Source: Aequorivita vladivostokensis (GTDB taxonomy: Bacteria; Bacteroidota; Bacteroidia; Flavobacteriales; Flavobacteriaceae). From it: a stretch of DNA of 64,000 nucleotides. The stretch's first letter is position 1. Each line of letters opens with the position of its first letter. The notes beneath the pieces are model-generated. The model ran no database searches. It worked only from the letters and a program-made list of their open reading frames with translations, and had not been told where the DNA came from. The stretch covers positions 248,001-312,000 of the forward strand of contig NZ_JSVU01000001.1 of NCBI RefSeq assembly GCF_000952855.1, given 5' to 3'. Positions 1-64,000 of this stretch are shown piece after piece. The translations under genes were made by a program, and so were the position numbers.

Positions 1-3000
1 GCCTATCAAAACGCAATCCAAAATGCCCAGACTATTTATGTTCTTGGGGTAGGCACTGCGGCCAATACTTCCCCCAATAATGGCGCTCAAGGATGTTTTG
101 ATATAGTGGAACTGCAACTTATAGTGGATCCAATGCCCACGGCCATAGAACCTGCAGATTATCACCTTTGCGACGATACTTTAAACGGCAGTACTCCGAA
201 TGATCAAATTAGTACTTTCAACCTTAACTCCCGTGATGGAGAAGTTTCAGGAGGTCTTCTTGGTCTTACGGTTACATGGTATGTAACTCCAGCAGATGAA
301 ATTGCGGACAACCCAATACCAAACCCCGCCGAATATCAGAACATCACCAATGCCCAAACTGTCGTTGCAAGGCTTACCAATGGCTTTGGTTGTAAAGATC
401 TCGCCACCTTAACACTGGTTGTTGATCCATTGCCTACCCCAGGACAACCACAACCTTTGGAATTATGTGATGAAGGTGGAGGTTTTGCAGAATTCGATCT
501 TAGCCAACGCATCGCTGCAATCGAGGGGAATGAACAAAACGTAACAGTAAAATTCTACCCTACCCAGGCAGAAGCAGAAGCCGGTGGTCCAGGAGAAATA
601 CTTGCTCCATATTTATATACCAATATTATTCCTTTCAATGATTCGGTCTGGGCGAGACTGGAAGGTAATATTACGGGATGCTTTGCTCTTGTGGAACTGG
701 AGCTCATCGTCATTCCATTGCCGGACGATCCCGATGGAAACTTTTTGGATCCGTATGAACTATGTGATTTAGATGGGAACGGACAAGGAATTTTTGACCT
801 TACCATTCAGGACGATGCTGTATTTGGAATACAAGATCGAGCCGATTTTGCACCCATTAGGTATTATGAAGACATTTTGGATGCCCAGGCCGGGAACAAT
901 AATTTTATCGATCCCGCCAATGCATTTCCAAGTGCTGGCCAAACTGTATATGTACGTTTGGAAAGTTTGATTACGGGCTGTTTCAAAATAACTCCTTTTG
1001 ACTTGGTAGTAAGCGAATTCCCAACACACGGCCCTGCTGCCGATCTAGAGGCCTGTGATGACGAGGTGAATGGCAGTACCAGTACGGACGGCAAATCTAC
1101 TTTCGATTTGACGCTGAATACGCTTCCAATTCAAGATGGGGATACATCCCTTACAATATTGTATTATGCAGATGAAAACGATCAGACCAATAATATCCCA
1201 ATTGACAATCCATCAGAATATCAAAACGAGATAGTACCACGGCAGGAAATTTTTGTTACCGTTACAGGTCTGAATTTGTGCGAGGATAATTTCAGTTTCT
1301 TTATAACTGTGAATCCAAACCCAGAAGCGGTACAACCAACTCCTTTATATGCTTGTGATGTTGATAATGATGGGGATGCCTTTTTCGACCTTGAAAGCAA
1401 AACGGCAGAAATACAGGGTGGAGATACCTCTTTGATAGTTACCTATCACGATAATCCACTAGACGCATCAACAGGAGCCTTTCCCCTTAATAGTCCGTAC
1501 GAAAATATCATTCTTTATAATCAGCCCATCTACGTACGGGTGGCGTTCGCTAACCCGCCAGCGGGCACCGGTTGTTTTACCGTTGTCATCCTGGATTTAA
1601 TAGTAAACCCAACGCCGGAGGTCCCTCAGGATTTGCCAGATCTTATAGCTTGTGATGATGATGACTTTGCCCTTTTCGATCTTACCGAACAGAGAGATGG
1701 TATATATGGAACCCAATCTCAGGATGATTTCACCTTAACCTATCATCTTACCGAGGCTGATGCCACTGCCGGTACTCCTTTGATTGCACAGCCAGATAGA
1801 TATACCAATGTTACCAACCCACAAACTATTTGGGTGCGTTTGACCGATAATGCTACGGGATGTTTCAAATTAGGTAGTTTTGATTTGGTTGTAACTACTG
1901 GCTTGCCAATAAACGATCCGCAACCTTGGGTGAAATGTGATGATTTAGGAGAACCATTTGATGGAAAAACTATTTTTAACCTTACCGAAAAGAACAGCGA
2001 GATAACAATTGATGAACTTACGCAGGGTGTATGGTACTTTGAGACCCCGGCTGATGCCCAAAATAACGAAAACGCAATAGACCCAGATACGGCGTACGAA
2101 AATATAACCAACCCGCAAATAGTTTATGTGCGCGTCGAGGATAGTAATACAGGTTGTATTTCATTCACCACCCTTACATTAAGAGTGGTACAAAATCCAA
2201 ATCCTGTTCCTCCCACCCCTATAGAGCTTTGCGATGATAATTTTGGAGTCCCATTTGATGAAACAGAGCTTTTTGATCTTACCATTCGGGAATCGCAAAT
2301 ACTTAATGGAAATGTTTGGACGCTCGGTTATTATGAAAGCTTTGACGATGCCGTAAATGAGAATGGCGAAATAGTAGCGCCAGAACTTACGGCCTACGAA
2401 AATACAAGCAATCCACAGACTATATATGTACGGGTTACTGAGCCATCTTCTCTATGTTTTGAAATAGTAGAATTACAACTTATCGTGAACCCATTGCCAG
2501 ATGATACTGCCGTGGTTTCCGACTATATAATCTGTGCTGCGGATGACAGTGAGATAGGAATTTTCAACTTGGAGACGAAAGTGGATGAAATCTTAGGTGA
2601 ACAAACAGATCCTCCATTTACGGTAAGTTTCCACTTAAACGCGGCCGACGCACAGAGTGGCAACCGTCCTATTGTGAATACCACCGCATATCAAAATGTT
2701 GATGTGAACAATAATCCGATAAACCCACAGACCATTTATCCGCGCATAACTAATACTGAAACAGAATGTGCAATAGGTGGCGTTCAAAGTTTTGAATTGA
2801 TTGTTCAAAGAGGTGCCGTTGCGGTTACCCCTGCCGAACCTTTTGTAATCTGCGATAATGTAGCTCCGAATGATGGTTTTGCAGAATTCGATCTTGAAGA
2901 TTTCACAAGCCAACAGGTTGCCGACCTTCACGCTGAAATATTAGCTGGTCAAGATCCCGCGGTGTATGAGGTCACTTTCCATGAAACCCTAGAGTCAGCA

Positions 3001-3903
3001 GAAGCGGGGAGCCCTGTTATTAGCTTTCCATATACAAACATTATCAATCCACAGCGAATTTACGCTAGAGTAACCAATACTGCCAATCCATACACTCCCC
3101 AGTGCTATGCCGTGGCGGAGATTATTCTTAAAGTAGAGCAATTGCCCGAAGTGTTATTGGATGGCGACTACCGCTTGTGTGTTGATGAAAACGGAAATCC
3201 AATTGCCGAAGAAGAAGGAAGTCCATCCCCTCCTGTTATTGACATCGGTTTAGATCCAGCATTGTATACCTTTGTGTGGGAATTTAACGGAGTGATTGTT
3301 GTAGGCGAGAACGGCCCTTCCATTATTGCGCTGCAAGGTGGGGAATATACGGTTACATATACCGAAATAGCAACTAACTGCGAAGGTTCTGCAACTGCAA
3401 CTGTTACGGTTTCCTCGCCACCTTTTACCTATGAGGCCAATTTGGTAACAGGAGCCTTTTCCGACAACCCGATTGTTGAAGTGATTGCAACGGGTGATGG
3501 TACGTATCAGTATCAGTTGGATAGCGGGCCTTTCCAGGACAGTAATATTTTTGAAAACGTTGATCCTGGTAATCATACTATAACCATTAAGGATATTTAT
3601 GGTTGTGGAAGTGTTACGATAGAAGTTGGCGTTATAGACTATCCACCATATTTTACGCCGAATGCGGATAGTTATCACGATACTTGGAACATAATCGGTA
3701 TCGCCACGGGCGATCCTACCGCTAAAATCTATATTTTTGACCGTTTCGGAAAACTATTGAAACAACTAAGTCCACTAGGTACAGGATGGGATGGGACATA
3801 TAACGGAAAACCGCTTCCATCTAGCGATTACTGGTTCCGAGTGGAATATACCGAAAACGGAACGAATAAAGAATTTAAAGGACACTTTACCCTAAAACGA
3901 TAA
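1..3903 (+). CDS. T9SS type B cargo protein with about 11 tandem repeats (5' partial)
   Basis: The reading frame is open from the first base, so this is the C-terminal 1300 residues of a larger secreted protein. It consists of about eleven repeats of 90-105 residues. Each opens with a Cys-Asp motif (LCDD, ACDV, ICDN and similar) followed by an FDLT-like strand. Each continues through a TNPQTIYVRV-like strand and closes with TGCF and a VxPxP linker. The last 80 or so residues (from FTPNADSYHDTW) match the gliding-motility-associated C-terminal / type B sorting domain, which directs export by the type IX system and surface attachment. The next gene, 9 bp downstream, is a PorP/SprF protein, the usual partner of type B cargo. 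Adhesin or motility function is inferred from SprB/RemA-like architecture; no enzymatic domain is visible in this part. Internal GTG codons (for example at 106) are not credible starts. Confidence 0.9.
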   Translation, partial: AYQNAIQNAQTIYVLGVGTAANTSPNNGAQGCFDIVELQLIVDPMPTAIEPADYHLCDDTLNGSTPNDQISTFNLNSRDGEVSGGLLGLTVTWYVTPADEIADNPIPNPAEYQNITNAQTVVARLTNGFGCKDLATLTLVVDPLPTPGQPQPLELCDEGGGFAEFDLSQRIAAIEGNEQNVTVKFYPTQAEAEAGGPGEILAPYLYTNIIPFNDSVWARLEGNITGCFALVELELIVIPLPDDPDGNFLDPYELCDLDGNGQGIFDLTIQDDAVFGIQDRADFAPIRYYEDILDAQAGNNNFIDPANAFPSAGQTVYVRLESLITGCFKITPFDLVVSEFPTHGPAADLEACDDEVNGSTSTDGKSTFDLTLNTLPIQDGDTSLTILYYADENDQTNNIPIDNPSEYQNEIVPRQEIFVTVTGLNLCEDNFSFFITVNPNPEAVQPTPLYACDVDNDGDAFFDLESKTAEIQGGDTSLIVTYHDNPLDASTGAFPLNSPYENIILYNQPIYVRVAFANPPAGTGCFTVVILDLIVNPTPEVPQDLPDLIACDDDDFALFDLTEQRDGIYGTQSQDDFTLTYHLTEADATAGTPLIAQPDRYTNVTNPQTIWVRLTDNATGCFKLGSFDLVVTTGLPINDPQPWVKCDDLGEPFDGKTIFNLTEKNSEITIDELTQGVWYFETPADAQNNENAIDPDTAYENITNPQIVYVRVEDSNTGCISFTTLTLRVVQNPNPVPPTPIELCDDNFGVPFDETELFDLTIRESQILNGNVWTLGYYESFDDAVNENGEIVAPELTAYENTSNPQTIYVRVTEPSSLCFEIVELQLIVNPLPDDTAVVSDYIICAADDSEIGIFNLETKVDEILGEQTDPPFTVSFHLNAADAQSGNRPIVNTTAYQNVDVNNNPINPQTIYPRITNTETECAIGGVQSFELIVQRGAVAVTPAEPFVICDNVAPNDGFAEFDLEDFTSQQVADLHAEILAGQDPAVYEVTFHETLESAEAGSPVISFPYTNIINPQRIYARVTNTANPYTPQCYAVAEIILKVEQLPEVLLDGDYRLCVDENGNPIAEEEGSPSPPVIDIGLDPALYTFVWEFNGVIVVGENGPSIIALQGGEYTVTYTEIATNCEGSATATVTVSSPPFTYEANLVTGAFSDNPIVEVIATGDGTYQYQLDSGPFQDSNIFENVDPGNHTITIKDIYGCGSVTIEVGVIDYPPYFTPNADSYHDTWNIIGIATGDPTAKIYIFDRFGKLLKQLSPLGTGWDGTYNGKPLPSSDYWFRVEYTENGTNKEFKGHFTLKR

Positions 3904-3912
3904 ATACCGACT

Positions 3913-4914
3913 ATGAACATTAAAAAAATTCCCCTAATCCTACTTTTGATAGTATCGCTTTATGGCTTTTCACAAGATGGTATTCCTGTTTATTCAGAAT
4001 ATTTAGCGGATAATTTATATATATTGCATCCATCAATGGCGGGTGCCGCCACGCATAATCAACTGCGTTTGTCCGCACGCCAGCAATGGTTTGATCAGAA
4101 CGAGGCCCCAAATCTGCAGACGCTGAACTTCAATGCGCGTTTGGGAGACCAATCGGGGGTGGGCGTCATTTTCTATAATGATAAAAATGGATATCACTCC
4201 CAAACAGGTGGGTACCTAACCTATGCCCACCATATTATGTTTTCGAGAAGTGAAGCAGATTTAAATCAGTTGTCTTTCGGTCTTAGTGTAGGTTTGACCC
4301 AATCCCGTTTGGATGAGACCCAGTTTGACCTTACGGATTTTGATCCAGTTATTAGCGGAATCATTCAGAGCACTTCCTATTTCAATGTTGATGCAGGCCT
4401 TTCGTATAACTTTCTTGATTTTTCGGCGCATTTCACCGTAAAGAATCTCATCTTCCAAAACAGATCGATCTATACCGAGAAGTATGAATCTAATAACCAA
4501 AGAAGGTACCTGCTTTCGGCCGCGTATGCCATAGGTCAATATGGAGCGGACTGGAGCTATGAGCCCTCCATTCTCTTTCAATGGAGTGAGCGTACGGGAG
4601 AACAGGCCGTGGACTTAAACTTCAAAGCCTATCGAAAGATGGATTTCGGCCAGCTATGGGGCGGATTGTCCTACCGAAGAAGTCTGGATGGCGCAGAATA
4701 TCTAAATGGAGAAGAGGTAAAGGCTCAAAAGCTACAGTGGTTTACGCCAATATTGGGTATAAACTATAAAAACTTTATGTTTGGCTATAACTATTCCTAC
4801 CAATCTGGAAATGTTAAGTTTGAAAGCGGTGGCTTCCATCAAATCACCCTAGGTTACGACTTTTTGGGCGGCAGGCCAGAACCTTATGATTGTAACTGTC
4901 CGGCAATCAACTAA
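3913..4914 (+). CDS. PorP/SprF family type IX secretion outer-membrane protein
   Basis: The protein has 333 residues with an N-terminal signal peptide (hydrophobic core at about 6-18, cleavage near FSQ). Alternating beta-strand segments follow, as expected of an outer-membrane barrel. The conserved N-terminal region (NLYILHPSMAGA, then an RQQW element) and the terminal strand GGFHQITLGYDF fit the PorP/SprF family. Members of this family sit beside genes for type B sorting-domain proteins and help move or anchor that cargo at the surface. The 9-bp spacing to the upstream cargo gene implies co-transcription, and a hairpin terminator follows. The family call is firm. Dedication to the upstream cargo is inferred from position. 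Confidence 0.9.
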   Translation: MNIKKIPLILLLIVSLYGFSQDGIPVYSEYLADNLYILHPSMAGAATHNQLRLSARQQWFDQNEAPNLQTLNFNARLGDQSGVGVIFYNDKNGYHSQTGGYLTYAHHIMFSRSEADLNQLSFGLSVGLTQSRLDETQFDLTDFDPVISGIIQSTSYFNVDAGLSYNFLDFSAHFTVKNLIFQNRSIYTEKYESNNQRRYLLSAAYAIGQYGADWSYEPSILFQWSERTGEQAVDLNFKAYRKMDFGQLWGGLSYRRSLDGAEYLNGEEVKAQKLQWFTPILGINYKNFMFGYNYSYQSGNVKFESGGFHQITLGYDFLGGRPEPYDCNCPAIN

Positions 4915-4940
4915 GCACATTTTTCATATAACCTAAAAAT

Positions 4941-4970
4941 AGCCCGAGCTTATAAGTGTCGGGCTTTTTT
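4941..4970 (+). terminator. Rho-independent terminator after the PorP/SprF gene
   Basis: A perfect 7-bp stem (AGCCCGA at 4941-4947, TCGGGCT at 4959-4965) is followed by a run of T. It lies 26 bases after the PorP/SprF stop codon and closes the cargo-PorP operon. Confidence 0.85.
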
Positions 4971-5253
4971 ATGTGACATGATTTTGAAATGATAAAGGCT
5001 GACATAGATAGCTTTGCTTCGGTTGGCTATTTTTTATATTATTCCAAAACTTTTCACTTTTTGATATTTTCTGCATTGCGATATTAAATTTTTTCAAAAT
5101 AAAGTGCGCATTACCCAAATATGTGTTTCAATTACTCAGCGCTCTTTTTGGATGAGTGAAGTATTCTTTTTTCACAAAAGTGGGAGCTGTTTCAGAAAAT
5201 CGTAATTTTAAGCATTGCGGTAAAGTGCGTATGTTTACTGTTTTAAAATTTAA
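4971..5253. other. AT-rich intergenic stretch before the sensor kinase
   Basis: This stretch holds no gene I can support. A TATGTTTA sequence at 5230-5237 resembles the TAnnTTTG element of Bacteroidota promoters and is suitably close to the kinase start. No properly spaced TTG lies upstream, so I do not call it a promoter. Confidence 0.4.
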
Positions 5254-7449
5254 ATGAAAATCCCTCTTTTTATTTTTACGGCATTTGTGATTCTTTTTTC
5301 CGTTGCGGCCTATTCGCAGGGAAATCGGCAATTGGATAATAAGTCTTTTATGCTAAAGGGGGAAGTGGTGGATGGGGAAACCAACATACCGATCGCCAAG
5401 GTGAATGTTGAAATCTTGGGCGGCCAATACACAACTACAAATCTTTCCGGACGCTTTGCCATCTCTGCGAAAATTGGCGATGAACTCATTATAAAAAGTG
5501 ACGATTTTGTAACGGTATATTATGCCGTAACGAAAAACGATTTTATCACCGTTCGCGTGGAAAAGGCCAAAGAAGAAATTGAATCATCCGTGGCAAAAGG
5601 CACTAATCTTAAATCACAGGCTGGGTTTAAGGTGTATTTGGATTCTGCCAGATTTTTTCTGAAAAAGGATGCCCAAAAAAGTATTGAATATGTAACTCGC
5701 GCATTGGAACCGGGGCGGGACAAAACCATTTCCGCGAAAGAAAACAGGCAGGCCTTTGAGACCTTAGGCGATATAAATTTGTTTTGGAAACAGCCCGACC
5801 TTGCGATTGATAATTATAAACGGAGCCTTCAGAATACGCCGAATAGTGATGTCTCGATAAAATTGGCAAAGGCATTTGCAGAAAATAAGAATTATCAAGA
5901 AAGCATTACTACTCTTCAAAATTTAATAAAACAAACGCTCTCAGCCCACCAAAAAGTTGAAGTTTACGAGAGTTTGGGCGATACCTATAAAGCTACGGGC
6001 AACGCCATAAAAAGCGTGTTCAATTATCAGATGGCGCTGGATATAGCAAAGGAAAGCCAAATTAAACCTAAAATCACCAACCTAAATTCCAAGATAGGAG
6101 AGGCCTACGCGCAAAGTGGTGCCCTGAATGAAGCCGAGGAATATTTTGACAATTCATTAAAGCTGGCCAAAAAGGAAAATAAGCAGCGTGCCGTTTCCGA
6201 AAAAAATAAAGTTGCGGATTTTTATAACCAAAACCGCGAGTACGATAAGGAAATACAGCTTCGGGAAGAAACCCTGGAAGAATTGAACGCAATGGGAAAG
6301 GCCGCCAAAGTTGAGGACGAGGCCCTTACGCCCCAACGCCAAAATTACAAAATAGCAAACGCCTTTGTGGCGCAGGAAAAGTACGAGCAGGCCATTCCGT
6401 ACCTTGAAAAGAGTATTGCAGAGGCCGATAAAAATGAGGATCTAGTGGTGCAAAAAGATGCCGTGCGGAAGCTCTCGGAAATTTATCGGGACATCGGGGA
6501 GTTTGATAAGGCTACCGAGAGCTATCAACGCTATGTGGAGGTTGTAGATGAGCTTTATGTGAAAAAGGAACAGGAAATTAGCCAAGCTGCACGTTTCAAC
6601 AGGGAAATTACGCAGAAGCAAAACCGCATTATAAGCCTTGAAAACGAAAGGAAGCTCAACGAAAGCCGATACAAGCTCGCATTTGAAAACCAAGAACTTG
6701 TGGAGAGAAATGCCACGATTCAAAAGTGGGTCATCATTTCGCTTGTGCTTATTGTGCTATTGTTGATTTTTGCCGCCTACACGCAGTATAAAAATGTGAA
6801 ACAGCAAAAATTTGCCAATAATCTTTTGGCGTTAAAGTCGCTTCGGTCGCAAATGAATCCGCACTTTATCTTTAACGCCCTAAACTCGGTAAACAGTTTT
6901 ATTGCGGTGAATGACGAGCGCGCGGCCAATAAATACCTTACGGATTTTTCATTGCTAATGCGATCGGTTTTGGAAAATAGCGAAGAGGATTTTATTCCCT
7001 TGGAAAAGGAAATCGAACTGCTGCAACTTTATGTGAAGTTGGAACATTTTAGATTTAAGGATAAATTCGACTATAAATTTTCGGTAGATGAAACGATTAA
7101 TTTAAACGAATTCGTCATTCCACCCATGCTGCTTCAGCCTTACGTGGAAAACGCCGTGTGGCACGGGCTTCGGTACAAGGAGGAAAAAGGTTTGCTGGAG
7201 ATTAATTTTAAAAAAATAGATGCCAAAACCGTTAAAATAATTATTCAGGATGATGGTATTGGCCGTACTAAGTCGAAAGAATTCAAAACCGAAAACCAAA
7301 AAAAGCAGAAGTCCAAGGGAATGGGCAATACGCAAAAAAGAATTGCTATCTTAAACGAAATGTACAAAGACAAAGTGGACGTAACCGTAGCGAATGTTTT
7401 CGAGAACAGCGAAGGTACCCGCGTGGAACTGATTTTAAAGAAAGATTGA
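5254..7449 (+). CDS. TPR-containing LytS-type sensor histidine kinase
   Basis: A membrane sensor kinase of 731 residues. It has a signal peptide (1-21), a carboxypeptidase-regulatory-like beta domain (about 33-95), a long periplasmic tetratricopeptide solenoid (about 115-440) and a coiled coil. One transmembrane helix (about 492-511) precedes the cytoplasmic kinase. The phospho-accepting His lies in QMNPHFIFNALNS (H537), the signature of the LytS/His_kinase family rather than the classical H-box. The ATP-binding domain shows PYVENAVWHGL and DDGIGR. Its TGA overlaps the ATG of the LytTR regulator (TGATG), so the two are translationally coupled and form one two-component system. The signal is unknown. 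The TPR region suggests protein-protein sensing in the periplasm, which is inference. Confidence 0.9.
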   Translation: MKIPLFIFTAFVILFSVAAYSQGNRQLDNKSFMLKGEVVDGETNIPIAKVNVEILGGQYTTTNLSGRFAISAKIGDELIIKSDDFVTVYYAVTKNDFITVRVEKAKEEIESSVAKGTNLKSQAGFKVYLDSARFFLKKDAQKSIEYVTRALEPGRDKTISAKENRQAFETLGDINLFWKQPDLAIDNYKRSLQNTPNSDVSIKLAKAFAENKNYQESITTLQNLIKQTLSAHQKVEVYESLGDTYKATGNAIKSVFNYQMALDIAKESQIKPKITNLNSKIGEAYAQSGALNEAEEYFDNSLKLAKKENKQRAVSEKNKVADFYNQNREYDKEIQLREETLEELNAMGKAAKVEDEALTPQRQNYKIANAFVAQEKYEQAIPYLEKSIAEADKNEDLVVQKDAVRKLSEIYRDIGEFDKATESYQRYVEVVDELYVKKEQEISQAARFNREITQKQNRIISLENERKLNESRYKLAFENQELVERNATIQKWVIISLVLIVLLLIFAAYTQYKNVKQQKFANNLLALKSLRSQMNPHFIFNALNSVNSFIAVNDERAANKYLTDFSLLMRSVLENSEEDFIPLEKEIELLQLYVKLEHFRFKDKFDYKFSVDETINLNEFVIPPMLLQPYVENAVWHGLRYKEEKGLLEINFKKIDAKTVKIIIQDDGIGRTKSKEFKTENQKKQKSKGMGNTQKRIAILNEMYKDKVDVTVANVFENSEGTRVELILKKD

Positions 7450-8180
7450 TGAAACTAAACGCAATAATAGTAGAAGACGAGGAAACCAGCAGGGAAATCC
7501 TTAAAAATTATCTGGCAAAGTATTGTCCCAGCATCGCTCTAAAGGGCGAGGCGGGGAATGTGGATGAAGCCCTGGTTCTGATTCGAAATAATGATTTGGA
7601 TGTGGTTTTTCTCGATGTGGAAATGCCTTTTGGCAATGCGTTCGATTTGTTAGACAAGGTTGGTGACCGCCAGTTTGAGACCGTTTTTGTAACGGCGTAC
7701 AACCACTATGCTATTGATGCACTGAATGCACACGCTTCCTATTATTTGCTGAAGCCCATTTCCATAGATAAGTTGATCGAGGCCGTTGATTATGTTTCAG
7801 AAATAAAAGCTAAGGAAAACAGTCTTCAAAATTCAATTTTAAAGCCACTGCAAACACAAGTGGCTGGCAAAATAACCATTCCGCTGCAAAACGGTTTTGA
7901 AGTGCTTCAAATGGAAGAAATCCTTTATTGTCAAGCAGATGATAACTATACGCAGATCTATTTAAAGAAAGGAAAACGATTGGTAAGCAAGACGCTAAAA
8001 TATTTTGAAGATTCCCTGTCAGAAAACGGTTTTGCTCGCGTTCACAAATCTTATTTGGTAAACGTGAACGAAATAACCGAATACAAAAAAGGAAAGGGCG
8101 GGAGCGTAGTACTTTCCAGCGGGAAGGAAATAATGGTTAGCCCTTCGCGAAAGAAGGAATTGCTAGCTTATTTTGGCTAA
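7449..8180 (+). CDS. LytTR-family response regulator
   Basis: The protein has 243 residues. The receiver domain (1-120) carries the acidic pocket IVEDEE and the phospho-acceptor Asp56 in VVFLDVEMP. A LytTR DNA-binding domain occupies about 140-243 (EEILYCQADDNYTQIYL, then FARVHKSYLVN). The ATG at 7449 overlaps the stop of the kinase gene; a TTG one codon earlier is possible but less likely. It is the cognate regulator of the upstream LytS-type kinase. Its targets cannot be read from the sequence. Confidence 0.93.
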   Translation: MKLNAIIVEDEETSREILKNYLAKYCPSIALKGEAGNVDEALVLIRNNDLDVVFLDVEMPFGNAFDLLDKVGDRQFETVFVTAYNHYAIDALNAHASYYLLKPISIDKLIEAVDYVSEIKAKENSLQNSILKPLQTQVAGKITIPLQNGFEVLQMEEILYCQADDNYTQIYLKKGKRLVSKTLKYFEDSLSENGFARVHKSYLVNVNEITEYKKGKGGSVVLSSGKEIMVSPSRKKELLAYFG

Positions 8181-8299
8181 AAATTTATTTGGAAACACAA
8201 GTGTGATGCTGTATATTTATAGCTCAATTGGAAGCCGAATATCCTTCACGCTTTAGTGCCTTTCCAAGAGATTTGAAATTTAATTTTTTTCAGCCCTAA

Positions 8300-8354
8300 G
8301 CCATCTCTATGCCATCTCTATGCCGACTCTAAGCCGACGTTATGCCGACTCTAC
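8300..8354. repeat. Five-copy 11-bp tandem repeat
   Basis: Five consecutive 11-mers occur: GCCATCTCTAT, GCCATCTCTAT, GCCGACTCTAA, GCCGACGTTAT and GCCGACTCTAC. They lie between the response regulator and the carbonic-anhydrase-like gene, about 80 bp before the latter's start. The unit length is close to one helical turn. It is non-coding. Confidence 0.9.
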
Positions 8355-8436
8355 CTCATAGATACTCCCTAAATACCCTATAAAAACGTCACAATTAAGT
8401 TATTCTAATTTTACAAAGAACTACAAATTACAACCG

Positions 8437-8949
8437 ATGATATTAAAACCCGTAAATGGAAAACATCCAGAAATTCCCAAAGATTGCTTTATTGCTGAAA
8501 ACGCCACTATTGTTGGTGATGTGGTAATGGGCAATGAATGCAGCGTTTGGTTTAACGCTGTGATTCGCGGCGATGTGCATTTCGTTAAAATGGGCAATAA
8601 GGTAAATGTGCAGGACGGTGCGGTTATTCACGCCACCTACAAAACTTCTCCCACCACCATTGGCAATAATGTTTCCATTGGCCATAATGCCATTGTGCAC
8701 GGTTGTACTATTCATGATAACGTGTTAATTGGGATGGGAAGCATTGTGATGGACGATTGCGTGGTGGAAAGCAACACCATAATAGCAGCCGGGGCAGTGG
8801 TGTCAAAAAACACAAGGGTTGAAAGCGGAAGCATTTACGCGGGGATTCCGGCAAGAAAAATTAAGGATATCAGTCCAGAGCTTACCAAAGGCGAAATAGA
8901 ACGTATCGCCAATAACTATGTGATGTATTCTTCTTGGTTTAAAGAGTGA
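8437..8949 (+). CDS. Gamma-carbonic anhydrase-like hexapeptide-repeat protein
   Basis: The protein has 170 residues forming a left-handed beta-helix of hexapeptide repeats (positions about 20-140, for example IGNNVSIGHNAIVHG). The three histidines in the positions used to bind zinc in gamma-carbonic anhydrases are present (H65, H83, H88), as are R44 and D46. It belongs to the YrdA/PaaY group of cytosolic trimers, many of which have weak or no carbonic anhydrase activity. Physiological substrate is therefore uncertain. It is a single-gene unit, converging on murI with one base between the stop codons. Confidence 0.88.
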   Translation: MILKPVNGKHPEIPKDCFIAENATIVGDVVMGNECSVWFNAVIRGDVHFVKMGNKVNVQDGAVIHATYKTSPTTIGNNVSIGHNAIVHGCTIHDNVLIGMGSIVMDDCVVESNTIIAAGAVVSKNTRVESGSIYAGIPARKIKDISPELTKGEIERIANNYVMYSSWFKE

Positions 8950-8966
8950 ATTAGAACTCTTTTTTC
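8941..8966 (+). terminator. Terminator hairpin overlapping two converging stop codons
   Basis: A 7-bp perfect stem (AAAGAGT at 8941-8947, ACTCTTT at 8956-8962) is followed by T residues. It includes the stop codons of both the plus-strand carbonic-anhydrase-like gene (8947-8949) and minus-strand murI (8951-8953). The T-run serves the plus strand. Confidence 0.6.
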
Positions 8967-9742
8967 TCCACGGAAATTTTTTCAGAATAATTTTTCAGGA
9001 GAAATTTTAAGGTGTCGGTTTCGGCATTTGTAAAAAACTGAAGTTTGGGCGCGGTATTCTCGTCCCGAAGCATATCCATACTTTGCAGTACGGTTTTGGT
9101 TTGTCTGGCCACTGCCTCCCCCGAATCGATTATTGTTACGTTATCGGGAAGGATCGCTTTCAACTGCGGGATTATATAGGGATAATGGCTGCAACCCAAA
9201 ACCACATAATCTACATTTGCGGCAATCATCGGCTTGGTATGTTTCTTTAATAGCGAAACCATTTCGGGACCGTCAAGATTCCCCGCTTCAATTAACGGCA
9301 CCAGACCCTCGCCTATAATTTCGACCACGTTTATATCTTTGGTAAATTCCCGGGTAGTTTTGCTGAAAAGGGCGCTGCTCAGGGTTCCTTTGGTGGCCAG
9401 AATGCCGATGCTTTTCGCGGTGGTCTGTAGCGCGGCGGGTTTTATGGCTGGTTCTATTCCGATAATTGGAATGTCATAATTTTTCCGAAGAGTAGCAATG
9501 GCATTGGTAGTAGCGGTGTTGCAGGCCACTACAATTATTTTTGCGCCCAACGCCAATAATTTCTCGGTGTTCTTAATGCTCAAATTTGTAATTTCCTCTG
9601 CGGTCTTGTTACCGTAGGGCGCATTTTTGCTGTCCGCGAGATAAATAGTATGTTCCAGCGGCAGAAGTTTGTTGATTTCCTTCCAAATGGAAGAACCTCC
9701 CACGCCCGAATCGAATATACCAATGGGATTGTTTTTTTTCAT
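8951..9742 (-). CDS. murI: Glutamate racemase
   Basis: Converts L-glutamate to D-glutamate for peptidoglycan. The protein has 263 residues starting at MKKNNPIGIFDSGVGG. An upstream in-frame ATG at 9778 would add 12 residues before the conserved N-terminus and lies in the terminator region, so I chose 9742. Both catalytic cysteines are visible: C74 in VVACNTATT and C184 in LGCSHYPY. It lies downstream of the ompH genes on the same strand but is separated from them by a strong terminator. It therefore probably has its own promoter or depends on read-through. Confidence 0.95.
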   Translation of the reverse strand: MKKNNPIGIFDSGVGGSSIWKEINKLLPLEHTIYLADSKNAPYGNKTAEEITNLSIKNTEKLLALGAKIIVVACNTATTNAIATLRKNYDIPIIGIEPAIKPAALQTTAKSIGILATKGTLSSALFSKTTREFTKDINVVEIIGEGLVPLIEAGNLDGPEMVSLLKKHTKPMIAANVDYVVLGCSHYPYIIPQLKAILPDNVTIIDSGEAVARQTKTVLQSMDMLRDENTAPKLQFFTNAETDTLKFLLKNYSEKISVEKKEF

Positions 9743-9779
9743 ATCGTAAATGTAGCCAATATGTTCAAAATGGCACATA

Positions 9780-9810
9780 AAAAAACTGCCCGCAGAAGCG
9801 GGCAGTTTTT
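9780..9810 (-). terminator. Rho-independent terminator after the second ompH gene
   Basis: An 8-bp GC-rich stem (CTGCCCGC at 9786-9793, GCGGGCAG at 9798-9805) with an AGAA loop is flanked by A5 and T5 runs, so it can act on either strand. By position it ends the minus-strand bamA-ompH-ompH transcript ahead of murI. Confidence 0.88.
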
Positions 9811-9830
9811 AAATTTCTTTGAAGAAAGAA

Positions 9831-10340
9831 TTACATTCCCAATTCTTTTTTCACATCGGCCATTAGATCTTTTCCGTCGGCAAGGATTACGCCGCTACCC
9901 AAAGTGGAATCCAACACATACTGGTATCCTTGTGCTTTTGCAACTTTTTGAATAGTATTCTGGGCTTTTTCAAGAATAGGCTTAAAAATATCCGTTCTTT
10001 TTTTGTCTAAATCCTGAAGCGCTTGTTGTCTATACGCTTGAATGTTGTCCTGCATTCCTTGAACTTCCTGAAATCTTTTTTGATTCTCTTCATCAGTTTT
10101 ACTCGCAGCTTCAGTGTCATACTGTTTCATCTTGGTTTCTAGCTCTTTTGCCATTGCCTTGATTTCAGTATCATAAGTTTTCTGCACTTTTTCCAATTGG
10201 CTTTGGGCCGCTTTATATTCGGGCATAGCCTCGATTAGTTCCTGTGCGTTAATGTGTGCAATTTTGGACTGGGCGTTCATAAAACTTGTTGCTCCCACGA
10301 ATAGTGTCATTGCAATTAAAACTATTTTCATTTTTCTCAT
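9831..10340 (-). CDS. OmpH/Skp family periplasmic chaperone
   Basis: The protein has 169 residues with a signal peptide (1-24, cleavage near MNAQ). A short beta segment (KIAHINAQELIEAMPEY) is followed by a long helical coiled-coil arm (about 45-115) rich in Lys, Glu and Gln, and a C-terminal beta part (YVLDSTLGSGVIL). This is the Skp/OmpH fold, which in other bacteria holds unfolded outer-membrane proteins in the periplasm. It follows a second, longer paralogue and bamA on the same strand, a conserved arrangement that supports a role in outer-membrane protein delivery. A start three codons in (10331) is also possible. Confidence 0.92.
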   Translation of the reverse strand: MRKMKIVLIAMTLFVGATSFMNAQSKIAHINAQELIEAMPEYKAAQSQLEKVQKTYDTEIKAMAKELETKMKQYDTEAASKTDEENQKRFQEVQGMQDNIQAYRQQALQDLDKKRTDIFKPILEKAQNTIQKVAKAQGYQYVLDSTLGSGVILADGKDLMADVKKELGM

Positions 10341-10406
10341 TGTAAGTGTATTTAATTTAAGTGTTATCTGTTTAAGGGTGTTGATTACTTGTTTTGGAAA
10401 TTAAAT

Positions 10407-11288
10407 TTATTCTTGGCCATCACCTTCCTCACCATCTTTTCTTCCTTCTGAAGCATTGTTTCTGTTTTGGCGGGCATTCAGGATGGAATCTCTTCGTTGC
10501 TCTCTTTCTTCGATCAAACGTTGTCTGCGTTGCTCAAATTCAGCTTTTTTCGCGGCGCGGATGGAGTCGCGTTCTCTCTGGCGCTGGGCCATCATTTCCT
10601 CGCGTTCTGTCTTTTTTGCTTCTACTAATTTTTCGCGCTCTTCCTGCTTTTCTTGGATTGCTTTTTCTCTTTCGGTAATAGCGCCTTCCTCTTCAGATGA
10701 AAGTGCCTCACGTCGCTCAATTTCGCGCTGCTCTTTTTTGTTGGCTGCCTGAACTCTTCTTCCTGCCCGCTCAATGCTTCGCAGTACTAAGTCACTAATA
10801 TCGTTTCTCTTTGCTGCGAAGAGCATCACTACGTCTGCAGATTTGTCAAAGATGAAATCGTACTTTTTATTCTCTGCAATTTCCTGTACTATATTGAAAA
10901 CTTGATCTTGAATGGGCTGTACCAATTGCCTTCTTTGGATCATCAAATCGCCATTTGGCCCAAAACGATCCTGCTGGTATTGAAGCATTTCGTCTTCCTT
11001 GATTTTTATCTCCTCTTCGCGCTCATCAATAAGTTCTTTGGTAAGCAGCACTCTTTCATTTGCAAGGTTCAGCTTCATTTGGTCTATCTCTTTCTGCTTC
11101 TTTTCAATGTCCTGTTTCCACCGTTGTACCTTGCCTTCCAATTGAATGGATGCTTCCTTGTACTCGGGAACACTTTCCAGGATATATTCCATATCAATAT
11201 ATCCTATACGAACGCCTCTTTGAGCTTCAGCCATAAAGGTGAAGCAAAAAAGGAAAAAGGTAAAAAATAGTATTTTTTTTGTCTTCAT
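10407..11288 (-). CDS. OmpH/Skp family protein with extended charged C-terminal tail
   Basis: The protein has 293 residues with a signal peptide (1-22, ending AEAQ). The Skp-like core (about 25-180) opens with RIGYIDMEYILESVPEY and has a coiled-coil arm. A very long Arg/Glu/Gln-rich tail (about 190-293) has no counterpart in the smaller paralogue downstream. The tail is low-complexity and predicted helical or disordered. It sits between bamA and the second ompH gene, so a role as periplasmic chaperone for barrel proteins is likely. The function of the tail is unknown. Confidence 0.9.
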   Translation of the reverse strand: MKTKKILFFTFFLFCFTFMAEAQRGVRIGYIDMEYILESVPEYKEASIQLEGKVQRWKQDIEKKQKEIDQMKLNLANERVLLTKELIDEREEEIKIKEDEMLQYQQDRFGPNGDLMIQRRQLVQPIQDQVFNIVQEIAENKKYDFIFDKSADVVMLFAAKRNDISDLVLRSIERAGRRVQAANKKEQREIERREALSSEEEGAITEREKAIQEKQEEREKLVEAKKTEREEMMAQRQRERDSIRAAKKAEFEQRRQRLIEEREQRRDSILNARQNRNNASEGRKDGEEGDGQE

Positions 11289-11327
11289 ATTATTTGGTTA
11301 TTGTTTAAGAAAATATCGTGCCAGTTT

Positions 11328-13940
11328 TTAAAATTGTTGCCCAATGATAAAGTGGGTCTCCCATCCGTTCTTCTCGGTTCCGCCTAAAACTGGGTCGAAG
11401 CCATAGCCAAAATCGATACCTAAAAGTCCGAACGCAGGCATAAATATACGCAATCCTGCGCCAGCGGAACGTTTCAGTTCGAAAGGATTATAATTTCTGA
11501 AGCCGTCATAAGACGCTCCCCCCTCGGCAAACCCAAGCACATAAATGGATGCCATCTGGGCCAAAGTTACTGGATATCTTACCTCTAACGAAAATTTATT
11601 GTAAATCGTATTTCCGTCCTGATCAGAAAGAGACTGGTTGGGATACCCCCGCAATTGTATCACTTCACGGCCATCCAAACTATAGGCGCCCAGACCGTCA
11701 CCTCCTACGAAAAATCTTTCAAAAGGTGGCACTCCTCGGTCTTGATTGTAGGCTCCCAAGAAACCGAACTCAGTATTCGTTCTAAGAACCATTTTTCCCA
11801 CAAGTCTCGTGTACCAGCTTCCCTTAAATTTAATTTTATAGTATTCAAGCCATTTGAAACGTTCTTGGTCTATCTGTGAAATTCTTTTGCGGTCATCAAT
11901 ATACTCCGGGTCGTCCTGTGGGGTTTGCTCGAGTAGCGCTCTTTCATTGGAAAGGGCCTTATAATCTACATTGTTAAAGGCAGAATAGGGAAGCGTGAGC
12001 TTTGCCGTAATGCTAAAGTCGGATCCCTGTGTAGGATAAATAGGATTGGTGGCGGTGTTGTTTCGGCTTATGCCGATAGTATATGCCAGGTTGTTTGAAT
12101 AACCATCGCCAAAGGTAAACAGGCCTGTGTTGTAATTATTCAAATTATAGTGCTGGAAGCTGATGGCATTGGACCATACAAAGTAGTCATCTGGCCACTT
12201 TACCTTTTTGGCAAGGCCTACCGAACCTCCGGTAATGGTAAAGCTTCTGGATTTATCTGCCCGTCGGTTACTGTAATCGTAAAAATTCTGAATGGTGTGC
12301 GAAAACGAGGTGGACAATTGTACCGGTTTTCTTCCACCTAACCAAGGCTCGGTCAACGATAGACTATAGGTCTGGTAATAACTACTGGCCTGGGCCCGGA
12401 TGGATAGCTTCTGGCCATCACCCATTGGCAAAGGTTTGTATGAACTTAGGTTGAAAATATTTCGAAGTGAAAAATTGTTGAATGAGAGCCCTAACGTTCC
12501 TACAAATCCGCCTCCGCCATAGCCTCCCTGAAGCTCTATCTGGCTGGAACCTTTTTCTACGACCGAGTATTCCAAATCAACCAAGCCGTTATTTTCATCA
12601 ACTTTTTTGAAGTTGGGGGAAAGCTGCTCCGGATCAAAGAAACCCAATTGGCCCAATTCGCGAATGGTTCTTACCACATCGCGCTTGCTGTATTTTTGGC
12701 CGGGACGCGTTCTTAATTCTCTATAAATTACGTGATCGTTGGTACGGTCGTTTCCTACCACGGTTACGTGGTCAAAATAGAACAAATTACGCTCCATAAT
12801 ACGTATTTCGAAATCGATGGTGTCATTGCGCACAGCTACTTCCACAGGATTTATACGCGCGGCGAGGTATCCGTTGTTTTGGTAAAGGTTGGTAAGGTCG
12901 TTGGCCTCTGGATCGGTATCATCTTGAATGCGTTCTTGCAGCAATACACCGTTGTAAACCTCACCGCTTTTAATTCCAAGTATTTGACGTAATTGGTTGT
13001 CGGTAAACACACTGTTTCCGATGAATTTAATATCGCCAAAATAATATTTGTCGCCTTCTTCAAGTGTAATATCCAAGGCTACATTCTTTTTGTCGAGAAC
13101 GCGCAAGGTATCGCTAATAACGCGGGCATCGCGATAGCCGTTTGATTTATATTTTTTTAGGATGGATTCTTTGTCTTCCTCAAAACCTTCTTCGGTATAT
13201 TTTGAACGTTTCCAAAAACGGATAAAGTTTTTGCGTTTTGTTTTTTTCATGGAACGCCGCAGTTTACCGTTGGTAAATTGCTCGTTTCCTTTAAAATTAA
13301 TTTCCTTGACTTTTACGCGTTTTCCCTTATCGATTGTAATAACCATATTTTGTGAACCCTCTACACCCGCCGAATCGGTCTGTGGGATGGTATTGATGGT
13401 CACCTCGGTATTAAAAAAACCGTCCTTTTTATATTTGTTTGTGATGTAATTTTTGGTGGTAGTGAGAAGGTTTTCTGTAATTTTGGTCCCGGCCTTAAGA
13501 TCATTGTCCTTAATGATCTCCTTTTTCTTTGCTTTTCGTATTTTCTTGCCGTTTATTTCAACTTCATTGAGTTTTGGCAGTTCCACGATATAGAGTTCTA
13601 AATCTACATTGTCGCCTTCAATATTGGTAACATAAAATGCGATGTCACTAAAGAGATTTTGTTCCCATAGTTTTTTGGTTACTTGGCTCAATTTTTCACC
13701 CGGAATGTAGATGCGGTCACCTTTTTTTAGACCGGTAAATGCAATCACGGTCTGTTCGTTAAAGCTTTGGGCTCCAGTAACCTTTATTTCATTTATGGTA
13801 TATTTTCTTCCGCTGTCGAGTTCTTTTTGCTGTGCCTGTAGTGTAAAAACGGAAAGTATTGTAAATAGTAAAATACAATAAGATTTTCTGTATGTATGCA
13901 ATAGGGAACTATTGATTAAGTTGTTCACTGGTTTTTCCAA
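11328..13940 (-). CDS. bamA: Outer-membrane protein assembly factor BamA
   Basis: The protein has 870 residues. After a signal peptide come five POTRA domains (about 45-455, first one YTINEIKVTGAQSF). The Omp85 barrel follows (about 480-870), with the conserved barrel region DRGVPPFERFFVGGDG and terminal FGYGFDPVLGG. It inserts beta-barrel proteins in the outer membrane. No ATG is available near the N-terminus. The coordinate given uses TTG at 13940, which overlaps the end of uppS by 32 bases. A TTG at 13901 would start directly at the signal peptide (HTYRKSYCILLF) and is an equally good choice. It lies in the minus-strand envelope operon between uppS and ompH. Confidence 0.95.
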   Translation of the reverse strand: MEKPVNNLINSSLLHTYRKSYCILLFTILSVFTLQAQQKELDSGRKYTINEIKVTGAQSFNEQTVIAFTGLKKGDRIYIPGEKLSQVTKKLWEQNLFSDIAFYVTNIEGDNVDLELYIVELPKLNEVEINGKKIRKAKKKEIIKDNDLKAGTKITENLLTTTKNYITNKYKKDGFFNTEVTINTIPQTDSAGVEGSQNMVITIDKGKRVKVKEINFKGNEQFTNGKLRRSMKKTKRKNFIRFWKRSKYTEEGFEEDKESILKKYKSNGYRDARVISDTLRVLDKKNVALDITLEEGDKYYFGDIKFIGNSVFTDNQLRQILGIKSGEVYNGVLLQERIQDDTDPEANDLTNLYQNNGYLAARINPVEVAVRNDTIDFEIRIMERNLFYFDHVTVVGNDRTNDHVIYRELRTRPGQKYSKRDVVRTIRELGQLGFFDPEQLSPNFKKVDENNGLVDLEYSVVEKGSSQIELQGGYGGGGFVGTLGLSFNNFSLRNIFNLSSYKPLPMGDGQKLSIRAQASSYYQTYSLSLTEPWLGGRKPVQLSTSFSHTIQNFYDYSNRRADKSRSFTITGGSVGLAKKVKWPDDYFVWSNAISFQHYNLNNYNTGLFTFGDGYSNNLAYTIGISRNNTATNPIYPTQGSDFSITAKLTLPYSAFNNVDYKALSNERALLEQTPQDDPEYIDDRKRISQIDQERFKWLEYYKIKFKGSWYTRLVGKMVLRTNTEFGFLGAYNQDRGVPPFERFFVGGDGLGAYSLDGREVIQLRGYPNQSLSDQDGNTIYNKFSLEVRYPVTLAQMASIYVLGFAEGGASYDGFRNYNPFELKRSAGAGLRIFMPAFGLLGIDFGYGFDPVLGGTEKNGWETHFIIGQQF

Positions 13941-14652
13941 ATCTTCTTTCTCTGTTTTGATAATTTAATATTGCTTCAAAAAGATGGTTTTTTGTATAAT
14001 CCGGCCAAAGTGTTTCAGTAAAATACAACTCGGCATACGCTATTTGCCAAAGTAGAAAATTACTAATGCGCTGCTCGCCACTAGTGCGGATCAATAAATC
14101 TACATCTGGTAAATTTTGCGTGTAAAGATGATTATTAATTACCGTTTCATCAATATCATGCGGCGAAATTAGGTTATTTTTAACTTTAAGACTAATCTCT
14201 TTTATTGTTTTTGTAATTTCTTCCCTTGAACCGTAACTTAATGCGAGCGTAAGGGTCATTCGCTTGTTGTTCTTGGTTTTAGCAATCACGTCAAGCAACT
14301 CTTTATGTGCTTTTTTGGGTAGGGCTTCAAGATTGCCGATGGCATTTAGTTTTATGTCGTTGTCGGTAAGGGTTTTTATTTCTTTTTTAAGGGAAGAAAC
14401 TAGCAGTTTCATCAATAGTTCTACCTCCATCTTTGGGCGGTTCCAGTTTTCTGTTGAAAAGGCGTAAAGCGTTAAAAAGGGAATTCCTATTTCCGCACTT
14501 CCCTCTACTATTTCGCGAACTGCCTTTGTGCCATTTTCATGCCCGATGGAGCGGAAAAGACCTTTCTGTTTTGCCCAGCGCCCATTGCCGTCCATAATTA
14601 TGGCAAGGTGCTGGGGGAGTTTGTCTTTGTCTATTTGGTCTTTGTTGTCCAT
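13909..14652 (-). CDS. uppS: Isoprenyl (undecaprenyl) diphosphate synthase
   Basis: A cis-prenyltransferase that makes the polyprenyl carrier for peptidoglycan and other glycans. The protein has 247 residues. The signature LAIIMDGNGRWAK carries the catalytic Asp (D21), and the C-terminal RTSGEQRISNFLLWQ motif contacts the allylic diphosphate. The ATG at 14652 was chosen over an in-frame GTG at 14658. The latter touches the stop of the DUF6089 gene (14659), so the two genes are effectively coupled. Its 3' end overlaps the bamA frame. Confidence 0.95.
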   Translation of the reverse strand: MDNKDQIDKDKLPQHLAIIMDGNGRWAKQKGLFRSIGHENGTKAVREIVEGSAEIGIPFLTLYAFSTENWNRPKMEVELLMKLLVSSLKKEIKTLTDNDIKLNAIGNLEALPKKAHKELLDVIAKTKNNKRMTLTLALSYGSREEITKTIKEISLKVKNNLISPHDIDETVINNHLYTQNLPDVDLLIRTSGEQRISNFLLWQIAYAELYFTETLWPDYTKNHLFEAILNYQNRERRFGKTSEQLNQ

Positions 14653-14658
14653 TCTCAC

Positions 14659-15351
14659 TTAAAAGTTGCAGTAGCAAGGCTTTCTTCCGAATGCAAAAGT
14701 AACGGTTATGCCAGTAAAAACATACCAATCGTCGCTGTTTGTATTTCCAAATTTTAGCTCTTCTCTCTCTGCCAGTCCCTTCACGGGGTTGCTGCCATCC
14801 AGATTATCCGTAAAGGTGTAGCGTGCGCCAATTTCAAAACCCACCATTGCGTTTTGGCCCATATTGGCTTTATATCCTAGCACTATCGGAATTGCCACAC
14901 TGCTGGCGCCGTCATAATCGGTTATTGCATCATTTCCTCTTTTATATAGGGCATCGTACCAGAAATAAGTAAGCCCGGTATATAAATAAGGAGTGGATAT
15001 GGCTTTCTGTGCGTGGACGTTAAATTCCCAAAAGGTGTATTCAAGGCCTATGGAAACCTCCTTCACCGTATTTTCAAAAGAATAGCCACGCTCTTTTCTG
15101 CGGTTGTTGGAACTTTTGGAATCGTCTCCTTTTATTTTTGCGATCATTACAGAACCTCTAAAGGAGTGCCGTGCACTTCGGTTCCATTTAAAAATGCCGC
15201 CTGCGGCAAAGGTGTTTGGATTTATGAAATTGGTTTTCCCTACATCGCCAATGTAGTTTGCGCCCCCGATAATCCCGCCTATTTCATAGGTCTGGGAATG
15301 TGCATAGAATGCTGTTGAGAGTATTAAAAATACGGTCGCGAAATACTTCAT
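14659..15351 (-). CDS. DUF6089 family outer-membrane protein
   Basis: The protein has 230 residues with a signal peptide (about 1-19, FYAHSQ). Its core is made of amphipathic beta-strands (GGIIGGANYIGDVG, then GFEIGARYTFTDNLDGSNP) typical of small barrels. I recognise it as the DUF6089 family, which is found beside uppS and bamA in Flavobacteriia. The start at 15351 places ATG at the signal peptide; a longer reading from 15396 adds 15 unlikely residues. It lies in the envelope operon between nadK and uppS. Its molecular role is not known to me. Confidence 0.85.
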   Translation of the reverse strand: MKYFATVFLILSTAFYAHSQTYEIGGIIGGANYIGDVGKTNFINPNTFAAGGIFKWNRSARHSFRGSVMIAKIKGDDSKSSNNRRKERGYSFENTVKEVSIGLEYTFWEFNVHAQKAISTPYLYTGLTYFWYDALYKRGNDAITDYDGASSVAIPIVLGYKANMGQNAMVGFEIGARYTFTDNLDGSNPVKGLAEREELKFGNTNSDDWYVFTGITVTFAFGRKPCYCNF

Positions 15352-15450
15352 ATACTTTAAAAGTTTGCAAATATAACAATAAACTTGGCTTGACATTGTT
15401 GCGAGCCAAGTTGTCTCAGTTGATTAACAAATTTTGATGGATTTTATTGT

Positions 15451-16335
15451 TTAGTTCCGCTTGTCTTCGCCCCACAAAAGTTTTTTGCGCAAGGTTTTTA
15501 TGAAACTATCATCGTGCAGCTGTAATAATTTGATGGTAAAAGGCGCTTTTTTAATGATAATTTCGGTCTCGTTGGCAAGGGTCGCGATGCGAGAATCCAT
15601 GGAAACCAAGAAAGTGTTTTCGCGTCCCGAGACTTTTAATGAAATGGTACTGGAATCTGGAATGACCAAGGGTCGGGCATTTAGGTTGTGCGGAGCAATG
15701 GGCGTAAGTACTATATTGTTTGCATCAGGAGCTATCACTGGGCCGCCGCAACTTAAGGAATAGCCGGTGGAGCCGGTAGGTGTAGCTACAATAAGACCGT
15801 CAGACCAGTATGAAGTAAGATATTTATCATTCACCAAAGTTTCCACCTTTATCATGGAAGTGGTATTCCTTCGGTTTACGGCTACTTCGTTTAAGGCGAA
15901 GTTTAAAGGTTGGATTTCACTGCTCTTCGGAAAAGTTTCTACGGTGAGCAGGCTCCGTTCCGAAATGGAATATTCCCCCTCCAGTATCTGGTTCAGGCTT
16001 TCGGTCATTTCCTCTTTTTGAATGGTGGCCAAAAACCCTAATCTGCCCGTATTAATACCCACGATCGGTATGCCTAAATCACCTACGAAGGTTACGGCTT
16101 TCAATATGGTTCCATCTCCACCAATGCTAAAAAAAAGGTCAAAACTGGAATCTAATTCGGTAAAGGTAGAAAGGGCGGAAAAGTTTTTTGTGATATCCTG
16201 ATTTTGGTTAATGATGCCCAGAAAGTTCTCCTCAATCACTACTTCCGCCGCTCTTTTCTGCAGTGCATCGAGCAACATCTGGATATAGATTTCAGAATTC
16301 TCGTGATAAAATTGTCCGTAAATGCCTATTTTCAT
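15451..16335 (-). CDS. nadK: NAD kinase
   Basis: Phosphorylates NAD to NADP in the cytosol. The protein has 294 residues, the usual length. Motifs seen are the GGDGT loop (72-76, FFSIGGDGTILKA), NTGRLGFLA, and the glycine-rich TPTGSTGYSLSCGGP segment. It is the second gene of the minus-strand cluster that runs from the CBS protein to ompH. The gap of about 100 bp to the next gene shows no clear terminator. Confidence 0.96.
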   Translation of the reverse strand: MKIGIYGQFYHENSEIYIQMLLDALQKRAAEVVIEENFLGIINQNQDITKNFSALSTFTELDSSFDLFFSIGGDGTILKAVTFVGDLGIPIVGINTGRLGFLATIQKEEMTESLNQILEGEYSISERSLLTVETFPKSSEIQPLNFALNEVAVNRRNTTSMIKVETLVNDKYLTSYWSDGLIVATPTGSTGYSLSCGGPVIAPDANNIVLTPIAPHNLNARPLVIPDSSTISLKVSGRENTFLVSMDSRIATLANETEIIIKKAPFTIKLLQLHDDSFIKTLRKKLLWGEDKRN

Positions 16336-16377
16336 ATAAATGCTGTTGGTGTTATCGTTGGTGCTCTTTCCCTACAG

Positions 16378-17034
16378 TTATATATTAAGGTATTTGTCCA
16401 AATATTCAGACCGCTCCTTTAAATCTTCCAAAAACTTATCCTCTTCGTGATGGCTGATTACATTGTACTTGTATCTTCTAAAAGTTTGTACAATGCTGTT
16501 CATTGCGGTATGGCCCACTTTTACCGTAATCTGAACGCTGTCGTTTTCAATTTTTGAAATAAACAGCCCAAAAATACGGGTTCCGTTTGATTCTACAATT
16601 TGGCAGATTTCACTAAAGGAATAATCCTGGATTCCCTTTTCAACCACAATAATTCCTCCCGTTTCGTTCAAGAAAGGCGTGTTGTTGAAAAGACTCATTA
16701 TATCGCCCAGTTCATAATATCCCAAATAGTTGTTATCGGCGCCCAAAACCGGCATAATGTTGCTATTATGAAGCGCAAAGGCCTCCAGAATGTCCAGCCA
16801 ATTGGTGTCTTCCAATACGTGGAAGGGCTCCAAGGCATATTGAAAATCGTTGAGTGTCTTGGAGTTGTCAAAGCAGTAAGCATCATTTTCAGAAACGCTA
16901 CCTATAAAATGTCCGTCCTTTTCCACGGGTACGTGCGAATAGGTAAGTTGGTTGAAAACCGTCTGTACATCCTTTACTTTAGAAGAAATGTCGAACGGTT
17001 CAATATCGTTAATGATGTAGTTCAGGGTTTCCAT
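16378..17034 (-). CDS. CBS-domain protein
   Basis: The protein has 218 residues. Two CBS motifs fill the N-terminal part (about 1-125; first around VFNQLTYSHVPVEKDGHFIG, second around HNSNIMPVLGADNNYLG). A C-terminal ACT-like or regulatory segment follows (about 140-218, IFGLFISKIENDSVQITVKV). CBS pairs usually sense adenine nucleotides. The linkage to nadK, 42 bp downstream, makes a nucleotide-sensing role plausible but unproven. It is the first gene of the minus-strand envelope cluster, divergent from pdxJ. Confidence 0.85.
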   Translation of the reverse strand: METLNYIINDIEPFDISSKVKDVQTVFNQLTYSHVPVEKDGHFIGSVSENDAYCFDNSKTLNDFQYALEPFHVLEDTNWLDILEAFALHNSNIMPVLGADNNYLGYYELGDIMSLFNNTPFLNETGGIIVVEKGIQDYSFSEICQIVESNGTRIFGLFISKIENDSVQITVKVGHTAMNSIVQTFRRYKYNVISHHEEDKFLEDLKERSEYLDKYLNI

Positions 17035-17119
17035 TGCAATAAATTTTTAACGCAAATTACTTAAAATAAAGGTTCATTAGCGTTTGGAAGGTTTGTATTT
17101 TTGTTAAAAAAAGCCCTTA

Positions 17120-17134
17120 AGCCCCCGAAGGGGG
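17120..17134. repeat. C5-G5 inverted repeat between divergent genes
   Basis: CCCCC-GAA-GGGGG lies inside the CBS-protein/pdxJ divergent intergenic region and is preceded by AAAGCCCTTAAG. Short C/G-run palindromes with this type of flank occur in intergenic DNA of flavobacteria. Function is unknown. Confidence 0.5.
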
Positions 17135-17188
17135 AATTGGAGCACAAAAATACTGTTAACCGATAACAGAAAACTGAAACCTTTTTTC

Positions 17189-17902
17189 ATGACAAAACTA
17201 AGCGTAAACATAAATAAAATAGCCACCCTGCGCAATGCCCGTGGCGGTAACGTGCCCGATCTGTTGCAGGTTGCAAAGGACATTCAGGCGTTTGGCGCAC
17301 AGGGCATCACCATCCACCCAAGACCCGACGAACGCCACATACGCTACCAGGACGCCTATGATCTAAAAGCCATTGTTACTACGGAATATAATATTGAGGG
17401 CAATCCGATGGACAATTTCACGAAAATGGTTTTGGAGATAAAACCTACCCAGGTTACCCTCGTTCCCGATGCCGTGGATGCCATTACTTCCAACGCGGGG
17501 TGGGACACGGTGAAACACAAGGATTATTTAAAGGAAATTATTTCTGAATTTAAACGAAACGGGATCCGCACCTCCATATTTGTGGACCCAACCCTAAAGA
17601 TGATTGAAGGCGCCGCCGAAACCGGAACCGACAGAATTGAACTTTACACCGAAGAATTTGCAAAGCAATATGCCTTGGGAAATAAAAAAGCCGTAAAACC
17701 TTATACGGAATGTGCAGTTCTCGCAGATAAACTGAATTTGGGCATCAACGCGGGCCACGATCTTTCTTTGGAGAATGTTGCGTTTTTTAAGGAAAACATT
17801 CCGCATCTATTGGAAGTGAGCATTGGCCACGCCCTTATCAGTGAGGCGCTTTATGATGGGTTGGAAAAAGTGATTTCGGAATATTTAAAAAAATTGAATT
17901 AA
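17189..17902 (+). CDS. pdxJ: Pyridoxine 5'-phosphate synthase
   Basis: Condenses 1-deoxyxylulose 5-phosphate with 3-amino-2-oxopropyl phosphate in vitamin B6 synthesis. The protein has 237 residues and a TIM barrel. Recognisable pieces are [17 protein letters not shown] at the N-terminus, [12 protein letters not shown] with the active-site His and Arg, and [13 protein letters not shown] with a conserved His near the C-terminus. The last base of its stop codon is the first base of the next gene's ATG. A TATTTTTG sequence at 17096-17103 could be its promoter -10-like box, though no well-spaced TTG precedes it. Confidence 0.95.
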
Positions 17903-18663
17903 TGGTCTTACACTCCCAAATTTTAGGCTCCGGCAAACCTTTTGTAATCCTTCACGGCTTTCTCGGCATGGGTGATAACTGGAAAACCCTCGGCACGCGC
18001 TGGGCCGATGACGGCTATGAGGTTCATCTGTTGGACCAGCGCAACCACGGCCGCAGTTTTCACAGCGAGGAATTTTCGTATGAAAAAATGGCCGAGGATT
18101 TAAAAAAATATTGCGATGAGCACGATTTAAAGGAAATAATCCTGCTCGGCCATTCCATGGGCGGCAAGGTTGCGATGCAGTTTGCCGTAACCTATCCTGA
18201 AAAGGTTTCAAAACTGATAGTTGCAGATATTGCGCCCAAAGCCTATCCGCCGCATCATCAGGATATATTGAAAGCGCTTTCGGCCTTAGATTTTTCAACC
18301 ATAAAATCACGCGGCGAGGCGGAGGATATCCTTTCGGAATATATAAAGGATCAGGGCACGCGATTATTTCTTCTGAAAAATCTATACCGAAAGACCAAAA
18401 AAGAATTGGCGCTTCGCATAAACCTGCCCGTACTTTCTGAAAAAATTGAAGAAGTAGGCGTCGCTCTTCCCGAAAATACTGTGTTTGAAGGCGATACACT
18501 TTTTTTGGGCGGTGAAAAAAGTGGTTATATGGAACCGATGGACGAGCTTTTGATTAAAAAACATTTTCCAAAAGCCGAAATAGGCACCATTTCGAACGCC
18601 GGACATTGGCTGCACGCGGAAAATCCCGACGAATTTTATGATAATGTTATGAATTTTTTATAA
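17902..18663 (+). CDS. Alpha/beta-fold hydrolase (YbfF-like esterase)
   Basis: The protein has 253 residues. The oxyanion segment ILHGFLGMGDNW, the nucleophile elbow GHSMGG (S85) and the C-terminal NAGHWLHAENP with the catalytic His define an alpha/beta hydrolase. It is close to the YbfF group of acyl-CoA or short-chain esterases. There is no signal peptide, so it is cytosolic. It overlaps pdxJ by one base and is surely co-transcribed with it. The substrate cannot be inferred. Confidence 0.9.
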   Translation: MVLHSQILGSGKPFVILHGFLGMGDNWKTLGTRWADDGYEVHLLDQRNHGRSFHSEEFSYEKMAEDLKKYCDEHDLKEIILLGHSMGGKVAMQFAVTYPEKVSKLIVADIAPKAYPPHHQDILKALSALDFSTIKSRGEAEDILSEYIKDQGTRLFLLKNLYRKTKKELALRINLPVLSEKIEEVGVALPENTVFEGDTLFLGGEKSGYMEPMDELLIKKHFPKAEIGTISNAGHWLHAENPDEFYDNVMNFL

Positions 18664-18761
18664 TATTGTAAGAAGGTTTCTTATGCGTGCATAATAAATG
18701 CCTTTAAATTAATTCCTTACTAATTAAACTCAAGAATTAACTCTAAAAGAAATACACAATT

Positions 18762-20012
18762 ATGAAGAAAGTATTAATACTTGCCGCTTTTGTACTTGCA
18801 AGCGCGGTTACTTATGCGGGCGGTTACCGCGTAAGTTTACAGGGCAATAAAGCCCTGGCGATGGGCCATACGGGCGTTGCGGTTATAAACAGTAGCGAGT
18901 CCGTGTTTTTTAACCCGGCCGGACTGGTTTTTATGGAAGACAAATTTAGTGTCTCCGTTGGAGTGCACGGTGTGTTTTCAAACATTGCCTATCAAGACAC
19001 AGAGTCTGGCGCAAACGCCCGTACCGATAGTCCTGTTGGTACGCCGCTTTATCTGTATGCATCATATCAAGCAACAGACTGGTTAGCGTTCGGCCTTGGG
19101 GTTTATACACCCTATGGAAGCTCTGTAGAATATGAGGATGACTGGGCCGGATCGCACTTGGTAAATAATATCGATTTACAGGCCATATACATTCAGCCTA
19201 CAGTTTCCTTTAAAATCAATGAGAAGTTGAGTATTGGTGGTGGCCCAATCTATGCCACTGGTTCCGTTAACTTTAACAGAAACCTTAATCGAACGCTTAC
19301 CGATCTTGACGGAAACCGCGCCAATGTTACCGTTGACGCTTCCGGTGTTAGCAACTGGGGATGGGTGGCCAGCGCAATGGTTAACCTTACTGATAATTTG
19401 CATATTGGGGCAACCTACCGTTCGGAAATTATTTTGGAAGCAGAAGATGGCGACGCCGACTTTTCAAACATTCCAAATTCACCGTTGACGCCTTTTGCCG
19501 ATACTACTTTTGACGCCTCATTACCGATGCCAGCTGAAATGACCGTGGGAATGTCCTATGAGTTTTGTGAAAGCTGGACCTTCGCTTTTGATTTCAACAG
19601 AACATATTGGGATGTGTACAATTCCTTGGATATTGATTTTGCAAACCCCGTAATTCCAGATTCAAAAAACGCGCGTAATTACAAGAATGCTTCTATCTAT
19701 CGTTTCGGAATGCAGTATGACGCTACCAAGATGTTTACCTTAAGAGCCGGTTATTATTTTGACGAATCTCCCGTTCGTGAGGGCTATTTCGCACCTGAAA
19801 CACCACGTAACGACAGCAACAACTTTACTGCAGGTCTTACCGTGAATATTGGAGACCACCTTCAGATAGATGCATCCTTCCTGTATTCACACTTTAAGGA
19901 AGTGGATGCGTCCTATGACTATTACTTCGAAAATGGGGTAGCAGTTCCTTTTAAGGGAACCTACAAAACCAATGCTTTCGTTCCAGGATTGGGGCTTACT
20001 TATAAATTATAA
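18762..20012 (+). CDS. OmpP1/FadL family outer-membrane transporter
   Basis: The protein has 416 residues with a signal peptide (1-19, ending TYAGG). The N-terminal hatch region (ALAMGHTGVAVINSSESVFFNPAGL) is characteristic of FadL-type channels, and the terminal strand FVPGLGLTYKL ends in an outer-membrane barrel. FadL proteins take up hydrophobic compounds. The next gene, 18 bp downstream, is a secreted GDSL lipase-like lipoprotein. The pair may work together on lipid substrates, an inference from adjacency. Confidence 0.92.
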   Translation: MKKVLILAAFVLASAVTYAGGYRVSLQGNKALAMGHTGVAVINSSESVFFNPAGLVFMEDKFSVSVGVHGVFSNIAYQDTESGANARTDSPVGTPLYLYASYQATDWLAFGLGVYTPYGSSVEYEDDWAGSHLVNNIDLQAIYIQPTVSFKINEKLSIGGGPIYATGSVNFNRNLNRTLTDLDGNRANVTVDASGVSNWGWVASAMVNLTDNLHIGATYRSEIILEAEDGDADFSNIPNSPLTPFADTTFDASLPMPAEMTVGMSYEFCESWTFAFDFNRTYWDVYNSLDIDFANPVIPDSKNARNYKNASIYRFGMQYDATKMFTLRAGYYFDESPVREGYFAPETPRNDSNNFTAGLTVNIGDHLQIDASFLYSHFKEVDASYDYYFENGVAVPFKGTYKTNAFVPGLGLTYKL

Positions 20013-20030
20013 TCGAAAAAAATCTTAAAG

Positions 20031-21563
20031 ATGAAAAATATACTTAAATATACTTTTGCAGTTTTGGCCGTTGGCTTTGCAAGCTGCGAGCCCGAATTTG
20101 ATACTCCTGTAACAGATGATGGTTTTTACAGTAGCGGTACGGCAAACCTTTCAAACTATGTTGCCGTTGGAAATTCCCTGACCGCGGGTTACGCTGATGG
20201 CGCACTCTATATTACGGGCCAGAAAAACAGCTACCCAAACATTATGGCAGAACAATTTGCCTTTGTGGGCGGTGGTGAATTTACCCAACCGTTGATGAAT
20301 GATAATCTCGGCGGTCTGTTATTGGGCGGAACGCAGATAACTGAAAACAGATTCGTTCTTGCCGTTGACGCAAACGGAAACCCAGGGCCGGTTCGTTTGG
20401 AAGGAACCCCAACAACCGATGTCTCAAATAAATTAAGTGGGTCTTTCAATAATATGGGTGTTCCGGGCGCAAAGAGTTTTCACTTGGTAGCTCCAGGTTA
20501 TGGTAATGTAGCTGGAGTGCCTACAGGTTCAGCTAATCCTTATTTTGCACGTTTTGCCAGTAGTGAAAATGCAACCGTAGTTGGCGACGCCGCTGCGCAA
20601 AACCCAACTTTTTTCAGTCTGTGGATCGGAAATAACGACATTTTGGGCTATGCAACTTCAGGAGGCTCTGGAGTTGACCAGACAGGAAATTTTGATCCTG
20701 CGTCCTATGGACCAAATGACATTACAGACCCAAATGTTTTTACGTCTGTTTATAGCCAGCAGGTAGATGCTCTTACTGCAAGTGGCGCCAAAGGTGTTTT
20801 GGTGAATATTCCGGAAGTAACTTCCATACCTTATTTTACTACCGTTCCAACAAATGCAATTCCCTTGGATGCTGCCACAGCGGCACAATTAAATGCACAG
20901 TTTGCTGCGTATAACAATCAAGTATTGCCTGGTTTGGCCGGAATGGGCGTTATTTCTCCCGAAGAAGCTGCGCTACGTATGATTAATTTCTCGGCGGGAC
21001 AGAATTTTCCAATTATGACCGATGACGATTTAACAGATTTAACTACAATCCTGCAAGGACCTCCTTTCAATCTTCCAGTTCAATTGGCAGCGTTATTAGG
21101 TCAATTGCGACAAGTAAAATCTGACGACCTTATTGTTCTAACGGCATCATCGGTATTGGGAACCACACCCGATCCCAACAATCCTCAAGGCGTGATCGGT
21201 GTTTCCATTCCCTTGAGCGATAAATACGTTCTTGCAGTTTCTGAGCAGGCTCGCGTTACGGCTGCAAGTACTGCATATAATGCAACCATTCAAGCGCTTG
21301 CCGGCTCCAAAGGCTTGGCCTATGTTGATGCCAAAGCGGCTCTGGCCAGAGTAGCCAATGGCGGTGTCGCTTATGACGGTGGCGTGCTTACGTCGCAATT
21401 TGTAACGGGCGGAGCGTTTTCTTTGGATGGCGTTCACCCAACCCCAAGAGGGTATGCCTATACCGCAAACTTGATTATTCGTGCAATTAACGAAACTTAC
21501 GATGCAACCATCCCAACGGTGCACGTGGGTAATTATCCTACTATCACTGCCGCAAACAATTAA
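20031..21563 (+). CDS. SGNH/GDSL hydrolase lipoprotein
   Basis: The protein has 510 residues. A lipoprotein signal (VGFASC, lipid Cys19) places it in the envelope. SGNH blocks are visible: block I AVGNSLTAGYADG with nucleophile Ser49, block III SLWIGNNDILGY, and block V LDGVHPTPRGYAYTANL with the Asp and His of the triad. It is longer than typical bacterial GDSL esterases because of insertions between blocks. It is in an apparent operon with the FadL-type porin and is followed by a strong terminator. The ester substrate is unknown. Confidence 0.92.
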   Translation: MKNILKYTFAVLAVGFASCEPEFDTPVTDDGFYSSGTANLSNYVAVGNSLTAGYADGALYITGQKNSYPNIMAEQFAFVGGGEFTQPLMNDNLGGLLLGGTQITENRFVLAVDANGNPGPVRLEGTPTTDVSNKLSGSFNNMGVPGAKSFHLVAPGYGNVAGVPTGSANPYFARFASSENATVVGDAAAQNPTFFSLWIGNNDILGYATSGGSGVDQTGNFDPASYGPNDITDPNVFTSVYSQQVDALTASGAKGVLVNIPEVTSIPYFTTVPTNAIPLDAATAAQLNAQFAAYNNQVLPGLAGMGVISPEEAALRMINFSAGQNFPIMTDDDLTDLTTILQGPPFNLPVQLAALLGQLRQVKSDDLIVLTASSVLGTTPDPNNPQGVIGVSIPLSDKYVLAVSEQARVTAASTAYNATIQALAGSKGLAYVDAKAALARVANGGVAYDGGVLTSQFVTGGAFSLDGVHPTPRGYAYTANLIIRAINETYDATIPTVHVGNYPTITAANN

Positions 21564-21584
21564 TAGCTAAAAGATTAATTTGAG

Positions 21585-21617
21585 AAAAACCGTCCTCATT
21601 TGGGGGCGGTTTTTTTA
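21585..21617 (+). terminator. Rho-independent terminator after the GDSL lipoprotein
   Basis: The stem AAAAACCGTCCTC (21585-21597) pairs with GGGGGCGGT (21102 bases apart from no other copy seen; at 21602-21610) through two G-T pairs. An ATTT loop and a run of T follow, ending the fadL-like/GDSL operon. Confidence 0.85.
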
Positions 21618-21646
21618 TCTTTAGGTTCAATTTAAATTCCTTAAAA

Positions 21647-21988
21647 ATGAAACTTATCATAAAATTATTGCTCACGGCACTCGCGGTCGTTATTCTTTCC
21701 AAAATCCTGCCCGGCGTAGCTGTAGAAGGCTATGGTTCGGCCATAATAGTTGCAATTGTGATTGCACTATTGCGGCTTATAGTGAAGCCAATTTTGGTGC
21801 TGTTGACGCTGCCCATAACCATTATTACCTTTGGGCTTTTCCTGCTGATAATCAATGCTTTCATTATAATGATGGCCGACTATTTTGTGGGCGGGTTTGC
21901 GGTGGCTACCATTTGGTGGGCGCTACTTTTCAGTTTGTTGCTTTCGCTTTTTCAATCCCTTCTTTTTTCGCTTATAAAGGAAGATTAG
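21647..21988 (+). CDS. Phage-holin-family integral membrane protein
   Basis: The protein has 113 residues and is almost entirely hydrophobic, with about four transmembrane helices (roughly 3-22, 27-50, 53-75, 85-108). A conserved-looking RLIVKPILVLLTLPITIITFGLF segment (split here by family convention around IKPIL) matches the four-TMS holin superfamily common in bacterial chromosomes. There are no phage genes nearby, so it is a housekeeping membrane protein of unknown role. It stands alone between a terminator and the tig promoter. Confidence 0.8.
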   Translation: MKLIIKLLLTALAVVILSKILPGVAVEGYGSAIIVAIVIALLRLIVKPILVLLTLPITIITFGLFLLIINAFIIMMADYFVGGFAVATIWWALLFSLLLSLFQSLLFSLIKED

Positions 21989-22020
21989 CAAATTGCTGAA
22001 CAACAGTTTGTAATTGTTTG

Positions 22021-22048
22021 TTGTGTTGTCTAAAAAGCCGTACTTTTG
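22021..22048 (+). promoter_or_regulatory. Bacteroidota-type promoter for tig
   Basis: TTG at 22021-22023 and TACTTTTG at 22041-22048 are separated by 17 bp, matching the Bacteroidota consensus TTG / TAnnTTTG. The trigger factor ATG lies 26 bp downstream. Confidence 0.75.
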
Positions 22049-22073
22049 CAACCCGAAATTCAGAAGAGAAAAA

Positions 22074-23393
22074 ATGAACATTACAAAAAAAGACATTGAT
22101 AAACTGAACGCCGTGCTTACGGTAGAGGTTTCAAAAGAGGACTATTCAGGTAAAGTTGAAAAGGTTCTTAACGATTATCGTAAAAACGCCAATATTCCCG
22201 GGTTCCGAAAAGGGCATGTGCCTATGGGAATGGTAAAGAAGCAGTACGGAAAGGCTGTATTGGTGGAAGAAGTGAACAAGCTGCTCCAGGATGCACTCCA
22301 CAAATTCCTCAACGAAGAAAAACTTGACGTGCTGGGCAACCCACTTCCGAAGAATGAAGCGGAAATCAATTGGGATGCAGACGATTATTCCTTTGAGTTT
22401 GAATTGGGCCTTGCACCAAAGTTCGATGTGGATGTAAAGGGCAAAGAGGTGGTTCAATATAAAATCATTGCCGATGATGAAATGCTTAACAACCAAGTAA
22501 AGACCATCCGCAAGCAATACGGCAAGTTGATTTCCAAAAAAGAAGTGGAAGAAGGTGATGAAATTACCGGAACTTTTACTTCAAATGAAAAAGAAATAGA
22601 GAAGAAAACAACCCTTTCCACAGAGGAGATTGCCGGTAAAAAGCAATTGGAAAGTTTAATTGGGGCAAAAGTTGGCGACACGGTTACTTTGAAAACAAAG
22701 GGAATGTTTGGCGATGACCACGACAACCAAAAGTATTTTGGCGTTTCGCATGACGATGCCCACGGTTTGGACATTGAAGTTTCTTTCAAAATCGAAGAAG
22801 TGAACAAACGTGAAATGGCCGAATTGAACCAAGAACTGTTCGATAAATTGTTCGGGGAAGGCGTGGTTACTTCCAAAGAGGAATTGAAGGCCAAAATAAA
22901 GGAAGATGCCGAAGGACAATTTGCACAACAAAGCGACCAAAAATTATTGAATGATGTAGTTGAGACCTTGATTGAAAACACAAAATTCGATCTTCCGAAG
23001 GAATTTTTGCAGCGCTGGATTGCAATGACTGGCGAAAAAAGACTGTCAGAAGAAGATGCAAAAGCCGAATACGAAAGAAGCGAAAAGGGCCTGCGCTACC
23101 AATTGATAGAAGGAAAACTTCGTGCGGAAAACAATCTGCAGGTAACTTTTGAAGAGTTGAAAGACTATTCAAAAAATATGATAAAAGCGCAGATGGCACA
23201 ATTTGGCCAAACGGACCCTTCAGATGAGGAATTGGAATCAATCGCGGCCCGCATTCTTTCAAATAAGGAAGAAGTAGAACGTCTGAGCGAGCAGTTGAAC
23301 ACCAACAAATTACTTAACTTCTTTAAGGAAAACGCAAAATTGAAGACCAAAGAGGTTACCTACGATGAATTCATTAAGGAAGCCTACGCCTAA
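22074..23393 (+). CDS. tig: Trigger factor
   Basis: A ribosome-bound chaperone. The protein has 439 residues with the ribosome-binding domain containing NIPGFRKGHVPMGMVKKQYG (about 33-52, the family's GFRxGxxP signature). An FKBP-like domain lies in the middle (about 145-245) and a helical C-terminal domain follows. The start at 22074 gives the standard N-terminus MNITKKDIDK; an earlier in-frame ATG at 22014 lies upstream of the promoter and is rejected. It lies upstream of clpP and clpX, the conserved bacterial order. Confidence 0.96.
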   Translation: MNITKKDIDKLNAVLTVEVSKEDYSGKVEKVLNDYRKNANIPGFRKGHVPMGMVKKQYGKAVLVEEVNKLLQDALHKFLNEEKLDVLGNPLPKNEAEINWDADDYSFEFELGLAPKFDVDVKGKEVVQYKIIADDEMLNNQVKTIRKQYGKLISKKEVEEGDEITGTFTSNEKEIEKKTTLSTEEIAGKKQLESLIGAKVGDTVTLKTKGMFGDDHDNQKYFGVSHDDAHGLDIEVSFKIEEVNKREMAELNQELFDKLFGEGVVTSKEELKAKIKEDAEGQFAQQSDQKLLNDVVETLIENTKFDLPKEFLQRWIAMTGEKRLSEEDAKAEYERSEKGLRYQLIEGKLRAENNLQVTFEELKDYSKNMIKAQMAQFGQTDPSDEELESIAARILSNKEEVERLSEQLNTNKLLNFFKENAKLKTKEVTYDEFIKEAYA

Positions 23394-23522
23394 TTCAGCG
23401 AAGAAATAGTTATCTTTAGGCGTTGAATTATTTAATTTGACGCCTTTTTAATTCCCGCGCAGATGGGAATCTTAAGGCTTTCTAAATTAATTTTCGTAAA
23501 TCTAAAAAACGAACAAACATTT

Positions 23523-24197
23523 ATGAACTACAGTAACGAATTCAGAAACTTTGCTATAAAAGATCAAGGCATCAACAATATGTACTACGACAAAATTATA
23601 AGTAGTATGTACCCTACCAATTTGACGCCAAATATTATTGAAGAACGCCAGATGAACGCCGTGGCAATGGACGTTTTTTCGCGGTTAATGATGGATCGAA
23701 TCATATTTCTCGGCACGGGAATCAACGACCAAGTGGCAAATATTGTGCAGGCACAACTATTGTTTTTGGCAAGCACCGATGCCGCTCGCGATATCCAAAT
23801 TTACATCAACTCTCCCGGCGGTAGCGTGTACGCGGGCTTGGGGATTTATGATACTATGCAATTCATAAAACCGGACGTGGCAACCATTTGCACCGGAATG
23901 GCAGCTTCCATGGCCGCCGTCCTCTTGTGCGCCGGTGAAAAAGGAAAGCGTAGCGGATTAACGCATTCACGTGTGATGATCCACCAACCTTTGGGCGGGG
24001 CCCAGGGCCAAGCGAGCGATATTGAAATTACCGCCCGTGAAATAATTACCTTAAAAGAAGAGCTTTATAAAATCATCGCCAAACACACGGGACAAACCTA
24101 TGAAAAAGTGTATGACGACAGCGATCGAGATTATTGGATGAAGGCCGATAAGGCTTTGGAGTACGGCATGATCGATGAAATATTGACACGAAGCTAA
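23523..24197 (+). CDS. clpP: ATP-dependent Clp protease proteolytic subunit
   Basis: The protein has 224 residues starting at [16 protein letters not shown]; an in-frame ATG at 23463 would add 20 residues without family support. Catalytic residues are Ser129 in [10 protein letters not shown] and His154 in [12 protein letters not shown], with the Asp in the following helix region. It forms the tetradecameric peptidase that pairs with ClpX, encoded 28 bp downstream. A degenerate inverted repeat (ATTCCC...GGGAAT) lies just upstream. Confidence 0.96.
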
Positions 24198-24225
24198 AAA
24201 ACAGATTTTTTTGAAAAAAGATAAT

Positions 24226-25458
24226 ATGTCGAAAGAAGATTTAGAATGTTCCTTTTGTGGCCGCAAAAAGTCGGAAACCAACTTGCTCATTGCGGGTCTG
24301 GATGCCCACATTTGCGACCGTTGTATTGAACAGGCCCACGGAATTGTGGTTGAGGAGGCGTTGCATTCAGGAAACACAGATCTTTCCAAAGATTTAATGC
24401 TGAAAAAGCCAAAACTCATCAATGCATTTTTGGACGAATACGTAATAGGGCAGGAGCATACCAAGAAAGTAATGTCGGTTGCCGTTTACAATCACTACAA
24501 GCGATTGTTACAGCCAAAGAGTGATGACGATATTGAAATACAGAAAAGTAATATCATCATTGTGGGGCAGACCGGAACCGGAAAAACCTTGATTGCAAAA
24601 ACCATAGCTCGAATGTTGAACGTTCCCTTGGCTATCGTTGACGCTACGGTTTTAACCGAAGCTGGTTATGTGGGCGAGGACGTGGAGAGTATTTTAACCC
24701 GTTTGCTCCAAGCCGCAGATTACAATCTCGAAAAAGCAGAAAACGGAATTGTATTTATTGATGAAATTGATAAAATTGCCCGTAAGAGCGACAATCCGTC
24801 AATTACCCGCGATGTGAGTGGCGAAGGTGTACAGCAGGCGTTATTGAAACTTTTGGAAGGAACTACGGTAAACGTGCCGCCAAAAGGAGGCCGAAAACAT
24901 CCGGATCAAAAATTTATTGAGGTAAATACGGAAAATATCCTCTTCATTGCTGGTGGTGCCTTTGATGGCATTGAGCGTCATATTTCAAAAAGATTGAATA
25001 TGCAGGCTGTCGGATTTTCAGCATCCTTAAAGGAAAATCAAATGGAAAAGGATAATATGCTTCGCTATATTATTCCGAAGGATTTAAAGGATTTTGGCTT
25101 GATTCCCGAAATAATCGGCCGTCTTCCCGTGCTTACTTATATGAATCCTCTAGATAAGGAAACATTGCGTGCAATTCTTACCGAGCCTAAAAATGCCATT
25201 ATAAAACAGTATAAAAAACTGTTTGAAATGGATGGAATCGATTTTGTGATTACTGAAGAGGCATTGGACTTTATCGTTGATCAGGCCATTGAATACAAGC
25301 TGGGCGCACGTGGACTCAGGTCGCTTTGCGAAGCCGTGTTGACCGATGCCATGTACGATCTCCCGGGAACGGACGAAACAAAACTGCACGTAACTAAGGA
25401 ATACGTTGAAGAAAAGATGAGCAAATCAACAATCAAAAAGTTGAAAGCGGTTTCTTAA
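24226..25458 (+). CDS. clpX: Clp protease ATP-binding subunit ClpX
   Basis: An AAA+ unfoldase of 410 residues. The N-terminal zinc-binding domain has Cys8, Cys11, Cys30 and Cys33. Walker A is GQTGTGKT (114-121), Walker B is IVFIDEID, and sensor/arginine-finger regions appear around [12 protein letters not shown] and [13 protein letters not shown] at 24226 is preferred over a TTG five codons upstream. It is co-transcribed with clpP and followed by a terminator. Confidence 0.97.
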
Positions 25459-25480
25459 GGATCGAAGTTTTTATAAAAGC

Positions 25481-25508
25481 AAAACCCCGATGAAAATCGG
25501 GGTTTTTT
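25481..25508 (+). terminator. Rho-independent terminator after clpX
   Basis: The stem AAACCCCGA (25482-25490) / TCGGGGTTT (25497-25505) with a TGAAAA loop and trailing T ends the clpP-clpX unit. Confidence 0.88.
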
Positions 25509-25526
25509 ATACTTACTAATTAACAC

Positions 25527-25709
25527 TTAAGGGATAGCGAGCAAAGATTTATTCTTGTTGTAAAGAATTTTATTGTGCATTTGCTCTTTCTTGCTCTTTA
25601 AATTATAACCGGCTACTTCACCGTCATTTTTAGCTGCATTTGTAGATGCACATGACGAAAACAAAAAGGTAAAAACCAAAAAGCAAACTATGTATAAAAC
25701 TTGTTTCAT
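25527..25709 (-). CDS. Small putative lipoprotein
   Basis: The protein has 60 residues. A lipoprotein signal (MKQVLYIVCFLVFTFLFSSC, lipid Cys20) is followed by a short Lys/Asn-rich mature part with no recognised domain. The clear signal peptide and the ATG start support a real small gene on the strand opposite clpX. I do not recognise the mature sequence. It sits between clpX and the GH3-like gene with no partner. Confidence 0.6.
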   Translation of the reverse strand: MKQVLYIVCFLVFTFLFSSCASTNAAKNDGEVAGYNLKSKKEQMHNKILYNKNKSLLAIP

Positions 25710-25880
25710 TTTGAAATATCAATGATTTTTGATGCCTCAAAAGTACCATGGAACCACAGTGACCACAAAAGTTTTAGTTGAACTTACATAGAAAGTCGTT
25801 GAAATACATTTTTTGAAAAAAGTAGTCGTTAAAGTGTTTGAAATATACGATTTACAACCCTTTGTAAAACTAGAAAAGTA

Positions 25881-27401
25881 TTAAAAGGAACGATTGAGCG
25901 TTAACAATTCTTCCAAATAATCCCGCGTGTTGGAAAGTCTGGGCACTTTGTGCTGCCCGCCCAGTTTGTTTTTTTCCTTTAACCAGTCATAAAAAAGACG
26001 TTCCCGCGCGTGATGGATTTTTGGGGCGTTTAAAGTAGTATTGTTGAAACGTTTCGCCTCATAATCGCTATTTACTTCCTGTAAAGCAGTATCCAAAAGT
26101 TTGGTAAACGATTGAAGATCATCGGGCGGCGATTTGAATTCAATAATCCACTCGTGCGCGCCTTTTTCTTTTCCATTCATAAAAATGGGCGCGGCTGTAT
26201 AATCCACGATTTCGGCGTTGGTAAGTTGCGAAGCCTTTCGCAGTGCAGTCTCGGCATTTTCAATAATTAACTCTTCGCCAAAAACATTGATGTGGTGTTT
26301 TGTTCTTCCCGTAACTTTTATGCGGTATGGATCCGTTGAGGTAAAACGAACGGTATCGCCAATTTTATAGCGCCAAAGACCCGCATTGGTAGTAATGACG
26401 ATGGCATAATTTTTCCCTTCTTCCACCTCGCTCAGCGGAATTACCTTTTCGTCCGGAGTACCGTATTTATCCATAGGGATAAATTCATAAAAAATTCCGT
26501 AATCAAGCATCAACAGCAACTCCTTGTTTTCGTTTCGGTCCTGGATTGCAAAAAAACCTTCCGAAGCATTGTAAATTTCATAATACCTAAAATCACTTTT
26601 GGGTAGCAATTTATTATATTGGTCAATGTACGGATCAAAATTTACACCGCCGTGAAAATATACCTCCAAATTTGGCCAAACTTCAAAAAGATTATTTCTA
26701 CCGGTAGTTTCAATAACCTGGTTCAGCAATACGAGCATCCACGAGGGCACGCCGGCCAGACTGGTAACATTTTCCTTGATGGTTTCATTAACTATTGCCT
26801 GCATTTTGGTTTCCCAATCGCCCATTAGTGAAACTTCGTTGCTGGGCGTACTGCTAAACTCGGCCCAAAAAGGCATATTGTCTATCAAAATTGCGGAAAG
26901 GTCGCCAAACACGGTTCCGTTTTCTTCATACAATTGCTTGCTTCCCCCGAGCCGTAAACTCTTTCCCAAAAATAATTGGGCATTTGGATTGTTGTTTAGG
27001 TACATGCACAGCAAATCCTTACTCGCTGCATAGTGGCAGTTTTCGAGGGAATCGTTTGTAACGGGAATGAATTTACTCTTGGCATTGGTAGTGCCGCTGG
27101 ATTTGGCAAACCATTTTATGGGCGTGGGCCAAAAAATATTGCTTTCGCCGCGGCGGGCGCGTTCAATTCTGGCCTCATTTTCTTCGTAAGTTGTAACCGG
27201 CACCCTTTCTGAAAATTCACGGTAGGTCTTTATGGTTGAAAAATTGTATTCGCGGCCAATTTCAGTATATTTTGCTTTTTGGAGTAAATTGAAAAGCAAT
27301 TCTTCCTGAACCTCAATAGGATACTTCAAAAAAAGGTCTATTTGATGAAATCTTTTTTTAAGGAACCAAGAAGCAATAGAATTTACAATGGGGATTGGCA
27401 T
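25881..27401 (-). CDS. GH3 auxin-responsive promoter family protein (adenylate-forming)
   Basis: The protein has 506 residues. It belongs to the bacterial GH3 family of acyl-adenylate enzymes. ATP-binding segments are visible (FAKSSGTTNAKSKFIPVT, then YNASEGFFAIQD), as is the hinge region WRYKIGDTVRFTS followed by KVTGRTKHHINVFGEEL. Plant members conjugate amino acids to hormones. The bacterial function is not established, and the plant name should not be read literally. There is no signal peptide. It is a single-gene unit divergent from the DUF2797 gene. Confidence 0.9.
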   Translation of the reverse strand: MPIPIVNSIASWFLKKRFHQIDLFLKYPIEVQEELLFNLLQKAKYTEIGREYNFSTIKTYREFSERVPVTTYEENEARIERARRGESNIFWPTPIKWFAKSSGTTNAKSKFIPVTNDSLENCHYAASKDLLCMYLNNNPNAQLFLGKSLRLGGSKQLYEENGTVFGDLSAILIDNMPFWAEFSSTPSNEVSLMGDWETKMQAIVNETIKENVTSLAGVPSWMLVLLNQVIETTGRNNLFEVWPNLEVYFHGGVNFDPYIDQYNKLLPKSDFRYYEIYNASEGFFAIQDRNENKELLLMLDYGIFYEFIPMDKYGTPDEKVIPLSEVEEGKNYAIVITTNAGLWRYKIGDTVRFTSTDPYRIKVTGRTKHHINVFGEELIIENAETALRKASQLTNAEIVDYTAAPIFMNGKEKGAHEWIIEFKSPPDDLQSFTKLLDTALQEVNSDYEAKRFNNTTLNAPKIHHARERLFYDWLKEKNKLGGQHKVPRLSNTRDYLEELLTLNRSF

Positions 27402-27449
27402 GTTTTTCTGCTATCTTTATGCTATAAAAATAACGATTTTATAATTACG

Positions 27450-27475
27450 ACCTGCCTGCTGGAAGGTAGGTTTTT
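27450..27475. repeat. Imperfect hairpin between divergent genes
   Basis: ACCTGCCT (27450-27457) faces AGGTAGGT (27464-27471) with one mismatch, and five T follow. It looks like a terminator but no plus-strand gene precedes it. It is more likely a copy of a small intergenic palindrome family. Confidence 0.5.
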
Positions 27476-27545
27476 AACTTTTTTTGAAGTGATGTTTTCA
27501 CGGCGTTTCTTCAGAAAGCAGGATCACCTAAATATTTTTGAGTAA

Positions 27546-28340
27546 ATGAATTACGAAGGAGTGCTAACAAAAATGCAGACTGAAAATGGATCGCCCATTC
27601 AGTATTACTTGGTTTTTGAAAATGATTTTTTGCATATGAACCAGTTGCTGGATAAGAAAGTTTCAATCAATTTTCTGCGCTATCAATGCCTGAATTGTGG
27701 CCTTCAGAAGAAAATTTACCGTCAAGGTTACTGTTATGATTGCTTTTTTGAAATTCCCCAAGCGGCCGATTGGGTGATAAGTCCTGAAAAAAGCAAGGCG
27801 CATCTCAATATAGCGGAACGCGATTTAGAATTTGAAAAACGCGCGCAGCTGCAACCCCACGTGGTCTACCTTGCCAATAGCAGCAGTGTAAAAGTTGGTG
27901 TAACTCGCAAAAGCCAAATCCCCACGCGTTGGATTGACCAAGGCGCACACGAGGCTATTGAAATTGTGGAGGTGCCCAACCGCTATCTGGCAGGAATTAC
28001 CGAAGTAGCGTTAAAGGATCACGTGAGCGATAAAACCAATTGGAGAAGCATGCTAAAAAACGACGTAAAGGATGAAAATTTGGTGGAATGGCGCAACAGG
28101 CTGAAGCAATTCATTCCCGCTGAAGCTGCCGAATATTATTTGGAGAATAATACTGAAACAAATCTGCTGTTCCCAGTGATGAACTATCCCGAAAAGCCAA
28201 AATCCTTAAATCTCGAAAAAAATCCATTTTATGAAGGAATTCTAAAAGGAATTAAGGGACAATACCTGATGTTTGAAGATCAAACCGTTTTCAATATTCG
28301 GGGAAATGAAGGTTATGTGGTTTCAATTACCGTAAATTAA
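27546..28340 (+). CDS. DUF2797 family zinc-ribbon protein
   Basis: The protein has 264 residues. Two CxxC pairs near the N-terminus (CLNC at about 50-53, CYDC at about 64-67) would bind zinc. The central segment VVYLANSSSVKVGVTR, followed by RWIDQGA, resembles the opening of GIY-YIG-type nuclease folds. I recognise the family as DUF2797; its activity is unknown to me. The stop codon overlaps that of the converging AsmA-like gene by four bases, so the two transcripts must end within or across each other. Confidence 0.82.
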   Translation: MNYEGVLTKMQTENGSPIQYYLVFENDFLHMNQLLDKKVSINFLRYQCLNCGLQKKIYRQGYCYDCFFEIPQAADWVISPEKSKAHLNIAERDLEFEKRAQLQPHVVYLANSSSVKVGVTRKSQIPTRWIDQGAHEAIEIVEVPNRYLAGITEVALKDHVSDKTNWRSMLKNDVKDENLVEWRNRLKQFIPAEAAEYYLENNTETNLLFPVMNYPEKPKSLNLEKNPFYEGILKGIKGQYLMFEDQTVFNIRGNEGYVVSITVN

Positions 28341-30988
28341 TTTCCCGTTTTTGTAGTATCGGCCTTCTTTTTCTTTCCGCCCAAAATGCCCCCCAGCACG
28401 TCTTTTATAATTTGGGTATTCTGTTGTTGGGTTGTTTGCTGTTGGTTTGTATTGGTATTCGTTTTAGTGGAATCTTGCTTGGTTCCTCCGCTTAAAATTC
28501 CTCCTAAAATATCCGTGCCCTGATTTATCAATTTGTCTTTTTGTTTTGCCAGCAACTGTTTGGTCAATGCATTGATGGCTGTTTCTGCGTTTAAAGAAAC
28601 CTGCGGATTTGTAAATGTTCCTTTCAAGCCAATGGGCAATGCCACGCTCATTGCATCAGCTTCCTTCGGGCTTAAATTTTGAAGCAATTTGGTAACATCG
28701 TTGCCCAAATATTTTGCGGGCACGTCCATCGTTACATTATAATCAATGGATTTATCCAGCCCGTGCGTTCCAGCAACGGCAACATTGATTCCCTTTATAT
28801 CAAAATCAAATGGTTTCACTTCTATTTTTCCATTGTTGAAGGTAAAATTCGTGCTCACGTCCCGTAAACTCAAACGATCCAAATTCAAAAATGAAACTTT
28901 ATTACCCAAAGCCGCAAGTAAGGGAGCTTGTTGCGGATCCACTTCGGCAGTGATAATTTGGGCTAAGGCAGTGCCGGCCAGCGTGGAAAGTTTTGGCGAA
29001 AGATCATTCGTCAGTTGTCCGTTCAATTCAAACTTGGTATTTAAACTTCCCTGCAATGCTTTTGCAATCGGTACCAAAAATTGAAACATTTCCAATTCCT
29101 TGAACGATTGGTCAATATCAATTTTGCTCAAATCCAAAGCCATTGCGAAAGTAGGAGTTTCAGTTTTGGTTGAAACATTTCCTGAAAGCGCAATATTTCC
29201 GCCGAAAATATCGGAGGTGAAATTGCTGATTGTTATAGTTTCGTTTGCAATCGCCGCGGTTCCTTTGGCATTTTTCAGTTCCAAATTGTCATAGATTACT
29301 TTATCCGCATTAAAATCTAAAGTAGCATCCAGAAAATCAGGAATTTTCACAGCTTCTGAAGAGGCCGTTTTTTGGGCAGCAGTTCCTTTTTCTTTGGAAT
29401 TATTTTCCGAAACAGAATCTTCCGAAGCCATAAAATCATTCACGTTAAAAGTATTTGATTGTACCTCGAAGCGTCCTTTCAAATCCTGTTTGCTCATCAA
29501 AAATGGGATGAGATTCTGTATGTTGCCCGAAGCCTTAATATCGGTTTGACCCGTTTTCGCGTTCAGTTCTTTTAAGGTAATCGAGCCGGGCTGCATGGCG
29601 AGGTTGGCATTGGCCACCTTCAACTCGTTTTTAAAACCTGCGTCATAATTAAAATTGGTAAGGCTTGCCGTTCCGCGGGCGTCAATTTGGTCGTTTCGCT
29701 CCTTTTCAACCGATTCCATATCGAAATTTGCGATAACATCTGCTTTGAAAATTCCGCTGAGTTTTTGTTCCATTTCAACGGGTAGCACTTTTTCAATATT
29801 TGCCAAATTCAACGTTCCCTGCATTTCCATATTTACCAATGGATTTTCGGTCATATTCTTGATGCTTCCATTCATTCGGAAAGGTTCGTTGTCAATTCTA
29901 AAAGTCAATTTTGGAATGTTGAGGTAGGTGTCGTTCAGTAGGCCGGTTTCATTTTTTAACTGTGCGTCGATAGTAATATTGTCAACGGTTTTTGGCAAAT
30001 CAGGATATTTAAAGGAAGCATTGTCACTCGCAATTTTTATATCCATCGTTGGTATGTGCGTGCTGTCCACAATTCCTTTCAGCATCCCGTTTACGGTGAA
30101 ATTTCCCGTAGTTTTTACATCGTTAATTTGCTTTACGTAGGTTTCGGGGATTACGGCCAAAAAGTTTTTAAAATCTGAGGACGGCGTTTTAAAAGTAAGG
30201 TCCACTTGGTTATTGGTTTCGTTCACTTTTACGTAACCGTCAAAGGTGAGTGGCAGTTCGTTGATTTTGGCCTCGTTTTCAAGGAAGGTATATTTTTGGT
30301 TTTTTAAATCGAGTTTAAAAATTGCGTCGAGGGAAATTCTGTTTTTGGTCAAATATTCGGTGCTGTCAATTTTAAAAGAAGCGAATGCTTCAGTCTTTGT
30401 GTCCAGATTGCTTATTTCCTGCGAAAGGTCGCCGCTGCCTTCGTGCTGCACTTCGGTGAGCATCAAATATGTATTTGTGGCCTCGTCCAAATAATTGATG
30501 CGCGAATTGGTTATTTCATAATTTTTCAAATCAAAAGTGAAGCCGCCAGCGCTCTCTTCCCCTTCGGTGACTGCGGGCGCGTCATCTTTTATGGCAATGT
30601 CGTAATTTGCATTTCCCAGGGAGTCAATCTTTATATTCACGAAAGCTTCGTCAATTTTCACTTCGTCAACTTTTATGGCTTCATTGCTTTTTTTGAATAG
30701 CTGCATAATGCCCATATCCATTGAAAGTGTCTTGCCGCTCGCCAGCGTATCGCCCTCAAAAGGTGCTTTGTTGATTACGCTGAAATTATTCAACTGTAGC
30801 GACGCATCGGGAAAACTGCTGAAAAGACTCAAGTCAAGATCTTCCCAAGCCACGGTGGCGTTGAGGTTTTCGTTGATGGTCCGCTTCAGCATTTTTTCAA
30901 GGCTTCCCTTAAAAATGAAAGGAGCCGCGATCAGCAATAGAATTAAAATTCCGAGAATAATCCCTATTATTTTGAGTGCTTTCTTCAT
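28337..30988 (-). CDS. AsmA-like envelope protein
   Basis: The protein has 883 residues with an N-terminal membrane anchor (about 5-27). A long beta-rich region contains the AsmA N-terminal motif (WEDLDLSLFSSFPDASLQLNNF) and a C-terminal AsmA_2 region (about 560-810). The last 60 residues are a Gln/Thr/Asn/Lys-rich low-complexity tail. AsmA-like proteins are now thought to form lipid-transfer bridges between the membranes, so phospholipid transport is a reasonable inference. It is a single-gene unit, divergent from the folK fusion gene. Confidence 0.88.
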   Translation of the reverse strand: MKKALKIIGIILGILILLLIAAPFIFKGSLEKMLKRTINENLNATVAWEDLDLSLFSSFPDASLQLNNFSVINKAPFEGDTLASGKTLSMDMGIMQLFKKSNEAIKVDEVKIDEAFVNIKIDSLGNANYDIAIKDDAPAVTEGEESAGGFTFDLKNYEITNSRINYLDEATNTYLMLTEVQHEGSGDLSQEISNLDTKTEAFASFKIDSTEYLTKNRISLDAIFKLDLKNQKYTFLENEAKINELPLTFDGYVKVNETNNQVDLTFKTPSSDFKNFLAVIPETYVKQINDVKTTGNFTVNGMLKGIVDSTHIPTMDIKIASDNASFKYPDLPKTVDNITIDAQLKNETGLLNDTYLNIPKLTFRIDNEPFRMNGSIKNMTENPLVNMEMQGTLNLANIEKVLPVEMEQKLSGIFKADVIANFDMESVEKERNDQIDARGTASLTNFNYDAGFKNELKVANANLAMQPGSITLKELNAKTGQTDIKASGNIQNLIPFLMSKQDLKGRFEVQSNTFNVNDFMASEDSVSENNSKEKGTAAQKTASSEAVKIPDFLDATLDFNADKVIYDNLELKNAKGTAAIANETITISNFTSDIFGGNIALSGNVSTKTETPTFAMALDLSKIDIDQSFKELEMFQFLVPIAKALQGSLNTKFELNGQLTNDLSPKLSTLAGTALAQIITAEVDPQQAPLLAALGNKVSFLNLDRLSLRDVSTNFTFNNGKIEVKPFDFDIKGINVAVAGTHGLDKSIDYNVTMDVPAKYLGNDVTKLLQNLSPKEADAMSVALPIGLKGTFTNPQVSLNAETAINALTKQLLAKQKDKLINQGTDILGGILSGGTKQDSTKTNTNTNQQQTTQQQNTQIIKDVLGGILGGKKKKADTTKTGN

Positions 30989-31129
30989 AAAAAATTTGAA
31001 AATTTCTTTTGTGATAATTCCTTTGGAAACAGCTTATTAAAAAGCGGCATTTCCGTAAAATTTATATCTACGCACAAATTTACTTGGTAGTCTTTTTCTT
31101 TTCCTTAATTTCGTCTTAAATGTTAAAAT

Positions 31130-32266
31130 TTGGATACGCTTCAACCTTCCCATAACGTTTATCTCTCGCTTGGCAGCAATATGGGCAACCGTTTTGAGCA
31201 TCTTCAGAATGCGGTGAATGCGCTTTTTGAAGAGGTGGGAAGTATTGTGAAAATTTCCTCGGTTTACGAAACCCCGGCAATGGGTTTTGAGGGCGACCCT
31301 TTTTTGAACTGCGCTGTTTGGTTGCAAACGGACATGAAACCGTCCAAGGTTTTAAAGTCTATTTTGGATATTGAAAAAAAAATGGGGCGCAAGCGAAATG
31401 TTTCAAAAACCTATACCTCACGTCCTATTGACATCGATATTATTTTTATTGATGGGGAAATTTTACAGACCGAAAAATTGATAGTTCCCCATCCCGAAAT
31501 GCAAAACCGAAAGTTCGTGCTACAGCCCTTGGCAGAAATAAATCCAGAATTGATCCATCCCATTTCGAATAAAAAAATTATAAAGCTTTTGGTTGAAACC
31601 GTCGATAAAAGCCTGCTTCAAAAGCAATCCAAATGGCTCAGCAGCCCGATGAAGTCTTATAACATTTCACAATATAATTACATCGCCATTGAAGGAAATA
31701 TCGGGGCTGGGAAAACGAGTTTGGCCACAAAAATTGCAAACGACTTTAATGCCAAATTGATACTGGAGCGTTTTAAGGACAACCCATTTCTGCCAAAATT
31801 CTACGAAGACGCCGCACGTTACGCCTTCCCTTTGGAAATGTCTTTTCTCGCCGATCGTTATCAGCAATTGGTTGACGATATTACACAGTTCGATCTTTTT
31901 AAAGAATCGGTAATTGCAGATTATGACGTAAATAAATCGTTGATTTTTGCAAGCATCACCCTGCCCGAGGAGGAATATGCGCTTTACAAAAAGCTTTTTC
32001 GGGTAATGCACAAAGATGTGCCCAAACCGGATAGGTATATCTATTTGTACCAAAATACGGAGCGTTTGCTGGAAAATATAAAAAAGCGCGGCCGCAAATA
32101 TGAGCAGAGCATTGAGGCTGCCTATCTGCAAAAACTGAACACGGGGTATTTGGAATTCATAAAAAACCAACATTCGGAAAATATTAAGATAATCGATATT
32201 TCAGAAATGGATTTTTTGAAGAACCGGGGAGATTATTTGAGGATTTTGGAAGAAATTGTTTCCTAA
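31130..32266 (+). CDS. folK: FolK-deoxynucleoside kinase fusion
   Basis: One frame of 378 residues encodes two enzymes. Residues about 8-150 are hydroxymethyldihydropteridine pyrophosphokinase of folate synthesis (YLSLGSNMGNR, then RPIDIDIIFIDGE). Residues about 180-378 are a deoxynucleoside kinase with P-loop EGNIGAGKT (188-196) and the ERF and DRY-type segments of the dNK family. The start is TTG at 31130: a stop lies two codons upstream in frame and the next ATG would remove the FolK N-terminus. The fusion joins folate and nucleotide salvage chemistry. I believe it recurs in Bacteroidota. Confidence 0.92.
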   Translation: MDTLQPSHNVYLSLGSNMGNRFEHLQNAVNALFEEVGSIVKISSVYETPAMGFEGDPFLNCAVWLQTDMKPSKVLKSILDIEKKMGRKRNVSKTYTSRPIDIDIIFIDGEILQTEKLIVPHPEMQNRKFVLQPLAEINPELIHPISNKKIIKLLVETVDKSLLQKQSKWLSSPMKSYNISQYNYIAIEGNIGAGKTSLATKIANDFNAKLILERFKDNPFLPKFYEDAARYAFPLEMSFLADRYQQLVDDITQFDLFKESVIADYDVNKSLIFASITLPEEEYALYKKLFRVMHKDVPKPDRYIYLYQNTERLLENIKKRGRKYEQSIEAAYLQKLNTGYLEFIKNQHSENIKIIDISEMDFLKNRGDYLRILEEIVS

Positions 32267-32343
32267 GAAAACAGGAGTTGCCAATTGCAACTTATCCTTT
32301 TTTTGCAGCAAACTGAAAACTGCGACTGCCTACTAAATTTGCT

Positions 32344-32351
32344 TACCTTTG
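32344..32351 (+). promoter_or_regulatory. TAnnTTTG promoter box before the pseudouridine-synthase-like gene
   Basis: TACCTTTG lies 13 bp before the ATG at 32365. No correctly spaced TTG was found upstream, so this is a -10-like half of a promoter only. Confidence 0.45.
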
Positions 32352-32364
32352 CAAAAAATAATAA

Positions 32365-33294
32365 ATGAGCGCACAAGACAATTACGATAGAGGAAGAGGT
32401 TCCAACAAACCCGGAAAGAATGCACGAAAGAAAAGTATGGCTCGTGGCAATGCTCCCCTGAAATCTGAGAGCCCAAATAGAAATACCGGAAGGCAGCAAG
32501 ACCCCGCGAAACCTAAGTTGAAATTTGATAAAACCGGAAAGGAAATTGGCCGCAGGGAGAAGCCTGTTAGGGAGGTAAAAAAGAGCAATCCCGAAGATGG
32601 AATCCGCCTAAATAAATACATTGCGAACAGTGGCGTATGCTCCCGCCGCGAGGCCGACACTTACATTGCCACTGGATTGGTTACCGTAAACGGAAAAATT
32701 GTTAACGAGATGGGCTACAAGGTCCAATTAACTGATGACGTCCGTTTTGATGGCCGCCGTTTAAACCCGGAACCAAACACTTATATTTTGCTGAACAAAC
32801 CAAAAGGTTTCGCAACAACAGATAGCAACGCAAAGGGAATGACCGTTATGGATTTGGTAGCAAATGCAACCACTGCCAAAATAAAACCTTTCGGCCGTTT
32901 GGGCAGGAATGCAACTGGACTTTTATTGTTCACGAATGACGATGAGTTTGTTCAGAAATTTACCAAAAAAGGTATTCCGAGGTTATTTCATATAGAACTT
33001 GACAAAAATCTTAAAGCAGAGCATCTTAAAAAAATAAAGGAAGGCTTTACCATTGAAGGAAAGGAAATTACCGTTGAGGAAATAAGTTATGTTGATAATT
33101 CACCCAAAAGCGAGATAGGTTTAAAGATAAAACATACGGGAAACAGCATCATTCGCACCATTTTTGAACATTTGGGTTATGACGTAGTCCGCGTGGATTG
33201 TGTTACCCTGGGCCCATTGACCAAAAAGGATTTGCCACGGGGCCGCTGGAGAACACTTACCGAAAAGGAACTCAACATGTTCAGCATGATTTAA
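32365..33294 (+). CDS. RsuA/RluB-family pseudouridine synthase-like protein, catalytic Asp replaced
   Basis: The protein has 309 residues. A basic disordered N-terminus (1-78) precedes an S4 RNA-binding domain (about 80-135, RLNKYIANSGVCSRREAD). The RsuA/RluB catalytic domain follows (about 138-300). In this family the catalytic Asp sits in GRLDxxTxG. Here the stretch reads GRLGRNATG, so Gly180 (codon GGC at 32902-32904) stands in its place. The fold and RNA-binding residues look intact, but pseudouridylation by the usual mechanism would not be expected. It could be a true inactive paralogue or a single-base change. Confidence 0.85.
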   Translation: MSAQDNYDRGRGSNKPGKNARKKSMARGNAPLKSESPNRNTGRQQDPAKPKLKFDKTGKEIGRREKPVREVKKSNPEDGIRLNKYIANSGVCSRREADTYIATGLVTVNGKIVNEMGYKVQLTDDVRFDGRRLNPEPNTYILLNKPKGFATTDSNAKGMTVMDLVANATTAKIKPFGRLGRNATGLLLFTNDDEFVQKFTKKGIPRLFHIELDKNLKAEHLKKIKEGFTIEGKEITVEEISYVDNSPKSEIGLKIKHTGNSIIRTIFEHLGYDVVRVDCVTLGPLTKKDLPRGRWRTLTEKELNMFSMI

Positions 33295-33602
33295 TGCGAA
33301 CGAAAAATTACTGTCTAATATAAATTATTGGAATTTTTTTGGCACTTTTGTATTGTAAATATTTTAACAGCTAGTATTTTTGAAATGGTTGGTTTTTGAA
33401 AATTTCAGAAACACAAATTCTAAATGGACAACACATTTATACTTCCAGCAGCTGCCTTGCAGCAGATTATAGGCATTAGTCCCACTTTAAAAGCTATGCC
33501 TATTCGCAGTTAAACTTCAAGTTAATTTTTTGTTATACTCTCCTTTTTTCAGGGAATACGCGACAAGAATTTTTAATTTACCCCTTCAACCAAAAAGATA
33601 AA
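33295..33602. other. Intergenic leader upstream of speA
   Basis: This 308-bp gap holds an 8-bp inverted repeat (ATAGGCAT at 33469-33476, ATGCCTAT at 33496-33503, 19-nt loop). The repeat lies within a 29-codon open frame (33424-33513) that I do not call a gene. A transcript-leader structure controlling the polyamine cluster is possible. No promoter consensus with good spacing was found. Confidence 0.45.
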
Positions 33603-35000
33603 ATGAATACCAAATACATAGATTTAATTAACCAAACGTATTATTTTCCCCAGGAAGAATTTCGTTTGGGCGATAACGGGCTTGAATTTCACGGTGTAGA
33701 TTTAATGGGGCTCGTAGAGCAATATGGCGCACCACTTAAATTTACCTATCTCCCGAAAATTTCAGAAAACATAAACTTGGCAAAAAAGTGGTTTGCCGAG
33801 GCTATTGAAAAGAACAACTACAAGGGCACTTACAACTACTGCTATTGCACGAAAAGTTCGCATTTTAAGCACGTTTTGAACGAAGCATTAAAAAACGATA
33901 TTCATATTGAAACCTCTTCGGCCTTTGATATTGACATCGTGGAGCGTTTAAAGAAAACAGGAAAAGTAACCGACAAAACCTATGTAATTTGCAACGGATT
34001 CAAACGCGAGCGTTATATAGAAAACATAGCCAGGTTAATCAATAATGGTCACGAAAACTGTATCCCGATTATTGATAATTACGAGGAAATAGAATTACTG
34101 TCAGATAGCATTGAAAATCATTTTAATGTAGGTATCCGTATCGCTTCCGAAGAAGAACCAAAGTTTGAATTTTATACTTCCAGATTGGGGATTGGCTATA
34201 AAAACATCATCCCTTTTTATGAAGAACAGATAAAAAATAATGAACGCGTTGATCTAAAAATGCTGCATTTCTTCATTAACACGGGCATTCGCGACACGGC
34301 GTACTATTGGAACGAATTGGTAAAATGTTTAAAAGTATATGTTCGTCTAAAAAAGATCTGTCCATCATTGGATAGTTTGAATATTGGGGGCGGGTTTCCG
34401 ATAAAAAACTCCTTGGCCTTTGAGTACGATTATCAATATATGGTCAATGAAATATTGAACCAAATAAATATAACCTGTGCGGAAGCTGAGGTACCAGTGC
34501 CGCATATTTTTACCGAATTTGGAAGTTTCACTGTGGGCGAAAGCGGGGGTGCCATCTACGAAATTTTGTACCAGAAACAACAGAACGACCGTGAGAAGTG
34601 GAATATGATAAATTCGTCATTCATCACAACTTTGCCGGACACTTGGGCCATCAGCAAACGTTTCATCATGCTCGCCATTAATCGTTGGCACGATGAATAT
34701 GAAAGGGTGCTATTGGGTGGACTGACTTGTGACAGTGATGATTATTACAACAGCGAGCAAAACATGGCGGCTATTTATTTGCCAAAATTCAGAAAGGAAA
34801 AACCTTTGTATATTGGCTTCTTTAACACGGGGGCCTATCAAGAAACCATTGGAGGCTTTGGAGGTTTGCAGCACTGCTTAATTCCTTCGCCGAAACATAT
34901 TTTGATTGACAGAGATAAAAACAATAAAATAACAACCGAACTTTTTTCAGAACAACAAACAAGCGAGCAATTGCTAAACATTTTAGGTTATGAGCACTAA
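33603..35000 (+). CDS. speA: Arginine decarboxylase (alanine-racemase fold)
   Basis: Converts arginine to agmatine. The protein has 465 residues and is a PLP enzyme of the group IV (alanine racemase-fold) decarboxylases. The PLP Lys is K84 in YCYCTKSSHFKHVL. A glycine-rich phosphate-binding segment is seen in LNIGGGFPIKN, and the C-terminal LGGLTCDSDD carries the conserved Cys-Asp. It is shorter than the enterobacterial SpeA. The arginine assignment rests on this and on overlap (11 bp) with the agmatinase gene, which acts on the product. Confidence 0.9.
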   Translation: MNTKYIDLINQTYYFPQEEFRLGDNGLEFHGVDLMGLVEQYGAPLKFTYLPKISENINLAKKWFAEAIEKNNYKGTYNYCYCTKSSHFKHVLNEALKNDIHIETSSAFDIDIVERLKKTGKVTDKTYVICNGFKRERYIENIARLINNGHENCIPIIDNYEEIELLSDSIENHFNVGIRIASEEEPKFEFYTSRLGIGYKNIIPFYEEQIKNNERVDLKMLHFFINTGIRDTAYYWNELVKCLKVYVRLKKICPSLDSLNIGGGFPIKNSLAFEYDYQYMVNEILNQINITCAEAEVPVPHIFTEFGSFTVGESGGAIYEILYQKQQNDREKWNMINSSFITTLPDTWAISKRFIMLAINRWHDEYERVLLGGLTCDSDDYYNSEQNMAAIYLPKFRKEKPLYIGFFNTGAYQETIGGFGGLQHCLIPSPKHILIDRDKNNKITTELFSEQQTSEQLLNILGYEH

Positions 35001-35925
35001 GACGTACGCAGGCATCCCGCAAAAATATGCGGCCCTGGAAACATCAAAAATTGTATTGATCCCCGTTCCCTATGATGGAACCAGCACTTGGCAAAAAGGT
35101 GCAGACAAAGGTCCCGAAGCATTTTTGGACGCTTCGGAAAATATGGAACTGTATGATATTGAAACCCAAACAGAGGTTTATAAACAAGGGGTCTATCTTG
35201 CCGATGCAATTACTGAAAACTCCTCTCCGGAAGCCGTAGTTTCCGAAGTACACAAAGTAACCAAGGATTACATTAAAAGAAATAAGTTTGTAACCATTTT
35301 TGGTGGTGAGCACAGTATTTCCATAGGTACAATTAGAGCTTTCAATGAATGTTTTGACAATTTAACGGTGCTTCATATTGATGCCCACGCCGATTTGCGC
35401 AAGGAATTCCACGGAAGTAAATGCAACCACGCGTGCGCAGTCTATGAAGCTAGCCAGACCACAAATTTGGTACAGGTAGGTATTAGAAGTATGGATGTTG
35501 CAGAGACTACCGTAATGGATGAAGAAAAAGTATTCTTTGCCCACGATATGGCAAAGGATGAGTACTGGATGGATAAAGTTATTGAAGCTTTGGGCGACAA
35601 TGTTTTCATCACTTTTGATTTGGATGCCTTGGATCCTTCAATTTTGCCATCAACGGGAACTCCAGAGCCGGGCGGACTATTTTGGTACGAAACCCTGGAT
35701 TTTCTAAAGCAGGTTTTTGATGAAAGAAATGTGGTAGGTTTTGACATTGTAGAGCTTTGTCCAAATCCGGAAGAAAGAGCCTCCGATTTTGTAGCGGCAA
35801 AGCTTTACTACAAAATGTTGACCTACAAATTTGCAGGCACGGACGAAGAAGACGAATACGAAAGCAATTTTAACGAAACCAAAAAAGGCGTTTCAAAATT
35901 TAATACAGAAGAAGATGAGTACTAG
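34990..35925 (+). CDS. speB: Agmatinase
   Basis: Hydrolyses agmatine to putrescine and urea. The protein has 311 residues and is a ureohydrolase with a complete dimanganese site: H108 (GGEHS), D131, H133 and D135 (DAHAD), and D210 and D212 (FDLDALDPS). The gene starts inside the end of speA (11-bp overlap) and ends inside the start of the deoxyhypusine-synthase-like gene (11-bp overlap). The three are therefore translationally coupled. Confidence 0.95.
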   Translation: MSTKTYAGIPQKYAALETSKIVLIPVPYDGTSTWQKGADKGPEAFLDASENMELYDIETQTEVYKQGVYLADAITENSSPEAVVSEVHKVTKDYIKRNKFVTIFGGEHSISIGTIRAFNECFDNLTVLHIDAHADLRKEFHGSKCNHACAVYEASQTTNLVQVGIRSMDVAETTVMDEEKVFFAHDMAKDEYWMDKVIEALGDNVFITFDLDALDPSILPSTGTPEPGGLFWYETLDFLKQVFDERNVVGFDIVELCPNPEERASDFVAAKLYYKMLTYKFAGTDEEDEYESNFNETKKGVSKFNTEEDEY

Positions 35926-36892
35926 CAAAGGATCTATTTCCCAATTTATTGAAAAATATTATTTACACTTTAATGCCGCCGCCCTCGTGGATGCCGCGAA
36001 AGGTTATGAAGCACAGTTGAACCAAGGTTCAAAAATGCTCGTTTCCCTTGCCGGTGCTATGAGTACTGCTGAATTGGGAAAGATTTTTGCCGAAATGATC
36101 CGTCAGGATAAAGTGCATATTATCTCTTGTACTGGCGCAAACCTTGAGGAAGATATTATGAATCTCGTAGCGCATAGCCATTACGAGCGTGTACCGCATT
36201 ACCGCGATTTAACACCGCAGGACGAGTGGGATTTGCTTGAAAGAGGAATGAACCGCGTAACCGATACTTGTATCCCCGAAGAAGAAGCTTTCCGAAGAAT
36301 CCAAAAGCACATTGTAAAACTGTGGAAAGAGGCTGAAGCAAAGGGTGAGCGCTACCTTCCGCACGAATATATGTATAAACTTCTCTTGAGTGGCGTGATG
36401 GAAGAACATTACGAAATAGATCTAAAGGATTCGTGGATGTACGCCGCTGCCGAAAAGAATCTGCCAATTATCTGCCCAGGGTGGGAAGATAGCACCATGG
36501 GGAATATCTTTGCCAGCTACGTTTTAAAAGGCGAATTGAAAGCTTCAACCATGAAAAGCGGCATTGAGTATATGACCTTCCTTGCCGATTGGTACACTGA
36601 GAATTCGAAAAAAGGAATTGGGTTCTTCCAGATTGGCGGTGGAATTGCGGGAGATTTCCCAATCTGTGTGGTTCCGATGCTTTATCAGGATATGGAAAGA
36701 ACTGACACTCCGTTTTGGAGTTACTTCTGCCAAATCAGTGATTCCACTACAAGTTTTGGAAGTTATTCGGGCGCCGTTCCCAATGAAAAGATTACTTGGG
36801 GTAAATTGGATATGGATACTCCCAAATTTATTATAGAAAGTGACGCCACCATTGTGGCACCGTTAATTTTTGCTTATCTGCTTGATATGTAA
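35915..36892 (+). CDS. Deoxyhypusine synthase family protein
   Basis: The protein has 325 residues and an NAD-dependent Rossmann-like fold. The catalytic Lys of deoxyhypusine synthase is conserved as K297 in ITWGKL. Other family pieces are SCTGANLEEDI, CPGWEDSTMGNIF and FFQIGGGIAGDFP. Bacteria lack the eukaryotic substrate eIF5A. Related bacterial enzymes are homospermidine synthases that move an aminobutyl group onto putrescine. Coupling to speA and speB, which make putrescine, fits a polyamine product. The exact product is not determined by sequence. The start is ATG at 35915 within the last codons of speB. Confidence 0.9.
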   Translation: MSTSKGSISQFIEKYYLHFNAAALVDAAKGYEAQLNQGSKMLVSLAGAMSTAELGKIFAEMIRQDKVHIISCTGANLEEDIMNLVAHSHYERVPHYRDLTPQDEWDLLERGMNRVTDTCIPEEEAFRRIQKHIVKLWKEAEAKGERYLPHEYMYKLLLSGVMEEHYEIDLKDSWMYAAAEKNLPIICPGWEDSTMGNIFASYVLKGELKASTMKSGIEYMTFLADWYTENSKKGIGFFQIGGGIAGDFPICVVPMLYQDMERTDTPFWSYFCQISDSTTSFGSYSGAVPNEKITWGKLDMDTPKFIIESDATIVAPLIFAYLLDM

Positions 36893-36920
36893 AAAATTGC
36901 GTTAAATGTTTTTTAACCTC

Positions 36921-36951
36921 AGACAAATGTCTTAAATTTGTAGACAAATGT
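36921..36951 (+). promoter_or_regulatory. Promoter with flanking operator repeats of the Xre/RES operon
   Basis: AGACAAATGT occurs twice (36921-36930 and 36942-36951), 21 bp apart, the first within a near-palindrome AGACAAATGTCT. The two copies bracket TAAATTTG (36933-36940), a perfect TAnnTTTG box. The antitoxin ATG follows at 36959. The arrangement suits autorepression by the Xre antitoxin. No well-placed TTG was found. Confidence 0.7.
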
Positions 36952-36958
36952 ATTTATT

Positions 36959-37447
36959 ATGGGTTATGATGAACAGAATATCGCAATTAACGAAGTAAAT
37001 GAATCGCTAACCGCCTATGTGAAGCATATCGGCAGTATATCGCGAAGTATCTCTTTTGCAGATTTTTTTCTCGATAAAATGCTTATCATTCAAGCCATAA
37101 GGACAGGACTGCCATATAAAATTTTTCAACAAATAAAAAGGTTTACGCCCTTTACAGACGAAGATTGGGCAGAATATCTAGATTTGTCCACTAAGACCTT
37201 GCAGCGGTATCGCGATGATAATGATTTTCATTTTAAATCTATTCATACTGAAAAGATTTTTGAACTGGCTGAGGTTACCAATTTTGGAATCGAGGTTTTT
37301 GGCTCTTCCGAAAAATTCTATAGCTGGTTAAATGTGCCTTCGTTTGCATTAAACGGTTATAAGCCCGGTGAGCTTTTAAAAGATTCCTATGGTAAGGAAA
37401 TGGTCATGGCAGAGCTTAACCGTATAGAGCACGGTATTTTTGCGTAA
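36959..37447 (+). CDS. Xre/MbcA/ParS-type antitoxin
   Basis: The protein has 162 residues. The N-terminal helical part has an Xre-like DNA-binding region (about 45-95, EYLDLSTKTLQRYRDD). The C-terminal toxin-binding domain (DUF2384, about 100-160) contains VFGSSEKFYSWLNVPSFALNG, within which the GSSEKFYSWL element is the family hallmark. It overlaps the RES toxin ATG by one base. It would neutralise the toxin and repress its own promoter through the repeats just upstream. Confidence 0.9.
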   Translation: MGYDEQNIAINEVNESLTAYVKHIGSISRSISFADFFLDKMLIIQAIRTGLPYKIFQQIKRFTPFTDEDWAEYLDLSTKTLQRYRDDNDFHFKSIHTEKIFELAEVTNFGIEVFGSSEKFYSWLNVPSFALNGYKPGELLKDSYGKEMVMAELNRIEHGIFA

Positions 37448-37905
37448 TGAGGGTTTTTAGGCTATCCAGAAAAAAATACGCCAATGATCTAAGTGGAAAG
37501 GGTGCTGCCAAATTTGGGAACCGCTGGAACAGTAAAGGCGTTGAGATGCTGTATACTGCCGAGAGTAGGGCGCTTGCAATGGCAGAAGTAATTGTACATT
37601 TAAGCATAGCTTCCCTCCCCGACGACTATATGATGATTGAAATAGAAATTCCTAGAAACGTCGAAATAGAAACTTTGTCCGCCCGACGTTTGGCCACCGG
37701 TTGGAATACAAACCCGCCCAAGCTAAATACACAAAATATTGGCGATGAATTCATACGGGCCAATAATAATTGCGTGCTCAAAGTGCCTTCGGCCGTGGTG
37801 AAAGGGGATTTCAATTATTTGCTCAACCCGAATCATAAAGACATTAAAAAGATTAAAATTATAGAAATCACCGACTTTCCTTTTGACGAAAGGATTTTTA
37901 ATTAG
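37447..37905 (+). CDS. RES-domain toxin (NAD+ phosphorylase family)
   Basis: The protein has 152 residues. The RES domain opens with MRVFRLSRKKYA and contains GAAKFGNRWNSKG and YTAESRALAMAEV, which hold the Arg, Tyr and Glu residues typical of the active site. Characterised members (for example MbcT) degrade NAD+ by phosphorolysis. The gene begins on the last base of the antitoxin stop codon. The 22-bp gap to the GNAT-nitrilase gene suggests that gene may be read from the same transcript. Confidence 0.9.
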   Translation: MRVFRLSRKKYANDLSGKGAAKFGNRWNSKGVEMLYTAESRALAMAEVIVHLSIASLPDDYMMIEIEIPRNVEIETLSARRLATGWNTNPPKLNTQNIGDEFIRANNNCVLKVPSAVVKGDFNYLLNPNHKDIKKIKIIEITDFPFDERIFN

Positions 37906-37927
37906 AAACACACATCCCAAAAATTAT

Positions 37928-39466
37928 ATGGAACCTAAAAAGATTGAAAATATTGAACTTAAGTTTTTAACCATAAAAGACTATGAAGCCCTGAAAAAGG
38001 CAACTATTCAATCTTATGGGGGTATGCCAAATAGCTATTGGAAGATCAACGAAATAGGAAACCTCATAGACATCTTCCCAGAAGGACAAGTGGTTATTAT
38101 GGCCGATGGCGAAATTGCCGGTTGTGCGCTCTCCATTATTGTTGACTTTGATGAATTGGGAGAAAAACATACCTACAAAGACATTACAGACGACCCCAAT
38201 TTTAAAATACACGACCCCGAAGGCGATGTGCTCTATGGAATAGATGTTTTTATCCGTCCAGATTTTCGGGGATTGCGTTTAGGACGAAGATTATACGATT
38301 ATAGAAAGGAACTTTGCGAAAACCTAAATCTGAAAAGCATCGTTTTCGGGGGAAGAATGCCAAATTATCATTTACACGCAGATAAACTTTCGCCAAAACA
38401 ATACATTGAAAAAGTAAAGCGCAAACAGATTGACGATCCCGTTTTAAACTTTCAAATTTCCAACGACTTTCACCCAGTGCGCGTATTAAAAGGCTATTTG
38501 GAAGGCGACAAGGCTTCGGGGGAGTTTGCGGTTTTAATGGAATGGGACAATATTTACTATACCAAACCCGAGAAAAAACCAAAGCCTTCTGCGATAAAAA
38601 GTATTGTTAGGTTGGGGTTAATCCAGTGGCAAATGCGTAGCTATTCCGGCATGGAGGAGTTGATGCACCAAGCAGAGTATTTTATAGATTCTGTGGCTGG
38701 GTACCGCTGCGATTTTGCTATGTTTCCAGAGTTCTTCAACGCTCCGCTTATGGCAAAATACAACCATATGAGCGAGCCAGATGCCATTCGCGAATTGGCT
38801 AAATATACTAAGGAAATTACTGAAAGACTTTCACAGCTTTCAATTTCGTACAATATCAATATTATAACTGGGAGTATGCCCGAAATGGTCCGCGGCAAGC
38901 TTTACAACGTAGGTTATTTATGTCGTCGCGACGGAAGTGTGGAACGTTACGAAAAGATTCACGTTACGCCAGACGAAGAACGCGTTTGGGGAATGGTAAA
39001 CGGTAATTCCCTAAAAACTTTCGATACTGATTGTGGAAAAATTGGGGTGCTGATTTGTTATGATTCAGAATTCCCCGAACTCTCAAGATTGCTTTCTGAT
39101 GAGGGAATGGACATCTTATTTGTTCCATTTCTTACAGATACTCAGAACGGCTATTCTCGCGTAAGACTTTGCGCCCAGGCACGAGCTGTAGAAAACGAAT
39201 GTTATGTAGCTATTGCAGGAAGCGTGGGCAACCTGCCCAAGGTGCATAACATGGATATACAATACGCCCAAAGCGCAGTATTCACGCCTTGTGATTTCTC
39301 TTTTCCCAACAATGGAATTAAAGCCGAAGCAACCCCAAACACCGAAATGATATTGGTGGCCGATGTCGACATAGATTTGCTTCGGGAACTGCACACTTTC
39401 GGAGCTGTTCGTAATTTGAAGGATAGAAGAAAAGACTTCTACAGATTGGAAAGAGTAAAAAAATAG
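37928..39466 (+). CDS. GNAT acetyltransferase-nitrilase fusion protein
   Basis: The protein has 512 residues. An N-terminal GNAT domain (about 10-215) shows the acetyl-CoA loop RPDFRGLRLGRRL. A C-terminal carbon-nitrogen hydrolase domain (about 225-505) has a full Glu-Lys-Cys triad (FPEFF, YEKIHV and LICYDSEF). This two-domain family is annotated only as bifunctional GNAT/carbon-nitrogen hydrolase. Proximity to speA-speB and the nitrilase relation to N-carbamoylputrescine amidase suggest polyamine metabolism, but this is inference. ATG at 37928 is used; an upstream in-frame start would sit inside the toxin gene. Confidence 0.88.
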   Translation: MEPKKIENIELKFLTIKDYEALKKATIQSYGGMPNSYWKINEIGNLIDIFPEGQVVIMADGEIAGCALSIIVDFDELGEKHTYKDITDDPNFKIHDPEGDVLYGIDVFIRPDFRGLRLGRRLYDYRKELCENLNLKSIVFGGRMPNYHLHADKLSPKQYIEKVKRKQIDDPVLNFQISNDFHPVRVLKGYLEGDKASGEFAVLMEWDNIYYTKPEKKPKPSAIKSIVRLGLIQWQMRSYSGMEELMHQAEYFIDSVAGYRCDFAMFPEFFNAPLMAKYNHMSEPDAIRELAKYTKEITERLSQLSISYNINIITGSMPEMVRGKLYNVGYLCRRDGSVERYEKIHVTPDEERVWGMVNGNSLKTFDTDCGKIGVLICYDSEFPELSRLLSDEGMDILFVPFLTDTQNGYSRVRLCAQARAVENECYVAIAGSVGNLPKVHNMDIQYAQSAVFTPCDFSFPNNGIKAEATPNTEMILVADVDIDLLRELHTFGAVRNLKDRRKDFYRLERVKK

Positions 39467-39473
39467 TTGCTGT

Positions 39474-39500
39474 CCTGCAAGGTTTTTAAAATCTTGCAGG
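39474..39500. repeat. Hairpin between converging genes
   Basis: CCTGCAAG (39474-39481) pairs with CTTGCAGG (39493-39500) across an 11-nt AT loop. It covers the 3' end of the mannosyltransferase gene and lies just after the GNAT-nitrilase stop. It could act as a bidirectional terminator. Confidence 0.6.
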
Positions 39501-40871
39501 TTTCAAATTTGTTGGAACAATGATTTCCCAAATCGCAACTCCTATAACAACAATATATTCCATAGCAACCAACCAAAGCTTTTCATCAAAACCATTTTCG
39601 CCATAAGCAGAATAGCTTAGCATTACCATAAAACTCCAAACTATCGGAAATTTATATTTTGTAAAAACTGAAAGTAAAAGTGGAGTGGCAACGTACCACG
39701 GATGCACAGTGGTGGAAAGTAAAAAGTAAAACGAAATTGCAAAAAGCATCCCGGTCATCAATTCCTGTGGCGTTTTATTTTTTCTGAAAAAAGCGATCGC
39801 CAGAACAAAAAGTAATACTAGAACAGGCAGAATCTTTCCAGTAGTTTCTATAATATTCCATCCTACAACTTGAAACCCAATCCAGCGGATTATGTAGTAC
39901 ATACTCGCATTGAATTCAAAATTCTGGAACCAAAGTCCGATGGTCGAGGAGAAATTCTGAATAAATTCTGAAGAAAGAAAGGGTAGAAATGTAAGTACTA
40001 CGGTAAATCCGATAACTGAATAAAATCCCACGAGTTTTTTAATCGAAACCCCAAAGATTTCTAAAACCTTTTGGGTTTTTTCATTAGTGAAATATTTCAA
40101 AAACAAAGGCAAAAACAATAACGGAAGCAATTTCACGGAAACAGAAATTCCAATCAAAACGGCTGCCCAAAACCATTTTCCTTTGAATAATAAATATAGT
40201 GCCCAAACAAAAAAGAAAAGCATTACCCCTTCAAAATGAAGATTTCCAGTAAGCTCAATGATGATAAAAGGATTTAGAAAATACCAAAAGATGTTTTTAA
40301 TTGGAAGGTTCAACTTTTCTAAAAGTTTCTTTCCGAAGTAAAGAATTCCAACATCTGCCAAAATAATCAGCACGCGCAGCACAATCACGGAGCCCATAAT
40401 ACTTTTCCCCGCAAACAGTGCGGCAACTGCAAAAAACAATTGGTTAATTGGTGGGTAATTGCTGAAGTGACTTGCATTTAGAGCACCCATTCCGTCAATT
40501 AATTGTTGGGATTGTTCAATTGTCACTCCGAGCGCAGGCGAGGAGCTGGGTGTGAACAAGTACGGACTAACCCCCTGAATCAATAACCGCCCATCCCACA
40601 GAAACCGATAGAAATCCTGTGAAAGATTCGGAATTGCAGGAATAAGAATTAATCTAAAAACAATTCCTAAACTGGCTAAAAACCAAAAATAGTCCCGAGA
40701 CTTCGGGATAAATTTTTCAATAAAAAGATAGGTGATGATGAAAAGTGCACCGTAGAGTGAAATGAGTTTTGTAAAATCACTTCGCTCCAAATCATACCCA
40801 AAACTGATGTAAAACGCGACTGATAGTATCGCAAATAGAAGCGGGATCTTATATAATTTAATGAAATTCAA
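39486..40871 (-). CDS. GT87-like membrane mannosyltransferase
   Basis: The protein has 461 residues with about eleven hydrophobic segments throughout. It fits the polyprenol-phosphate-dependent mannosyltransferase group (DUF2029/GT87-like). A first-loop acidic region (NLSQDFYRFLWDGRLL, with an Asp typical of GT-C enzymes) and a later VHPWYVATPLLLS segment are seen. The start is TTG at 40871; no ATG is available. It would transfer a sugar from a lipid-linked donor on the outer face of the membrane. The acceptor is unknown. Confidence 0.82.
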   Translation of the reverse strand: MNFIKLYKIPLLFAILSVAFYISFGYDLERSDFTKLISLYGALFIITYLFIEKFIPKSRDYFWFLASLGIVFRLILIPAIPNLSQDFYRFLWDGRLLIQGVSPYLFTPSSSPALGVTIEQSQQLIDGMGALNASHFSNYPPINQLFFAVAALFAGKSIMGSVIVLRVLIILADVGILYFGKKLLEKLNLPIKNIFWYFLNPFIIIELTGNLHFEGVMLFFFVWALYLLFKGKWFWAAVLIGISVSVKLLPLLFLPLFLKYFTNEKTQKVLEIFGVSIKKLVGFYSVIGFTVVLTFLPFLSSEFIQNFSSTIGLWFQNFEFNASMYYIIRWIGFQVVGWNIIETTGKILPVLVLLFVLAIAFFRKNKTPQELMTGMLFAISFYFLLSTTVHPWYVATPLLLSVFTKYKFPIVWSFMVMLSYSAYGENGFDEKLWLVAMEYIVVIGVAIWEIIVPTNLKPARF

Positions 40872-40887
40872 GTTTCTAATTTATAAG

Positions 40888-40907
40888 ATTCCTGCCTTCG
40901 CAGGAAT
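40888..40907. repeat. ATTCCTGC-type short palindrome, copy 1
   Basis: ATTCCTGC and GCAGGAAT are separated by CTTC. It lies between the mannosyltransferase and the TolB-like gene. The same stem recurs at 45102, and degenerate copies occur at 53755 and 23451. Confidence 0.8.
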
Positions 40908-40909
40908 AA

Positions 40910-42037
40910 TTAATCCTGCCATTCGGCAATAAAAAGATTGGTGTCGCGCCCGCCGCCATTATTTCTATTTGAAGAAAAAGCTAACTTTTTCCCGTCATTC
41001 GAAAAAACTGGAAAAGCATCAAAAGTCCTTCCGTGCGTAACGCGTTCCAGGTTTTTTCCATCAATATCAATTAAATACAGATTAAACGGGAATCCTCGTT
41101 CCGCTTCAAAATTACTGGAGAACAAAATCTTTTCGCCCGAAGGATGAAAGAACGGTGCCCAATTGGCGTTGCCCAAATGAGTCAATTGGCGAAGCTCGCT
41201 GCCATCGGCATTGCAGATAAACAGCTCCATTTCAGTGGGCTGCACCAAACCTTGGGCGAGCAAATCTTTATATTCCTTAATTTCTTTCTCAGTTTCGGGG
41301 CGCGATGCACGAAAAATCAATTTTGAACCATCCGGTGAAAAGAAGGCGCCGCCGTCGTAGCCCAATTCGTTAGTAATCTGTTTTACGTTTTTTCCATCGA
41401 TATCCATAGTGTACAATTCCAAATCGCCACTGCGCATGGAAGTGAAAACAATTTTATCGCCTTTGGGCGAAACGGTTGCTTCGGCATCGTAACCCGGTTC
41501 GTTAGTGAGTTGGGCAGTTATATTTCCTTCCAAATCGGCAACAAAAATATCGAAGCTGTCATAAACTGGCCACACGTATTTGCCATCCCTTTTAAGTGGA
41601 ACTTCTGGGCAATTTTCATCTTTTAAATGTGTGCTTCCGTAAACAATATGTTTTCCGTCCGGCAGAAAATAACTGCAAGTAGTTCGGCCTTTGCCGGTGC
41701 TTATCATTGGGGGTTGTTTGTCTTTAAAAGTTTCCTCAGCGTTCATCAAAAACATTTGGTCGCAGTTTACGCCCCAGTTTTTATAGTTGCTTTGGAAGAT
41801 GAGCTTGCTGTCGTCAAAGCTCCAATACGCTTCGGCATTATCTCCACCAAAAGTAACTTGACGGATACTTTTGAAATGCTTTTCTTCGGGATAAATTAGC
41901 GTGTCATTTGTAGCGGGATCCAATACTACGGTCGTGGTTTTTTCAGCTGAACCGGCCGATTCATTTTCTGCTCTTTTCACTTCCTTTTTACAACTCGCAA
42001 ATACTGAAACGATAAGCAGGGTATAGAATATTTTCAT
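40910..42037 (-). CDS. TolB-like beta-propeller lipoprotein
   Basis: The protein has 375 residues. A lipoprotein signal (VSVFASC, lipid Cys16) is followed by repeated WD40-like PD40 blades (for example GDKIVFTSMRSGDLELYTMD and GKKLAFSSNRNNGG). The start at 42037 places ATG at the signal peptide; a longer frame from 42172 is not credible because it runs into the divergent peptidase gene. Only 31 bp separate it from the M28 peptidase lipoprotein on the opposite strand. Function is likely structural or binding in the envelope; no catalytic residues are seen. Confidence 0.88.
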   Translation of the reverse strand: MKIFYTLLIVSVFASCKKEVKRAENESAGSAEKTTTVVLDPATNDTLIYPEEKHFKSIRQVTFGGDNAEAYWSFDDSKLIFQSNYKNWGVNCDQMFLMNAEETFKDKQPPMISTGKGRTTCSYFLPDGKHIVYGSTHLKDENCPEVPLKRDGKYVWPVYDSFDIFVADLEGNITAQLTNEPGYDAEATVSPKGDKIVFTSMRSGDLELYTMDIDGKNVKQITNELGYDGGAFFSPDGSKLIFRASRPETEKEIKEYKDLLAQGLVQPTEMELFICNADGSELRQLTHLGNANWAPFFHPSGEKILFSSNFEAERGFPFNLYLIDIDGKNLERVTHGRTFDAFPVFSNDGKKLAFSSNRNNGGGRDTNLFIAEWQD

Positions 42038-42045
42038 TTTTAATG

Positions 42046-42063
42046 TACTTTTGAGCAAAAGTA
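42046..42063. promoter_or_regulatory. Palindromic pair of divergent promoter boxes
   Basis: TACTTTTG on the plus strand (42046-42053) and TACTTTTG on the minus strand (42063-42056) form the 18-bp palindrome TACTTTTGAGCAAAAGTA in the 31-bp gap between two divergent lipoprotein genes. Both match TAnnTTTG. No well-spaced TTG is seen on either strand. Confidence 0.6.
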
Positions 42064-42068
42064 ATGAT

Positions 42069-43298
42069 ATGCGTGCAATTTTAGTAATATTAATAGCAAT
42101 AGTAGTTTTTTCCTGTAAAGAAACGCAGGTGAATTCCGTATCTATGAAAGAAGACGTTGCCATCTTGGCCAACGATAGTTTAAACGGAAGAAAAACTGGT
42201 TCTGATGGCGAAAGGAAGGCTGCAAATTACATAGCCAAGCGGTTTGAAGATTTAGGATTGCAACCCAAAGGTTCGGAAGGATTTTTTCAAAAATTCACTT
42301 ATAAGGCCAGTAAAAATCCACATCAGGAAGCTGAATTTACTGCAGAAAATAACGATAGTACCGAGACGGGACAAAACGTGATTGCATATTTAGATAACAA
42401 AGCGGAAAATACCGTAGTAATCGGCGCCCATTACGACCATTTGGGAATGGGCGGCGAAGGTTCGTTGTATCGCGAGGGGGAAGCAATACACAACGGTGCG
42501 GACGATAACGCGAGTGGTGTTGCGATGATGCTGCATTTGGCAGATTCGCTTCAAAAGAAAGGTTCCCCGAAAAATAACAACTACCTTTTCATTGCTTTTT
42601 CTGGGGAAGAAGAGGGGTTATTGGGTTCAAATTATTTCGTTAAAAATCCAACTATTGATACTAAAAAAGTAACTTATATGCTGAATATGGATATGGTGGG
42701 AAGGCTTAATTCTGAAAATACTTTAGCAGTTTACGGCGTGGGAACTTCGCCTATTTTTAAACAAGCCGTAAATGCGAATGCCAGGGAATTAAAAATTGCC
42801 GAAAACGAAAGCGGTGTAGGTCCGAGCGACCACACTTCGTTTTATTTGGCAGATATTCCCGTGTTGCATTTTTTCACTGGGCAGCACGAAGACTACCATA
42901 AACCCAGCGATGACGCTGAAAAGGTGAATTTTGAGGGAATGAAAATAGTTTCAAATTACATTTTCAGCATAATAAAAGATTTGGATAACCAGCCCAAACT
43001 TCCTTTCAAAAAAACCAAAAATGAAAGCGAAGTGGTGCCAGAATTTAAAGTGACGTTGGGCGTGGTTCCCGATTATCTTTTCAGCGGAAAAGGGATGCGA
43101 ATTGATGGTGTAAGTGAAGACAAACCAGCCCAAAAAGCAGGACTTCAAAAAGGCGACATTGTTGTAAAAATGGGCGATTTTGAAGTAACCGATATGATGA
43201 GCTATATGAAGAGTCTTTCAAAATTTGAAAAGGGGCAGACAGCAAAAATAACTATCGAAAGGGGTGGGGAATTGAAGGAGATTTCCGTTACATTTTAG
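42069..43298 (+). CDS. M28 family metallopeptidase lipoprotein with PDZ domain
   Basis: The protein has 409 residues with a lipid-attachment Cys16 (IVVFSC). The M28 aminopeptidase domain (about 30-300) has the zinc ligands in order: GAHYDH, GADDNASG, SGEEEG, NMDMVGR and HEDYHKPSDD. A PDZ domain (about 320-405, AQKAGLQKGDIVVKM) follows. It is a surface or periplasmic exopeptidase. ATG at 42069 is preferred to a TTG six codons upstream, inside the promoter box. It shares a palindromic promoter region with the divergent TolB-like lipoprotein. Confidence 0.92.
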   Translation: MRAILVILIAIVVFSCKETQVNSVSMKEDVAILANDSLNGRKTGSDGERKAANYIAKRFEDLGLQPKGSEGFFQKFTYKASKNPHQEAEFTAENNDSTETGQNVIAYLDNKAENTVVIGAHYDHLGMGGEGSLYREGEAIHNGADDNASGVAMMLHLADSLQKKGSPKNNNYLFIAFSGEEEGLLGSNYFVKNPTIDTKKVTYMLNMDMVGRLNSENTLAVYGVGTSPIFKQAVNANARELKIAENESGVGPSDHTSFYLADIPVLHFFTGQHEDYHKPSDDAEKVNFEGMKIVSNYIFSIIKDLDNQPKLPFKKTKNESEVVPEFKVTLGVVPDYLFSGKGMRIDGVSEDKPAQKAGLQKGDIVVKMGDFEVTDMMSYMKSLSKFEKGQTAKITIERGGELKEISVTF

Positions 43299-43315
43299 GA
43301 TTTCTTCAAATAAAA

Positions 43316-43348
43316 AAACCTAACAAGACTCTAAGTTCTGTTAGGTTT
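43316..43348. terminator. Bidirectional terminator hairpin between M28 peptidase and groEL
   Basis: A perfect 10-bp stem (AAACCTAACA at 43316-43325, TGTTAGGTTT at 43339-43348) has A-rich flank on one side, giving a T-run on the minus strand. It can end both the plus-strand peptidase and the minus-strand groESL transcript. Confidence 0.75.
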
Positions 43349-43392
43349 AATTTCGTACTGAGTACAGACAAGATCTGCCTTGTCACAGTACG

Positions 43393-43439
43393 GCCAAGGC
43401 ATTCCTTAGGGCAGATAAAGCCAAGGCATGCCTTGGCTT
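43393..43439. repeat. Palindrome and its degenerate copy downstream of groEL
   Basis: A perfect 22-bp palindrome occupies 43418-43439 (arms AAGCCAAGGCA and TGCCTTGGCTT, no loop). A degenerate copy (GCCAAGGCATTCCTTAGG) lies at 43393-43410. It is adjacent to the groEL stop codon at 43447. Confidence 0.8.
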
Positions 43440-43446
43440 ATCGATG

Positions 43447-45099
<1,653 letters not shown>

Positions 45100-45101
45100 T
45101 C

Positions 45102-45121
45102 ATTCCTGCGGAGGCAGGAAT
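45102..45121. repeat. ATTCCTGC-type short palindrome, copy 2
   Basis: ATTCCTGC and GCAGGAAT are separated by GGAG, in the groES-groEL spacer. It has the same stem as the copy at 40888. Confidence 0.8.
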
Positions 45122-45226
45122 CTTTTGGTTAATACTTATAATTTCTAAATTTTTTGCTTTTGAAGAAATTCCAAAAATAAAATTCCAAATTCCAAAGTTT
45201 GGAATTTGGTGCTTGTATTTTGGAAT

Positions 45227-45502
45227 TTAAATTATCGCGAGTATGTCGTCCTCGCGCATGATGAGATAGTCTTTGCCGTCAAATTTCAATTCGCTGCCGG
45301 AGTATTTTCCGTAAAGAACGGTATCGCCGACCTTCACGGTCATTTTGTGGTCTTCTTTGCCTTTGCCCACAGCTACTACTTTTCCTTGTTGTGGTTTTTC
45401 TTTTGCGGAATCTGGAATGTAAATACCAGATGCGGTTTTAGTTTCAGCCTCTTCTGGCTGAACCAATACGCGGTCTGCGAGTGGTTGAATTTTTAATGCC
45501 AT
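45227..45502 (-). CDS. groES: Co-chaperonin GroES
   Basis: The protein has 91 residues with [20 protein letters not shown] at the N-terminus and the mobile-loop sequence [27 protein letters not shown] completes the fold. It caps the GroEL ring. The upstream region contains a candidate sigma-54 promoter (45557-45572) rather than the CIRCE element seen in many other phyla. Confidence 0.97.
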
Positions 45503-45556
45503 TTCAATTTTATTTTTTAGTTGTTAAACTTAAGTTTAAATGTTTGCTTGCTAATT

Positions 45557-45572
45557 GGCAGAAATTGTGCCA
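45557..45572 (-). promoter_or_regulatory. Candidate sigma-54 promoter of groES-groEL
   Basis: On the minus strand the sequence TGGCACAATTTCTGCC matches the sigma-54 consensus TGGCAC-N5-TTGC at nine of ten positions (C for the first T of the -12 element). GG and GC have the correct spacing. The predicted start lies about 45 nt before the groES ATG. Confidence 0.55.
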
Positions 45573-45601
45573 CTGCCCATAAACTGACATATTCCAAAAT
45601 A

Positions 45602-45632
45602 AAAATGCCAGCTTGTCAGAAGCTGGCATTTT
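45602..45632. terminator. Terminator-like hairpin at the groES side of the island
   Basis: The 13-bp perfect stem AAAATGCCAGCTT (45602-45614) / AAGCTGGCATTTT (45620-45632) has the loop GTCAG. It lies upstream of groES with no gene directly ending there. The stem is nearly identical to the hairpin at 50559-50590. Confidence 0.75.
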
Positions 45633-45928
45633 AAATCTAATAAAAATATTAGGGAGAAAATTAATATTAACAAAGAATATAGGCTTTTATTGGGCAATTG
45701 AGTTAAAGAAAAATTAACTTTTGATTTGAAAATTTTGGTTATTCGGCGTTTTTTTTTTTAACTTAAACGAAATATTGCGATTGTCACACGCAAATTAAGT
45801 ATGATTTTATGTGTTGTTTACATCAATAAATGATAAAAACATCTCTTTATATTATTATCAAAAGCTGTGTCTTTCAATCTTAAAACCAAAGAATTAATCT
45901 TTCTAGAATTGCACAAAAACTAATTAAA
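45633..45928. other. AT-rich intergenic stretch at the island edge
   Basis: This stretch contains no gene, no strong promoter consensus and no repeat that I can support. Together with the groES promoter and hairpin it makes a 426-bp gap between groES and the damaged leucine-rich-repeat gene. Confidence 0.4.
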
Positions 45929-46960
45929 ATGAAAAACCTCTATTATACACTCCTTTTTACAATATGCTTTTCCTTTTTAGGGACCATGTAGCTTACGGCA
46001 CAGATAGTCAACATACCGGATCCAAATTTTAAAGCGGCGCTTCTCGCTGACGGTAATATTAATACCAATGGCGATGGGGAAATACAGGTTAGCGAGGCAG
46101 AGGCTGCGGTTGATGTTAGTGTTGTTGGCAACAATATTAATGATTTAACAGGTATCGAAGCATTTATCAACATAACTTTTTTAGAATGTTCCAATAATAA
46201 TTTAACATTCATTGATATTAGCAACAATCTTGAACTTGAAATTTTTGAATGTTATAATAATCAACTCACAAATATTGATATAAGCCAAAATATGGCACTA
46301 TATCAATTTGAATGCAGGTTCAACCAACTTACGAGTCTGGATTTGAGCAATAACCCCAATATTGTGCTCTTATCAATGGGCAATAATAATATTTCAGAGT
46401 TGGATTTGGTTGATAACAATGCCTTGCTCATTTTGGAATGTGCCGACACACAATTGGAAAGTCTTGATTTGAGCCATAATACTGGTCTCACCTCTTTAAT
46501 CTGTAATGATAACGATGCCTTGACATATATAAATCTTAAAAATGGTAACAATGAAAATTTGGTTTTTGATGGGCCTTTTCCGAGCAATTTTGAAAACCTA
46601 CAGAGCTTAGAGACCATTTGTATAAATGATATTAATAATACAGCACTGATAGATGAAATTACTGCGCAAGTAGGCCATCAAGTAGATTTTACGGAAGATT
46701 GTACCCTAGGTATGGCAGATGCAGATTTCAATGAAATAAGAATATATCCAGTACCCATTGGAGATAAATTATATATAAGTGCCATAACACCAATCGTACA
46801 AATGAATGTTTATAATTTATTGGGGCAAAAGGTGCTTTCAATAGCTCAAAAGAATTCCATTGTGGAAGTAAGTGTTGAAAAGCTGCCTATAGGTGTATAT
46901 GTAGTAATGCTACAAGACACTAACGGACGTGTTAGTGCCAAGAAAGTAGTAAGAAGATGA
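45929..46960 (+). pseudogene. Leucine-rich-repeat T9SS type A protein with in-frame TAG in its signal peptide
   Basis: The frame starts at ATG 45929 and encodes a normal-looking signal peptide (MKNLYYTLLFTICFSFLG). It stops at codon 21 (TAG at 45989-45991), then continues open in the same frame to 46960. After the stop the sequence resumes with LTAQIVNIPDPNFKAALL, the usual post-signal start of secreted LRR proteins of this group. It continues with repeats of the form LTSLDLSNNPNI and ends in a T9SS type A sorting domain (about the last 75 residues, IYPVPIGDKLYIS). TGG or another sense codon was probably lost by one substitution. Internal starts (for example 46292) would lack the signal peptide and so could not be secreted. 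Confidence 0.85.
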
Positions 46961-46977
46961 ATTTAATTTAAGGAATT

Positions 46978-47574
46978 ATGAAAAAAAATGTATTGATACT
47001 TTTGGCGGTGGTAACTTTTTTAGGCTGCTCAAAAAAAGATGATGGCCCAAAATTGCCCCCCATTACCCAAACGGGTGCAAATACTTTTGGATGTTATATA
47101 GATGGGAATCTCTTGGTGCCCCGTAGTGGAACAGGCACTTTTAACTCTCCTGATTATGGAATGGTATTGGAAGCAGGCCCAGGGCCGGGTGATAACGTTT
47201 TGTATCATGAACTTAAAGTATATGATTATAAAAGTGGAAATGGAGCGCGCTTTACCTTGCATATTTTAGGCCTCTTGGACAATGGCGTTGGTACTTACGC
47301 TATCAATGAAAGTAACTGTGAAGGAAACATTTTATCTAACCAAAATACTAATCTTTTTTGTCGGTGGTGGAATGAAAATACACAAACTTATAAATGGTAT
47401 TGCTCCGTTGAGAACGGCGGTACTTTGGAGGTTTTGAGGAATGAAAACGGCATACTGTCTGGCACTTTTAATTCCAGAATGGTCAATCGCGATGATCCCA
47501 CAGAGTTTATAGAAATAACAGAAGGTCGATTCGATATTAACGGCTATACTTTATTGGATAAATATTTTCCTTAA
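46978..47574 (+). CDS. DUF6252-like lipoprotein, intact copy
   Basis: The protein has 198 residues. A lipoprotein signal (VVTFLGC, lipid Cys17) is followed by a short acidic-Lys linker and a beta-rich domain starting LPPITQTGANTFGCYIDG. That domain resembles the DUF6252 family of Bacteroidota surface lipoproteins. It ends with the conserved-looking EFIEITEGRFDI element. The function is unknown. A paralogue follows at 47750 and has lost this C-terminal element. It lies 17 bp after the damaged LRR gene, so both may once have formed an operon. Confidence 0.8.
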   Translation: MKKNVLILLAVVTFLGCSKKDDGPKLPPITQTGANTFGCYIDGNLLVPRSGTGTFNSPDYGMVLEAGPGPGDNVLYHELKVYDYKSGNGARFTLHILGLLDNGVGTYAINESNCEGNILSNQNTNLFCRWWNENTQTYKWYCSVENGGTLEVLRNENGILSGTFNSRMVNRDDPTEFIEITEGRFDINGYTLLDKYFP

Positions 47575-47749
47575 AAAAATGGGTGCCTTTGGCGAGTCGC
47601 CCAATATTGAAAAATAAAACAAAATAAACGCAATTCCATAGAGTAATATGATTCAAATCATAATCTGGGGAGTAATTTTAACCTAACTTAAGCACTATTG
47701 CAGATTTCATTTTAAAAATCAATTGAAGAACCCTTAAAGTATTGAAATT

Positions 47750-48325
47750 ATGAAAGCAACAATTATAATTTTGGCCCTTATTTTAATGGCCCCGGCAAGC
47801 TGCTCAAAAAAAGGTGATGACGGTTTTAAGCCCACCCTGCCGCCCATTACCCAGACCGGGGAGAACACCTTTGGGTGCTATGCCAACGGAGTATTGATAA
47901 CTCCACGGGATGGCTCTGGAACTTTTAACTCGCCTGATTATGGGCTGAGATTTGTCGCAGGTCCTTCTCCAGAAAATATTATATATAATGAAATATTAGT
48001 CCATGATTTTGCTAGTGAAAAAACAGCGAGCATCACAGTGCACATCATTGATATGGATTCCCTAGGAATTGGAGAATATATTGTAAACGAAAGCAATTGT
48101 TATGGAAATGTGGATAGCCCCAATACCAATAACGTATTTTGCAGAATATGGGTCGAGGAAGAAAATCTTTACAAAAGCTATTGCTCCCTCCCAAACTCGG
48201 GGGTTATTACCATAACAAGATATGATGATTGCATCATATCCGGAACTTTTAGCTGCAGGGCGGCAGCTTTTGAAGAACCTACCGCATCCCGAACAATCGG
48301 ACGCAGAACATGTTTCCATCTATGA
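47750..48325 (+). CDS. DUF6252-like lipoprotein with foreign C-terminus
   Basis: A frame of 191 residues with a lipoprotein signal (MAPASC, lipid Cys18). It is homologous to the neighbouring copy from LPPITQTGENTFGCYANG to about SGTFSCRAAAFEEPT. After this (near base 48285) the similarity ends abruptly. The last residues ASRTIGRRTCFHL come from a different gene read out of frame. The expected FIEITEGRFDI terminal element is missing. The protein may be made, but its last strand is wrong, so function is doubtful. Codon choice differs strongly from the intact copy even where the protein words are identical, so the duplication is old or the two arrived separately. Confidence 0.75.
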   Translation: MKATIIILALILMAPASCSKKGDDGFKPTLPPITQTGENTFGCYANGVLITPRDGSGTFNSPDYGLRFVAGPSPENIIYNEILVHDFASEKTASITVHIIDMDSLGIGEYIVNESNCYGNVDSPNTNNVFCRIWVEEENLYKSYCSLPNSGVITITRYDDCIISGTFSCRAAAFEEPTASRTIGRRTCFHL

Positions 48326-50550
48326 ATTTATGACCTATAAAAATAATTTAGATCAAACCGTTTTTTTAGTCGATTCACTAAGAACAATTGGATACGACGT
48401 TGTTATCGTCAACCAACCCACCTATCCAGAAAACCTGGTTCAACAAAACCCACCAATAATAGACGGCGGTGCAGATTATATAGAGCGCAATGCCATGGCA
48501 CATGTGGCCCTGTACCAAGCTTTGAAATGATACCTTGGCTCAAAACAATAGCACAGAGCAATTAGTTATAGTGGGTCCCAGCATGGGCGGACAGATTTCC
48601 CGTTATGCCTTGGCCTATATGAAAAAGCACAACATGCCCCACAACACCCGTCTGTGGGTAAGTGTGGACAGTCCGCATTTAGGCGCCAACATCCCCATGG
48701 GCGCACAATCGCTCCTCAATGTGCTGAACGATTTTGCTGACAGCGCAGAAGCACAGGACTTTGTGGAAAACCAATTGGGCTCCGCGGCCGCCAGACAGCA
48801 GCTCATCGAGCAACACAAAGTAGATTACATTCCGATACCTATACCACCTTTCTATTTGCCGTTCCATAGTTACATCCTTGACGGAAAGACAGAATCGCAG
48901 GGCTTTTCCCAAGACCAAGGCCATCCTTTTTTTATTCAATATTATGATGCCTTGTACAATAATGGTTTACCAAATAGCGAGGGCTATCCACAAAACTTAC
49001 GGAAGATCGCTATTGTGAACGGTTCCTTGACAAATTCCATAGATTTTCAGAATCCATTTGTTTCTGGAGGCACAGATTTCAACAGCAATGGCCCAACGCC
49101 CAGTAGTTACCGATCGCACGGAGCACAGACCTTTAAAATAGAGGGAGATGCCAATGTTATAGGTCATATTGTCACGTTGGAAACATATAATTTGCCGTCT
49201 ATGGGAAACAACCATAAACTGTCCTATTTTAAAAAAAAGAAATTTGGTGGTTGGACTTATTACGATCAATATATTACCAACAACAATTCCAGGGGCAATA
49301 TGGACAATGTGCCGGGCGGGTGGTTTCCTACACAACGTGAGTTGGCCAAATCAATCGAGGATTCGACTCCTTGTGATTGGGTAGGTATAGAAGATCCCAA
49401 TTGGGGCGGTTATATATGTGTTAACGATTGGTATGTTATAAATTTGGCCCACGTAAGTTCCTTTATACCGACTGTCAGTGCTTTGGGTTTTAAAGACCCC
49501 GATTTCAACTGGCATCAGGCATTCAAAAGAAACTTGGTCTGTCCCGGAAACAAAGAAATCCCCTTTGACACTTACTTTGGCCCACGCAACAACGAACAGC
49601 ACACCTCGTTTACCGAAAAAAGCGTCAATTGGTTATTAGAAGAACTTGCAGGCAATCCTCAACCGCCCACAGTCCCTTTAGACCCTGAAGATATGAGCGG
49701 CCCGACGGTTATCTGTGGCACCGATACGGTTACTTACAGTTTCGACTTTTGCGAGAGCCTTCCCGTTATAGCATGGGAGGTTTCAAATAACCTAATAAAA
49801 ACAACTCCTTTAACTAACTATAACCGTAGCATTATTGTACAACCCGTGCATGCATCAACCAATGGTTGGGCATACGTAAAAGCCATTTTCGCAAGCCCAA
49901 ATGAGCCAGTGCAAAAAAATATTTGGATCGGTCCGCCCAAGGTAAATTTTGTTGAGGATGTGAACATAACGCAAATAAATCATACTATGCCTATTGTTCC
50001 TCCAGATAGTTGCGATGAGTTTGGGCTGAAACTGAATATTTCTCCTTCCTTTGGCAATGTGCAGCAAATGGAGTGGGAAAAAGTATCCACAAATTATCAA
50101 TGGTCCCAAGATCCGCCAGGCTACAATGATCCTTATGTTATTATTGCGCCTTTGTGTGAAGATCCCGTTCAGTTCAAAGTCCGTATGCGTAATGAATGTG
50201 GCTGGTCCAATTGGCAACAAATAGAAGATACGAATTCCGAATGCCAGACGAATTGTGGAGGAGGCGGTGGTGGAAGCGGAACGATCACTAGTGATTATTT
50301 TATAATTTATCCCGTTCCCGTTGATACTACCCTCCACGTGAATATGATTGGCACAGATCCTACTGACCTTTTAATTGCAGGGGATACGCTTACTATCCAA
50401 CTCTTTAACAGTTCGGGCACGATGGTTAAGAACATCAATACTATTGCCTGTCATAATTCCATTGATGTATCAACTCTTCCTGCTGGGCTCTATACGTTAA
50501 AAATTATTTATAACGGTACTCCCGAGAATCATCAAATTGTAATAAATTAG
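48286..50550 (+). pseudogene. Secreted alpha/beta-hydrolase T9SS type A protein, 5'-truncated and frameshifted
   Basis: From about 48286 one frame encodes a hydrolase N-terminal part (VFLVDSLRTIGYDVVIVNQP, then IDGGADYIERNAMAHV) up to a TGA at 48528-48530. The continuation, in another frame to 50550, has the nucleophile elbow IVGPSMGGQISRYALAYM and the following SVDSPHLGANIP. It ends in a T9SS type A sorting domain (IYPVPVDTTLHV). Removing one A from the AAA run at 48525-48527 would join the frames as ALNDTLAQNN. There is no signal peptide, because the 5' end is replaced by the preceding lipoprotein gene. It resembles large secreted esterases of flavobacteria. Confidence 0.85.
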
Positions 50551-50558
50551 AATTGAAC

Positions 50559-50590
50559 AAAAATGCCAGCTCGATAAAGCTGGCATTTTT
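50559..50590. terminator. Terminator hairpin at the secG side of the island
   Basis: The 13-bp perfect stem AAAAATGCCAGCT (50559-50571) / AGCTGGCATTTTT (50578-50590) has the loop CGATAA and runs of A and T on either side. It can end both minus-strand secG and the plus-strand hydrolase remnant. Confidence 0.85.
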
Positions 50591-50608
50591 AAATATTTTA
50601 TAAAGTAA

Positions 50609-50941
50609 TTATTCTGCTGGATCTGTTGTGGCAGGTGCAGGAGTTTCGGTAGTGGGAACCGCGGGAATGGCACTCTCGTCAAACGTTTTTGACTGTACGG
50701 TGTTGCCGCCCATGATAAAAACATTTGAAAATAAAATCAACGCCAGCATAATGGTTGCAAGGGTCCAAGTACTTTTATCAAGAAAGTCGCTGGTTTTCTG
50801 CACCCCGCCAATCTGTGCGCCGCCGCCACCGCCGAAAGACGATGAAAGTCCGCCCCCTTTTGGATTTTGAACCATTATTACTACGACCAACAAAAAGGCC
50901 ACTATCATTATTAAAACTAGGAATATTGTAAACGTACTCAT
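50609..50941 (-). CDS. secG: Preprotein translocase subunit SecG
   Basis: The protein has 110 residues with two transmembrane helices (about 3-22 and 57-77). Between them lies the Gly-rich cytosolic loop QNPKGGGLSSSFGGGGGAQ, the signature of SecG. A Pro/Thr/Ala-rich C-terminal extension (about 85-110) is typical of Bacteroidota versions. It assists SecYE in protein export. Its ATG overlaps the stop of the upstream TPR gene (ATGA). Confidence 0.95.
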   Translation of the reverse strand: MSTFTIFLVLIMIVAFLLVVVIMVQNPKGGGLSSSFGGGGGAQIGGVQKTSDFLDKSTWTLATIMLALILFSNVFIMGGNTVQSKTFDESAIPAVPTTETPAPATTDPAE

Positions 50942-51843
50942 GATTGTTCTGAATTAATCAACTTTTCTATTGCCCGAATTTGGTCTGCAAAGAAACCACT
51001 TTTTTCGGGATTTTTCAAAATTAAAATTTTATATGCCTGAATTGCTTTTTTATAGTTCTTTTGTTGCAGGTACACTTTTGCCAAAGTCTCCGTCATTAGA
51101 GACTCGGGCGTTTGTGTGAATGGTGCGGCAAGGTTTTTTGGTTCCTCTTTTTTCTTGGCGGTTGAGCTTTCTTCTGAAGGAACTATTCTCGGGCGTTCCT
51201 GAATAAACTTGTCAATCAATTCAAATTTGCGTTCTTTCTCATCATCTTTTATTGAGCTTTCAGGTTCCTCTTTTGAAATTTCCTCTGAACGTTCAATCGG
51301 TTTTGCTTTTGTAAGTTTTAGCCACTCTGAAAAGGAGTGGGTGTCGTTTTTGGTAAATTCCAAAGGTTTATTCGGTTGCAGTATTTCTTCGATTTTTTCC
51401 TCTTTCTCTGCAATTAAATTGGAAACGGAAGCCACCTTTCTTTGAAACAGTTCGGGATTCAGAATATCTTCGGCCTTTTGCATTTCGGCTTTTAATTGCC
51501 TGTCTATTTCAAGGCTTATCTGTTCTGAAACATCTTCGACCACAACGGTTATTTCTTCCACCGAAGCATCGTGCTGCAAGATGGTTTGTGAAATTTCATT
51601 CTGGACAAATTTTTCAGAAGTAATGTATTCAAATAGAATGTCCCGATCTGTGGTGTGGGCTGCGGCGAGTTTTAGCGCATCATTGTATAGAAAACTATCC
51701 TGGTTTTTCAATCCCTTTAACTGTAGGGCACGGGCGCTTTGGAAATAAGGGTATTTTTGAATGATAATTTCCAATGAGGAAACGTCCTCAGCGGTTATTT
51801 TCTGGGGATTGGCCAATAAATATGTATAATTTTCAATATTCAA
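50938..51843 (-). CDS. Tetratricopeptide-repeat protein
   Basis: The protein has 301 residues. The N-terminal part (about 1-75) contains ITAEDVSSLEIIIQKYPYFQSARAL, of which LEIIIQKYPYFQSA is typical of a helical-repeat domain. A charged, poorly ordered middle follows (about 115-245). The C-terminal TPR-like pair reads TETLAKVYLQQKNYKKAIQAY. The start is TTG at 51843; no ATG is near. It is coupled to secG and lies in the miaB operon. Its role is unknown; a link to envelope biogenesis is suggested only by lptE and secG beside it. Confidence 0.82.
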   Translation of the reverse strand: MNIENYTYLLANPQKITAEDVSSLEIIIQKYPYFQSARALQLKGLKNQDSFLYNDALKLAAAHTTDRDILFEYITSEKFVQNEISQTILQHDASVEEITVVVEDVSEQISLEIDRQLKAEMQKAEDILNPELFQRKVASVSNLIAEKEEKIEEILQPNKPLEFTKNDTHSFSEWLKLTKAKPIERSEEISKEEPESSIKDDEKERKFELIDKFIQERPRIVPSEESSTAKKKEEPKNLAAPFTQTPESLMTETLAKVYLQQKNYKKAIQAYKILILKNPEKSGFFADQIRAIEKLINSEQS

Positions 51844-51890
51844 AGTGCAATTTTAAACTATAAATTTTTTTAAAATAACCGTAGTCCCGG

Positions 51891-52403
51891 TTACCAATTA
51901 GCAAGCGATTTATTAAAAATATCTTGGGTTATCCGCTCAAAAATAATCTCCACTGCGGCGTCTAGTTTTGCGCCCGTTAGCTGGGTTTGTCCCGGATAAT
52001 CGTAATAAAAACTGAAAGGTTGCTCAAAATCCTTAAGCGGATCCTTTGTGTTAAAAAACCGTACGTTTACTGTGATCGTCAATCGGTTTTGGGCGGCAGT
52101 ACTATTTGCCGTGGCGGTAATTGGCGCTATATAATATTGTGTTATTTCACCCTCGTAAACCAAATCGCCATTATTGTTCACTAGATCTAAACTGGTTTGG
52201 TTCAAAAGCAACTCTTGTAATTTTTGGGTAAAGTCCCTGGCAATTCCCGGCTCTACAATAGGCGCATTGTTCTGAAAATAATTAACCTGTACCGTTTTTG
52301 TAGTGCTGTAATTTATATCTGCTCCCGTAAAGGAATAAGGTCCGCACGCTTGCAATAGGATTGCTGAAATAAGAAGCAGTATTATTGAAAGTATTCTTGG
52401 CAT
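51891..52403 (-). CDS. lptE: LptE family lipoprotein
   Basis: The protein has 170 residues with a lipobox (ILLQAC, lipid Cys20) followed by the beta-rich LptE fold. GPYSFTGADINYSTTKTVQV and NRLTITVNVRFFNTKDP are characteristic of Bacteroidota LptE. It would plug and support LptD, the lipopolysaccharide translocon of the outer membrane. It lies in the miaB operon between the sigma-54 activator and the TPR gene. Confidence 0.88.
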   Translation of the reverse strand: MPRILSIILLLISAILLQACGPYSFTGADINYSTTKTVQVNYFQNNAPIVEPGIARDFTQKLQELLLNQTSLDLVNNNGDLVYEGEITQYYIAPITATANSTAAQNRLTITVNVRFFNTKDPLKDFEQPFSFYYDYPGQTQLTGAKLDAAVEIIFERITQDIFNKSLANW

Positions 52404-52470
52404 TTACGTTGTTTTAATTTCTCTTTTGAAATTTGATGCACGAGATAAATCGTGGGCCGTTGACTTGATT

Positions 52471-53748
52471 TTACAAGTCGTATTGTTTAATTTTTCTGTA
52501 AAGCGTTCTCTCTGAAATTCCAAGTTCATCTGCCGCATCTTTGCGTTTTCCGTTGTATTTTTCGAGTGATTTTTTGATGAGTTCCAACTCCTTTTGCTGA
52601 AGGGAAAGATTTTCCTCTTCCTCGATATCCTCGGCATATTCGTACTTGTCCTTTCGTTGCTCTGAAGTGTGTTCGGGAATGCTGAAAACTTCAACGTCCG
52701 TTTGTGTGCCATTGGTCTCTTCATCAATTATGGAAGCCAGTTCCTCTTCAGCTTCATTTTCTCCGGAATAAATTTTATTGATGAGCGAGGACTGTTCTTC
52801 CTTAACCTTTGCCGCATTCCCGGTTTTCATCAATTCCAAGGTTAGCTTTTTAAGATCGTTTACGTCGCGCTTCATATCAAAAAGCACTTTGTAGAGAATC
52901 TCGCGCTCGCTGCTGAAGTCACTTTCAGCCTTTTTCGCATTTACGATCGCGGGCAGATTGCTCCCCATATCGGGTAAATAATGTTTAAGGGTTTCATCGG
53001 AAATTTCTCGGTTTTGCTCTAAAACTGAAATTTGTTCCGCAACGTTTCGCAACTGCCGAATGTTTCCGCTCCAGCGATATTTCAGCAATAAATCGGTTGC
53101 TTCGTCTGTCAATCTTATGGTAGGCATTTTATATTTCTGGGCAAAATCTGCCGCAAATTTTCTAAAAAGCAAATGGATATCCTCCTTCCGTTCGCGCAGT
53201 GGTGGCAGATTGATTTCCACTGTGCTCAATCTGTAGTAAAGATCCTCGCGAAATTTTCCTTTTTCAATGGCATCTACCATTTTTACATTCGTAGCGGCAA
53301 CGATGCGAACGTCTGTTTTCTGAGCCGCGGAAGAGCCAACTTTTAAAAATTCGCCATTTTCCAAAACCCGCAATAAACGTACCTGGGTGGGAAGCGGTAA
53401 TTCGCCAACTTCATCGAGGAAAATAGTGCCGCCATCAGCCACTTCAAAATACCCGCTTCGTGTAGCTGTTGCACCGGTAAAAGAACCTTTTTCATGCCCG
53501 AAAAGTTCGCTGTCGATGGTGCCCTCGGGAATAGCGCCACAGTTTACAGCAATGTATTTACCGTGTTTTCTGTGCGATAGCGAATGTATAATTTTCGGAA
53601 TACTTTCCTTACCCACACCACTTTCGCCTGTTACCAATACCGAAATATCTGTAGGCGCAACTTGAATTGCTTTTTCCACAGCGCGGTTCAGTTTTGGGTC
53701 GTTGCCTATTATTCCGAAACGTTGTTTTGTTGCTTGTATGCTTTCCAT
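52471..53748 (-). CDS. Sigma-54-interacting AAA+ transcription activator without sensory domain
   Basis: The protein has 425 residues. The AAA+ domain begins almost at the N-terminus, with Walker A GESGVGKE (41-48). The sigma-54 contact loop reads GSFTGA (88-93), one residue different from the usual GAFTGA. Walker B is GGTIFLDEVG. A long, low-complexity acidic linker (about 300-380) separates it from a C-terminal Fis-type helix-turn-helix (about 385-425, RKDAADELGISERTLYRKI). No receiver, GAF or PAS domain is present, so regulation must come through expression level or partners. It lies in the miaB-lptE-secG operon. Confidence 0.9.
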   Translation of the reverse strand: MESIQATKQRFGIIGNDPKLNRAVEKAIQVAPTDISVLVTGESGVGKESIPKIIHSLSHRKHGKYIAVNCGAIPEGTIDSELFGHEKGSFTGATATRSGYFEVADGGTIFLDEVGELPLPTQVRLLRVLENGEFLKVGSSAAQKTDVRIVAATNVKMVDAIEKGKFREDLYYRLSTVEINLPPLRERKEDIHLLFRKFAADFAQKYKMPTIRLTDEATDLLLKYRWSGNIRQLRNVAEQISVLEQNREISDETLKHYLPDMGSNLPAIVNAKKAESDFSSEREILYKVLFDMKRDVNDLKKLTLELMKTGNAAKVKEEQSSLINKIYSGENEAEEELASIIDEETNGTQTDVEVFSIPEHTSEQRKDKYEYAEDIEEEENLSLQQKELELIKKSLEKYNGKRKDAADELGISERTLYRKIKQYDL

Positions 53749-53754
53749 AAGCCT

Positions 53755-53774
53755 ATTTCCGCAAAGGCGGGAAT
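53755..53774. repeat. ATTCCTGC-type short palindrome, copy 3 (degenerate)
   Basis: ATTTCCGC and GCGGGAAT are separated by AAAG, in the gap between the sigma-54 activator and miaB. It pairs through one G-T and is related to the copies at 40888 and 45102. Confidence 0.6.
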
Positions 53775-53789
53775 CTCATTAATTTATTG

Positions 53790-55235
53790 TCAATTATTCT
53801 TGCTCAACCCCACTGCTTCGCCAATTAAAGTAGCAGTGGTACAATCGTTTACTTTTACTTTTACGAAATCTCCCAGTTTATAATTCTCCTTCGGAAAAAC
53901 TGCAACATTATTGTGTTCCGTTCTGCCGCTCCATTCGTCTTTGTTTTTCTTCGACTCTTTTTCAATTAAAACAGTCACGGTTTTTCCTAAAAATTCCGCG
54001 GTGCGAATGGCGCTGTGTTTTTGCTGGAGGTCCACAATTTCGGTCAATCGGCGGCTTTTTGTTTCTTCGGGCACGTCGTCTTCCAGCTTTCGGGCGGCCA
54101 TGGTGCCGGGCCTTTCGGAATATTTGTACATATAGCCAAAATCATATTTCACATATTCCATTAAACTCAAGGTTTCTTTATGGTCTTCCTCAGTTTCCGT
54201 GGGGAAACCAACAATCATATCCTGCGAAATGGCGCAGCCGGGAATGATTTCCCAAATTCTGTCAATCAATTTCATGTATTCCTCCCGAGTATGCTGGCGG
54301 TTCATGGCTTTCAGAATGCGCGTACTGCCGCTTTGAACGGGAAGGTGGATGTGGTTACAGATATTTTCGTGCTTCGCTACCACGTGCAGCAATTCTTCGT
54401 GCATATCCTGTGGATTGCTGGTTGAAAAACGGATGCGCATTTTTGGGTGTGCCATTGCTACCATATCCAATAATTGGGCAAAGTCTGTTGCCGTTGCCTG
54501 TTGCATTTCGGAAGCATTTTTGAAATCTTTTTTCAGGCCGCCACCGTACCATAAATAGCTGTCCACGTTTTGACCCAGCAGCGTGATTTCCTTATACCCC
54601 TTTTCGGCCAAATCATTCACTTCGCGCAAAATACTGTGTGGATCACGGCTTCGCTCTCGGCCTCTTGTAAATGGTACCACGCAAAAGGTGCACATATTAT
54701 CGCACCCGCGGGTGATGCTCACAAAAGCGGTAATGCCGTTGCCCCCCAAACGCACGGGCGAAATATCGCCGTAGGTTTCTTCTTTGGAAAGGATTACGTT
54801 TACGGCATCGCGTCCTTCCTCAACTTCTTTTAATAAATTTGGAATGTCTTTATATGCATCCGGCCCAACAACCAAATCGACGATTTTTTCCTCTTCAAGA
54901 AATTTTTCCTTTAAACGTTCCGCCATACAGCCCAAAACGCCGACTTTCATTTTCGGGTTTATTCGTTTTACGGCGTTGTATTTTTCAAGTCGTTTTCTGA
55001 CGGTTTGTTCGGCTTTATCACGAATGGAGCAGGTGTTTACTAAAACCAGATCGGCTTCTTCCAGTAAATTTGTTGTATTATATCCTTGGTCGGCAAGTAT
55101 GGAAGCCACTATTTCGCTATCGCTAAAATTCATAGCACAGCCGTAGCTTTCCAAATATAATTTTTTGGAATTGGTGTCTCGCGCTTCCAGTGTAAGCGTG
55201 TTTCCCTGTGTTTTTTCGTCAATAATCTTATCCAT
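53790..55235 (-). CDS. miaB: tRNA-2-methylthio-N6-dimethylallyladenosine synthase
   Basis: A methylthiotransferase acting on A37 of tRNA. The protein has 481 residues. The N-terminal UPF0004 cluster has Cys33, Cys69 and Cys103, and the radical-SAM cluster has Cys178, Cys182 and Cys185 (RGCDNMCTFC). A C-terminal TRAM domain follows (about 410-475). All six iron-sulfur cysteines are present, so it should be active. It heads the operon miaB, sigma-54 activator, lptE, TPR, secG. Confidence 0.96.
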   Translation of the reverse strand: MDKIIDEKTQGNTLTLEARDTNSKKLYLESYGCAMNFSDSEIVASILADQGYNTTNLLEEADLVLVNTCSIRDKAEQTVRKRLEKYNAVKRINPKMKVGVLGCMAERLKEKFLEEEKIVDLVVGPDAYKDIPNLLKEVEEGRDAVNVILSKEETYGDISPVRLGGNGITAFVSITRGCDNMCTFCVVPFTRGRERSRDPHSILREVNDLAEKGYKEITLLGQNVDSYLWYGGGLKKDFKNASEMQQATATDFAQLLDMVAMAHPKMRIRFSTSNPQDMHEELLHVVAKHENICNHIHLPVQSGSTRILKAMNRQHTREEYMKLIDRIWEIIPGCAISQDMIVGFPTETEEDHKETLSLMEYVKYDFGYMYKYSERPGTMAARKLEDDVPEETKSRRLTEIVDLQQKHSAIRTAEFLGKTVTVLIEKESKKNKDEWSGRTEHNNVAVFPKENYKLGDFVKVKVNDCTTATLIGEAVGLSKNN

Positions 55236-55282
55236 AAAAATCTTTGTTCAATGCAAATTCAAAAGGGGTTTCACTGAACTTG

Positions 55283-55313
55283 CAAAGATACTATTAATTT
55301 GTCACGCTGTCAA
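55283..55313 (-). promoter_or_regulatory. Promoter of the miaB operon
   Basis: On the minus strand TTG (55313-55311) and TATCTTTG (55290-55283) are 20 bp apart, matching TTG / TAnnTTTG. A direct repeat TGACA-GCG-TGACA overlaps the upstream element and could be an operator. Confidence 0.65.
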
Positions 55314-55349
55314 AGTGGCAGATTTATTTTCGAAATATCACAAAACCAC

Positions 55350-55985
55350 TTAATTTTTTAAAGGAATTGAAAGTTTTTGAATCTCTAATAGGGCTTCTTT
55401 CTCGTCGCTCCATCCTATGATTTTTACACGATCTGAAGGATTATAATTTATAAACCACATTTCAATAATTTCAATTGCGCTGGGATATTTTTCTGAAAAT
55501 TCAGTAAATGTTTCCGCAGAAACTGTTTGCAGTTTTCTATCTGAGGGGATACAGATTACCTTAAAATCTTCTTCTCCATTGTCCAAAAGGCGGAGCATTG
55601 CAATGGGTTTTGTTTCTAATATAGTCCCAGTTTTTAAAGATTCGCAAAGCACCAAAACATCCAACGGGTCGCCATCGCCACCCTCATCGCGATTAGAATA
55701 AGTGGAAGCAATAAAGCCATAATTTCCGGGATAGGGCAGGTATTCTATTATGCGCTCTTTTCCATTGCGAACATCCACTGCAAATTTCTTTGAGGTTTTG
55801 TCCAACTCAATCTTTTTGCTCGTTCCCGCTGGAATTTCTATAATGCAATTCACATTTTTTTCTTTTGAAAAAGTTTCTGTTTTAAAAACTTTATAGGTGG
55901 GGTTACAATTTTGAAATAATATTAGGAAGAGAAACAAAACTATGTTTCGCACAAAAACCATTGTTTGTGGTGAATATAAATTCAT
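55350..55985 (-). CDS. Lipoprotein-type inorganic pyrophosphatase
   Basis: The protein has 211 residues. The family I pyrophosphatase signature DGDPLDVLVL and the substrate-site segment EYLPYPGNYGFI are present. It also has an N-terminal hydrophobic signal ending in a lipobox (LILFQNC, Cys27), so it should be anchored in the envelope rather than cytosolic. A start at codon 9 (55961) is possible and would shorten the signal. An exported pyrophosphatase could scavenge extracytoplasmic pyrophosphate. It stands alone between miaB and topA. Confidence 0.85.
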   Translation of the reverse strand: MNLYSPQTMVFVRNIVLFLFLILFQNCNPTYKVFKTETFSKEKNVNCIIEIPAGTSKKIELDKTSKKFAVDVRNGKERIIEYLPYPGNYGFIASTYSNRDEGGDGDPLDVLVLCESLKTGTILETKPIAMLRLLDNGEEDFKVICIPSDRKLQTVSAETFTEFSEKYPSAIEIIEMWFINYNPSDRVKIIGWSDEKEALLEIQKLSIPLKN

Positions 55986-56077
55986 AAAAATAATTTTTCT
56001 TTTTTCAGGCCTTCTAAAAATAGTATAATTTAAAGGTAGTACGATGTTAAGAGTTGACTAAATTTAGGTGTCAAAAA

Positions 56078-56106
56078 TTGCGTATTAAAAAATTCATATA
56101 CTTTTG
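56078..56106 (+). promoter_or_regulatory. Bacteroidota-type promoter for topA
   Basis: TTG (56078-56080) and TACTTTTG (56099-56106) are 18 bp apart, and the topA ATG lies 20 bp beyond. This is one of the clearest promoter matches in the window. Confidence 0.78.
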
Positions 56107-56126
56107 TACGCATAACAAATAAGTAT

Positions 56127-58643
56127 ATGGCAAAGAATTTAGTGATAGTTGAGTCCCCGGCAAAAGCAAAAACCATTGAAAAATTTCTTGGAAAGGATTT
56201 CAAGGTTTCCTCCAGTTTTGGGCACATTGCAGATCTTCCGTCCAAGGAATTGGGCGTGGACGTGGAAGGGGATTTTACACCTAAATATATAGTGAGCAGC
56301 GACAAAAAGAAGCTGGTGGCAGAATTGAAGTCGCTGTCCAAAAAAGCTGATATGGTTTGGCTGGCAAGTGATGAAGACCGCGAGGGAGAAGCCATTGCGT
56401 GGCATCTTGCCGAGGAATTGAAGCTGGACAAAAACAAGACCAAGCGGATTGTTTTTCACGAAATTACCAAGTCTGCTATTTTAAAAGCGATTGAAAACCC
56501 GCGCCAGATTGATTATAATTTGGTAAACGCCCAACAGGCCCGACGTGTGTTGGACCGTTTGGTTGGGTATGAACTTTCACCCGTACTTTGGAAAAAAGTG
56601 AAAGGTGGACTTTCCGCAGGACGCGTTCAGTCGGTTGCCGTTCGGTTGATCGTGGAGCGCGAGCGCGAGATTGAAGCCTTTACGCCCGTAGGTTCCTATA
56701 GAATCGATGCCGAATTTACAACGCTTGAAGGCAGCAAGTTCAAGGCGAAACTTCCAAAGAATTTTGATACGGAAGAAGAAGCGCGCGAGTTTCTTCGGAA
56801 GAATTTGGGAGCTTCCTATAAAATTTCAGATTTAACAAAAAAGCCCGCCAGCAAAAGCCCGGCGGCACCTTTTACCACATCAACCTTACAACAGGAAGCA
56901 GCGCGAAAATTGTATTTTTCGGTTGGAAAAACGATGACCATTGCGCAACGCTTATACGAGGCTGGATTGATTACCTATATGCGTACCGACAGCGTAAACC
57001 TTAGCAACGACGCAAAAAATGCAGCACAAAAGGAAATTATTGCTTCCTATGGAAAGGAATACAGCAAACCCCGCGATTACAAGGGAAAAAGCAAGGGAGC
57101 GCAGGAGGCACACGAGGCCATCCGCCCCACTGATATGACCCAGCACAGTATTTCTGGCGACCACGACCAAGCGCGTTTGTACGATTTAATTTGGAAGCGA
57201 ACCTTGGCTTCGCAAATGAGCGATGCGCAATTGGAGCGTACCAATGTGAAGATTGACGTGCTTTCCAAAGAAAAAGTTTCAGAAAATTTCACTGCAAATG
57301 GTGAAATGATAAAGTTTGACGGTTTTCTAAAAGTATATTTGGAAGGAACCGATTTTGAGGAAGAAGAGCAGGAAGGCATGTTGCCAAATATGAAAAATGG
57401 CGACTCACTTGAAAACAACTACATCACCGCTACCGAACGCTTTACGCGTCCGCCGTACCGATACACGGAGGCGTCGTTGGTAAAGCAATTGGAGGAACTC
57501 GGCATCGGCCGTCCGTCAACTTACGCACCGACTATTTCAACCATCATCAGCAGAAATTATGTTGAAAAGGGAACCGTGGAAGGCGTGGAGCGAAAGTATC
57601 TTCAGTTAACACTTCAAAAGGAAAACATAAAAGATAAAACCTTGACCGAAACTGTTGGATCCGACAAAGGGAAATTGGTTCCCACAGATATCGGGATGAT
57701 CGTGAACGACTTTTTGGTGGAACATTTCGAAAATATTCTTGACTACAATTTCACCGCAAAAGTAGAACAGGATTTTGACGACATAGCCGAAGGCAAAGAG
57801 GAGTGGACCAAGATGATGAAGGATTTCTACGGAAAATTCCATCCACGGGTAGAGCACGTTGAAGAAAATGCAGACCGCGAAAGTGGCGAGCGCATTTTGG
57901 GCGAAGACCCCGAAACGGGCAAAACCGTTTTGGTACGCCTCGGAAAATACGGCCCCATGGCACAGATTGGCGCGCCGGAAGACGAGGAGAAAAAATTCGC
58001 CAGTCTCCGTCCAGACCAGCAATTGCATTTGGTTACTTTTGAGGAAGTGATGGACCTTTTCAAGCTTCCGAAGACTTTGGGCATTTATGAAAAAGAAGAG
58101 GTTGAGGTGAACAACGGTCGGTTCGGCCCGTATGTGCGCTTCGGAAAAACCTTTATTTCGCTTCCGAAGGGAATGGATCCTTTAGACGTGGATATGGCTT
58201 TTGCAAAGGAGCTGATTGAAGAAAAGAAAAAAGCCGATGCACCTATATATATGTATGAGGATCTGCCAGTTCAAAAAGGGGTTGGACGTTTTGGCCCTTT
58301 TATAAAATGGAACAATATGTTCATCAACGTGAACAAAAAGTATGATTTTGACAATCTCTCGGATGAAGATATAGAAGAATTGATAGAGGACAAAAAGCAG
58401 AAAGAAATTGACAAGCTCATCAACGAATGGCCAGATGAAAAAATACGGATTGAAAAAGCGCGATGGGGCCGTTTCAATATTATAAAAGGTAAGACAAAAG
58501 TTGAGCTGCCCAAAGGCACTGAGGCCGACAAGATAACTTTGGAAGAGGCCAAGGATTTGCTTGATAAAAAAAGCCCAAAGAAAAAAACCGCGGCCAAAAA
58601 GAAAACCGCAACTAAGAAAAAAGCTACAGCCAAGAAAAAATAA
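56127..58643 (+). CDS. topA: DNA topoisomerase I
   Basis: A type IA enzyme that relaxes negative supercoils. The protein has 838 residues. A TOPRIM domain (1-130) shows VIVESPAKAKTIEKFLG and SDEDREGEAIAWH. The active-site Tyr is Y284 in LITYMRTDSVNL. C-terminal beta repeats are followed by a Lys/Ala-rich tail (about 810-838). No C4 zinc fingers are seen in the C-terminal part, unlike enterobacterial TopA. Its stop codon overlaps the ATG of the next gene by one base. Confidence 0.96.
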   Translation: MAKNLVIVESPAKAKTIEKFLGKDFKVSSSFGHIADLPSKELGVDVEGDFTPKYIVSSDKKKLVAELKSLSKKADMVWLASDEDREGEAIAWHLAEELKLDKNKTKRIVFHEITKSAILKAIENPRQIDYNLVNAQQARRVLDRLVGYELSPVLWKKVKGGLSAGRVQSVAVRLIVEREREIEAFTPVGSYRIDAEFTTLEGSKFKAKLPKNFDTEEEAREFLRKNLGASYKISDLTKKPASKSPAAPFTTSTLQQEAARKLYFSVGKTMTIAQRLYEAGLITYMRTDSVNLSNDAKNAAQKEIIASYGKEYSKPRDYKGKSKGAQEAHEAIRPTDMTQHSISGDHDQARLYDLIWKRTLASQMSDAQLERTNVKIDVLSKEKVSENFTANGEMIKFDGFLKVYLEGTDFEEEEQEGMLPNMKNGDSLENNYITATERFTRPPYRYTEASLVKQLEELGIGRPSTYAPTISTIISRNYVEKGTVEGVERKYLQLTLQKENIKDKTLTETVGSDKGKLVPTDIGMIVNDFLVEHFENILDYNFTAKVEQDFDDIAEGKEEWTKMMKDFYGKFHPRVEHVEENADRESGERILGEDPETGKTVLVRLGKYGPMAQIGAPEDEEKKFASLRPDQQLHLVTFEEVMDLFKLPKTLGIYEKEEVEVNNGRFGPYVRFGKTFISLPKGMDPLDVDMAFAKELIEEKKKADAPIYMYEDLPVQKGVGRFGPFIKWNNMFINVNKKYDFDNLSDEDIEELIEDKKQKEIDKLINEWPDEKIRIEKARWGRFNIIKGKTKVELPKGTEADKITLEEAKDLLDKKSPKKKTAAKKKTATKKKATAKKK

Positions 58644-59806
58644 TGATAGAATTTTTATCGCCAGTTTCAAAAAAAGTTTTGGCACATCGGGAAATCTTGC
58701 CTCTGGGAACTTTAGGAAAACAGATAGAAACCCACGCCAAAACAGGGGAACTTCCAGCTCTAAAGAATGTAAAGTTTGCTATTCTGGGCATTAAGGAAAA
58801 TCGTGCCGACGAGAATTTTATGGGCGGGGACGTTTCTTTTGATTCGTATAGAAAAGCCTTTTACGCCCTATATCCCGGAAATTGGAATTACAATATAATA
58901 GACCTGGGAGACATAGAAAAAGGTGAAACGGCCGAAGATACCCGCTTTGCCGCCAGAGAGGTTATAGCAGCGCTTCTTAATAAGAATATTGTGCCATTGA
59001 TATTGGGCGGCAGCCAGGATTTGGCATTTGCCCAATATCGGGCGTATGATGGGCTGGATGGAATGGTAAACGTAGTAAATATCGATAACCGTTTCGACCT
59101 TGGAAATGCCGAACTACCTATTTCCAACAAATCGTATGTAGGAAAGATGGTGGTTGAAAAGCCTTATAATCTTTTTAATTACAGCGTTTTGGGATATCAA
59201 TCCTTTTTCAATGCCCCACAGGAAATAGCCTTGATGGAAAAATTGTATTTTGATGCCTATAGATTAGGGGAAGTGTGTGCAGACATTACTGTGGTAGAGC
59301 CCATTATGCGGGATGCCGATATGGTAACTTTAGATGTGACCGCAATAAAAAGTGCAGAATTAAGTTATAAGAACAATAACAGTCCCAACGGTTTTGATGG
59401 CCGTGAAGTTTGTGCCATTTCCCGATATGCCGGTATCAGCAATAAAGTGAAATCCTTTGGCGTTTATGAGTTAAGCGACTCTATTGAAAGTAAGAGCGGC
59501 GCAATGCTCGTGGCCCAAATAGTATGGTATTTTATTGAAGGATTTAATTTTCGGGTAGAAGACGGCGACTTCGAAAGCGAAAATCTCTTTACTACCTATA
59601 AAGTACCCGTGGATGATGAGATTTTAGAATTCAAAAAAAGCAATAAAACCGAAAGATGGTGGATTGTTTTGCCTTTTATTTCAAATGTTAATAATAAATT
59701 AAAAAGGCATACGTTATTACCTTGCACTTATGGCGAATATTTGGGTGCATGCAATCAGGAAATTCCTGAACGGTGGTTAAAAGCCCGCCACAAAAATGAA
59801 GTATAA
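58643..59806 (+). CDS. Arginase-fold (formimidoylglutamase-like) protein lacking metal ligands
   Basis: The protein has 387 residues with the ureohydrolase fold. The metal sites are degraded when compared with the agmatinase in this window. GGEHS becomes GGSQD (Q125 for His). DAHAD becomes DNRFD (R150 for His, D148 and D152 kept). DLD becomes DVT (D231 kept, T233 for Asp). Two His and one Asp are therefore lost, and hydrolase activity is unlikely. Automatic pipelines tend to call this formimidoylglutamase, which I would not trust. It is coupled to topA (one-base overlap) and sits directly before gldK, suggesting a structural or regulatory role. Confidence 0.82.
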   Translation: MIEFLSPVSKKVLAHREILPLGTLGKQIETHAKTGELPALKNVKFAILGIKENRADENFMGGDVSFDSYRKAFYALYPGNWNYNIIDLGDIEKGETAEDTRFAAREVIAALLNKNIVPLILGGSQDLAFAQYRAYDGLDGMVNVVNIDNRFDLGNAELPISNKSYVGKMVVEKPYNLFNYSVLGYQSFFNAPQEIALMEKLYFDAYRLGEVCADITVVEPIMRDADMVTLDVTAIKSAELSYKNNNSPNGFDGREVCAISRYAGISNKVKSFGVYELSDSIESKSGAMLVAQIVWYFIEGFNFRVEDGDFESENLFTTYKVPVDDEILEFKKSNKTERWWIVLPFISNVNNKLKRHTLLPCTYGEYLGACNQEIPERWLKARHKNEV

Positions 59807-59854
59807 TCAAACAACACAAGTAAAAACGGGGATTAAGGGTTTTTCAAAAAAAAA

Positions 59855-59885
59855 TTGTTTTTTTGGAATTTTATAGATAGGTTTA
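59855..59885 (+). promoter_or_regulatory. Putative promoter of gldK-gldL-gldM-gldN
   Basis: TTG (59855-59857) and TAGGTTTA (59878-59885, one mismatch to TAnnTTTG) are 20 bp apart, and the gldK ATG lies at 59920. Confidence 0.5.
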
Positions 59886-59919
59886 CGCCCTTGAATCTCG
59901 AAATTTAACCTAAATACCT

Positions 59920-61293
59920 ATGAAGAAGTTTATTGCATTAACTGCGATCGTTGCCTTTTTGTTCAGTTGTAACTCCGGAGACCGGGGAGAACTGGTGGGG
60001 GCAAAAGGTAAAAAATGGTATCCTCAAAAACCGTACGGAATGACCCTTGTGCCCGGTGGATCTTTCATCATGGGTAAAAGTGATGATGATTTTGTAGCCG
60101 TAAATGATGCGCCTACAAAAACCGTTACCGTGCGTTCCTTTTACATGGACGAAACTGAAATAACCAATGCTGAGTACCGTCAATTTGTAAATTGGGTTCG
60201 CGATTCCACGGTAAGATTGCGTCTTGCTATTATGGCCGACGAAGTGGGTGCAACCCCAGGCGACGGCGGTATTGGTGAATTTGCATTTGTTGATCAGGAA
60301 AACGAAGAAATGACTCCCTACCAGCAGTATATGTACGACAATTACTTTGGAATGGGTGAAGATTATTACGCAGGTAGAAAGTTGAATGATAGGGTAGATA
60401 TAATCTGGGATACATCGGAGTATCCGGATGAATACTATTCTGAAGTAATGGATACCATGTACATTCCAACCGAAGAAGCGTATAACGGTCAGCGCACAAT
60501 TGATGTGAGCAAATTAAATTTCCAATATACCTATATGGATATTGAAGCTGCCGCGCGGGACAAAACCAAACGACGTAAAGATTTCATTAAAAAGGAAGAA
60601 TTGAATATCTATCCCGATACTACGGTTTGGATCAAAGATTTCAACTATTCCTATAATGAGCCGATGCACAATGATTACTTTTGGCACGAGGCTTATGGCG
60701 ATTATCCTGTGGTGGGTGTTACCTGGAAACAGGCCAAAGCCTTCTGCGCTTGGAGAACGCTGTATAAGAATTCCTATCAAAAATCTAGAAAGAAGAACTT
60801 CGTAAACTCTTTCCGTCTTCCCGGTGAAGCAGAGTGGGAGTACGCTGCTCGCGGTGGTCTGGAGTCGGCAACCTATCCTTGGGGTGGGCCGTATGCTAAA
60901 AATGACCGAGGTTGTTTTATGGCAAACTTTAAGCCTTTACGTGGCGATTACGCTGCAGACCAGGCGCTATATACTGTAGAGGCGAAATCTTATGAGCCAA
61001 ACGATTTCAACCTATACAATATGGCTGGAAACGTATCGGAATGGGTGGCTTCTTCTTATGATCCCGCTTCGTATGACTACACTTCTACTATGAATCCAAA
61101 TGTTAACGATCCAAACAATATGCGAAAAGTGGTTCGTGGCGGTTCGTGGAAGGATGTGGCATATTTTCTACAAGTAAGTACCCGTGATTATGAATATGCA
61201 GATTCTGCGAGAAGCTATATAGGCTTCAGGACTGTACAGGATTACATGGGCACCGATGTCGTGTTAAACCAAAACTTTGGCGACGCTCGCTAA
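59920..61293 (+). CDS. gldK: Type IX secretion / gliding lipoprotein GldK
   Basis: The protein has 457 residues with a lipobox (AFLFSC, lipid Cys17). The formylglycine-generating-enzyme-like (SUMF1) fold includes MTLVPGGSFIMGKSDDD, LPGEAEWEYAARGG and YNMAGNVSEWVAS. The catalytic cysteines of true sulfatase-modifying enzymes are not evident, as is normal for GldK. It forms the outer-membrane-associated ring of the type IX system with GldN. It is the first gene of the gldKLMN cluster. Confidence 0.96.
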   Translation: MKKFIALTAIVAFLFSCNSGDRGELVGAKGKKWYPQKPYGMTLVPGGSFIMGKSDDDFVAVNDAPTKTVTVRSFYMDETEITNAEYRQFVNWVRDSTVRLRLAIMADEVGATPGDGGIGEFAFVDQENEEMTPYQQYMYDNYFGMGEDYYAGRKLNDRVDIIWDTSEYPDEYYSEVMDTMYIPTEEAYNGQRTIDVSKLNFQYTYMDIEAAARDKTKRRKDFIKKEELNIYPDTTVWIKDFNYSYNEPMHNDYFWHEAYGDYPVVGVTWKQAKAFCAWRTLYKNSYQKSRKKNFVNSFRLPGEAEWEYAARGGLESATYPWGGPYAKNDRGCFMANFKPLRGDYAADQALYTVEAKSYEPNDFNLYNMAGNVSEWVASSYDPASYDYTSTMNPNVNDPNNMRKVVRGGSWKDVAYFLQVSTRDYEYADSARSYIGFRTVQDYMGTDVVLNQNFGDAR

Positions 61294-61357
61294 TACCCCT
61301 TTTTTACTAAACTAAAATAACCTTAATCAAAAACTCTCAACTAAAAATTTAAGTATT

Positions 61358-62008
61358 ATGGCACAATCAAGATCATCAAAAAAATTATTTAATATGGCCT
61401 ATGGCCTTGGCGCATCTATTGTAATTTTGGGCGCACTTTTTAAAATCCTTCACTGGGAATTGGGTCCCCTAAACGGAGGTCTTCTTTTGGCCATTGGTCT
61501 TATTACTGAAGCTATCATTTTCGCCATTTCCGCTTTTGAACCGGTAGATGACGATTTGGATTGGTCTTTGGTTTACCCAGAATTGGCAGGAGGTGCCGCT
61601 ACTAACAGAAAAGCTATTAAAGAGCCAGAGGATTCACAAGGTCTTCTTTCCAAAAAATTGGATGAAATGCTTAAGGAAGCACGTATCGATTCAGAATTGA
61701 TGAATAGCCTTAGCACCAGCATCCGTTCTTTTGAAGGAGCTGCCAAAGGTATGGCCCCAACTGCAGAGGCAATGAACTCTACAAAGAAATATAGTGAGGA
61801 AATGGCTCTTGCCGCCGCACAAATGGATTCCTTGAACAGTCTTTACAAAGTACAGATTGAGTCAACCAGCCGTCAAGCAGAGGCAAATCAGGCCGTTGCT
61901 GAAAACGCGGAACAATTAAAGCAACAGATGCAGCACTTGGCTACCAACCTTTCTTCCTTGAACGGGGTTTATGGAGGTATGCTTTCTGCAATGACTAATA
62001 GAAACTAA
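61358..62008 (+). CDS. gldL: Type IX secretion motor protein GldL
   Basis: The protein has 216 residues with two N-terminal transmembrane helices (about 14-31 and 38-60). The second carries the conserved Glu in GLITEAIIF (E51), which in this family is needed for proton-driven rotation. A cytoplasmic helical tail follows (about 75-216). GldL with GldM forms the inner-membrane motor that powers secretion and gliding. Confidence 0.95.
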   Translation: MAQSRSSKKLFNMAYGLGASIVILGALFKILHWELGPLNGGLLLAIGLITEAIIFAISAFEPVDDDLDWSLVYPELAGGAATNRKAIKEPEDSQGLLSKKLDEMLKEARIDSELMNSLSTSIRSFEGAAKGMAPTAEAMNSTKKYSEEMALAAAQMDSLNSLYKVQIESTSRQAEANQAVAENAEQLKQQMQHLATNLSSLNGVYGGMLSAMTNRN

Positions 62009-62052
62009 GATAGGTTTTCACCTTAATTATTAATCTTTAAAAAAGAATAAAA

Positions 62053-63615
62053 ATGGCAGGAGGAAAACTATCCCCAAGGCAGAAGATGATTAACCTGATG
62101 TATCTGGTTTTCATCGCGATGCTTGCACTTAATATGTCCAAAGAAGTATTATCTGCTTTTGGACTACTTAACGAACGATTAACAGAATCCAATAACGCTT
62201 CCGAAGCAAGAAATACCGCTTTTATGGAAAGCCTTGCTACCAAAGCTTCAGAACAACCTGAGCAATATGGGGCAGTAAAAGAGAAAGCTGACAGAATCAG
62301 CGCAATCTCTAACGAGTTTGATGCCTATATTGAAGGTATTAAAAACGATATGATGAGTACCGTTAAACCTGAAGATGCGCAGGATTATGAGGTTCAAGAC
62401 AAACCGGACCATCTAGATCAAAAGTTTTTCCAAGGCGATAAACTTTCGCCAGCTGGTCAAGAGTTTGTAGCACAGATAGACAAATATCGCGAAGGCGTAT
62501 TAGGTGTAATTGGCGATGACCCGAGATACCAGAGTATAGCGGCAGATGTTGCCAAAAAATTTGAAACCCAACCGGTAAAACGTCGTGATGGAGTTGAAGT
62601 GCCGTGGTTAAACTATCATTTTGAAGGATTTCCACTAGTTGCTTCAAGAACAAAAATGACGCAATTACAAAATGATGTTAAAACTACCGAGAATGAAATT
62701 CTTTCAAATATGTTGGCAGGACAGCAAGCAGCTGCTCTATCTTTCACACAGTATAATACATTGTTAGAAACTTCTAAATCGGCATATTATGCAGGTGAAG
62801 AGTTCGATGGCGGAATTGTTCTGGGACGTAAGGATCCAAATACAAGACCGAATCGTGTAGAACTTACGTTGGATGGAAGACCTCTATCAGAAGGTCAGTA
62901 TGCAATTGAGAATGGTAAGGTAATGTTGAAAATAAGTGCCGGTTCTCCTGGCGATCACAAAATTGAAGGAAATCTTATCTTCCTTGAAAATGGTGAAGAA
63001 AAGGAAATTCCAGTAAATGTTGGTTTCTCAACTATATCTAAACCAAACTCCGCCGTAATCGCCGCAGATAAAATGAACGTGGTGTATCGTGGGGTGGACA
63101 ACCCAATGACGGTTTCCATTCCTGGTATTCCTGACAACAAGGTGAATGCATCTGCTCCTGGGCTTTCTAAGGTTTCCGGAAGTAAATATGTTATGCGCCC
63201 GGGTGCTGGTAGAACTGTAACTATAACGGCTAGCGGAACCTTGCCCGACGGTACAGGGGTTAGAACTCCAGCTGAATTCCGTATAAAGGATATCCCTGCT
63301 CCAGTAGGTGCTATCCGTGGAGAGACTGGAATTGTGAGAATGGAGCGTGGAGGTCTTGAAATTTCCTCCGTATCTGCTGTATTGCCAGATTTTGATTTTG
63401 ATGTAAATCTTAACGTTACCGGATTTAGCTTCAAAGTGTCTGGACAGCCAACCGTTCGTGTAAATGGAACCAAGTTGGATGCCGCTGCAAAAGGCGCGCT
63501 TAGACGAGCTGGAAGAGGCGAGACCGTTCAAATTTTTGATATCAACGCCAGTGTCTCTGGAAGTGGTGTAATGCTTAAGAAAACCTCTCCAGTTATTATT
63601 GAATTGACAAACTAA
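62053..63615 (+). CDS. gldM: Type IX secretion motor protein GldM
   Basis: The protein has 520 residues. One N-terminal transmembrane helix (about 12-30, MINLMYLVFIAMLALNM) inserts between GldL subunits. The rest forms four periplasmic domains that reach the GldK/GldN ring, ending with the beta-rich domain KVSGQPTVRVNGTKL to the C-terminus. Length and order fit GldM of gliding flavobacteria. Confidence 0.96.
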   Translation: MAGGKLSPRQKMINLMYLVFIAMLALNMSKEVLSAFGLLNERLTESNNASEARNTAFMESLATKASEQPEQYGAVKEKADRISAISNEFDAYIEGIKNDMMSTVKPEDAQDYEVQDKPDHLDQKFFQGDKLSPAGQEFVAQIDKYREGVLGVIGDDPRYQSIAADVAKKFETQPVKRRDGVEVPWLNYHFEGFPLVASRTKMTQLQNDVKTTENEILSNMLAGQQAAALSFTQYNTLLETSKSAYYAGEEFDGGIVLGRKDPNTRPNRVELTLDGRPLSEGQYAIENGKVMLKISAGSPGDHKIEGNLIFLENGEEKEIPVNVGFSTISKPNSAVIAADKMNVVYRGVDNPMTVSIPGIPDNKVNASAPGLSKVSGSKYVMRPGAGRTVTITASGTLPDGTGVRTPAEFRIKDIPAPVGAIRGETGIVRMERGGLEISSVSAVLPDFDFDVNLNVTGFSFKVSGQPTVRVNGTKLDAAAKGALRRAGRGETVQIFDINASVSGSGVMLKKTSPVIIELTN

Positions 63616-63638
63616 TATTGAGTATAAAACCCTATAAT

Positions 63639-64000
63639 ATGAATTTGAAAAATGTTGTTTTATGTGTTTTTGGCCTGGGAATGGCTGCCAGTGGGGCTGC
63701 ACAGGTAAATATTCTAAATGCCAAAACTCCCGAAGATATAGGTAAAAAGACCGAAGCACAAATTGCCTATGACAATGATACCCCATTGCCCTATGGTTAT
63801 ACCGACGAGCGCGATGTGTTGTGGTCCAAAACCACTTGGGAAATAATCGATCTAGATGAAAGAGTCAACTTCCCACTTTATTATCCTATAGATACAAACA
63901 ACATTGGTTCAGACAGACGTTCCCTTTATGATGTTTTGGTGAAAAACATAAAAAATGGAAATATTGAAAATGTTTACGCTGATTCCTATTTTACTGAAAA
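63639..64000 (+). CDS. gldN: Type IX secretion protein GldN (3' partial)
   Basis: The first 120 residues are present and the gene runs off the window. The ATG at 63639 begins a signal peptide (MNLKNVVLCVFGLGMAASG, then AAQVNILNA). Next come YTDERDVLWSKTTWEIIDLD and the FPLYYPID element conserved in GldN/PorN. GldN partners GldK in the periplasmic ring. It lies 23 bp after gldM. Confidence 0.93.
   Translation, partial: MNLKNVVLCVFGLGMAASGAAQVNILNAKTPEDIGKKTEAQIAYDNDTPLPYGYTDERDVLWSKTTWEIIDLDERVNFPLYYPIDTNNIGSDRRSLYDVLVKNIKNGNIENVYADSYFTE

Follow-up and report, generated by a model that had tools for sequence, protein, structure and literature searches.

The secG-groES interval of Aequorivita vladivostokensis (genome G000), lying within a 64,000-nucleotide stretch of its chromosome (the window), contains a mostly broken 4.9-kb cargo flanked by two hairpins with the same stem (Table 1). 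The hairpins share AAAATGCCAGCT/AGCTGGCATTTT and differ in their loops, as the initial annotation had described, and the exact-stem pattern matched twice in the window and not once in 100 shuffles. Across the whole genome, the exact stem occurs nowhere beyond these two places (each matched on both strands; reversed-pattern control, 0). RNA folding gave -18.8 and -20.1 kcal/mol (z = -4.6 and -7.2), and neither hairpin reached an Rfam gathering score (best match Thr_leader, E = 0.16, 26 bits versus 55). All genes outside the hairpins had been placed on the minus strand; this is true of the near neighbours (groEL and groES on one side, secG to miaB on the other) but not farther out, where a gene at 42069-43298 and topA (56127-58643) lie on the plus strand. 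The GC content of the island is 0.389, compared with 0.408 and 0.411 in its flanks, so base composition gives no sign of a foreign origin.

Table 1. Features of the secG-groES region of A. vladivostokensis, in window positions
Feature	Position	Strand	Basis or state
groEL	43447..45084	-	by eye
Recombination block, G000 versus G018	43500..55000 (approximate)		identity profile
groES	45227..45502	-	Pfam Cpn10
sigma54-type groES promoter, TGTCAG...TGGCACAATTTCTGC	45558..45589	-	sequence match
HP1, groES-side hairpin	45602..45632	-	loop type TTCTGACAA, as in empty relatives
Conserved element TGACAAGCTGGCA (TGNCA-N3-TGNCA)	45606..45618	-	one hairpin arm plus loop
LRR (leucine-rich-repeat) protein with T9SS sorting domain	45929..46960	+	broken by stop near start
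Lipoprotein 1 (198 aa)	46978..47574	+	open
Lipoprotein 2	47750..48325	+	C-terminus lost; reads out of frame into lipase DNA
Lipase with T9SS sorting domain (DUF676/PGAP1-like, GPSMGG)	48222..50550	+	5' part missing; frameshift near 48530
HP2, secG-side hairpin	50559..50590		between convergent lipase and secG stops; loop without TGACA element
secG	50609..50941	-	Pfam SecG
sigma54 activator (AAA+, Fis-type HTH)	52471..53748	-	Pfam PF00158 and PF02954; candidate reader of element

The cargo composition proposed earlier, two T9SS type A proteins and two related lipoproteins with three of the four genes damaged, was borne out. Both the LRR protein and the lipase matched the T9SS type A sorting domain Por_Secre_tail (Pfam), and the two lipoproteins are 50% identical. 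The LRR gene has an in-frame TAG at 45989-45991, lipoprotein 2 lost its C-terminus at about 48250 and reads on into lipase DNA, and the lipase start is truncated relative to its counterpart in genome G005; only lipoprotein 1 is open. The same genes in most relatives, which would speak against insertion, were not seen: among 28 Aequorivita genomes another version of the island occurs only in G005, and it contains a single lipoprotein. In G005 the lipase is an open frame of 1056 aa (start codon ambiguous), the lipoprotein is open, and the LRR gene is apparently broken in another manner. We interpret the G000 cargo (lipase, lipoproteins and LRR protein) as decaying, unevenly between the two genomes. 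Pfam searches of the five G000 island open reading frames (ORFs) found no integrase, transposase or other recombinase gene, in agreement with the initial annotation, and transposition was rejected for want of a transposase in these ORFs.

Comparison across Aequorivita covered 26 of the 28 genomes, G003 and G007 being left out because secG was not matched. The interval is empty in 15, with a single hairpin and 153-212 bp from the secG stop codon through the groES ATG, and filled in 11 with one of seven contents, one of which contains no gene. Relatives with secG and groES this close around one hairpin identify the cargo as an insertion, as had been suspected; even the sister genome of G000, G018, has an empty slot. 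Over all 28 genomes, the exact hairpin occurs once in 18, twice in G000 and G005 only, and is absent from 8. On a topA tree in which 12 of 25 inner branches have good support, content states require at least 9 changes and filled versus empty at least 6. All coding contents look exported by eye, and reading the translations of the non-G000 contents revealed no integrase or transposase. In a motif-chosen interval set only 2 of 139 exceed 260 bp, both from Aequorivita, so the slot is restricted to few lineages; motif-selected stretches (at least 118) and 30 motif-selected loci were kept out of frequency claims. We regard the site as a seven-content slot between the fixed core neighbours of variable genes, and not as a one-off insertion.

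Identity profiles point to exchange at this slot. G000 and G018 are 95-100% identical at 42-43.5 and 55-57 kb and 73-93% between, a lower-identity block of ~11.5 kb in G000 coordinates that runs from groEL to miaB and includes the island. On the secG side G000 is more distant than G018 from all 11 reference genomes; groES-side distances do not distinguish which of the two was the recipient. G009 is 93-99% identical to G015 and G023 over ~2 kb of groES-groEL and 68-84% on the secG side. Between G012 and G014 the interval is 96.7% identical, versus 86.2% for topA. Judged from these blocks, recombination appears to have occurred in the flanking core genes, and we interpret the slot contents as travelling by homologous recombination through them, with no mobile element seen. 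The initial proposal of insertion at a terminator followed by decay thus stands as to insertion and partial decay, but not as a single event, given seven contents and the ~11.5-kb block. A literature search on genomic islands of Aequorivita returned no papers.

The two edges of the slot differ in what they keep. On the groES side, the element in the form TG[AC]CAAGCTG[AG]CA, a pattern loosened to fit these rows, is present in all 26 genomes 102-156 bp before groES, and exact TGACAAGCTGGCA in 23 (missing in G012, G014 and G016). Filled sites keep this element, and its left, pairing arm is missing in 6 of 11; TTC stands immediately 5' of the element in all six, and loss of the arm could reflect precise breakage at the loop instead of relaxed selection. 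The secG-side hairpin lacks TGACA in all 11 filled alleles (by reading), and its stem deviates in G002, G009, G015, G023 and G025, that of G025 being unrelated. The secG-side loops of G000, G005, G011, G012 and G014 are similar, which hints that the original insertions were few, and G000 and G005 carry a ~31-bp repeat at both island ends.

Integrases acting at tRNA 3' ends insert elements whose own end restores the target. An analogous site-specific integration, in which the terminator hairpin is the target of an element whose own end then rebuilds the terminator, would fit the seven contents at one position, the TTC of the six alleles without the left arm, the secG-side stem common to several alleles and the ~31-bp repeat. 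We nevertheless consider it unlikely: neither Pfam (five island ORFs) nor reading (other contents) yielded an integrase or transposase, the secG-side stems differ in the five genomes named above, recombination blocks are seen, and conservation of the right junction is accounted for by the groES element.

To follow that element across the family, we sampled 80 of 110 groES matches, excluding G000, G018, G128, a second copy in G154 and the 26 lowest-scoring matches, whose omission makes the sample lean toward closer relatives. secG is directly upstream of groES in 77 of the 80, bearing out the expectation that the two are close neighbours in flavobacteria; the intervals span 89-625 bp, and 76 of the 77 are <260 bp. 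TGNCA-N3-TGNCA, the element form to which the shuffle control applies, occurs in 39 of 80 intervals (shuffle mean 0.24, maximum 2). A variant closer to the promoter, TGNAA-N3-TGTCAG, was spotted on these same 80 intervals; it occurs in 40 of the 41 intervals lacking the first form and in none of the 39 that have it. Overlap of hairpin and element is not universal, since 41 of the 80 genomes lack the overlapping element, and in G208 the exact stem is present without it. A sigma54-type box was matched, on sequence only, in 75 of 80 intervals (shuffle maximum 1), giving groES a predicted -24/-12 promoter. In the G000 genome the promoter pattern with TGTCA matched groES alone (control, 0). An alternative sigma54 pattern matched groES and one position within the start of an exported-protein gene, against 4 in the reversed control; as it was not enriched, no regulon was built.

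The two arms of the hairpin are not equally constrained. In 35 merged-hairpin rows, picked by motif so that half of the element-arm positions are fixed by the choice, departures from consensus fell in the partner arm only in 11 and in the element arm only in none. At the loop-adjacent pair, which is free of the motif choice, the partner arm alone changed in six rows and the element arm alone in none. One of the 35 (L325) is a chance pairing with no real hairpin, and 4 of the 39 element rows lack a hairpin. In favour of the hairpin being only an unusually conserved terminator, with the groES element a by-product of its stem, both partners of some stem pairs have changed in certain lineages (AGTTGGCA/TGCCAACT, CGTTGGCA/TGCCAACG and AGATGGCA/TGCCATCT), so pairing matters. 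Yet 48 of 50 exact-stem hairpins (49 family genomes, a motif-chosen list) retain TGACA beside the arm although loop length varies, and the element or a close form persists without a pairing arm in six filled Aequorivita alleles and in G125 and G150, which makes this explanation improbable, slightly more so than integration. The hairpin had been annotated as a terminator; that role is retained as the probable one of the stem, and the hairpin as a whole seems to do more than terminate transcription, with one arm plus the loop conserved upstream of groES. An ancestral island, repeatedly lost in relatives, is least credible of all, for although the best-matching parts of the G000 and G005 islands (~88% identical; topA 91%) fit inheritance within a small clade, family intervals are almost uniformly short, the seven contents are unlike one another and sister G018 is empty inside the lower-identity block.

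We interpret TGACAAGCTGGCA as a conserved element upstream of a sigma54-type groES promoter and propose it as an activator site for groES, to which a regulator would bind. Two reports give precedents: a mapped sigma54 (SM4) promoter for groES of F. psychrophilum (PMC9723704) and sigma54-dependent GroES in B. thetaiotaomicron (PMC12316311). Searches joining sigma54 with groESL or groES in Bacteroidetes returned no direct matches, some perhaps through query wording. As here, groES of F. psychrophilum is under a -24/-12 promoter, and a sigma54 regulator followed by lptE lies near it (THC0290_0733/0732 versus groES 0729). The portion of PMC9723704 available assigns this promoter no activator, unlike the present locus with its candidate, and its main text lacks the terms 'upstream activat', 'palindrom', 'operator' and 'secG'.

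Taken together, the secG-groES interval in Aequorivita is probably an exchange slot at the seam of a two-function hairpin, with different secreted-protein genes exchanged between species by recombination. The edge hairpins apparently derive from a single small DNA element, which seems to end one gene and to help switch on the next. The family comparison shows an ancestral form of ~150 bp comprising the secG stop, a single hairpin, the sigma54-type promoter and groES. The stem would end secG transcription, and one arm plus the loop, TGACAAGCTGGCA, would serve as the upstream element of the groESL promoter, its conservation seen and its binding presumed; its likely reader would be the sigma54 activator whose gene lies three genes upstream of secG. 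Because cargo lies between the secG terminator and the groES element, filled alleles carry a hairpin at the secG end and the element at the groES end. In alleles with two whole hairpins, as in G000, the copies may have specialised, the secG-side copy retaining the stem and the groES-side copy the element; HP1 is proposed to be the former secG terminator plus groES upstream element, and a hairpin persists there because its arm and loop are the conserved element. Contents would have spread by homologous recombination, as the G000/G018 and G009/G015-G023 identity blocks and the cargo common to G012 and G014 suggest.

The slot resembles horizontal gene transfer hotspots without mobile elements (Oliveira et al. 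2017, PMC5635113): different gene sets lie between the same core genes (here seven contents in 11 of 26 genomes), integrases and transposases are absent (Pfam for the five G000 ORFs, reading for other contents), and identity blocks point to recombination at the flanking core genes. Unlike those hotspots, its edges are same-stem hairpins overlapping a conserved groES upstream element, and its contents look exported.

Lipase and lipoprotein genes are adjacent and travel together, with pairs at secG, secA and clpX sites (secA and clpX named by eye) and a pair common to G018 and G019 at 96%. The lipase is open at 3 of 10 loci, a count that excludes a common paralog of 445-595 residues (31-36% identity) and matches confined to the tail. 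The lipoprotein is open in 13 of 15 copies, though length alone predicts about 77%; this count excludes three matches at 31-32% identity and other lipoproteins. Beside broken lipases, dN/dS is 0.16-0.20 in 9 of 10 pairs and undefined in the tenth. Lipases mostly broken and lipoproteins mostly open in recurring pairs make an effector-immunity relation possible, with the lipase as putative effector and the lipoprotein as putative immunity protein. In PMC9860674, the T6SS phospholipase effector Tle3 and its lipoprotein immunity protein Tli3 likewise pair an alpha/beta-hydrolase with a lipoprotein; unlike Tle3, the cargo lipase has a T9SS sorting tail, and any toxic or immunity activity of the pair here is putative. 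Searching PDB sequences with the lipoprotein profile gave nothing convincing (best E = 0.13), and no T9SS lipase paired with a lipoprotein was found among the papers matched, judged by title and abstract start. A joint reading, in which a family-wide bifunctional hairpin (secG terminator and sigma54-activator site for groESL, with cargo at the seam) is combined with a T9SS antibacterial lipase and its lipoprotein immunity swapped beside secG and secA, is tentative and on balance doubtful.

For the flavobacterial sigma54-type chaperonin promoter, these analyses name a specific candidate site and a candidate reader; the filled slots serve as a natural experiment, insertions having split a terminator from the upstream element that overlaps it. 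They also describe a gene slot in which no mobile element was seen and whose edges are resolved at the level of single bases, and point to a possible T9SS lipase-lipoprotein pair.

The hairpin pair, the island between it and the gene damage described in the initial annotation all proved real, as confirmed by the window sequence, pattern searches, folding and comparison of the lipoproteins. The genome of the window (G000) contains the stem pattern at these two places and at no other. Of 28 Aequorivita genomes, 18 have the exact hairpin once; G000 and the metagenome assembly G005 have two copies each, and 8 give no exact match.

All site counts rest on the 26 of these 28 genomes in which secG and groES could both be placed. 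In 15, the site is empty: counted from the stop codon of secG to the groES start codon inclusive, it measures 153-212 bp around one hairpin, in support of the insertion that the initial annotation had proposed. The loop in empty sites is of the TTCTGACAA or TTATGACAA type, matching the groES-side hairpin of the window. The site is filled in 11 genomes (see table), and on inspection of the N-termini all coding contents appear to be exported. On a topA tree, with 12 of 25 inner branches well supported and 10 weak, content states require at least nine changes and filled versus empty states at least six. Outside the genus, G150 carries a lipoprotein-like gene at the same site, by eye similar to that of G011. 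In a family sample not chosen by motif, secG lies directly upstream of groES in 77/80 intervals; the other three have no secG within about 900 bp of groES.

Hairpins in the window and contents of filled secG-groES sites in the genus
Feature	Genomes	Position in window
groES-side hairpin	G000	45602-45632
secG-side hairpin	G000	50559-50590
Lipase island	G000, G005	
Small probable outer-membrane protein	G012, G014	
LRR-like lipoprotein	G009, G015, G023	
Three other lipoproteins	G011, G016, G025	
300-bp interval without gene	G002	

The match between the hairpins appears to reflect an element upstream of groES. A TNTGACAAGCTGGCATTTTT scan of genome contigs gave at least 118 stretches; among the 80 listed, 79 adjoin groES, secG or both, and the exception is locus L139. 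TGNCA-N3-TGNCA is present in 39/80 family intervals (200 shuffles: mean 0.24, maximum 2). TGNAA-N3-TGTCAG, a pattern spotted on the same 80 sequences in which it was counted, lies near the promoter in 40 of the 41 intervals without the first motif and in 0/39 of those with it. Because of these counts, groES seems to carry its upstream element at one of two positions. In Aequorivita and many others, the element position seems, from these sequences, to be one arm plus the loop of the secG hairpin. Among 35 intervals counted as such merged hairpins, departures from consensus are confined to the partner arm in 11 and to the element arm in 0. Choosing rows via the motif fixes half of the positions in the element arm; at the free pair adjoining the loop, partner-arm-only versus element-arm-only changes number 6 versus 0. 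All 26 Aequorivita genomes have the element, in exact or closely similar form, 102-156 bp ahead of groES (exact form, 23/26). Among filled alleles, the groES-side hairpin is complete or nearly complete in 5/11; in 6/11 the element alone is kept, its pairing arm gone, and TTC precedes it in all six. The secG-side hairpin lacks TGACA in 11/11 filled alleles; its stem is altered on both sides in G015 and G023, it likewise differs in G009 and G002, and that of G025 is unrelated. Exact-stem hairpins number 50, in 49/249 family genomes, and 48 contain the element, the exceptions being G208 and the second G000 copy. Separation of a secG-side hairpin from a closely similar groES element also occurs outside the genus, in L325 (G150) and L336 (G125); in L336 the gap is about 50 bp and contains no gene. 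Small palindrome-like inserts, possibly a dispersed repeat, occur just ahead of groES in L004 (G020; CCCGCCAGCCGGCAGGCAGG), L025 (G013), L069 (G001) and the filled loci L059, L064 and L065.

The promoter motif TGGCAH-NN-TTT-NN-G is found in 75/80 family intervals (shuffles: mean 0.13, maximum 1). Flavobacterium psychrophilum groES has a mapped promoter with a sigma54 motif and a co-expression group including lon, dnaK, grpE-dnaJ and htpG, for which the relevant parts of PMC9723704 name no activator; B. thetaiotaomicron GroES is reported as sigma54-dependent (PMC12316311). The F. psychrophilum locus tags 0733 (sigma54 regulator), 0732 (lptE) and 0729 (groES), as they appear in PMC9723704, agree with the gene order in the window, where the regulator gene encodes sigma54-activator and Fis-type HTH domains. 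Given how near the gene lies and the shape of the site, we infer that this neighbouring activator binds TGACAAGCTGGCA.

The G005 island retains an open lipase frame (1056 aa) and one lipoprotein, and its LRR gene appears broken in another way than that of G000. In G008, G018, G019 and G025, related lipase-lipoprotein pairs adjoin a gene read as secA, and in G004 one read as clpX; lipoproteins without an adjacent lipase match occur in G011 (two) and G026 (one). With both types pooled, 3/10 loci have an open lipase and 13/15 lipoprotein copies are open, an asymmetry that is weak by itself because length alone, given 30% open lipases, predicts about 77% open lipoproteins. Lipoproteins beside broken lipases have dN/dS of 0.16-0.20 in 9/10 pairs (G018/G019 undefined), with dS mostly 1.2-1.5, and those beside open lipases (G025 versus G004) are equally low at 0.16, which adds some weight to the asymmetry, although the lipases may have broken late. 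By analogy with Tle3/Tli3, an effector with lipoprotein immunity (PMC9860674), the cargo could be a lipase effector with its immunity lipoprotein; an enzyme paired with a helper or inhibitor lipoprotein is equally possible. The stretch downstream of the gene read as secA forms a further slot with lipase-lipoprotein modules (L267, L268, L271 and L272), and those of G018 and G019 are 96% identical, with neighbouring stretches at about 76-85%.

The first insertion may have proceeded by a hairpin-loop break, by template switching or through a recombinase that was later lost. In L066 (G011), the secG-side hairpin has a perfect stem of about 20 pairs that extends as far as the secG flank, as though template switching had made one arm a copy of its partner. 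A second cargo spot adjoins the secG-groES slot: in L216 (G018), some 3-4 kb upstream of the secG end, miaB and the sigma54 activator flank a gene for a lipoprotein (about 290 codons), and this stretch is 98-100% identical among G018, G005 and G009 in the best bins, with no match in G000.

The sisters G000 and G018 (topA 97.2% identical) share 95-100% identity at 42-43.5 kb and 55-57 kb and 73-93% in between, a stretch containing the site, filled in G000 and empty in G018. On the secG side, G000 is more distant than G018 from 11/11 reference genomes, which favours import into G000; groES-side distances give no decision on the recipient. G009, which has its cargo in common with G015 and G023, is 93-99% identical to them across some 2 kb of groES-groEL, with identities of 68-84% on the secG side and 89% in the interval (topA 81%); G012 and G014 are 96.7% identical in the interval and 86.2% in topA. 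These identity patterns would fit an exchange of alleles through homologous recombination, which PMC5635113 proposes for hotspots without mobile elements; the Aequorivita slot may resemble these.
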